Below, one piece after another: positions 1 to 27,191 of a DNA stretch of 27,191 bases (its first letter is position 1; every line of letters starts with the position of its first letter). The notes beneath the pieces were generated by a model. The model made no database searches. It was given only the letters and a program-made list of their open reading frames with translations, and had not been told where the DNA came from. The position numbers and the translations under genes were made by a program. This DNA comes from a virus. The stretch lies in the IMG/VR virus record IMGVR_UViG_3300009314_000075, positions 1-27,191 of that record, one strand, 5' to 3'.

Positions 1-30
1 AAAGGGGCTATAACGGCCACTAAATTTTAA
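1..30 (+). CDS. 3' end of a gene paralogous to the 65-aa SH3-like protein (partial)
   Basis: The first 30 bases read in frame as the last nine residues of a protein (KGAITATKF) followed by TAA. The C-terminus of the gene at 24038-24235 is nearly the same (EGNIKATKF), and the DNA shares an 18-base identical stretch across the stop codon. I infer that the window opens inside a second copy of that gene. The start lies outside the window. An alternative reading is that an upstream gene stops at the TAA inside ATAACGG (11-13) and the match is a recombination remnant. Confidence 0.5.
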   Translation, partial: KGAITATKF

Positions 31-53
31 AATAGTGTTATAAAGATTTAATT

Positions 54-209
54 ATGATTGCAAAACTAGATATAGAAATATATGAAAAATGGGGCGGTGA
101 TGAATGGGCTCAAGCAAAATACTTAGTACATGGGTATGATGATGTTTTATGGACTAACAACTTAGAAGACGCATTACAGTTTTTAAAAGAGAGCTGTAAT
201 TCTTTATAA
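54..209 (+). CDS. Small hypothetical protein, 51 aa
   Basis: This is an ATG-initiated ORF of 51 residues (MIAKLDIEIYEKWGGDEW...). It is acidic and rich in aromatic residues, with no signal peptide or membrane segment and no recognisable family. The start follows an A/T-rich leader like other starts in this window. The TAA stop lies inside an ATAACGG motif at 206-212, exactly as in several genes at 22-26 kb, which supports it being a real member of the same plus-strand series. It occupies the position held by the 83-aa gene (24240-24491) in the paralogous block, but the proteins are not obviously similar. Function unknown. Confidence 0.55.
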   Translation: MIAKLDIEIYEKWGGDEWAQAKYLVHGYDDVLWTNNLEDALQFLKESCNSL

Positions 210-274
210 CGGCCTCGAACATACGCCGTAGGGTACGAAACAAAATTGAAAAACAATTAAAAATAAAAAAAACG

Positions 275-337
275 ATGGATGCAGAAAAATACAAGAACGC
301 AGAGAGACTAAAAAAGGAATTAGAGGCACTTGATTAG
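275..337 (+). pseudogene. 20-codon remnant matching the C-terminus of the 147-aa protein
   Basis: A 20-residue ORF beginning with ATG (MDAEKYKNAE...) ends in RLKKELEALD, the same ten residues that end the protein at 24559-25002. The DNA match runs past the stop codon, with one base difference in about 30. The N-terminal part of the larger gene is absent. It is either a decayed duplicate reduced to its 3' end or a very short translated peptide; I favour a remnant. It is the last plus-strand reading frame before the terminator at 354-380. Confidence 0.5.
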
Positions 338-353
338 CCTTGAAAATACCAAA

Positions 354-380
354 GGGGCGTTTTAACGCCCCCTTTTTTTT
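354..380 (+). terminator. Rho-independent terminator between convergent operons
   Basis: GGGGCG and CGCCCC form a 6-bp GC stem around a TTTTAA loop, followed by eight T residues on the plus strand. It closes the plus-strand early series and sits directly against the stop codon of the minus-strand tape measure gene. The reverse direction has only a weak U-tail, so it mainly serves plus-strand transcripts. Confidence 0.9.
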
Positions 381-2964
381 ATATTACACCTACGTTCGTG
401 ACGTTATCAACATCTGAGATGCCTGTTTTAATATCTTGTACTTGTACCACAATTGGAGGCAAACTCGCTGCAACCTGTCTTGTGATTTCGCTTACGTCTT
501 GAGTGGCTGCGGCAGGGCTTACCGTTCCTCCGTCTTGCATTTTAAAAGTCTTACTTCCTTGCAGCGGAACACCCCCGAAACGTTGATTTATATCGCTCAA
601 TGAATTAATATAGTCTGAAGCCTCTTTTTTAACTACATAAAAATTTTCTCTTCCTTCGACGTTTGCCACATGTTCGCCCGTTCCAGTAAACAAGTCAATC
701 CCACCGCCTGCGTGAGAAGGTCCGGAAAAAGTACCGAAGCTGGCCCCGTTCTTAGCGATTGGAACTTGGCCACCTTTTCCGAATTGTTGCTTTTTAATTG
801 TGGCAACTTCTAGCCCCCCTTTAACACCCGCGACACCTGCGGCAAGTAAAGCATTTGGATAAAATGGAATAACAGTCGCAAGAGCGTTACCGATAGCAAG
901 AGCAGTATTTATAAAAGCTTGTTTTATAGCGTCTTTTTTCTTCTGCTTCGAGAATTTCTTTCGGATAGCTTCTTTTTTATTTTCGTTTTCCCCCGCTGCC
1001 TCAAGTTCTCTTCTTTCTTGCGCGTCCCTTGTGGCATTCTGTAGGGCGAAAAATGATTGGGCCAAATCTTGAGCCACTGCAAAGCTTGAGGCTATTATGT
1101 CACGCCGGCGATTCGCTTTGTTTTGCTCTATTTCCAATTCTTTATCCGCTTGCGCGACTCTTGCGTCTGTCTGAGCCTCTAAAGCTACAGTAGTTTGCTC
1201 AATTTCTTGGTCGAGGAATTCGCCTTGGGATTCCAAAAAGGCTTCTTCGTTGGCTTCTAAATCAGTCAATAATTGAGCGTTTAAGTCTGTTAAACCTTGG
1301 TTTATTGTCTTTTGACTTTCTACAAGTTCAGCCTCAACTATCCTGCGTTCGCGGATTATCTCCAACAAACGGCCTTCAATAATTTCAGATAAACCAAGGG
1401 CGCGTATTCGCTCATTTAATGAAACGGCGTTTGTTTCATCAAGTAAGCTTTGCGCGTCTATAGCCTTCCCCGCGAATTGTTCAATTATTTCTAACTGCTT
1501 ATCGTAAGACTTTTGACTCTCATTTTCTACAATTCCGAGGGCTTCAATTCGTTTACCTATATTTTCCTTGTCATTGTCTACAATCCTATCGTTAATAGTT
1601 TTTGTATTATCAAAACCGTCGATTAAAATATCCAAATCCTTTTCAAGTCTATCCTGTACGATTTGGCGACGCTCTTTTTCGTTTTCAATAAAAGCTACTT
1701 GAGCTTCTTCATGGGCTTTAATAACCGCCGCCTGTGCGTCTGCTTCGGTTTTAGCCTCTTCTCTTGTGAGTTGGTTTTGTTCGCGTTTTAAATCATTCTC
1801 CCTTGTTATAAGTTCGAGATTTTTTTCAGCTAATTCAACTCTAATTTTGGCGGTTGCCTCTTCTGTTTTACGGGCGTTTTCATTAGCTTCAGCAAGCTCT
1901 TTAAAGCTTCGTGTAGAATCTCCGGCAATGGCTTGAAATATCGCCGTCTGTTTCTCTAAACTGGCCAACGTTGTAGTAGTGGAAATATTAAGTTTTTCAA
2001 TTTCAATCCTTAATTTTTCAATTGCTCCGACTTCTTTGAAAGTCTTTTTTATTTCATCTCCCATTCCCGCGAACGCTTCTCCTGTTGCTTTTAAAGCCCC
2101 TTGAATGTCACCACCTAAAAGCTTTCCAAAAGCTTCTTTTAGGCGTATTATTCGGCCGACAATAACCTGTATAACCGAACCAATTTGTTTTAAAGCTATG
2201 CTCACAGCGTCGACGACTGGTTCAAACTTTGAGAATGCAGCGATTAACAATCCTAAAGCAACAACAATAGCACCGATACCAGTTGATATAAGAGCGATTT
2301 TAAATAATTTGAGTGCTTTCGTTCCTGTGCTTACGCCTTGTGCTTGCGCTTGGAATGCTTTTCCTGAAGCGGAGACAATAGCATTAAATTTCTCTTGGAA
2401 CCCTCTCGCGGTTGATATTGCCCCGCCGAATAAACTTGTTTCTCCAAGAGCTTCTTTGATTGCCTCAGTATAACCACCAACGGAAAGCTTGTTTTTTTCG
2501 GTAACTGTTGAACCTTCGACCAATTGTTCATTAAGTTTATCAATTCTCTTTCTTAATTCTTCGCTTTTGTCAATTTCCTCCTGTGTAGATGTGCCGAGCG
2601 CGTTACGTTCTTTTATAAGCTTGGATATAGTTTGAGTCAATTGGTTTCGAGAACCTTTTTCAGTAGATATTAACTTAATACTATCCTTACGCTCTTTCTT
2701 TTCTTTCTGTAGAAAGTTTTTATTTACCTCTATAGCCTGAGCATTAGAAGTAAGTTGCTTCGATAGCTCGCGGCGTGTTTTGCCCTCCTTTTGTAGTTCA
2801 CCGTCCGTTTTCCTTAACTCCTTTTGAATAGCTTTTTGTTGGGTCGCCAAGTCCCTGTTTTGGTCTTCTAAATTAACAATTGAAGCCGTTAAAGATTCAA
2901 CATTTTTTTCAGCTTCTCGTGTATCATATTCAACGCTTACAATTATTTTCTCCTCGTCTGCCAT
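379..2964 (-). CDS. Tail tape measure protein, 861 aa
   Basis: This protein probably sets tail length and lies inside the tail tube. Residues 1-165 and about 320-640 are long, charged, heptad-like helical stretches (coiled coil). A hydrophobic segment at about 222-246 has the look of the membrane-active helices of tape measure proteins. A second hydrophobic Ala-rich stretch near 690-740 is followed by a Gly/His-rich segment (GPSHAGGGIDLFTG) that I associate with Bacteroidota prophage tape measures. It is the longest gene in the window and the last of the minus-strand tail operon. Its ATG overlaps the previous stop by one base (TAATG), so translation is probably coupled. It is on the short side for a tape measure, which suggests a short flexible tail if the gene is complete. 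Confidence 0.85.
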   Translation of the reverse strand: MADEEKIIVSVEYDTREAEKNVESLTASIVNLEDQNRDLATQQKAIQKELRKTDGELQKEGKTRRELSKQLTSNAQAIEVNKNFLQKEKKERKDSIKLISTEKGSRNQLTQTISKLIKERNALGTSTQEEIDKSEELRKRIDKLNEQLVEGSTVTEKNKLSVGGYTEAIKEALGETSLFGGAISTARGFQEKFNAIVSASGKAFQAQAQGVSTGTKALKLFKIALISTGIGAIVVALGLLIAAFSKFEPVVDAVSIALKQIGSVIQVIVGRIIRLKEAFGKLLGGDIQGALKATGEAFAGMGDEIKKTFKEVGAIEKLRIEIEKLNISTTTTLASLEKQTAIFQAIAGDSTRSFKELAEANENARKTEEATAKIRVELAEKNLELITRENDLKREQNQLTREEAKTEADAQAAVIKAHEEAQVAFIENEKERRQIVQDRLEKDLDILIDGFDNTKTINDRIVDNDKENIGKRIEALGIVENESQKSYDKQLEIIEQFAGKAIDAQSLLDETNAVSLNERIRALGLSEIIEGRLLEIIRERRIVEAELVESQKTINQGLTDLNAQLLTDLEANEEAFLESQGEFLDQEIEQTTVALEAQTDARVAQADKELEIEQNKANRRRDIIASSFAVAQDLAQSFFALQNATRDAQERRELEAAGENENKKEAIRKKFSKQKKKDAIKQAFINTALAIGNALATVIPFYPNALLAAGVAGVKGGLEVATIKKQQFGKGGQVPIAKNGASFGTFSGPSHAGGGIDLFTGTGEHVANVEGRENFYVVKKEASDYINSLSDINQRFGGVPLQGSKTFKMQDGGTVSPAAATQDVSEITRQVAASLPPIVVQVQDIKTGISDVDNVTNVGVI

Positions 2965-4739
2965 TATAGGAATTTTAGTAATTTAATTTTTGTTTTCTGT
3001 CCCGGTATATAATCTTCGATAATAAGAACGAAGAAGTAAGATTTTTCACTATCGATATAAACAAGCTGCGTAAAATCAAAACCTAGTACATCAAGTTTAT
3101 TCAAGTCTGCGTATCCTTCAATAACTCGAGTTCTATATGACGAATCGAACCAATTTTTATAATAGTTAGCTTTCAAACTTCGCCAATCTAGCTCCAAGAA
3201 TCTGCCAAGGGTATAAGTTCCGGGGGCCGAATCGTTGTAAAAATATAAAATCCGTGGGTTTAAATCGTTTTCGCGCTTAGTGTCGTTGTAAATATCGAAA
3301 TCGCCTATACTAAAACCGTTTAACTCTATATCATTAGTGGCCGAAAAAGGGATTTTTAAATACTCTTTCACATCCTCAAAACTCTCATTAAATATCTTAA
3401 AAGTATCCTTCCCGACGCTTGAATCAATTGTATCGTCGTTATCATAAACAAGCTCGTTGTTTTGCCCTGCTTTTGTAAGTATGTTTCCCACCGTTCGAGT
3501 GTCTTGGTCGTACTTGTCCGACCAGTCAACTGAATTCAATTTTGATAGGTTTTTAAGCGATTTTATCTTTATGTTTTTCGTGAATGAATCTGGTTCATAA
3601 ATCGAATTTGTAAGAATTGCGCTTAATTTAAACAAGTCTAGTTGCGAAATCTTAAGAAAATTATCATAAGCCTTTACTTTATAATCTAAAAGCGGGTTTG
3701 CTGCTAAATCACCGAAGTCCTGTTCTTCAATTATAGTATATAATAGAGTGTTTTTGAATTCGAAATTCCCATTCCCTTCTATTAATACTTCGATCGCAAT
3801 GTCGTTCGTAGAGCTTGAAAAATCTTTCGATGTGAGATCAATTTCTGTTTGTGAGGAATCAACTATAAATTCCTGAACAGTTTCTTTTAATGTGACGCTT
3901 TCAGTTCCTTTTATCTTAATTCTTACTTGCGAATCTGCTTCAATTTCACCGCGCAAACGAAATTTTTGCTTTGTTCCTCCAATATTTATAGTTGTGGAAT
4001 CTAAAACATTCCCCTTATTGAAATCTACTGTATTTAATCCTGTTAAATGTTGAGAACCAGACAAAACCAAAGCTTCATTAATTGTTTTTTGATAGCTAGT
4101 CACGTAAAATTTGGTATGATTTGCAGAAATACAAACGCTTTCGCTTAAATCCTGATCGTTTTCGAACGTCCATCCCTGATTATTTACCAAAGAATTTAAT
4201 AAGTAATTCAGCGAAAACATAGGACGCGAGTATTTTAAACCATCATTTCCGGCAGTGAATCGGCTTTTATCGATAGTCCTGTCTTCGTGCATCGAAACAA
4301 TTGGCCAAATCCAAAGGCGGCTACTTGAAGGGAGTTTAAGCGTGTCGTAATTCGTTTGATCGAAAATAATATCTTGATCATCGAAACCAAGTTTTTTTAT
4401 TTCGTCTTTTAAATTATCGAATAAATCTTTTGTTTTGTCGGCTAATTGAAATGAGAAAGTATTTCTATTGTATTCGCTGATAAATCCTATACCATCAAAA
4501 ATCGGTGTTTGATCGATGTATTTAGCAGGGTAATTTTTATCTAAACTCAAACTATCGGAATTCAATGTAAAAGGAAAATCGAAAACCTCTTTATTATTCT
4601 GAGTTATAGGGAGTTCAAACTTATTTGAAATGCCGATCAGCCGCGTTGTTGGTGAGCTTGGATCAATCACTTGGCGAGTAAGCGCGATTAATTGAGTTGA
4701 TAGATCGATCTCCTTTCCATTTACTTCGAGTTTTTTCAT
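2964..4739 (-). CDS. Tail-associated virion protein, 591 aa (possible distal tail/baseplate)
   Basis: This is a large soluble protein with no signal peptide. The N-terminus (MKKLEVNGKEIDLSTQL) and the alternating beta-rich pattern resemble proteins that accompany the tape measure in Bacteroidota prophages, but I cannot name the family. ATG at 4739 is preferred over the in-frame TTG at 4745, because a full promoter (TTTG-N20-TAAATTTG, 4743-4774) lies just upstream and would overlap the longer reading. The transcript would then be nearly leaderless. It is followed immediately by the tape measure gene. In phages with reversed order, genes beside the tape measure often encode distal tail or baseplate parts; that role is inference from position. 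Confidence 0.6.
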   Translation of the reverse strand: MKKLEVNGKEIDLSTQLIALTRQVIDPSSPTTRLIGISNKFELPITQNNKEVFDFPFTLNSDSLSLDKNYPAKYIDQTPIFDGIGFISEYNRNTFSFQLADKTKDLFDNLKDEIKKLGFDDQDIIFDQTNYDTLKLPSSSRLWIWPIVSMHEDRTIDKSRFTAGNDGLKYSRPMFSLNYLLNSLVNNQGWTFENDQDLSESVCISANHTKFYVTSYQKTINEALVLSGSQHLTGLNTVDFNKGNVLDSTTINIGGTKQKFRLRGEIEADSQVRIKIKGTESVTLKETVQEFIVDSSQTEIDLTSKDFSSSTNDIAIEVLIEGNGNFEFKNTLLYTIIEEQDFGDLAANPLLDYKVKAYDNFLKISQLDLFKLSAILTNSIYEPDSFTKNIKIKSLKNLSKLNSVDWSDKYDQDTRTVGNILTKAGQNNELVYDNDDTIDSSVGKDTFKIFNESFEDVKEYLKIPFSATNDIELNGFSIGDFDIYNDTKRENDLNPRILYFYNDSAPGTYTLGRFLELDWRSLKANYYKNWFDSSYRTRVIEGYADLNKLDVLGFDFTQLVYIDSEKSYFFVLIIEDYIPGQKTKIKLLKFL

Positions 4740-4742
4740 AAA

Positions 4743-4774
4743 CAAATTTACTTTAATTCGTTATAGTTTGCAAA
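4743..4774 (-). promoter_or_regulatory. Promoter for the 591-aa tail protein and tape measure genes
   Basis: On the minus strand TTTG (4771-4774) and TAAATTTG (4743-4750) are separated by 20 bases, matching the Bacteroidota -33/-7 consensus. The -7 box ends four bases before the ATG at 4739, implying a leaderless or nearly leaderless mRNA. Its -33 box abuts the -33 box of the opposite promoter. Confidence 0.7.
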
Positions 4775-4798
4775 TTGATATATTTTATTATATCTTTG
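4767..4798 (+). promoter_or_regulatory. Plus-strand promoter of the embedded small-gene unit
   Basis: TTTG (4767-4770), a 20-base spacer and TATCTTTG (4791-4798) match the Bacteroidota promoter consensus. The -33 box forms the palindrome TTTGCAAA with that of the divergent minus-strand promoter, so the two promoters are back to back and probably compete. The -7 region resembles the promoter at 18572-18579. Confidence 0.7.
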
Positions 4799-4804
4799 AG
4801 CTTC

Positions 4805-4958
4805 TTATTTAAGTCAAATCATTTAATCATTAACTAATGAAAAAGTAAACTACAAACCCGACTCAATCCATTAGTCACGGTAAAAGCTCCCGGTATTTTA
4901 ATATAAACGCTATTATTATTTCGAAGCCGGGAGTATTTTTAAAACTTAAATTAATGAA
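4805..4958 (+). promoter_or_regulatory. Structured 5' leader / candidate attenuator RNA
   Basis: About 150 bases separate the predicted transcription start from the ATG at 4959. The leader contains two inverted repeats: ACTAATG/CATTAGT (4833-4839 with 4869-4875) and CTCCCGG/CCGGGAG (4887-4893 with 4927-4933). The second is followed by TATTTTT, as in a weak intrinsic terminator. A three-codon reading frame (M-K-K-stop) starts within the first arm, and a six-codon out-of-frame ATG (4954) overlaps the gene start. This could be an attenuator or a short regulatory RNA; no known riboswitch class is recognised. Confidence 0.45.
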
Positions 4959-5219
4959 ATGCGTTACGCTTTAAGAAATAGAGACAAGCTTCTCAAAGCC
5001 TTTGGGGTGGACTTTTACAATGTCCTTGAAAACTCCCTTGATTGGGCAGTAATAGCAAATCGCCACCACGAAACAGAGTTCGAGCAGCTAGATTCAGGAC
5101 ATGATAAGTTTAAAATGATCCAAGTTAAGGAAATCAACGGTGATCGAATTTTAGAGTTTTACGTCGTTTCGATCACTTTTGACTGTTGGGTACTTGGGTT
5201 TAAACAGGTTAAAAATTGA
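4959..5219 (+). CDS. Hypothetical protein, 86 aa (moron-like)
   Basis: This small soluble protein begins MRYALRNRDKLLKAFGVDFYNVLENS. It has an amphipathic N-terminal helix, a His/Glu-rich middle and a hydrophobic, Phe/Trp-containing C-terminal third (VVSITFDCWVLGFKQV), probably a beta hairpin. I do not recognise a family. It is transcribed opposite to the surrounding tail genes from its own promoter at 4767-4798, after a long structured leader, and is followed five bases later by a 51-aa ORF. This layout is typical of a moron (a separately expressed accessory gene in a structural operon). Possible roles such as lysogenic conversion or superinfection exclusion are inference from position only. 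Confidence 0.7.
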   Translation: MRYALRNRDKLLKAFGVDFYNVLENSLDWAVIANRHHETEFEQLDSGHDKFKMIQVKEINGDRILEFYVVSITFDCWVLGFKQVKN

Positions 5220-5224
5220 TTGTT

Positions 5225-5380
5225 ATGAGTGAATTAAAAACTATATACATAATAAACCTTGCTGATTGCGTATTCGATAATAAAGGTAATTTAGTCAGGT
5301 TAAAAAGAAAATACGGCAACCACAAGAGAGTAGTTCATAAGGATAAAATTACTGAGCCAAAGCCCCCTCAGGGAGAATGA
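5225..5380 (+). CDS. Small hypothetical protein, 51 aa
   Basis: An ATG ORF starts five bases after the preceding plus-strand stop and encodes MSELKTIYIINLADCVFDNKGN..., a compact protein with a Lys/Arg-rich middle (LVRLKRKYGNHKR) and a Pro-rich C-terminus. Its last 32 bases overlap the 3' end of the convergent gene at 5349-5780. The tight spacing and basic composition suggest a real second gene of the embedded unit, possibly nucleic-acid binding. No family is recognised, and no clear terminator follows it. Confidence 0.5.
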   Translation: MSELKTIYIINLADCVFDNKGNLVRLKRKYGNHKRVVHKDKITEPKPPQGE

Positions 5381-5780
5381 TTTCAATAGGCAAATTATAT
5401 CTTCCATCTGTTTGCCTGTAGCTAAGGCGATTCTTCCCGAGACCAATTCTCTCAACTGAGCCGTCTTTTCTTATTCGAATTATCTTCGTTGCTTCGAAAA
5501 TAGATGAATACACCTCCAGATCATTCAAGGTTAAATCTTCGGCCTCAATAAGGCGGTTATTTTCTTTGGAGCCAATAATGTTTTTAAGTTTGGCGGCATC
5601 AGAGCGGTTAATAAACGACGTACTCACATCGTTTTCAACTTCCCAATCGGTAAACATTTTTACAATGAATTGACCGTCGCGGCCATACCATCCGAGCAAA
5701 AACTCGAACTCTTCATAGTTGGAATCATTTTCGCTTTCTGGTATCACTTTCTTGTATATCTGTGAAGTTATTGCCGCCAT
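5349..5780 (-). CDS. Hypothetical virion-region protein, 143 aa
   Basis: This soluble protein has an acidic N-terminal half (PESENDSNYEEFEFLLGWYGRDGQFIVKMF) and a predicted beta-rich C-terminal half ending NLPIEIILPEGALAQ. It overlaps the preceding HEXXH gene by 13 bases, so it belongs to the portal-to-tail operon. Position between fibre-like proteins and the tape measure block suggests a minor tail or tail-assembly role, but no family is recognised. It is the last gene before the embedded plus-strand unit. Confidence 0.6.
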   Translation of the reverse strand: MAAITSQIYKKVIPESENDSNYEEFEFLLGWYGRDGQFIVKMFTDWEVENDVSTSFINRSDAAKLKNIIGSKENNRLIEAEDLTLNDLEVYSSIFEATKIIRIRKDGSVERIGLGKNRLSYRQTDGRYNLPIEIILPEGALAQ

Positions 5781-6085
5781 TGTCCGAATAATTTTCGATT
5801 GGTTAAATAATTTTTATCCGCTTCATTGTTGTACGCTTCTTTTTCGAATGATATGTTTTTATAAGCCTGTTTTTTATCTTTCAATAAATACCATTTTAAC
5901 AAGAATTCAAGCAAATAAACCACATAAAAACCGATTAAAAGCAGTTCAATTTGCTGTCTGAAATGAATTCGCTCATGATTCAAATCAATATCGGTTATTG
6001 CCTTATCCTTGCGGACAAAGATAATAGGCCATATTGCCATTGCTTTGAAGCCTTTGAATGGTATATATTTATTTTTCCAGATCAT
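5768..6085 (-). CDS. Small membrane protein with HEXXH metallopeptidase-like motif, 105 aa
   Basis: Residues 36-46 read NHERIHFRQQI, containing a complete HEXXH zinc-binding motif (H37, E38, H41). It is followed by a hydrophobic helix at about 48-68 and then an acidic segment FEKEAYNNEAD (80-90) that could supply a third ligand, as in gluzincins of the M48/M56 type. Small proteins of this pattern are, to my knowledge, widespread in Bacteroidota but uncharacterised. Here it lies inside the tail operon, overlapping the genes on both sides by a few bases, so it is co-translated with virion proteins. It could be a minimal membrane protease, for example acting on the envelope at entry or release, or a catalytically dead relative. 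The motif is seen; activity is inference. Confidence 0.6.
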   Translation of the reverse strand: MIWKNKYIPFKGFKAMAIWPIIFVRKDKAITDIDLNHERIHFRQQIELLLIGFYVVYLLEFLLKWYLLKDKKQAYKNISFEKEAYNNEADKNYLTNRKLFGQWRQ

Positions 6086-6819
6086 TATGGCAAATAATCA
6101 ATTTTTATCCATCCTCTATTATACGATGTCGAATTATAATTAATGTTATCAAAAGGACCGTTCAAATCAGCTCTTATAGACACATTCATATCATCTGCGA
6201 AAATACATTCAGCTGATCCGGAAGCAGAAAATCCGCTTGCTAAATCACTGTATTTATCATCTGCATCTGTGCGAATAGTACACTGAAGCCCTCTTATTTT
6301 TGAGAAAGTCAATCCGTGGGCCACTAATTTGGGGACAGCTCCCGCATTATCTATATCCCAATCGCCGATTTCTATGATTTTAGTCAGCAATGGAGATACT
6401 TCGTTGTCTATATTAATAGATTCGAGAAATATGTCACCATCTTTATTGGTTATCCTGTAAATAATATCCTCGACGCCTGTATTTATATACGATTTACGAA
6501 TTGAATTATCTATTGCCCCCGTAAAGGTCACGGTATTAGTGTGGCCCTTAGTTATTTTCAAGTATTTTATATTCCCGTGATTTATGCCTGAAAAGGAATA
6601 AGAGACATCACCTGTTTGAGTGAGAAAAATATAATCAATCCCAGTGAAATCAATTGATTTCGTAGGGGCTGAAGAAACATCGCCCACGGATACATCTTTT
6701 TTTAACACGCAATTAGCTATAAATTCTTTTAAGTTGGGTTTGTGTGTTAATTCTAAATCGAGCAAAGGGGCCCAAAGATCGATCAACGCGTCTAATTCTG
6801 TTGTGTTTTTATCTGCCAT
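6085..6819 (-). CDS. Probable tail fibre / receptor-binding-type protein, 244 aa
   Basis: The N-terminal 60 residues are helical and could form the attachment part. The rest is beta-rich, with Ser/Thr/Gly/Asn-rich repeats (TNTVTFTGAIDNS) and a C-terminus ending YNRGWIKIDYLP, an ending often seen in trimeric fibre heads or H-type-lectin-like receptor-binding domains. This makes a host-recognition role plausible. It lies between a 314-aa virion protein (two bases upstream) and the HEXXH protein (one-base overlap). It shares the short string LTQTGDV with the 193-aa protein next to the capsid gene, encoded by different codons. Assigned from composition and position. Confidence 0.5.
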   Translation of the reverse strand: MADKNTTELDALIDLWAPLLDLELTHKPNLKEFIANCVLKKDVSVGDVSSAPTKSIDFTGIDYIFLTQTGDVSYSFSGINHGNIKYLKITKGHTNTVTFTGAIDNSIRKSYINTGVEDIIYRITNKDGDIFLESINIDNEVSPLLTKIIEIGDWDIDNAGAVPKLVAHGLTFSKIRGLQCTIRTDADDKYSDLASGFSASGSAECIFADDMNVSIRADLNGPFDNINYNSTSYNRGWIKIDYLP

Positions 6820-6821
6820 AA

Positions 6822-7766
6822 CTAAGTTGTTTTATATTGTGAGGGGTTGTACTGCAATGGATTATATTGCGCCAATCCCGAATAATCCGCTTTTATTCTT
6901 ATATATTCTGTTGATGAATTCCACACGGTTGTTTTATCAATATTTGCAAAAATAAACCCTTGTTTATTGCTATCCAAGTTTATAATAGGGTTATCAGTGG
7001 TTAAATCAACCTTATTAATATCGAGTTCATCATACTTGATATTTAAACCTTGATCGGTGCTGTTTTGTTTCGAATGTGCCAAGATTGCCCCGAATGGATA
7101 ACCTTGATAAAATACTGCCTCATCCAAAGAGTTTAAAAAACTTTCATGTTCTGGCTGCTCTGTTGCGTACACTAAAATAATTTCGTCACCTATCAACGTG
7201 AAAGGTTCGCTTGAACCGCTATAAACCTGTTTATATTGCATCTTAAAGGCGACTCTTGCTCCTTCTATCTCATCAGAAATAAACTCGAAAATATTATCGT
7301 TCCTGTCGTTTCCTATCGATACATCAAGGCTTATATTCCCTGCCAAATCCCCGTCGTCTTTAAGTGAAAAAGGAAGGATTTTAATTGCTTGGTTATCGCT
7401 TCCAACAAGTTCAGCCTCTATGAACCAATTTTTTAAATAGTTAATATATCCTGTCGCTGCGTTCTCTACGAAAATAATGTCTAAATCGATTGTTGTGGAT
7501 GTGATTGCCGTCACTCTTCCGCTGTTTTCGTATCTGTACCCTGCGACCCCTGTCGCGTCAAGATATAGCGAATCGCCGACACTTAACTCACTGGTTAAAT
7601 CCTCAGCAATAGTCAATCTTATATTATCACCAACACCCAAGCCGATTGAAACTATTTGCAAGTCTTCCCGTTTAAATTGGAAAACGACAGGTAAAAAACC
7701 CGCGAAAAGATTTTTTACAATCCCTCCTTCCGTTACAACTGGGGTGTTTATGAGAGTTAAAGCCAT
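6822..7766 (-). CDS. Minor virion/tail protein, 314 aa
   Basis: This is a beta-rich protein with many short strands and an acidic character. The N-terminus MALTLINTPVVTEGGIVKNLFAGFLPVVFQFKRED looks like a structural shell protein. The central part (residues about 50-110) has a KOW/OB-like alternation (VGDSLYLDATG...). The C-terminus has a tandem YNPLQ/YNPSQ motif (AQYNPLQYNPSQYKTT), perhaps an assembly peptide. It sits two bases from each neighbour in the portal-tail operon. It could be a tail tube or minor tail protein; no named family is recognised. Confidence 0.5.
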   Translation of the reverse strand: MALTLINTPVVTEGGIVKNLFAGFLPVVFQFKREDLQIVSIGLGVGDNIRLTIAEDLTSELSVGDSLYLDATGVAGYRYENSGRVTAITSTTIDLDIIFVENAATGYINYLKNWFIEAELVGSDNQAIKILPFSLKDDGDLAGNISLDVSIGNDRNDNIFEFISDEIEGARVAFKMQYKQVYSGSSEPFTLIGDEIILVYATEQPEHESFLNSLDEAVFYQGYPFGAILAHSKQNSTDQGLNIKYDELDINKVDLTTDNPIINLDSNKQGFIFANIDKTTVWNSSTEYIRIKADYSGLAQYNPLQYNPSQYKTT

Positions 7767-7768
7767 GT

Positions 7769-8263
7769 TTATTGCTTCTTTACTAAAATGTTAGCCCCGA
7801 AAGTGTGTCTTGTAATACCTCTAAAATCATCATTTAGAGTAAAAAACAATTCATCCCCTTGCTTACCGTCGAGAATAAACGCACCTAAAGGAATATTTAT
7901 GAACGCGCTCCAAAAATCATCACCAGCACCAAAATTGAATATTTGCCCTTGTTGGAATATATCAAGCCATTGAGCCGTTGTTTTAATAGTTACGCCACGC
8001 GTTACATCTCTATAAACTCCATTTTTTTTACTGGTTATAGAAATGCCATTTGTAAGAGATGTAATACCACCATATTTTCCAGTACCAATTCCACCGTCTT
8101 CTATTTGGACAGAATTGTGGTAAAGAATCCATATTTCTGTGTCAGGTGGTTTAAGCCTAGCAATTTTAGGTATTACAGAATAATCCCCATTAAAATTAGT
8201 GGTGTTATCGTCTGCAATCATTCTTGCGCTTCCCGAAACTCCCCATCTATCTGCGTTTGCCAT
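7769..8263 (-). CDS. Virion-region protein, 164 aa
   Basis: This soluble, Gly/Asp/Asn-rich, probably beta-sandwich protein begins MANADRWGVSGSARM and ends GITRHTFGANILVKKQ. It is two bases from the connector gene upstream and two from the 314-aa gene downstream. In operons of this order the gene after the HK97-gp10-like connector is often the tail terminator or tail tube, and the size would suit either, but I see no diagnostic motif. Function inferred from position only. Confidence 0.5.
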   Translation of the reverse strand: MANADRWGVSGSARMIADDNTTNFNGDYSVIPKIARLKPPDTEIWILYHNSVQIEDGGIGTGKYGGITSLTNGISITSKKNGVYRDVTRGVTIKTTAQWLDIFQQGQIFNFGAGDDFWSAFINIPLGAFILDGKQGDELFFTLNDDFRGITRHTFGANILVKKQ

Positions 8264-8264
8264 A

Positions 8265-8711
8265 TCAAATATTTTTAATTATCTGTGAATTCATTTCCTT
8301 TATCTGTAAAAGTAAATCGTTTTTGGCCCATTTCGGCGCGTTTTCTGAAATTGTTTTTTGTAAGGCTTCGATTTTAGGCTCTAACTGCAAGCCTTTGGAC
8401 CTGTTCTTATAGATCGTGGTCCCTTCTCTTGCGATTTTTCGAGCCACTAAAAAAGGAGGTATATCCAAACCCTTTTCAATTACCCATCTTTCAATTGCTG
8501 CCATTGGAGGAAATTTTCCCGGAGGCCGCCCTCGATTTAAGTATTCAAGGTAGAAAACGCCTTTTGAAGTTACTGAATTGGAATCGCTTTCAACTCTTAA
8601 CGAATCGGAAGCGGCACCGGATGAATCCAGATTTCGAATGGACATTGTAGCCTTTATTTCGAAATTAAACAACTCGACCTCTTTTTCAGTATTTTCAATT
8701 AATTCGCTCAA
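8265..8711 (-). CDS. HK97 gp10-like head-tail connector / neck protein, 148 aa
   Basis: The central string GRPPGKFPPMAAIERWVIEKGLDIP, followed by a helix (VARKIAREGTTIYKNR), is typical of gp10-like tail-completion or neck proteins in Bacteroidota phages, where an Arg/Pro loop precedes W-V-x-x-K-G. The C-terminal third is helical. It overlaps the preceding connector gene by four bases (ATGA), so the two are translationally coupled. Function expected at the head-tail joint; assignment rests on this motif and on its place just after the portal. Confidence 0.7.
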   Translation of the reverse strand: MSELIENTEKEVELFNFEIKATMSIRNLDSSGAASDSLRVESDSNSVTSKGVFYLEYLNRGRPPGKFPPMAAIERWVIEKGLDIPPFLVARKIAREGTTIYKNRSKGLQLEPKIEALQKTISENAPKWAKNDLLLQIKEMNSQIIKNI

Positions 8712-9250
8712 ATGTGGAAGCTATTAAAACCTGTTTTACTTTTATTTTCTTTTTTGCCGATCCAATTCGGGAAATCAGCCTCGTTATCATTTAAGTATTG
8801 TACAATATTGTTTCTATAACTTGTAACCGATTTCATATAAGAAGCGTTTAAAGCGTTTAAGTTCGCCGTACTTTGCCTCGTCATGTTATCTTGGGGATTA
8901 GCGTCGTAATTCACATTTCCGTAATTAGAGGCGAAACTATCCCCCTCGCGTGAATTAATAGCCGCCCAATGAAATGCAAGGAAGGGCTTTAATCCGTAAT
9001 ACTCAATTGTATCACCATTATAATCGTATGTTTTACCGTTCACAAGCTTAATATATGGCTCATTTTGCGGCACTCCATTTGCGTCTAAATCAGTATAGAG
9101 TAAATTATATAAAGGATCGCCCAAAAGCTCGCGTAATTGCTGTTCCTGTACTCTTAAAGCGAAAATATTAAACCTAGCAGTATTATAATTGCCCGAGATA
9201 TCAATATACACTTTCGCATCGTCTCTTGTAAGGATTATTTTTTTACTCAT
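8708..9250 (-). CDS. Head-tail adaptor-like protein, 180 aa
   Basis: The N-terminus MSKKIILTRDDAKVYIDISGNYN, the LRELLGDPLYNLLY helix and a second helical bundle (LKPFLAFHWAAINS) resemble the all-helical connector proteins that follow portals in Bacteroidota phages. ATG at 9250 is preferred to an upstream in-frame start at 9265, because the MSKK form matches the usual N-terminus and keeps only an eight-base overlap with the portal gene. It probably binds under the portal ring. The C-terminus is basic and Ser/Asn-rich. No enzymatic motif. Confidence 0.6.
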   Translation of the reverse strand: MSKKIILTRDDAKVYIDISGNYNTARFNIFALRVQEQQLRELLGDPLYNLLYTDLDANGVPQNEPYIKLVNGKTYDYNGDTIEYYGLKPFLAFHWAAINSREGDSFASNYGNVNYDANPQDNMTRQSTANLNALNASYMKSVTSYRNNIVQYLNDNEADFPNWIGKKENKSKTGFNSFHI

Positions 9251-10484
9251 TGGTTTCCTCCTCAATTACTTCGGTTTTTTTCGTCTCTTCGGGCGTTATT
9301 TCCGTTTCGTCTTTTTCCCTGTGAATAATAAATTGTTTTGGTTTAATCTCGACTTTCTTACTCCCCCAAACAGAGAAATCTAAAATCTTTTGGAAAATCC
9401 TTTCCTTTCTGCTTCTATTTTTTTCAGTGAAAGTATTATACGTATCAAACGCGTCTACATATTCATCTTTCGAAAATCCTCCGTCCTTCGTTGTTCCCGA
9501 AAGAATTGGCGGCTGTTGAAACATTGTATATATATCGGCTTTCGCTTCTTCGTTTTGCTTTGTAAATAATTTATCTACACCTGTACGGGGAATTTCTTCT
9601 ATTACATTACGGCCTTTTAGAGCTTCCATAGCTGAGGCATTAACCGGTATAGCGTTTGTTCTCCCTGCATTCGCCGAACCACTAGCCCCTTTCACATCTT
9701 TTATCAAGCCCGCTTTTTCGAGGCCTGACTCAATTTGAGCCGGATAAAAAAGTACGTAATTTGCAGCGTAACCGTTCTGGATATTAGAAAGTTTCCAAAG
9801 TTTACTTTCTGCTTGGAATTGTGCATCCTCCATAGCGGCGTCGAAACGGCAAAGGGTATATATGTCCTTTTTTCTAGGCACCCAATATATAATTTGCCCG
9901 TTGAATTCTTCGTTTTCTTCTAAGCTGTCAATTTGATCGCCTACCTTTTCAGGATCAAAAGGAAAATATTCAACTACATTTTTATTCTTGCCGCTAAACC
10001 TTGCTTTTGTCCAGTCTTTACACCAAAAAACTCTGCTTTGGTCATAATTCCATCGCAATAATTCAAAAGAAATTTCGTTCAGCTCGATTATCTGGCCTAA
10101 TACATTATAATTAACGTGGATAGCATAGCCGTTAAACAGAGCTTCGTCATCTGCGGTTATTTCGTGAATATCGGCTAATGTCTGCCCGTCTTCATTAACC
10201 ACAAGTTCGTTTAAGTCGTCATCGATAAAACCGGCTCCATATATAAAGGAAGATAATACACCAATTGAGGCCATTGTCGTGACGGACCTTTCAGCTATGG
10301 ATTTTGCCTTATTGGGATAAAGGTTATCTATATCATATTGAATAATCTCTTTACGTGAGAGCCTCGTTTGTTCAGGTCTAGCCATACGCTGCACAAAGGC
10401 CGTTCTCTGCATTGAATTTACGGCGACTTTCATTTCTGAAGGTTTATCCATGTGTTCTAGTGATCCTTCGTGATTTTGGCCCAT
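9243..10484 (-). CDS. Phage portal protein, 413 aa
   Basis: The portal forms the dodecameric DNA channel at one capsid vertex. Supporting features are the N-terminal region with a DIDNLYPNKAKSIAERS motif, the following helix-strand pattern (YAIHVNYNVLGQIIELNEISFELLRW), a long helical region (VDKLFTKQNEEAKADIYTMFQQPPILSG) and a stem/crown-like C-terminal helix ending in a very acidic tail. Length suits a compact portal. It is the first gene after a well-formed promoter (10499-10529) and lies downstream of the major capsid gene, whereas most HK97-type phages place portal before protease and capsid. The start ATG lies about 14 bases after the -7 box, giving a very short leader. Confidence 0.75.
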   Translation of the reverse strand: MGQNHEGSLEHMDKPSEMKVAVNSMQRTAFVQRMARPEQTRLSRKEIIQYDIDNLYPNKAKSIAERSVTTMASIGVLSSFIYGAGFIDDDLNELVVNEDGQTLADIHEITADDEALFNGYAIHVNYNVLGQIIELNEISFELLRWNYDQSRVFWCKDWTKARFSGKNKNVVEYFPFDPEKVGDQIDSLEENEEFNGQIIYWVPRKKDIYTLCRFDAAMEDAQFQAESKLWKLSNIQNGYAANYVLFYPAQIESGLEKAGLIKDVKGASGSANAGRTNAIPVNASAMEALKGRNVIEEIPRTGVDKLFTKQNEEAKADIYTMFQQPPILSGTTKDGGFSKDEYVDAFDTYNTFTEKNRSRKERIFQKILDFSVWGSKKVEIKPKQFIIHREKDETEITPEETKKTEVIEEETNE

Positions 10485-10498
10485 AATATATTTTTTAA

Positions 10499-10529
10499 CA
10501 AATTTAAGGAATTCAAATGAAATAACAAA
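10499..10529 (-). promoter_or_regulatory. Promoter of the portal-tail operon
   Basis: On the minus strand TTTG (10526-10529), a 19-base spacer and TAAATTTG (10499-10506) are a full match to the Bacteroidota consensus. The perfect palindrome at 10538-10561 begins nine bases upstream of the -33 box, well placed for a regulator. Confidence 0.75.
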
Positions 10530-10537
10530 AAAAGCTT

Positions 10538-10561
10538 ATTTTGTAATATATATTACAAAAT
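10538..10561. promoter_or_regulatory. 24-bp perfect palindrome, candidate operator
   Basis: The half-site ATTTTGTAATAT is followed immediately by its exact reverse complement. It lies between a minus-strand promoter (10499-10529) and a plus-strand -7 box (10597-10604). The inner 14 bases recur exactly at 23389-23402. This fits an operator for a dimeric regulator controlling two phage transcription units. Confidence 0.6.
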
Positions 10562-10596
10562 GATATAATTTATTATATTATTTAAAACATTTGTTT

Positions 10597-10604
10597 TATA
10601 TTTG
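10597..10604 (+). promoter_or_regulatory. -7 box of the plus-strand small membrane-protein gene
   Basis: TATATTTG is an exact TAnnTTTG match 45 bases before the ATG at 10649. No convincing TTTG -33 box is seen at the expected distance, so activity may depend on an activator, possibly bound at the palindrome upstream. Confidence 0.45.
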
Positions 10605-10648
10605 GATATTCAAACAAACTAATTAATAATTAAGATAAACTTGAACTA

Positions 10649-10783
10649 ATGGAACCAAGACTAATTATATTACTAGGATTTATAGGTGTAGTGGCAATTG
10701 CTATTTCTATGGCTAAGATAGCAGAACATCAAAATAGAAAGAAGATGGACGAAGCTGAAAAACTAAGAAATTTAAAAAAGTAG
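10649..10783 (+). CDS. Single-pass small membrane protein, 44 aa (moron-like)
   Basis: This encodes MEPRLIILLGFIGVVAIAISMAKIAEHQ... The first 22 residues are one hydrophobic helix and the remainder is a charged, Lys-rich cytoplasmic-type tail. The gene stands alone on the plus strand between capsid and portal operons, with a -7 box upstream and a strong terminator 38 bases downstream, so it is an independent transcription unit. It could be a superinfection-exclusion or host-modifying peptide, or a holin/regulator-like peptide; the sequence only shows a membrane-anchored miniprotein. Confidence 0.6.
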   Translation: MEPRLIILLGFIGVVAIAISMAKIAEHQNRKKMDEAEKLRNLKK

Positions 10784-10820
10784 ATATGAGCTTAATCGAT
10801 TCCGGAGGCTTTCCGAAACA

Positions 10821-10852
10821 AAAAACCCTCACTTTAATAGGTGAGGGTTTTT
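10821..10852. terminator. Strong bidirectional rho-independent terminator
   Basis: AAAAACCCTCAC and GTGAGGGTTTTT form a 12-bp perfect stem around an eight-base loop. The A/T ends supply a U-tract in either direction. It closes both the plus-strand 44-aa gene and the minus-strand capsid operon. Confidence 0.92.
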
Positions 10853-10871
10853 ATTTTATATCAATTTGCTT

Positions 10872-11423
10872 TTATTCGAAATACACATCCGCATTCCCTT
10901 TTTCAACAAATCTTTGATAAAGTTCTTCCGGTACTGGGTAACCTTCAGCGATACGAATTACACCGTTTCCCGCACCCATATGAACCGATCGTGTACGTTT
11001 TGGCATGTGGCCTTTGCGTTCTTTTATCTTCTTTTTAAGAGTTTCGAGTTTCTCTTTCGGCCCGTCTTTTAAAGCAACACCCTCGCGAAGAGATGTAAAG
11101 TATAATTCTGTGAATTGCTCGTATTCAGCAACAGCATTCGACGAATCGATTTTGCTCTTGATAGCTGCCTTAGCTTCTTCCTCTTTCTTCTCTTTAGCTG
11201 CTAGGCCCGCTTTAACGCCTTTATCAACCATTGCCTGAATTGCTTCGGGAGTCATTTCAACCTTAGTTTCTTTCGCTTTAGTTTCTTTCGCTTTAGCTTC
11301 TGCCGCTTTAGCTTCTGCCGCTTTAGCTTCTGCCGCTTTAGCTTCTGCCGCTTTAGCTTCTTTCGCCTTAGCTTCTTCCTCTTTCTTCAAAGCTTTTTCA
11401 CTCTTTTTAAGTGGTTCCGTCAT
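10872..11423 (-). CDS. Ala/Lys/Glu-repeat virion-region protein, 183 aa
   Basis: Residues about 8-52 are a low-complexity helix built from KAAEA, KETKA and EEEAKA repeats, followed by a second charged helix (KAGLAAKEKKEEEAKAAI). The C-terminal 80 residues look globular (GHMPKRTRSVHMGAGNGVIRIAEGYPVPEELYQRFVEKGNADVYFE). The repeats are encoded by a near-perfect 15-base tandem array, so length could vary by slippage. It overlaps the preceding 55-aa gene by 17 bases and is the last gene before the terminator. A capsid-associated or head-completion role is likely from position; no family is recognised. Confidence 0.6.
   Translation of the reverse strand: MTEPLKKSEKALKKEEEAKAKEAKAAEAKAAEAKAAEAKAAEAKAKETKAKETKVEMTPEAIQAMVDKGVKAGLAAKEKKEEEAKAAIKSKIDSSNAVAEYEQFTELYFTSLREGVALKDGPKEKLETLKKKIKERKGHMPKRTRSVHMGAGNGVIRIAEGYPVPEELYQRFVEKGNADVYFE
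11276..11370. repeat. 15-bp tandem repeat in the Ala/Lys/Glu protein gene
   Basis: Consecutive near-identical copies of TTTAGCTTCTGCCGC and close variants (TTTCGC in place of TGCCGC at the edges) encode the KAAEA helix. About four copies are identical, flanked by degenerate ones. Confidence 0.8.
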
Positions 11424-11574
11424 CTTTTTTTGATTTAGATTTTACAACTTTTTTTATAATTCCGGCACGCTCCCAGATTTCTAGGACTTCTTCAGGAAAC
11501 GAAGAAAGGTTGTCATTTGACAACCTTTTTCCTTTGTATCCTGTTGCCTTAGTTTCGTCTACTAAGATATACAT
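11407..11574 (-). CDS. Small hypothetical protein, 55 aa
   Basis: ATG at 11574 (MYILVDETKATGYKGKRLSNDNLSSFPEEVLEIWERAGIIKKVVKSKSKKDDGTT) is preferred to a weaker start at 11592. The protein has a short beta start, a helix (PEEVLEIWERAGII) and a very basic C-terminus. It resembles small head-completion-type proteins placed between capsid and portal genes, but no family can be named. Its 3' end overlaps the next gene by 17 bases, suggesting coupled translation. Confidence 0.6.
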   Translation of the reverse strand: MYILVDETKATGYKGKRLSNDNLSSFPEEVLEIWERAGIIKKVVKSKSKKDDGTT

Positions 11575-11596
11575 AATTATACTTTTTAGCAAAAAA

Positions 11597-12178
11597 TTAA
11601 GCTACAGGCGTTAGTAGTGTCTCTACGTCGAACGTCTTAGCAATCAAATGCGGCTTGTTTATTTCCGCTGATTGGTTGGGGTCAGTAGCCGCAATAAAAT
11701 GCGATGTGCCGCCCGTTGCAGCGTCAGAAATGGAACCATCATCCTCTGTTAATCTAAGACCAACCCCGACAGCTTCAGGGGTTGGATTTACACCTCCTCC
11801 AACTAAGTATTTACGCCCATCTGTAAGAATAGGAATCACAACAACCTTATTAAATCGAATTTTAGATATATTATCTTGATCCAACTGCTCGATTGTTTGC
11901 AATCTCATTTCAATTGAATGGTCGTAACCGTCCGCCCCGTCTTGAGTTCTAAGAGCGTGAGTCGGGAGGATATTAGAACCCTTCGGTACTTGCCATTTAA
12001 AACCAACATCACCCGTCTGTGTCAAGACTATGCCAGTTATCTCTTTTGTCGTCCCGTCAACACTGACAGTTGCACGTTTCCACACTTCATAAGGGAGGAT
12101 CACGACCTCCTCTTGGACTCCCCCCTCTTGAATATTGATACCATCGAATAAGATGCCTTTATCTACTGGACTACTCAT
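11597..12178 (-). CDS. Capsid-adjacent virion protein, 193 aa (decoration or tail-tube candidate)
   Basis: This soluble, beta-rich protein begins MSSPVDKGILFDGINIQEGGVQEEVVILPYE and ends AEINKPHLIAKTFDVETLLTPVA. It has Gly/Asp-rich loops and no helix-rich region, like tube or decoration proteins. It starts 15 bases after the major capsid stop and is thus probably made in high amounts. Its LTQTGDV string is also found in the fibre-like 244-aa protein. In many phages this slot holds a head decoration protein. A major tail protein is the other option, since no other clear tail-tube candidate is seen. Confidence 0.5.
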   Translation of the reverse strand: MSSPVDKGILFDGINIQEGGVQEEVVILPYEVWKRATVSVDGTTKEITGIVLTQTGDVGFKWQVPKGSNILPTHALRTQDGADGYDHSIEMRLQTIEQLDQDNISKIRFNKVVVIPILTDGRKYLVGGGVNPTPEAVGVGLRLTEDDGSISDAATGGTSHFIAATDPNQSAEINKPHLIAKTFDVETLLTPVA

Positions 12179-12193
12179 TTTGTCTCCTTCCGT

Positions 12194-13138
12194 TTAAACT
12201 GGTTCGTAAAAAACAATTTCACTCGGCTCACGATAATTCACATCTAAAGCCCAATCGATACGAGTTGCCCACTCTTTACTGTGATTATCCACTTTGTCAA
12301 TATTAGGATTTTCACCATCAAGGCCAACATAAGCACCCGTAAACAAATTCGATTCGTCTGAGTTCGGATCAGATAACGCAGCTACAATGTGATCTTTAGG
12401 CAAGTTGCTATAATGAACAATTCTATTGTTTAAGAATAAACTTTCAACGCCTTGAGTTAGAACACCTACAGTGGTTTTCTTCGCATCATTATTGTAAATC
12501 TGTAATAATTTCCAGTCCTGAGTACTCAAGTTGATAATATAGCGCGGGTCTTCCAAAAATTTATCCGGGATTGCTTGCCAAACCTCTTCAAGTCTCTCAA
12601 CAATATTTCCTTTAGTGATAGCACCGGCCGGAGTGACTGCGATCGCGTTTACATCTGTTTTAAGGCGTGTAATAATACCATCGATGTATCCAAGAGGATT
12701 TGAGGCTCCTAAGGATTTATCACCTTGCCAGAATAAAGCACTGAATTGATTACCCGCTCCGTTCGCATACATTGCTATAACATCGGCCATGAACTCAGGG
12801 TTTTGGCGTAAGTTCGTCAAGTCGCCTTGCGGGTGCCATTTCTCCCAAATATCAAAAGTATCCTCCGGTATAAATGTCTCGTAAAGAGTCATTTTATTTG
12901 GAGCTAGGCTCCTTTCAGAGTATGTAGTGGTAACAGTTTCCGAGGCCGGAACACCTGTTGTATATGCTCTCATTGGGTTAGCCGTTTGGCTTAACTTAGG
13001 AAGAGCGCGTTTTTTCGCGATACCTTCGAGCATTCTCGCGGCACCTTTTTCAGCGATTTCATTTCCAATACTTAGGACTAAGTATAAAAAACCTAAAAAA
13101 TCACCGTTGTAATCTGAACTTGTAATAGTAACAGCCAT
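12194..13138 (-). CDS. Major capsid protein, 314 aa (HK97-like fold expected)
   Basis: Position directly after a ClpP-type protease/scaffold gene and size both fit a major capsid protein. The sequence contains features expected for the HK97 fold: an N-terminal arm, a long helical spine region (LRQNPEFMADVIAMYANGAGNQFSALFWQGD), an internal A-domain-like stretch (LEEVWQAIPDKFLEDPRYIINLSTQDWKLLQIY) and a C-terminal strand (DWALDVNYREPSEIVFYEPV). The start is ATG after a clean A/T leader, 21 bases downstream of the protease stop. The first about 35 residues are hydrophobic-to-charged and might be trimmed by the protease. Assigned by context and fold-like patterning. Confidence 0.8.
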   Translation of the reverse strand: MAVTITSSDYNGDFLGFLYLVLSIGNEIAEKGAARMLEGIAKKRALPKLSQTANPMRAYTTGVPASETVTTTYSERSLAPNKMTLYETFIPEDTFDIWEKWHPQGDLTNLRQNPEFMADVIAMYANGAGNQFSALFWQGDKSLGASNPLGYIDGIITRLKTDVNAIAVTPAGAITKGNIVERLEEVWQAIPDKFLEDPRYIINLSTQDWKLLQIYNNDAKKTTVGVLTQGVESLFLNNRIVHYSNLPKDHIVAALSDPNSDESNLFTGAYVGLDGENPNIDKVDNHSKEWATRIDWALDVNYREPSEIVFYEPV

Positions 13139-13159
13139 AATATTTATCTTTTTTAATTT

Positions 13160-13642
13160 TTACTGATTTTTACGAGCTTTCTCAACATCGATTTTCACCG
13201 CGACAAGTTCTCTCACTGTTTTACGAGCAGAAACTTGATCGTTTACCTCTGACGGTCTCTCGTTCTTTGGCCCGTCGTTTTTACCCGGTCTGTGATCTCC
13301 AAGTTTCATGTTTTTAAGCATGTCCGCGAATTTAGTAGCCATGCGTTCTTCGGAATCAACAATAGCCTGAGCCATTTGATCAGCGAATGAAGCTGCGTCG
13401 AATTGTTCGGTACTTGCTTCAATATTTTCAATTGAAACGATTTTGTTGTTCTCGTCAACCACTAATTTGCGGTTATCATTGGTTAAATGCTCACCTTTAA
13501 GGTTTGCGACCTCACCAACTTTTGACATTTCAACTCCTTCGGCAAGTTCACCGGCAAAAGCCAAGGTTGTTTTACCATCCGCAAGAGCCACCATGTTAAT
13601 AGTTTCTTGCTTGTCGTCTTTTTTGTTTCCAAATAAAGCCAT
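13160..13642 (-). CDS. Possible internally initiated scaffold protein, 160 aa
   Basis: The in-frame internal ATG of the protease-scaffold gene begins MALFGNKKDDKQETINMVALADGK. It is preceded by AAAATAAAAATCAA, a leader comparable to those of the true gene starts in this phage. The product would be a highly charged protein with a basic C-terminus, like known assembly scaffolds. This is inference from start context and the lambda Nu3 precedent. Confidence 0.4.
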   Translation of the reverse strand: MALFGNKKDDKQETINMVALADGKTTLAFAGELAEGVEMSKVGEVANLKGEHLTNDNRKLVVDENNKIVSIENIEASTEQFDAASFADQMAQAIVDSEERMATKFADMLKNMKLGDHRPGKNDGPKNERPSEVNDQVSARKTVRELVAVKIDVEKARKNQ

Positions 13643-14224
13643 TTGATTTTTATTTTGATTAATAAAATTTTTATCTGCTCTTATCGCAGCTATCTCGAAG
13701 TTATCAGAAATATTCTGAACGATTTTCTTTTCGAGCATCATTGTCGCGGTTAAATCTACCTCCCCGGCCATAAGCGAAAACGCCTCATCTTTGGTGAGAT
13801 TTTCAATATTTTTAACATAGAAATCAGCAAGCCGTTCTTTCTGCATTGCTAATTTTTCCGCTGTTTTCTCTGCTTTTTCCTCTGTAATATCTGTATCAAA
13901 CATTAAACGAGGCTCATGTATAAACATGGTCGAATGCTCTAGTATATGACGCTGTTTAGAAGGAGGTGCCAAGAATATAGCTGTTGCAATTGAGTCGGCG
14001 TTTGAAAGGTTGTGAGTATCGATCTGCCTATCGCCCTGAGCATTTACAGCTTGAATATATGCCGCCATTCGAAGCCCTGCATTTACCGAGCCTCCAACCG
14101 AAGAGATAAATAAATCGACTTGCTTCTCGGATGAGTTCTCAATCGAGAATTGCATCCAATCGGCCTCCCAATTGTCTATTGGGTAGTTAAGAAATATCTG
14201 TTTGCTTTTCTTTTTATCTGCCAT
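13160..14224 (-). CDS. ClpP-like prohead protease fused to scaffold-like C-terminus, 354 aa
   Basis: Residues 1-175 are a ClpP/S14-type protease: SSVGGSVNAGLRM (41-53) matches the S-x-G-G-x-V-x-A-G loop, Ser78 (SNADSIAT) is the nucleophile and His103 (MFIHEPR) lies 25 residues later, as in ClpP; Asp157 is the likely third residue. Such enzymes mature phage proheads. Residues about 195-354 are a charged region (ADQMAQAIVDSEERMATKFADMLKNMKLGD) ending in a basic tail, as expected for a scaffold. An in-frame ATG at codon 195 (position 13642) has an A-rich leader like other starts here, so a separate 160-aa scaffold may also be made, as in lambda C/Nu3. It opens the capsid operon behind its own -7 box. 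Confidence 0.85.
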   Translation of the reverse strand: MADKKKSKQIFLNYPIDNWEADWMQFSIENSSEKQVDLFISSVGGSVNAGLRMAAYIQAVNAQGDRQIDTHNLSNADSIATAIFLAPPSKQRHILEHSTMFIHEPRLMFDTDITEEKAEKTAEKLAMQKERLADFYVKNIENLTKDEAFSLMAGEVDLTATMMLEKKIVQNISDNFEIAAIRADKNFINQNKNQMALFGNKKDDKQETINMVALADGKTTLAFAGELAEGVEMSKVGEVANLKGEHLTNDNRKLVVDENNKIVSIENIEASTEQFDAASFADQMAQAIVDSEERMATKFADMLKNMKLGDHRPGKNDGPKNERPSEVNDQVSARKTVRELVAVKIDVEKARKNQ

Positions 14225-14249
14225 ATTCGAATATTTGTTACAAGTCTAA

Positions 14250-14257
14250 CAAATTTA
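14250..14257 (-). promoter_or_regulatory. -7 box of the capsid operon promoter
   Basis: On the minus strand TAAATTTG is an exact TAnnTTTG match 25 bases before the protease ATG. It is the same octamer as in the portal and tail promoters at 10499 and 4743. No exact TTTG is found 19-20 bases upstream. It lies just downstream (minus direction) of the terminator at 14298-14326, marking the start of a new transcription unit. Confidence 0.55.
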
Positions 14258-14297
14258 CAATGACAAAACAAAAACTTAACCCGTAGTGTCGGAACGC

Positions 14298-14326
14298 AAA
14301 AACCCCGCTCAAATGAATGAACGGGG
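14298..14326 (-). terminator. Rho-independent terminator after the accessory block
   Basis: On the minus strand a CCCCG/CGGGG stem, extended by TCA/TGA after one mismatch, is followed by five T residues. It would stop transcripts of the small accessory genes (14470-15916) before the capsid operon. Confidence 0.75.
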
Positions 14327-14469
14327 CACAAACCTAAAACAATTTAACGAATCTAGTATAACACCTAAAACTTATGAATGCCTAAAGGTAATATATTAAT
14401 TCGATATATTAAAATATTAATTTTTCTCCTACATCTAAATCTTTTAATTTGTGAAAAAATCCCATCGAT
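14327..14469. other. Intergenic A/T-rich region without a recognised gene
   Basis: Between the terminator and the 98-aa gene I see only A/T-rich sequence, with partial inverted repeats of TAATATATTAAT type near 14388-14420. No ORF with a credible start and no promoter match was found. Confidence 0.5.
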
Positions 14470-14766
14470 TCAAACACGATTATCTTTTACATATTGCTCG
14501 GCTTGTTCTTTGGTCAGATATTCAGAGCAATACTTCGTTCCCTTGTAATTAATACCCTCGTCACCGTTCGGTACATGACTGTGTATTTGTAGGTTTATTT
14601 TCACTACCCAATAAACTTGGTCACCATCATAAAATTTACTCCCGTGAGAATTAACAAAAAACGGCTCTTTTTCCTTCTCTTTTTCCTTCTCTTCTGTGGT
14701 AAATACTACGCAACCGTTTACGATTTCGATTGTTATTTTCTCGTTTTCTTTCAATGTGTACTTCAT
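14470..14766 (-). CDS. Phage accessory protein, 98 aa
   Basis: The N-terminal strand pattern (MKYTLKENEKITIEIVNGCVVFTTEE) is followed by an EKEKEKE tract and a C-terminal half with FYDGDQVYWVVKI and YCSEYLTKEQAEQYVKDNRV. The GD-x-x-YWVV plus KEQAEQYV pattern is one I associate with small uncharacterised Bacteroidota phage proteins. It is likely soluble and cytoplasmic. It ends the block that begins with the Rha gene and precedes the terminator at 14298-14326. Function unknown. Confidence 0.6.
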   Translation of the reverse strand: MKYTLKENEKITIEIVNGCVVFTTEEKEKEKEKEPFFVNSHGSKFYDGDQVYWVVKINLQIHSHVPNGDEGINYKGTKYCSEYLTKEQAEQYVKDNRV

Positions 14767-14769
14767 AGG

Positions 14770-14802
14770 TTAAAGTTTTATTGTTAGTTCTTTCGCGTTC
14801 AT
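14770..14802 (-). repeat. Short repeat/mini-ORF MNAKELTIKL
   Basis: A ten-codon ATG frame begins with ATGAACGCGAAAGAA, the same 15 bases that start the mini-ORF at 15143-15190. It lies between two small genes and stops four bases before the next ATG. It is probably a remnant of a duplicated gene start, possibly a translational-coupling peptide. Confidence 0.4.
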
Positions 14803-14807
14803 ATCCT

Positions 14808-15080
14808 TTATTTTTTATAAATTTTCAACCAAAACATTAATCTATCCCATCTGTTTAATTCAGGTATTGGATGAACTCTATTATCATAATCATTAATCAA
14901 TAAACCCAATAGTTCTAATTCGTCACCTTCAGGAGTATTTGGGTCGCAATTATTCATTAACTCACAAACCCTTTCTAAGTAAGTGCTATACTGGACCTCG
15001 TTTTTAATTACTGTGTATTCAAGGTGTACAGAACCATTTATCTCTTTTAGTTCCGTTACTTGTTTAGCTTTGTGTTTCAT
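14808..15080 (-). CDS. HigA-N-terminus-like protein without HTH, 90 aa
   Basis: ATG at 15080 is preferred to a longer TTG-started frame, which would add a hydrophobic stretch and overlap the mini-ORF upstream. Residues about 33-75 (YLERVCELMNNCDPNTPEGDELELLGLLINDYDNRVHPI) resemble the N-terminal part of HigA-type antitoxins, where PxTPEGDELELL followed by Y-E/D-x-x-x-x-PI is characteristic. The HTH domain that normally follows is absent; the protein ends WDRLMFWLKIYKK. It could be a truncated antitoxin or a phage mimic that binds or neutralises a host HigB-like toxin. The similarity is from memory of the motif; the function is inference. Confidence 0.5.
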   Translation of the reverse strand: MKHKAKQVTELKEINGSVHLEYTVIKNEVQYSTYLERVCELMNNCDPNTPEGDELELLGLLINDYDNRVHPIPELNRWDRLMFWLKIYKK

Positions 15081-15142
15081 AAGTCTAAATATTAGTTTCA
15101 CCAAAGATAAGAAAAAGAATTGAATTAATATAATAAAATATA

Positions 15143-15190
15143 TCAATCTAGCGTAACTAAATTCCCAATTCTTAATTCTTTCGCGTTCAT
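15143..15190 (-). repeat. Short repeat/mini-ORF MNAKELRIGNLVTLD
   Basis: A 15-codon ATG frame begins with the same 15 bases as the copy at 14770-14802. MNAKELRIGN is, to my knowledge, the usual N-terminus of a family of small Bacteroidota phage proteins, so this looks like a truncated gene start left between the Rha gene and the HigA-like gene. Confidence 0.45.
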
Positions 15191-15193
15191 AAG

Positions 15194-15916
15194 TTAAAGT
15201 TTTTCTTTTAGTGACTTCTTAAAGTTAAGTGAATCGGCTAAATTATTAACCTCTTCTTTTGCGTATTTATAAATGTATTTATACGGTAAGTTCTGTTCCA
15301 TTCCATATTCAATAGCCTGTTTAGCTCTATTATCTAGCATTTGTATATATCCTTGTTCGGTTGCTGTGACTAAATCCCTTATTGGCGCACCATCTTTTAC
15401 TTGAACCAACAACTCGAGTGCTTTATTAGTCATCTTGGTAATATTACCATAATAACGAGTTGCGTTTTGGCTCCCTTGATTATTGGCGTACTCAATAAAT
15501 TCCTGAATGCAATCGGTTTCCTCTCTTCGAATCTCTTTAGTTTTATCTCGAGCATTTAACCAACTTGAATTTTGCTGATTTAAAAGAGTCTCTTTCATTA
15601 AAGAGAAAGCTTCAATTATGCTATCCTGAACAAATTCAGCTTTTTCATAACCTTTCAAGTGCATAGCCAATTTCATATAAGCTTGTTCATTTAGCTCATA
15701 CATTTTATATTCTCTTCCCATCTTATTAATGAAAGAACTTGCAATGAATTTTTGAGGGAATTTCAATGGCTTGGCCGTGACATTGTTTTTTTGTCTTTCG
15801 ACTATCCTTTCAATAGTATTTAATAATACTTTGTGAGGGACTTCAAGCATTTCGGAAATTACTTTCGAATCCGTGAATACTTCTTTTTTCTTTACATGTA
15901 CTAAATCTGTTTTCAT
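15194..15916 (-). CDS. rha: Rha-family phage regulatory protein, 240 aa
   Basis: Residues 1-100 match the phage Rha (pRha) pattern: a start with VFTDSKVISEMLEVPHKVLLNTIERI, a basic segment (KPLKFPQKFIASSF) and G-R-E-Y-K-M-Y-E-L-N-E-Q-A-Y-M-K-L-A-M-H-L-K-G-Y, the conserved core. Rha proteins are lysogeny-associated DNA-binding regulators. Residues 100-240 are helical and may form a separate effector or oligomerisation domain. It lies directly after the terminase genes (57-base gap) and heads a three-gene accessory block on the minus strand. The usual partner, an integrase or CI-like repressor, is not visible in the window. Confidence 0.8.
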   Translation of the reverse strand: MKTDLVHVKKKEVFTDSKVISEMLEVPHKVLLNTIERIVERQKNNVTAKPLKFPQKFIASSFINKMGREYKMYELNEQAYMKLAMHLKGYEKAEFVQDSIIEAFSLMKETLLNQQNSSWLNARDKTKEIRREETDCIQEFIEYANNQGSQNATRYYGNITKMTNKALELLVQVKDGAPIRDLVTATEQGYIQMLDNRAKQAIEYGMEQNLPYKYIYKYAKEEVNNLADSLNFKKSLKEKL

Positions 15917-15973
15917 ATATCTTATTTTGATATAAAGATAATTATTAATATTGTAAATAACTATTGTTTTATA

Positions 15974-17269
15974 TCAATCTTGTTGGAGATACTTCCAAGC
16001 GTAGTTTGTATGATAGTATCTAAGACTGTAAAAGTAGGCATCAAAGCAGTGATTATGAGCGTCTTCGGGTTTATTAAGAAACTCACCGGTTGTTTGATTT
16101 TCGGCCCATTTAAAGTTGCGTTGCTCGTCCCAAAAGTCCGTAGAATCTTCGTGAAGATAGGTTTTATATTCCTTAGCCATATAAATAACATCATGTCTAA
16201 AATCGTTATTTATTTTAGTTTTATTGGCTTGAATGACATTTATACCACGATCGGCAAATTCGAAACGTCTATCCTTGGATGCGCTCTCACACACTACCTC
16301 GTCATTATTAGGATTAACAGACCATATTAAATCAGCAAAATCGGAAATCAGTATTTCAGGCTTGTACAAGTGTTGTTTAAGAAATACCCTTTTATTCTTT
16401 TTATCAAAGTTAGCCTCAATAAGCGTGTTGGGGTCTTTGCCGCCGAAATCCACACCAAAAACACGGTAAAATATAGCGTCTTCTGGTAGTTCTCTATAGG
16501 TTTTAAACTCAGGGAATATCTGTCCTTTCGGTCTTGCTCTCTTTCCTAATCCGTACACATCCCAGTGCCATGCGCATGAGGTCCCATCCTTGATGTTCTC
16601 AGGAGTTGGCTCATAACCCATAATAACTTGCCTTTGGCCGGCCGGCAAAAAAGCGTTCATCCTGAAAGTAGAATGAAGATAAAATATTTTAGTTGTTATA
16701 TCTCTCTGAAGCTCTTCGCTCCAAGCACGAGTAACTTTGTAATATCCCGGACCATCTTCGAAAGGGGTTAGATTTTTCAATAGCGTGTCAAATATCCAGT
16801 GTTTGTCATAACTAGGATTATAATCCAAAAAGAACAACTTATTCGTCCTCATGTTCACTTGATTGAATGCCTTTTGCGGGAGCTCCATTGTTTCGTTGAA
16901 CCAAAAAACATCTTGCCTTGGACCGTGGAATTTCTGCGGATCATCCGCTCCAACGAATCTAAATACATTATCGTTTTTTACTCCCTCATATCTAGTATTA
17001 TTCCATGCGAAACCTAAATTATACCCATTGCAAAGGTTTTTGAAGTCTGTCCAGATACTAGGTATTGTCCATGTCATTTTCGAACGTCCGCATGTGATTT
17101 TTTTGCGGCTATTTGTTTGTGCGTAAATTTGTAAGAATTGAATTATTGAATGAGTTTTCGAGCTACCAGAAGAGCCTTCAAGCACAAAACCAAGCTTATC
17201 ATAGCTTTTATAGTCAGCTATGTAGTTCTTATAAATGAACCCGAAGACTTCAGTCGCTTGTAATCTCAT
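15974..17269 (-). CDS. terL: Terminase large subunit, 431 aa
   Basis: This ATPase-nuclease packages DNA into proheads. Walker A is GSSGSSKT (residues 32-39), Walker B is VFWFNE (121-126) and the coupling motif FLDYNPS is at 147-153. The nuclease domain (about 265-431) has acidic residues in GVDFG (Asp274), VCESA (Glu328) and the C-terminal DAHNHCFDAYFYS (Asp403/Asp410), as expected for an RNase H-like fold. It starts at an ATG overlapping the small subunit stop by four bases. The length is normal for this family and all key motifs are intact, so it should be active. Confidence 0.93.
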   Translation of the reverse strand: MRLQATEVFGFIYKNYIADYKSYDKLGFVLEGSSGSSKTHSIIQFLQIYAQTNSRKKITCGRSKMTWTIPSIWTDFKNLCNGYNLGFAWNNTRYEGVKNDNVFRFVGADDPQKFHGPRQDVFWFNETMELPQKAFNQVNMRTNKLFFLDYNPSYDKHWIFDTLLKNLTPFEDGPGYYKVTRAWSEELQRDITTKIFYLHSTFRMNAFLPAGQRQVIMGYEPTPENIKDGTSCAWHWDVYGLGKRARPKGQIFPEFKTYRELPEDAIFYRVFGVDFGGKDPNTLIEANFDKKNKRVFLKQHLYKPEILISDFADLIWSVNPNNDEVVCESASKDRRFEFADRGINVIQANKTKINNDFRHDVIYMAKEYKTYLHEDSTDFWDEQRNFKWAENQTTGEFLNKPEDAHNHCFDAYFYSLRYYHTNYAWKYLQQD

Positions 17270-17730
17270 TTTTTAGTTTCTACGATGTCAATTCCTTCTA
17301 TCTCTTGGATAGAGTGTTTTTGGTCGATTTCCTGTTTGTCTTTTAACCCTAAATCACGGGCGATAATAGTAGGATTGAAGAATCCAGTAGCAGCTCCCTC
17401 GAATTTTTGCTTATAAATTATATCGTCTATACGTGTAATAATAGGGAAAAAATCTTTATGAGATTCGTTGTTCCTATAATTCCACCATGTCTTCGAATCA
17501 ATATGCAAGAACAATGCAAGCCCTTGAATAGTAAAGGGTGTAGGGTGATGTTTTAGAACTTCCTGCCCTTCTTTGCCTACCCAGTTTTGCTCATCCCATC
17601 TATTTTCATTTTGTGTGTGGGTAAAATACTCGCATGCAGCCTCCCAAAGTATTTCAGGCGACGAAAATATTTTATCCCTTCCGTGCTTAGACCTCAATTC
17701 CCACCATTTATTACCCTCTTCCGCTGCCAT
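17266..17730 (-). CDS. terS: Terminase small subunit / DNA-packaging protein, 154 aa
   Basis: This protein recognises phage DNA and loads the large subunit. It has an N-terminal Trp-rich helix (KWWELRSKHGRDKIFSSPEILWEAACEYF), a putative helix-turn-helix (TIQGLALFLHIDSKTWWNYRN) and a C-terminal segment FFNPTIIARDLGLKDKQEI typical of small terminases in Bacteroidota phages. It lies immediately before the large subunit with an ATGA overlap, which supports the assignment. Confidence 0.88.
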   Translation of the reverse strand: MAAEEGNKWWELRSKHGRDKIFSSPEILWEAACEYFTHTQNENRWDEQNWVGKEGQEVLKHHPTPFTIQGLALFLHIDSKTWWNYRNNESHKDFFPIITRIDDIIYKQKFEGAATGFFNPTIIARDLGLKDKQEIDQKHSIQEIEGIDIVETKK

Positions 17731-17740
17731 ATCTTAAATT

Positions 17741-18163
17741 TTAAATTATATCAATCAATTCAACATTCGATTTTTTACGAGGCTTTAAGCTCACGCTATA
17801 GGAATGTGAAGTATTAGTATCAACCGTTCCAGAAACGCCATAAAAAGGTAGTATTAATACCTTGTTTTGCGTATCCATGAACTCGAAAACAGGAACCCAA
17901 CCGTATATAGAATTATTTAATTTCTCAACAATTGAAATTTGACCCCAACCAAACAGCTCGAAAGCGATTGAATAATCATTTCGCAACAAATTATTGAAAG
18001 CCGTTTCAAGAGCATCCTGAAAAGTATTATAATTTTCAGTATCAAATTCAAGTACTTCGCCTGAATTGCTAATACTTGAGATTTGCTCAGAATCTACCCA
18101 AGCAATTGAAATGTCTTTCGCTTCGTATAGCTTTAGTTTATATAACCCTGCTTGCTGTCTCAT
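17741..18163 (-). CDS. Hypothetical protein, 140 aa, upstream of terminase
   Basis: This soluble protein has an N-terminal beta-strand start (LYKLKLYEAKDISIAWVDSEQIS), a central helix (YNTFQDALETAFNNLL) and beta strands in the second half (WVPVFEFMDTQNKVLILPFYGVSG). It overlaps the resolvase gene by four bases and ends ten bases before the terminase small subunit, so it is co-transcribed with packaging genes. A role in DNA packaging or in DNA processing with the resolvase is possible; no family is recognised. Confidence 0.6.
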   Translation of the reverse strand: MRQQAGLYKLKLYEAKDISIAWVDSEQISSISNSGEVLEFDTENYNTFQDALETAFNNLLRNDYSIAFELFGWGQISIVEKLNNSIYGWVPVFEFMDTQNKVLILPFYGVSGTVDTNTSHSYSVSLKPRKKSNVELIDII

Positions 18164-18486
18164 AATACTGACAAAATTACGAAATTTTCACTTGCTTTCA
18201 CACTATTTATTTTGATCGATTTTACAATATCGAATTTATCGTCTTCAAAAATTACATCTTCAATCAATTTTACCATTGCCACACAATTTGAAGCGTCTAA
18301 AGGATTGTTTTTGAACCCAAATAAATATTCACAGTGATATTTATTTGTTTTCGGGAATGTATGTTTAAATTGATTTTTAACTAAAACTTTGTACTCCTTT
18401 TTCATGTTCGATCTTCCGCTCCAATGACCCCCAGAGTACCAAGCATTTAGGCTCACTTTTGGCAAATCTTTAAAAACTATATCCAT
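18160..18486 (-). CDS. RusA-like Holliday junction resolvase, 108 aa
   Basis: RusA-type enzymes cleave branched DNA before packaging. Residues 61-83 show the family pattern: NPLDASNCVAMVKLIEDVIFEDD, with Asp64, Asn67, Lys73, Asp77 and the acidic pair Asp82-Asp83 in register with the D-x-x-N-x(5)-K-x(3)-D and DD motifs. The N-terminal LPKVSLNAWYSGGHWSGRS also fits. ATG at 18486 is preferred to an in-frame TTG six bases upstream. A TATCTTTG box (minus strand, 18490-18497) ends four bases before this ATG, so transcription may be leaderless. It is the first gene of the minus-strand packaging operon. Confidence 0.72.
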   Translation of the reverse strand: MDIVFKDLPKVSLNAWYSGGHWSGRSNMKKEYKVLVKNQFKHTFPKTNKYHCEYLFGFKNNPLDASNCVAMVKLIEDVIFEDDKFDIVKSIKINSVKASENFVILSVL

Positions 18487-18550
18487 ATCCAAAGATAGTA
18501 AAATTGATTTATATCACCTTAATAAAATATATTTTTTTATACTTTCTTTC

Positions 18551-18579
18551 TTGTTTTAATATAATTTATTATATCTTTG
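18551..18579 (+). promoter_or_regulatory. Early promoter of the first plus-strand operon
   Basis: TTG (18551-18553), an 18-base spacer and TATCTTTG (18572-18579) match the Bacteroidota promoter. The first gene starts 29 bases downstream. A 16-base stretch, ATATAATTTATTATAT, in the spacer and -7 region also occurs near 10563-10580. Confidence 0.7.
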
Positions 18580-18607
18580 ATTTATCAAACACATAAAAAT
18601 TAAGGTT

Positions 18608-18892
18608 ATGAAAAACACTGAGATTTACATTAAATTGGAACATCAAAGAGAATGCTTTAAGCATTTTCACACCTCTATGAACATTGGCGCATCTGAAGAG
18701 TTTATAGACTTGGAAGTTGAAAAATCCATGGAAATATGGTGCGAATCCAACCCTGATTTTATAGGACATCTTGAATTCGATTTAGATATGTTCTCTAACT
18801 CAGAACTAACAATCTTGATGAATTCCTACGCTGAAATTGAAGATTACGAAAAAGCACAAGAAATTAAAAACTTTATACAATTACGATCATGA
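18608..18892 (+). CDS. Hypothetical early protein, 94 aa, UVR-motif-like C-terminus
   Basis: This is the first gene after the early promoter. The C-terminal helical hairpin (ELTILMNSYAEIEDYEKAQEIKNFIQ, about 64-90) resembles UvrB/UvrC-type UVR motifs (E-x-E-D-Y-E-K-A-x-x-I-K), a protein-protein interaction helix pair. The rest is acidic, with a Cys/His-containing N-terminal third. It may bind a host protein, but that is inference from the motif. It overlaps the next gene by four bases (ATGA). Confidence 0.65.
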   Translation: MKNTEIYIKLEHQRECFKHFHTSMNIGASEEFIDLEVEKSMEIWCESNPDFIGHLEFDLDMFSNSELTILMNSYAEIEDYEKAQEIKNFIQLRS

Positions 18893-19098
18893 AAAAACAA
18901 ATAACATTTAAAGAGGTTGACTTGACAGTCGAATTCGATCATCAACCAGAAGAAAGAGCCGACAGAGATCACCCGGGGTGCCACGAGTCAATTGAATTGT
19001 CCGACATTTATCACGAAGGAGTTTCGTTTTTAGAAATCATGGAACCACATTTTGAGAAAATAGAAGAGTTGGTATGGAAAGCCCTTAAAGATGCCTAA
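18889..19098 (+). CDS. Hypothetical early protein, 69 aa
   Basis: This is a strongly acidic protein, with a beta start (ITFKEVDLTVEFDHQPEERADRDHPGCHESIELSD) and a C-terminal helix (FLEIMEPHFEKIEELVWKALKDA). Highly acidic small early proteins may mimic DNA or act as inhibitors of host enzymes, but no family is recognised here. It overlaps the genes on both sides by four to eight bases. Confidence 0.6.
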   Translation: MKKQITFKEVDLTVEFDHQPEERADRDHPGCHESIELSDIYHEGVSFLEIMEPHFEKIEELVWKALKDA

Positions 19099-19309
19099 AC
19101 AAACCTACAAACTCAAGGACCTCCCGAGCCAACTAGAACCGTTCGTACTATATGCGAATGGTTCTTTCGAAGTTCAAATGTTCCCGAAAGCAGGACAAAT
19201 TAAAAGAAGGTACAAAGTAAAAGAGGCAGGGAAAGAGCCTCAAGTAATTTTTAAACGAAGCGAAGTTAATCTACTATGGAAAACCAAGACAAATTGCAAC
19301 AACTGTTAA
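19091..19309 (+). CDS. Hypothetical basic early protein, 72 aa
   Basis: MPKQTYKLKDLPSQLEPFVLYANGSFEVQMFPKAGQIKRRYKV... is a basic protein with beta-hairpin-like patterning and a Cys-containing end (CNNC). It overlaps the next gene by 34 bases, so its last codons are read in two frames. It may be nucleic-acid binding because of its charge; function unknown. Confidence 0.55.
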   Translation: MPKQTYKLKDLPSQLEPFVLYANGSFEVQMFPKAGQIKRRYKVKEAGKEPQVIFKRSEVNLLWKTKTNCNNC

Positions 19310-19500
19310 TTAATTTAAGAACAGATAGAAAATACAGCCGAGCAACTGCGGTTAAAAACTGCATGATTTCAGAAAACGCACTGAGATATTGGGAACTTGG
19401 AATATCAAGCCCCACAATAATCCTTTTGAACGACTATTTGGAACAATACGGGATAAAGTGCAAACCTTGTAAAATTGAAGAAGATGAAACAACAGATTAA
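19276..19500 (+). CDS. Small helix-turn-helix-like protein, 74 aa
   Basis: Residues 3-60 (KLQQLLINLRTDRKYSRATAVKNCMISENALRYWELGISSPTIILLNDYLEQYGI) follow the XRE helix-turn-helix pattern with a recognition-like helix ENALRYWELG. Such phage proteins are Cro- or Cox-like regulators. The start lies inside the previous gene, typical of dense early operons. Two CxxC/C residues near the C-terminus (KCKPCK) are unusual for this family and might bind metal. Confidence 0.6.
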   Translation: MENQDKLQQLLINLRTDRKYSRATAVKNCMISENALRYWELGISSPTIILLNDYLEQYGIKCKPCKIEEDETTD

Positions 19501-19555
19501 AAACAACAGCAAAAAAGCAATGCAAACTAACATTATAACTTATGAAGTTGATTAA
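19484..19555 (+). CDS. Possible 23-aa basic peptide
   Basis: An ATG frame of 23 codons (MKQQIKNNSKKAMQTNIITYEVD) starts within the previous gene and ends within the next, with overlapping starts and stops like the rest of the operon. It could be a real mini-protein or a coupling device; there is nothing beyond frame arrangement to support it. Confidence 0.25.
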   Translation: MKQQIKNNSKKAMQTNIITYEVD

Positions 19556-19727
19556 AACAAGTGAAAAAATATTAATCTGGTTACACAGAGAAGAGAAGAC
19601 TCGGAAATGGTTAGGGGATCAATTAGGAGTAACCAGACAAGCCGTAAGCCAGAAAATTAATACTAACATGTTTACAGTTAGCGACATCTCAAGAATAACC
19701 TCTTTAGGATGTCCTTTGGAAAATTGA
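19542..19727 (+). CDS. XRE-type helix-turn-helix protein, 61 aa
   Basis: WLHREEKTRKWLGDQLGVTRQAVSQKINTNMFTVSDISRITSLG is a clear lambda-Cro/XRE helix-turn-helix: helix 2 (KWLGDQLG), turn (VT) and recognition helix (RQAVSQKI). The protein consists of little more than this domain. It is the last gene of the first early operon before the strong terminator and is a candidate ligand of the palindromic sites at 10538 and 23388, although that link is inference. Confidence 0.75.
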   Translation: MKLIKTSEKILIWLHREEKTRKWLGDQLGVTRQAVSQKINTNMFTVSDISRITSLGCPLEN

Positions 19728-19769
19728 AGAAATTGAAAAAATAAGATAAAAAATATTGTGTGCTTACAT

Positions 19770-19820
19770 CCCGCCAAGGTTATAACAAATCATTTCAATT
19801 TGACCCTTGGCGGGTTTTTT
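19770..19820 (+). terminator. Strong rho-independent terminator of the first early operon
   Basis: CCCGCCAAGG (19770-19779) and CCTTGGCGGG (19805-19814) form a 10-bp perfect stem, followed by six T residues. It separates the first plus-strand operon from the promoter at 19831. Confidence 0.93.
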
Positions 19821-19830
19821 GTGCAAATAG

Positions 19831-19861
19831 TTTGTTTTTCTAGTTATTTTATCTACTTTTA
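19831..19861 (+). promoter_or_regulatory. Promoter of the replication operon
   Basis: TTTG (19831-19834), a 19-base spacer and TACTTTTA (19854-19861) match the Bacteroidota consensus except for the last base of the -7 box. The first gene starts 27 bases downstream, right after the terminator of the previous operon. Confidence 0.65.
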
Positions 19862-19887
19862 CAGTGAAACATATATAAATATAAATT

Positions 19888-20118
19888 ATGATAGTAAAAA
19901 AAGAATTTAAAGGCAGTACAAGAGGCAGAGACAACAAGTATAATTTCTCTATTTTAAAGCCGGGCGATTGTTTAATCATAGAACCTGAATCTGAGATTAA
20001 CAATTTCAGAAGAAAAGTATCCACGGCCCTTTATCAGTGGAAAAAATACAACGGCTTTGATTGGCAAACTGCGGTGAGGGTAGAATCGGGAAAAATAAAT
20101 GTTTATAGAATAAAGTAA
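19888..20118 (+). CDS. Small DNA-binding-like protein, 76 aa
   Basis: This basic protein contains a helix with W and K residues (FRRKVSTALYQWKKYNGFDWQTAVRVE) and a final strand (GKINVYRIK). The pattern is one I associate with short uncharacterised Flavobacteriia phage or mobile-element proteins and looks like a winged helix or ribbon. It is the first gene of the second early operon, six bases before the Lin1244-type gene, so it may take part in replication or its control. Confidence 0.55.
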   Translation: MIVKKEFKGSTRGRDNKYNFSILKPGDCLIIEPESEINNFRRKVSTALYQWKKYNGFDWQTAVRVESGKINVYRIK

Positions 20119-20123
20119 AAACA

Positions 20124-20867
20124 ATGGCTAGACCAAAAAAAGATAACGCGGATTATTTTTCCCATGATGCAGATATGAGAAATGATCCAAAAATCAAAGC
20201 CATTCGGAAAAAGTTTGGTTTTATGGGTTACGCTATTTGGTGCTTTCTTCTAGAGACCTTGACTGATTCAGATTTTTTTCAAATAGAATGGAGCGAATTA
20301 AATCAAGAATTGCTTTCTGGAGATTACATGTGTGAAAGTTCAGAGCTAATTGATATAATAAATTATTGCGAGAAGATTCAGCTTTTAACTGTTGAAAACG
20401 GGGTTTTATACAGCGATAAACTAAAAAATCGCTTTGAATCGCTATTATCGAAGCGGAAAAGAGATAGAACAAAGGTTATCGTCAGCGAAAACCCCTATAT
20501 TAAAGTAAAAGAAATTAAAAGAGAAGAAATAAAAGTAAAAGAAAATACTTTTTTAAATAATGAAAATTCTGATTCTTCAATTAATCCTATTCCAATATCA
20601 AATCGTCAAGAGGAAATGAAGAAACATTTACTTTCTCAACAAATTTGGATTGAGCAAATAGCAATGACCCCCACTTTTAAGGGCAGAGACATACCAAATT
20701 TGCTCTTAAAGTTCTTGGATGAGCAAATACTTAAGGAGAATCTTTTTAAGCCAGAAAGAGAGCTTAAAAATCATTTTATTAATTGGTTAAAAACTCCCTC
20801 TTCGAAAATAACGGCGGCAAGCTCAAGCGTTACCGAGTCAATGAACAGAATATTAAATCGCAAATGA
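20124..20867 (+). CDS. Lin1244/Lin1753-type (DUF4373) replication protein, 247 aa
   Basis: Residues 1-100 (ARPKKDNADYFSHDADMRNDPKIKAIRKKFGFMGYAIWCFLLETLTDSDFF...) are a clear Lin1244/Lin1753 N-terminal domain, a winged-helix module found in phage replication-initiation or DnaD-like proteins. A charged linker (about 105-160) follows, with Lys/Glu repeats (IKVKEIKREEIKVKEN). The C-terminal helical region (EEMKKHLLSQQIWIEQIAM...FINWLKTPSSK) resembles a DnaD/DnaB-type tail that loads helicase. No helicase or polymerase is seen nearby, so host enzymes are probably recruited. Its stop overlaps the next start (ATGA). Confidence 0.82.
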   Translation: MARPKKDNADYFSHDADMRNDPKIKAIRKKFGFMGYAIWCFLLETLTDSDFFQIEWSELNQELLSGDYMCESSELIDIINYCEKIQLLTVENGVLYSDKLKNRFESLLSKRKRDRTKVIVSENPYIKVKEIKREEIKVKENTFLNNENSDSSINPIPISNRQEEMKKHLLSQQIWIEQIAMTPTFKGRDIPNLLLKFLDEQILKENLFKPERELKNHFINWLKTPSSKITAASSSVTESMNRILNRK

Positions 20868-21541
20868 AACAGGAAATAGAAAATAGTAGGTTATTAGCCC
20901 ACTTAACGCAAGAGGATTTAAAAAATAAACTTCATGACGTTTTTACAGAGGCTTATATGCGCTCAGACAACTTCAATATTGACGCGCAAAAAGTGGCGTT
21001 TATGAGTATTGAAACAGCTAAATTCTTAAAGAATAAACACAGCGGTTTGCTTTATGGTGATTTAGCAAAAACGGTAAGGAGAGGCCAACAAGGGGATTTC
21101 AACACGACTCATTCAAAAGAAAAATTAAGTCAAAATAATATAGAATTTTGGTTTCAAAAATTAGCCGATGAACGTACAGCCGCAAGGATAGTAGGAAGAG
21201 ACCAACAGCACAATATTGACAAAAACAAAGACAAAGAAAGCGTATTCACAGGGGCGGCAAACACTAAGAACGGTCGCGCATATGCCTTTCTCTGCAAGCT
21301 CGAAGCTGACCTCTTTGGAAAATACTACGGTAAAGAATTTGAAAGAAAATTAAAACGTGTCGACGAACTAAAGCAAAATATAGCGTTTTTAGCCGATAAA
21401 ATAATAGAAGTGGAACAAAGACACACAGAAGAGCAAACAATTAAAATTTCGCATAGCTTATTAGCTAAAAAAAGGGGTATTGATGAGAGGTATGTAAACG
21501 AGTTAGCTTATAAAGATGTGAGAAAATTTTTTGATATCTAA
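20864..21541 (+). CDS. Hypothetical replication-region protein, 225 aa
   Basis: ATG at 20864 overlaps the previous stop by four bases and is preferred to a start 81 bases upstream inside that gene. The protein is helical and charged: residues about 1-75 (KQEIENSRLLAHLTQEDLKNKL...FMSIETAKFLKNK), a middle segment with polar loops, and a long coiled-coil-like helix (ERKLKRVDELKQNIAFLADKIIEVEQRHTEEQ) near the C-terminus. The last 35 residues (AKKRGIDERYVNELAYKDVRKFF) suggest a small HTH. Position suggests a helicase loader or replication accessory protein, but no motif proves it. Confidence 0.6.
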   Translation: MKQEIENSRLLAHLTQEDLKNKLHDVFTEAYMRSDNFNIDAQKVAFMSIETAKFLKNKHSGLLYGDLAKTVRRGQQGDFNTTHSKEKLSQNNIEFWFQKLADERTAARIVGRDQQHNIDKNKDKESVFTGAANTKNGRAYAFLCKLEADLFGKYYGKEFERKLKRVDELKQNIAFLADKIIEVEQRHTEEQTIKISHSLLAKKRGIDERYVNELAYKDVRKFFDI

Positions 21542-21560
21542 ATCTGTAAAATTTAAAATT

Positions 21561-21749
21561 ATGGCATTAAAAGAGATAATAGACGAATTTGAGAACGAGC
21601 GGGAGCAGCGGCTTGACGAGATAATAAGATGGTTTAAAAGCAATGATACGGAAATAACCGTAAGTGTAATACAACGTCAATTTAGCCTTGGTTGGCGTGC
21701 TGCCAATAGAGCACTAAGGCAGATTAAAGATAAAAACTCAGAAAAATGA
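21561..21749 (+). CDS. Lone FtsK-gamma-like winged-helix protein, 62 aa
   Basis: ATG at 21561, after an A/T leader, is preferred to a start inside the previous gene. Residues about 20-57 (IIRWFKSNDTEITVSVIQRQFSLGWRAANRALRQIKD) follow the FtsK gamma-domain pattern, in which S-x-S-x-x-Q-R-x-F-x-x-G-x-x-R-A-x-R precedes a final helix. In FtsK this domain reads oriented chromosome motifs. Here it stands alone without a motor domain, so it may direct DNA binding of a phage replication or segregation complex, or compete with host FtsK. It overlaps the next gene by four bases. Confidence 0.65.
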   Translation: MALKEIIDEFENEREQRLDEIIRWFKSNDTEITVSVIQRQFSLGWRAANRALRQIKDKNSEK

Positions 21750-22216
21750 TACATAAAAACGCAGAAATTGGAAACACTAAAGGGATAACGTTAATAGAGC
21801 TTGGAGGGGGCGATGTTCAAATAAGTGTGATTAGTTGTAAGGTTAATAAATACACAGGAGTTGAGTTTGTAAATGATAAACCAACCCCTATTGGAACTAA
21901 ACACAATACCGTAGGATGCACAACCGACAACACACAACCCCAAGCAATACTATCATTTACAAGCGTTGCAAGCATAGAGGTTGTTGAAAGAGCGTTGGCA
22001 AAAGCGAAAATATTGCTAAGAAATATGGATAGCCGTATTGACAAAGCATTGCATATAGCTGATGTTAGCGGTTGTTTTTCAGCGGCAGATATAAAGAAAG
22101 CTTACCAAGCTGGCGCAATAGAAACATTAACCGATGGAACCGGCAAGAATACGCCAAGCTTTAATGACCTTAAAGAAATTGAAATTGATGCTAAAAAGTG
22201 GTTAGAGAACACATAA
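21746..22216 (+). CDS. Hypothetical protein, 156 aa
   Basis: The N-terminal half is beta-rich (GITLIELGGGDVQISVISCKVNKYTGVEFV), with Cys at SCKV and GCTTD. The C-terminal half is helical, with VERALAKAKILLRNMDSRIDKALHIADVSG and a final KKWLENT. The gene is coupled to the FtsK-gamma-like gene by an ATGA overlap and ends with a TAA inside the ATAACGG motif at 22213-22219. It is the first gene of the motif-separated series. Function unknown; no enzyme motif is seen. Confidence 0.6.
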   Translation: MIHKNAEIGNTKGITLIELGGGDVQISVISCKVNKYTGVEFVNDKPTPIGTKHNTVGCTTDNTQPQAILSFTSVASIEVVERALAKAKILLRNMDSRIDKALHIADVSGCFSAADIKKAYQAGAIETLTDGTGKNTPSFNDLKEIEIDAKKWLENT

Positions 22217-22261
22217 CGGATCGTGTGCTTTGCGCAGTATTTTTAACAATTAAAAGATAAT

Positions 22262-22438
22262 ATGGAAAAAGTAACTAAAGAAAAATTTTACGAGGTGCTA
22301 AGTAAAACACCTTACAGAACATCTGTTGTTTTAGGTATCAAGGGAATGAGATATAACGGAACAAAAGGACTGTTTAAGAATTCTATGTTTGCAAAAAAAG
22401 TTGATGGAGAATACTATTTAAATAAAGCGTTCTTGTAA
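22262..22438 (+). CDS. Small hypothetical protein, 58 aa
   Basis: This encodes MEKVTKEKFYEVLSKTPYRTSVVLGIKGMRYNGTKGLFKN..., a basic protein with an N-terminal helix and a beta-rich remainder ending YYLNKAFL, compatible with a winged-helix or AP2-like fold. ATG follows the leader TTTTTAACAATTAAAAGATAAT, a pattern repeated before several genes of this series. Function unknown, possibly DNA binding by charge. Confidence 0.6.
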   Translation: MEKVTKEKFYEVLSKTPYRTSVVLGIKGMRYNGTKGLFKNSMFAKKVDGEYYLNKAFL

Positions 22439-22466
22439 TGCACTACAACGAATAAAATACAGACAA

Positions 22467-22775
22467 ATGATAAACGAGATACGAAACGATAAAAGTAAAA
22501 TGGCTATGCAGTATGACACACTATTATGCGCTGCTATTTATAAGATATTAGACCAGAACTGGAAAGATGATATGCAGCCTAGTGAATTTAGTGCGTTTTG
22601 GTATGGATACGACACACTTAGCGACTGTTTATTCGAAGAAGGATTTAAGACTGTAACCAACAAAGAAATGAAACACGCTATGCAGTACCTAAAAGAGAAA
22701 GGAGCGGTTGAACTTAGACCTACTTATGATTGCGATTATAAAATATGTGGTCGGGGTTGGTTTAGTTGCGCATAA
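22467..22775 (+). CDS. Hypothetical protein, 102 aa, winged-helix-like C-terminus
   Basis: The protein is helical with aromatic residues (FSAFWYGYDTLSDCLFEEGFKTVTNKEMKHAMQYLKEKGAVELRPTYDCDYKICGRGWF). The segment VTNKEMKHAMQYLKEKGAVELRPTYDCDYKICGRGWF has a winged-helix pattern (helix, helix, then a beta wing). Cys residues in the wing are uncommon. The stop TAA is embedded in ATAACGG (22772-22778). Function unknown. Confidence 0.6.
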   Translation: MINEIRNDKSKMAMQYDTLLCAAIYKILDQNWKDDMQPSEFSAFWYGYDTLSDCLFEEGFKTVTNKEMKHAMQYLKEKGAVELRPTYDCDYKICGRGWFSCA

Positions 22776-22833
22776 CGGTTTTAACATGTGCCGTTTCAGA
22801 AACATGTACAGATAAATTAATAATTAAACTACT

Positions 22834-22858
22834 ACCTCACAAGTAATATTTGTGCGGT
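22834..22858 (+). promoter_or_regulatory. Hairpin before the zinc-ribbon gene
   Basis: ACC-x-CACAA and TTGTG-x-GGT form an 8-bp stem with one mismatch around a seven-base loop, 18 bases before the ATG at 22877. It lacks a T-tract, so it is more likely a translational or RNA-stability element than a terminator. Confidence 0.4.
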
Positions 22859-22876
22859 GGGATAAAAAATAAAATT

Positions 22877-23392
22877 ATGTGGATTTGTGGAAAATGTTTA
22901 AAAGTAATAGACCCAATTAATGTAACATTTAACGAGGAATGTGAATTTTGCGGAGAAGAGCTAACGACATTAGAAGAAATAAATAGTCTGCTTGAAACTA
23001 AACTCAGCTTTCATGATTTGAATGAAACAGCAAATCAAATATGGACTGCAAAAAAATGTGACGATAAGGAAAATCGGGATAATTATCTCCAAAATGCACT
23101 AAATGACATTAATAAAATATTGAAACTGTACGAACTTAGTGCGTTGGCAAAGGCTGAAACGAACGAGATAGTAAAAGAAAAAAAAGGGAGGGATTTTAGC
23201 GTGGGCGACTACTGCACTGTATTCGATGGAAACAGATGGATGAAAACTGGCGATATTGGCAATAACGAAAGCTTTTGGGTTAAGGCCCTAATTACAGGAT
23301 TTAGAAAAACAGAACATAATGAACTTTTAGTTGATGTGGTGTTTGATAATGGAAGGGAAAGCAAAGGTCATTATATTGAGGGGGTTTTGTAA
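22877..23392 (+). CDS. Zinc-ribbon plus SH3/KOW-like protein, 171 aa
   Basis: ATG at 22877 is preferred to an upstream TTG. Residues 4-25 hold two CxxC pairs (C4-x-x-C7 and C22-x-x-C25, MWICGKCLKVI...ECEFCGEEL), a typical zinc ribbon. Residues about 30-90 are helical. The C-terminal 60 residues (FSVGDYCTVFDGNRWMKTGDIG...VDVVFDNGRESKGHYIEGVL) have a KOW/SH3-like barrel pattern. The combination suggests a nucleic-acid- or transcription-associated protein. Its stop codon lies within the TGTAATATATATTACA palindrome. Confidence 0.65.
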   Translation: MWICGKCLKVIDPINVTFNEECEFCGEELTTLEEINSLLETKLSFHDLNETANQIWTAKKCDDKENRDNYLQNALNDINKILKLYELSALAKAETNEIVKEKKGRDFSVGDYCTVFDGNRWMKTGDIGNNESFWVKALITGFRKTEHNELLVDVVFDNGRESKGHYIEGVL

Positions 23393-23403
23393 TATATATT
23401 ACA
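23388..23403. promoter_or_regulatory. 16-bp palindrome, second copy of the candidate operator
   Basis: TGTAATATATATTACA is a perfect palindrome whose 14-base core is identical to the core of the 24-bp palindrome at 10538-10561. It covers a stop codon and lies 95 bases upstream of the putative regulator at 23498. Confidence 0.55.
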
Positions 23404-23414
23404 TTTTGGTATTT

Positions 23415-23466
23415 TATCGGAATTATCCCCCGTATTTATTTGATTTATCTGAAACTTATTCCGATA
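23415..23466. promoter_or_regulatory. Spaced 9-bp inverted repeat upstream of the 175-aa gene
   Basis: TATCGGAAT (23415-23423) and ATTCCGATA (23458-23466) are exact inverted copies separated by 34 bases, in the intergenic region before the ATG at 23498. With the palindrome at 23388 it suggests a regulatory region; it could also be an RNA hairpin. Confidence 0.45.
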
Positions 23467-23497
23467 TTGCAAATGTAATTAAATAGAAAATTGTAAT

Positions 23498-24025
23498 ATG
23501 AAGAGTCTAATAAAAAAACAGTTTAAAGCTCTCGAAATAACTCAGGAGTCTTTTTGTAAAAAATTTAATTATAAATACAAAGATTTTGCTGATAAGGTGA
23601 AAAGGATGCAAAACAGTATTGATAAGATAAATAAATTCCTAGAGCCTTTAGATTTGGAAATTCAAGTTAATTTTAAAGGTTTGTATATGATACCAGAACT
23701 AAACAAAGAATACGATTACTTTGATGATGGGAAAATAACCCCAAGCAGACACGACAAAGTTACAATAACCGAACTTGTGCGTTTTAACGAAATAGATAAA
23801 GAGATAAAGGCTGAATGGCTTGAAGAAGTTGAGCAATGCCACTGGCTTTATAATAAAGAGACAGACTATTTTGTCAAGGGGAGACTTAAAGAAACGAAAG
23901 AAGATGTGATATTTGTACGAACCTTAGACAGCGGATGGTTTAGTTTAGGATGGTGGGCGGGGCGTTTAGATATGGATGGAAGTTTGGCAGCTGTTGCTGT
24001 AGGTAGTTTATTAAATAACAACTAA
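23498..24025 (+). CDS. HTH-like N-terminus plus conserved phage domain, 175 aa
   Basis: Residues 1-60 (KKQFKALEITQESFCKKFNYKYKDFADKVKRMQNSIDKINKFLEPLDLEI) look like a divergent XRE helix-turn-helix. Residues 64-165 (YMIPELNKEYDYFDDGKITPSRHDKVTITELV...EVEQCHWLYNKETDYFVKGRL...GWFSLGWWAGRLDMDGSL) form a second domain that I know as a widespread uncharacterised module of Bacteroidota phage and mobile-element proteins. The fusion of the two is notable, because the second part usually occurs as a separate protein. The gene has its own 105-base intergenic region with a palindrome and an inverted repeat. Confidence 0.65.
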   Translation: MKSLIKKQFKALEITQESFCKKFNYKYKDFADKVKRMQNSIDKINKFLEPLDLEIQVNFKGLYMIPELNKEYDYFDDGKITPSRHDKVTITELVRFNEIDKEIKAEWLEEVEQCHWLYNKETDYFVKGRLKETKEDVIFVRTLDSGWFSLGWWAGRLDMDGSLAAVAVGSLLNNN

Positions 24026-24037
24026 AAACACTAAGTA

Positions 24038-24235
24038 ATGAGCGATGATAAAGCATTGCATATAGTTACCCACCGTGCTTTTACTAAAGGGCAAAAAGTT
24101 AAAGTATTAGTAGGCTGTGTGTGGCAAAATGCAGAGGTTGAAGATTACCACACAGACCCTAAATATTACTTATGTGGAACTGATGACTGGTCAACCCACT
24201 TCCACGAAGGCAACATAAAGGCCACTAAATTTTAA
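24038..24235 (+). CDS. SH3/KOW-like small protein, 65 aa
   Basis: HRAFTKGQKVKVLVGCVWQNAEVEDYHTDPKYYLCGTDDWSTHFHEGNIKATKF has the small beta-barrel pattern of SH3/KOW-type domains (G-Q-K-V-K-V start, Trp/Tyr-rich strands). The end of a very similar gene opens the window (1-30). It lies 12 bases after the previous stop and four before the next start, so it belongs to the same transcription unit. Such small barrels often bind nucleic acid or ribosomal partners; function here unknown. Confidence 0.6.
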   Translation: MSDDKALHIVTHRAFTKGQKVKVLVGCVWQNAEVEDYHTDPKYYLCGTDDWSTHFHEGNIKATKF

Positions 24236-24239
24236 AAAT

Positions 24240-24491
24240 ATGACAAAAAAGAACGAAACAAACGTACAAGCGAGAACTTATAAGGAATTTAAGAAGCTAT
24301 TAAAACTCTCTTATAATATGGGCTACACATTCAGACATAAGCAGCATGGAGCTTTCAAACTCTGGTATATCAGAGGCTGCAACGGAATTAGCTTATATGA
24401 TTGCAAGAGAATTAAATACATAGAACAAGGGTGCAATATAGATACTATTAGTTACAGAGAGTTTTTATCAAGCTTACACGGAGAGGTTTAG
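24240..24491 (+). CDS. Hypothetical basic protein, 83 aa
   Basis: MTKKNETNVQARTYKEFKKLLKLSYNMGYTFRHKQHGAFKLWYIRG... is a basic, aromatic-rich protein with an N-terminal helix and three or so strands, and several Cys residues (GCN, YDCK, GCN) that may be structural. It starts four bases after the previous stop. No family recognised. Confidence 0.55.
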   Translation: MTKKNETNVQARTYKEFKKLLKLSYNMGYTFRHKQHGAFKLWYIRGCNGISLYDCKRIKYIEQGCNIDTISYREFLSSLHGEV

Positions 24492-24558
24492 TATGTTTTT
24501 ATAACGTATGGGTAAGTTTAGCACGAATGATTTAGTAATAATTTAACACGTGAAAACG

Positions 24559-25002
24559 ATGGAATATACAGGAAAACTTTACGGAAAAATAGGAAATAAA
24601 TATTTTGATACAGGAGTTACAAGCGAGGATTACGACAAATTACAAACGATGAATATAGAACAAACATTAAATGACGTTGCGAACTATTTTAAGCACAAAA
24701 TAATTGAAGGTGAATTTGAATTTAAAAAGTGCGGGGAGCATACAGCAACAGTATTAATTGATGAAAAATACGAGTTCCAATTATGGATAGCTAATGAGCC
24801 AAAAAACAACTTTGACTTTTATGATAGTAGCTTTATGGTTAAAAATAGCGCCGACTTTCTGAAATTTAGAACACAAAAAGAACGACTTGCGGGGTGGAGA
24901 CAGATTAAACCACACGTACAAGCTTACAAAAACAAGGTGCTTAAAAGAGAGAAGCAAAAGGAACTTAATAGGCTAAAAAAGGAATTAGAAGCACTTGATT
25001 AG
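24559..25002 (+). CDS. Hypothetical phage protein, 147 aa
   Basis: ATG at 24559 (MEYTGKLYGKIGNKYFDTGVTSEDYDKL...) is preferred to a GTG nine bases upstream, because the MEYTGKLYGKIG start is common in Bacteroidota phage proteins. The middle is a mixed alpha/beta domain (VANYFKHKIIEGEFEFKKCGEHTATVLIDEKYEFQLWIANEP). The C-terminus is a long basic-acidic helix ending RLKKELEALD, the same ten residues as in the fragment at 275-337. Just behind the stop is the 95-base inverted repeat at 25010-25104. Function unknown. Confidence 0.6.
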   Translation: MEYTGKLYGKIGNKYFDTGVTSEDYDKLQTMNIEQTLNDVANYFKHKIIEGEFEFKKCGEHTATVLIDEKYEFQLWIANEPKNNFDFYDSSFMVKNSADFLKFRTQKERLAGWRQIKPHVQAYKNKVLKREKQKELNRLKKELEALD

Positions 25003-25009
25003 CCTTGCA

Positions 25010-25104
25010 TATAACGGTTTGTATAAGATTTGAAGGGCAAACCACTAACGATAATTAAGAGAGCAAAAGGCTATATTGTCCTTTTAATTTTATACTTCGT
25101 TATA
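25010..25104. repeat. 95-bp imperfect inverted repeat, attC-like
   Basis: Outer arms TATAACG (25010-25016) and CGTTATA (25098-25104) are perfectly complementary. After spacers of four and two bases, a second arm (25021-25036 with 25080-25095) pairs over 16 positions with one mismatch and two G-T pairs. Two box pairs, unequal spacers and a long loop are the architecture of integron attC sites, although the boxes do not match the canonical consensus exactly. Confidence 0.6.
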
Positions 25105-25123
25105 GCCAGTTAATTTTATAATA

Positions 25124-25408
25124 ATGCACAGAAATCCAAAAACAGTACGTGAGCTTAAAGAAACAATAAGCTTAAAAGAAAGTGAATTAATAGAACTTAA
25201 GCACCAATTAAAAAACGAACTTGAATTAGTGCCTGTAGGTTACGAGCTTATTGGTTCTGGTGATGAAGTTAAGGCGGGGGCGTTGGGTTATGAGCCTTAC
25301 CACGGAAATTGGAGCAAAACAGGAAACTCGGTAGGTAAGATACTGAATGAGCAAGGATATGTAACAGGAATAACCCATAGAGGGTGGAAATATGCCAACC
25401 CGGTTTAA
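25124..25408 (+). CDS. Small hypothetical protein flanked by inverted repeats, 94 aa
   Basis: This has an N-terminal helix of about 35 residues (TVRELKETISLKESELIELKHQLKNELELV) and a C-terminal beta-type domain (GYELIGSGDEVKAGALGYEPYHGNWSKTG...GYVTGITHRGWKYANPV). It resembles small phage-encoded modules of unknown role. The gene is bracketed by CGTTATAGCCAGTTAA (25098-25113) and its near-perfect inverted copy (25405-25420), so gene plus one flank could be a mobile or cassette-like unit. Confidence 0.55.
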   Translation: MHRNPKTVRELKETISLKESELIELKHQLKNELELVPVGYELIGSGDEVKAGALGYEPYHGNWSKTGNSVGKILNEQGYVTGITHRGWKYANPV

Positions 25409-25458
25409 TTGGCTATAACGCAGATGGGGTATGTGCTGAGAATTTAAAACAATTAGAT

Positions 25459-25764
25459 ATGATAAAACTTAAAGACAAAATTAATAAGAGTGTGGCATTA
25501 CGAACAATACGCAGAGATGCTGAAAAGATGTACAAAGAAAGTTGGCAGCCTGAATTGCAAATAGAAGCCTATGTAAAAGGGGCAGAGGCTATTTTAAATT
25601 ATTTGCACATACCACGTGTTAGCGGTAGTTTTCACTCAAATACAAACGAAGAGAATGAAAAGATACTGACTGATATACTTTACGAACATACAGATGAAAA
25701 AGAGATGAAAATTAGAGAAGTTGATTATGAGGAAGTGATTAAGGATATAATGGAATATTTTTAA
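25459..25764 (+). CDS. Hypothetical protein, 101 aa
   Basis: ATG at 25459 (MIKLKDKINKSVALRTIRRDAEKMYKESWQ...) follows an A/T leader (AATTTAAAACAATTAGAT) and avoids overlap with the previous gene. The protein is helical (LQIEAYVKGAEAILNYL), followed by an acidic C-terminal part (EENEKILTDILYEHTDEKEMKIREVDYEEVIKDIMEYF). No membrane segment or known motif is visible. Function unknown. Confidence 0.6.
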   Translation: MIKLKDKINKSVALRTIRRDAEKMYKESWQPELQIEAYVKGAEAILNYLHIPRVSGSFHSNTNEENEKILTDILYEHTDEKEMKIREVDYEEVIKDIMEYF

Positions 25765-25853
25765 ATAACCGCTAACGGCCACCAGCTATGAACTGGCTTT
25801 GATTGATTACAGATAAATGATAAAACGAGTATAAAACTTTAAAAACACGAGCG

Positions 25854-26093
25854 ATGGCAGATGCTAAAATAACGAGACTTAGGAACTTATTAACGCCTGT
25901 AAAGAACTACTTTACATTGCTAGAGGTCGCAGAAAAAGCAAGCGCAAACGATGAGATAGAAAAGTTTAATGTTACGCTTGCTATAATGAGGACGGAAATA
26001 GAAAGGATTAACGAGACTAAAGAAGAGATATGGGGAATAATAGCTGAAATCCCAGATAACGCGTGCGACGGTTTGGCTAAACGGTCGTTTTAA
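25854..26093 (+). CDS. Hypothetical helical protein, 79 aa
   Basis: MADAKITRLRNLLTPVKNYFTLLEVAEKASANDEIEKFNVTLAIMRTEIERINETKEEIWGIIAEIPDNACDGLAKRSF is mostly alpha-helical, with a helical-hairpin pattern of hydrophobic residues. The stop TAA lies in the loop of a hairpin (26076-26105), so gene end and structure overlap. The start is preceded by an 89-base gap with a CTAACGG motif and a short hairpin. Function unknown. Confidence 0.55.
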   Translation: MADAKITRLRNLLTPVKNYFTLLEVAEKASANDEIEKFNVTLAIMRTEIERINETKEEIWGIIAEIPDNACDGLAKRSF

Positions 26094-26118
26094 TGCCGTT
26101 TTAGCTGTTGTTAGGCAC
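26056..26118. repeat. Hairpin and R-box-like site at the end of the 79-aa gene
   Basis: GCTAAACGG (26076-26084) pairs with CCGTTTTAGC (26096-26105), with one bulged A, around the stop codon. It is flanked by ATAACG (26056) and GTTAGGCAC (26110-26118). GTTAGGC is an exact match to the integron R-box consensus GTTRRRY, and its inverted partner GTGCCTAAC follows the methyltransferase gene. The outer arms pair poorly, so a full attC is not shown. Confidence 0.4.
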
Positions 26119-26144
26119 AGTTTACCACCGATAAAATTAATAGA

Positions 26145-27095
26145 ATGGAATTAAATACAGTACATAATATAGATTTTTTAAATAATGATTTGCCCGATAA
26201 ATGTGCAAATTTAATAATTGCAGACCCTCCATACTTCGAGGTAAAAGGAGATTTTGATTTTGTATGGAATAGCTTTGAAGATTATTTAAAAGACGTTGAA
26301 AAATGGGCTATTGAATGTAAAAGGATTTTATCAGATAATGGCACTTTGTTTTGGTATGGAGATGCTAAAAATATCGCTTATGCTCAAATAATTTTTGATA
26401 AGCATTTTAATTTAATGAGCAATGTTACTTGTCATATTTTTGATAGGCAAACAAATAAAACACCAATAGAAGAAGCACGTAGTTTTATTAGTACTACTGA
26501 ACGTATTTTAATGTATAGCAACGAAACGTATAATTTAACTCAATGTGTTTACCATATACGGGATTACATAAGAAAAGAAATAACCAAAGCAAAAGGTAAA
26601 ATAGTATTAAAGCAAGTTAATGAAGCTTTAGGAACTGCAACAAATGGTGGTGGTGTTGCAAGTGCTTGCTTAAGCTTAAATAAAGCTGAGCCAACAATGC
26701 TAACAAAAGAAATGTATGAGAAATTGCAAGATTGGTGCTATCCATATTTACGCAAGGAATACGATGAACTACGCAAGGAATACGATGAACTACGCAGACC
26801 ATTTAACCCAACAGAAAAATATAAAATGGATGTATTAAGAGTTTCACAAGAAGGGCACATTACAGGTAAATACGACCACGACACAGTAAAACCAGAAAAG
26901 CTAACAAGGATATTAATAAACACTTGTAGCCGTGAAAATGATTTAGTAGTAGTTCCTTTTGCTGGAAGTGGAACAGAGTGTGCAATGAGTGCAAAAGAAA
27001 AACGTAATTTTATAGGCTACGAGATAACAGAGAAACACGCAAAGATGGCACAAGATAGAGCGAATAAAATATTAAAAGAACCTACTTTGTTTTAA
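26145..27095 (+). CDS. DNA adenine N6-methyltransferase (beta-type), 316 aa
   Basis: The DPPY catalytic motif (27-30, IIADPPYFEV) precedes the SAM-binding FAGSG motif (272-276, VVVPFAGSGTECAMS), an order typical of beta-class amino-methyltransferases. DPPY points to adenine N6 modification. Between them, residues about 135-235 form the probable recognition region, containing a 21-base tandem repeat that encodes LRKEYDE twice. No restriction enzyme gene is nearby, so it is an orphan methylase, probably protecting phage DNA or regulating promoters. The gene is bracketed by GTTAGGCAC and GTGCCTAAC, suggesting it arrived as a cassette-like unit. Confidence 0.85.
   Translation: MELNTVHNIDFLNNDLPDKCANLIIADPPYFEVKGDFDFVWNSFEDYLKDVEKWAIECKRILSDNGTLFWYGDAKNIAYAQIIFDKHFNLMSNVTCHIFDRQTNKTPIEEARSFISTTERILMYSNETYNLTQCVYHIRDYIRKEITKAKGKIVLKQVNEALGTATNGGGVASACLSLNKAEPTMLTKEMYEKLQDWCYPYLRKEYDELRKEYDELRRPFNPTEKYKMDVLRVSQEGHITGKYDHDTVKPEKLTRILINTCSRENDLVVVPFAGSGTECAMSAKEKRNFIGYEITEKHAKMAQDRANKILKEPTLF
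26748..26789. repeat. 21-bp tandem duplication in the methyltransferase gene
   Basis: Two in-frame copies encode LRKEYDE, and a third partial copy encodes LRRPF. The copies differ by one base (TTA versus CTA at the start). It lies in the putative target-recognition region, so copy number change could alter specificity. Confidence 0.7.
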
Positions 27096-27097
27096 TT

Positions 27098-27172
27098 GTG
27101 CCTAACTACGTTATATAAGACAGTCCACTGGTGTATATACTCCAAATAAGACGGATATAAACACCGTAGTTA
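27098..27172. repeat. Inverted repeat after the methyltransferase gene, attC-like
   Basis: TAACTACG (27103-27110) pairs with CGTAGTTA (27165-27172). Directly inside, TTATAT (27111-27116) pairs with ATATAA (27155-27160) after a four-base spacer on one side only. The element begins with GTGCCTAAC, whose GCCTAAC matches the integron R-box consensus RYYYAAC. Confidence 0.5.
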
Positions 27173-27191
27173 AAATTTGTTAAAAAAATAA

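Follow-up and report, generated by a model that had tools for sequence, protein, structure and literature searches.

The early region of a flavobacterial siphophage (host flavobacterium-like) probably carries an array of mobile, integron-like gene units that has partly decayed, the units being moved by integron-like recombination with an enzyme that the host would supply; we give this reading a probability of roughly 60%. The phage is represented by a 27,191-nucleotide stretch, referred to here as the window, that spans positions 1 to 27,191 of IMG/VR record IMGVR_UViG_3300009314_000075. This is a fragment, and a sister contig (IMGVR_UViG_3300013120_000316, 99.7-100% identical) supplies 8.7 kb joining its two ends. 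The early region consists of small genes including a DNA methyltransferase gene, and the open reading frames at 24550-27095 and 54-209 are all on the + strand, small, unrelated and mostly without a Pfam or PHROG match. A search for relatives by terminase and portal returned the sister contig as its sole match. Gene 25124 gave a single relative (39%) without sites around the gene, and gene 24550 had no match in phages.

Gene units and hairpin sites in the window

Exactly 3 of the 25 early genes were found to lie between 10-bp complementary ends, GTTRRRY-like 5' of the gene and RYYYAAC-like 3' of it (Table 1), which is a signature of integron cassettes. Of the rest, 20 have no complementary ends of at least 5 bp and two have T-rich matches of 5-6 bp. 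One of the three units holds the methyltransferase gene. A preliminary description of this DNA had noted an exact GTTRRRY box (26110-26116) and an exact RYYYAAC box (27100-27106); both are present and prove to be the two ends of this one unit. The unit also occurs in phage L022, where homology stops exactly after GCCTAAC and the flanks are unrelated, as anticipated by the suggestion that the same genes might be met beside other neighbours with breaks at a box. For the window itself, this comparison is the one test of the cassette boundary. Two 9-mer complementary pairs (25618/25776 and 23993/24749) lie inside coding sequence and were taken as chance.

The attC-like site 5' of the methyltransferase has a stem of GGCTAAACGG...CCGTTTTAGC and a left spacer with a ~9-nt insertion relative to other copies. 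The region 26057-26147 is 82% identical to an attC region of Polaribacter phage P12002L (29971-30046), and the stem core TAAACGGTCGTTTTAATGCCGTTTTA has an exact match in 39 viral contigs. In plasmids the attC body had no convincing match. A Geobacter MAG (L044) contains a methyltransferase unit and a true intI; the 3.3 kb of neighbourhood that was read showed no recognisable array. It is the methyltransferase unit and its anatomy that suggest mobility in the window's own phage.

The best two-box hairpin, at 25012-25105, has a stem score of 10.8, above the 95th percentile of shuffle maxima (7.95), and its site type recurs in L061 (6894-6986). This hairpin and, through homology, the site at 26057-26113 are the only convincing two-box hairpins in the window; the inverted repeats of the preliminary description stand at 25012-25105 and are weak at 9-42 and 27103-27172. 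Its claim that each gene is followed by a foldable repeat is not confirmed: five sites have the left box only, and when eleven intergenic regions were folded by MFE as single-stranded DNA, z ranged from +0.8 to -1.6, no improvement on shuffled sequence. This is an outcome that it had itself named as speaking against cassettes, and folding energy alone was therefore left out as evidence. An Rfam search found no attC model match, only a chance match to tmRNA. Loops differ so widely in length from site to site that they do not suit a short covariance model.

The ATAACG and CTAACGG copies reported at gene ends are all correctly placed. On the + strand from 18.5 to 27.2 kb, 5 of 12 ATAACG copies fall near stop codons (-6 to +15) against 0.64 expected (p ~2e-4), as do 6 of 15 copies of [AC]TAACG against 0.80 expected (p ~7e-5). 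The gene-end association is thus upheld, but most of these ends are half sites. Bare ATAACG occurs 24 times in the whole window against 15.6 expected, a slight excess that we treat as weak since 3 of 100 shuffles reach 24.

A CALIN (cluster of attC sites lacking an integrase) is recognised by two or more attC sites whose R and L boxes pair, small unrelated one-direction genes between them, a cassette start R box complementary to the cassette's own end R box, and no integron integrase in cis. The window has two such sites (25012-25105 and 26057-26113) and two more weak ones, genes of this kind between sites, and no integrase by profile searches of window and sister; the R-box complementarity holds in the three units and fails in most other early genes.

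Table 1. Units, sites and a variable segment in the window
Feature	Coordinates	Strand	Details
Short weak hairpin site	9..42	+	TATAACGGCCACTA ... TAGTGTTATA; score 3.4, alone not significant
Unit, gene 54-209	37..210	+	GTTATAAAGA at 37 matches, as its reverse complement, the box that ends at 210; complementary ends GTTATAAAGA ... TCTTTATAAC
125-bp segment	212..336	+	In window, missing from sister phage
Half site, left box only	22213..22218	+	End of gene 21746-22216
Half site, left box only	22772..22777	+	End of gene 22467-22775
Half site, left box only	24501..24506	+	3' of gene 24240-24491
Best two-box hairpin site	25012..25105	+	TAACG + GTATAAGATTTGAAGGGCAA / TTGTCCTTTTAATTTTATAC + CGTTATAG
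Unit, gene 25124-25408	25099..25419	+	GTTATAGCCA at 25099 matches, as its reverse complement, the box that ends at 25419; 10-bp complementary ends GTTATAGCCA ... TGGCTATAAC
Closing box of 25124 unit	25415..25420	+	Left box only; no right half before next gene 25459-25764
Half site CTAACG, left box only	25772..25777	+	3' of gene 25459-25764
attC-like site 5' of methyltransferase	26057..26113	+	Left box TAAC 26057-26060; right box GTTAGGC from 26110
Methyltransferase unit body	26110..27106	+	GTTAGGCACA at 26110 and TGTGCCTAAC at 27097-27106 are reverse complements (10-bp complementary ends); N6_N4_Mtase gene 26145-27095
Weak hairpin	27103..27172	+	TAACTACG ... CGTAGTTA; score 5.0, shuffle-like; between methyltransferase unit and next gene (DnaA-like ORF, L005 5934-6416)

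Hairpin polarity and exchange points in related phages

In the relatives, the hairpin is linked to the downstream gene in all 8 gene groups. Five of these groups keep hairpin and downstream gene constant while the upstream gene differs, and in the other three (methyltransferase) the hairpin is shared upstream only; the reverse was never seen. A first set of 16 pairs, reduced by four involving L063 whose upstream side lay off the contig, gave 12 to 0 over 5 gene groups, counts that are pairwise and include shared ancestry. Pair-by-pair classing of 113 heuristic sites left too few cases to settle polarity, and a targeted linkage test was used instead. In a canonical cassette the attC lies 3' of the gene, and IntI acts on the folded bottom strand, where it cuts the right box at G|TT. 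An attC belonging to the upstream gene, with right-box G|TT as the cassette boundary, is not the arrangement found in the relatives.

Exchange points were read from 11 related Flavobacterium phages (Lillamyvirus/Muminvirus isolates). Left homology ends at TAAC in 16 of 29 cases and right homology starts at TAAC in 15 of 24, against a background of 4.9%. The right box GTTA is the exchange point in about 5 of 29, which counts against our preferred reading. One unit, [b6 G7], has moved: lillamy9-1 has it inside the array and lillamy9-7 at the array end, and the vacated place and the occupied one both show TAAC joints. At one junction among the Flavobacterium phages the 200 bp beyond are identical and seven different last genes stand before it; the array's variable end joins the constant flank at TAAC, with no hairpin between. 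Cassette geometry as first described, with the repeat following its gene, therefore needs revision: these phages exchange at the TAAC box of the gene end, and it is the downstream gene that keeps the hairpin.

The array could also be made of ordinary integron cassettes, in which the attC follows the gene and a bacterial IntI cuts at G|TT, captured by phages and decaying; it would then be a plain CALIN as in Qi et al. 2023 (PMC9892861). We consider this unlikely, as a hairpin travelling with the upstream gene was never found, exchange points lie mainly at the left box and no hairpin separates the variable end of the Flavobacterium-phage arrays from the constant flank, the two abutting at TAAC. 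Such cassettes would nevertheless have the complementary unit ends, they account for the few exchange points at GTTA, and P12002L, with its tested sites and a homologous site in the window, is a published precedent.

The hairpins themselves are strongly asymmetric, with strong-on-5'-arm mismatches prevailing by 181 to 23, and their base context is regular (TAAC is followed by G in 96 of 109 and GTTA preceded by T in 102 of 109). Extrahelical bases in the L'' arm of a canonical attC direct bottom-strand recombination. In the longer hairpins the extra unpaired base is in the 5' arm in 27, in the 3' arm in 11 and absent in 50, and the P12002L-type hairpin has an extra T in the 3' arm. The 5'-arm majority (27 vs 11) leans towards the canonical attC orientation, as plain cassettes would, and fits poorly with left-box cutting by a known IntI.

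Under our preferred reading of mobile integron-like units, a full unit would comprise an imperfect hairpin (TAACG-spacer-stem ... stem-spacer-TGTTA), one small gene and a closing TAAC box, and TAAC would be the joining point between units. Because this closing box and the GTTA box of the same unit are complementary, excision as a circle would restore a site with a perfect match. The reaction would act on single strands, and the benefit may lie in swapping methyltransferases and other small anti-host genes. Tentatively, and with slightly more doubt than belief, we propose that Bacteroidota phages share a pool of reverse-polarity units (hairpin, gene, TAAC), inserted at one end of the early operon by a trans-acting recombinase of opposite geometry to known integron integrases, and that virulent phages thereby exchange methyltransferases and other small genes.

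Candidate recombinases and known systems

Profile searches of the phages for integron, tyrosine, serine and Y1 recombinases gave no hit. PF00589 found nothing in the window, TIGR02249 nothing above cut-off in 36 records including the sister contig, and PF00589, PF01797 and PF00239 nothing in complete Flavobacterium and Polaribacter phages. The lack of an integron integrase noted in the preliminary description is hence confirmed for window and sister. The enzyme would be host-supplied rather than phage-encoded; the likeliest candidate is a tyrosine recombinase of the integron type, or else another recombinase that recognises hairpins.

A host Y1/HUH-type or other single-strand transposase, cutting 3' of TAAC at the hairpin foot in the manner of IS200/IS605 and REP elements, is a very improbable mover of the units. 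Such elements have a hairpin beside a fixed tetranucleotide target, and the units recall the target logic of IS608 in that they would insert 3' of a constant TAAC with a hairpin beside it and themselves end in TAAC. However, no Y1 domain, the mark of an IS200/IS605-type transposase, was found in 19 phage records, and the matched right box GTTA and the homology to the P12002L attC region favour attC.

Like canonical integron cassettes, the units have a two-box hairpin, complementary R boxes at the unit ends, one small gene per unit, a single direction and insertion at a single variable array end. They differ in their left-box TAAC joints, the hairpin 5' of the gene, the coding-strand base context TAACG...TGTTA and the lack of an integrase. 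The cassette reading of the preliminary description holds in substance, given the complementary unit ends, the P12002L attC homology, the methyltransferase unit in L022 and the absence of a phage integrase, but its ATAACG gene ends are mostly half sites.

Integrase-less attC arrays in phages, which that description took to be new, are already known: Qi et al. 2023 (PMC9892861) reported 17, one of them in a Polaribacter phage with methyltransferase cassettes, and tested P12002L attC sites with IntI1, although the window's homologous region is not tied to any particular tested site. The window resembles the P12002L CALIN (PMC9892861) in its Bacteroidota phage background, methyltransferase cassettes, absent integrase and 82% identical site region, and differs in having mostly half sites and different genes. 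The less expected addition is, apparently, the reverse polarity in relatives, with hairpin linked to downstream gene and joints at TAAC, which is not described in that study.

Comparable in organisation are the early-gene arrays of Lillamyvirus/Muminvirus (Baltic Flavobacterium phages, PMC7077304), which share hairpin-gene units, a 64% identical methyltransferase and a 29.5% identical terminase with the window. Unlike the window, they have at most joints hairpins that are complete and look canonical. In their paper, Nilsson et al. 2020 (PMC7077304) make no mention of integrons or cassettes; they link methyltransferase turnover to 1000- to 10000-fold plating differences in Flavobacterium phages. 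If site-specific exchange is real, the rapid turnover of methyltransferases in these isolates would have a concrete mechanism that is testable in cultured phages. Reversed polarity, if true, would bear on the strand and box choice of integron recombinases. Integron cassettes are usually assigned to bacteria, and published reports treat phage copies as rare curiosities. The recurrence of one hairpin core in 39 viral contigs suggests instead that integron-like units are a common component of the early regions of many Bacteroidota phages, and this in a phylum where complete integrons are nearly absent according to the IntegronFinder 2.0 paper.

The difference between window and sister contig

The 125-bp segment that separates the window from its sister has its left edge at ATAACG|GCCT and its right edge off any box, with a 4-bp microhomology GCCT. 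Having one edge only at a box, it counts against our reading, and it resembles a microhomology deletion such as would be expected if the sites were mere hot spots of illegitimate recombination, where slippage between ATAACG repeats at the hairpin foot deletes hairpin and gene and ordinary phage recombination spreads the results. Slippage of this kind would also leave each hairpin with its downstream gene and suits the many joints at which only 5-7 bp are shared. Yet it yields losses, whereas [b6 G7] was gained at the lillamy9-7 array end with both joints at TAAC; it leaves the unrelated context of the methyltransferase unit in L022 unexplained and gives no role to the complementary ends of the same unit, so we regard it as distinctly improbable. 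Separately, we observed that a tiny open reading frame in the 212-336 segment resembles the C-terminus of the gene at 24550-25002.

Complementary gene ends in the window

The window is a linear IMG/VR record of 27,191 bp from a tailed phage whose nearest terminase relatives are Flavobacterium phages (29.5%). A sister contig with a different start point (IMGVR_UViG_3300013120_000316, here L005; 99.7-100% identical) reveals 8.7 kb of sequence between the right end of the window and its left end (L005 5931-14592), so the full genome comes to about 36 kb. Within this joining part a DnaA-domain-like ORF (L005 5934-6416) is followed by late genes on the opposite strand and then by a second small plus-strand block, which ends at window 1-211.

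Genes of the window and complementary ends of its three units
Feature	Position	Strand	Complementary ends (5'/3')
Tape measure	379-2964
Portal	9243-10484
Terminase	15974-17269	-
Replication protein	20124-20867
Gene	54-209		GTTATAAAGA/TCTTTATAAC
Gene	25124-25408		GTTATAGCCA/TGGCTATAAC
Methyltransferase	26145-27095		GTTAGGCACA/TGTGCCTAAC

The array is genuine and has an integron-like plan. The motif positions listed in the preliminary description were correct on re-checking, and ATAACG is enriched at the stop codons of early genes. The strongest signal had been noticed there in part only: three units carry 10-bp complementary ends, one directly 5' of the gene and the other directly 3' of the stop, with no further such gene ends in the remaining early region. 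In integrons two boxes flank the gene and merge into a single attC in the excised circle, and must therefore match each other. That each gene is followed by a foldable repeat was not confirmed: folding energies of the window's intergenic regions were not better than those of shuffled sequence. When TAAC...GTTA pairs enclosing a stem were scanned, 25012-25105 was the one array site to score beyond the 95th percentile of the shuffle maxima. Several gene ends are half sites, and the array in the window itself has decayed in part. Its sole within-lineage change is an indel at 212-336 with one edge at a box. A tiny ORF here (276-338, within 212-338), which the sister phage does not have, is related in truncated form to the C-terminus of 24550-25002, with 44 bp at 91% DNA identity.

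Known attC sites and movement of units

A blastn search of 50,697 phage records with the methyltransferase unit found methyltransferases of Flavobacterium phages (72% identical at the DNA level) and a 73-bp match (82%) in Polaribacter phage P12002L that is limited to the site 5' of the window's methyltransferase gene. The P12002L copy stands before an unrelated methyltransferase, and exact copies of the stem core precede differing genes in 39 viral contigs. In P12002L, attC sites were reported by Qi et al. 2023 (PMC9892861), who assayed two with IntI1, one of which recombined. The initial inference of attC sites is thus sound, and phage arrays of this kind are already known.

In another phage contig with the methyltransferase unit (L022), DNA homology starts inside the hairpin and halts at TTGTGCCTAAC, with unrelated sequence on the outside. 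A second methyltransferase family shares its upstream hairpin, and directly after CCCATAAC the DNA of each contig differs. The clearest case of apparent unit movement, judged by sequence comparison, is in isolated Baltic Flavobacterium phages. Lillamy9-1 has a unit between TTTTACATAAC and GAGTTATAAC|GTTAAAGC, while lillamy9-7 is closed at the same place as TTTTACATAAC|GTTAAAGC and carries a 99% identical copy at the far array end, where lillamy9-1 reads GCTTATAAC|TACAATATT. Clean gain or loss, also at TAAC, separates sniff from snork and hemulen from stinky. Exchange points concentrate at TAAC across eleven arrays, with 16 of 29 homology ends and 15 of 24 homology starts (background 4.9%). Further, a 200-bp flank starting TACAATATTACATG is identical in 11/11 genomes and is preceded by seven different genes, every one ending in TAAC. 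These arrays thus resemble those of integrons in having one variable and one conserved end, the flank standing where attI would be. Hairpin type b4 precedes two different genes within one array (L003, L087-L096, Lillamyvirus and Muminvirus arrays), and hairpin families are therefore also homogenised or reused.

Polarity and source of the recombinase

In a canonical integron the attC goes with the gene before it, whereas the hairpin here goes with the gene after it. Among contigs with the P12002L-type hairpin, 12 valid pairs from 5 gene groups share the downstream gene and differ upstream; among methyltransferase homologues, 16 pairs from 3 groups share the upstream but not the downstream hairpin. 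No pair of either set showed the opposite. In the Flavobacterium arrays the upstream hairpin varies for 3 of 20 genes and the downstream hairpin for 8 of 20. Slippage between ATAACG repeats at the hairpin feet, a deletion-only process, would produce the same linkage of hairpin to downstream gene, but it cannot explain the unit that lillamy9-7 has gained at its array end. The coding strand of the sites reads TAACG...TGTTA, and the position of the extra bases in the hairpins does not decide between the two polarities. Because known integrases use the bottom strand and steer cassettes into a single orientation, a left-box cut would be atypical. The polarity and apparent insertion end observed in relatives, with which the window is consistent, would be a new variant.

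As first noted, the phage has no visible integron integrase: none scored above the cut-off in 36 phage records, the window has no tyrosine recombinase, and neither the sister contig nor the complete phages of Flavobacterium and Polaribacter yielded a tyrosine, Y1 or serine recombinase. If the process is site-specific, the host would be the source of the enzyme; according to published surveys, integrons are few in Bacteroidota. G037, the contig of L049, which carries a P12002L-type hairpin, encodes at 39979-40407 a tyrosine recombinase of the ordinary kind (PF00589, 114 bits).

Methyltransferases and plating on LMO6

Methyltransferases are recurrent content of the units. On strain LMO6, plating is 1000- to 10000-fold poorer for LMO9 phages without a certain methyltransferase, and passage on LMO6 restores it in phages that include morran9-1 and lillamy9-1 (Nilsson et al. 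2020, PMC7077304, where integron-like sites are not mentioned). The block [b14 G17 b15 G18] of hairpins (b) and genes (G), absent from these two phages, includes a methyltransferase found in hemulen6-1, sniff9-1, snork6-1, filifjonk9-1, mumin6-3 and tooticki6-1. Presence or absence of such a hairpin-gene block may underlie the LMO6 plating differences (L087-L096, L003).

A methyltransferase 48% identical, with complementary ends GTTAGCATG ... CATGCTAAC, lies at 3180-4200 of a Geobacter MAG contig (L044), and this MAG also encodes a true integron integrase (347 bits). The window's methyltransferase gene contains an exact 21-bp tandem repeat at 26749-26790 (two copies of TACGCAAGGAATACGATGAAC).
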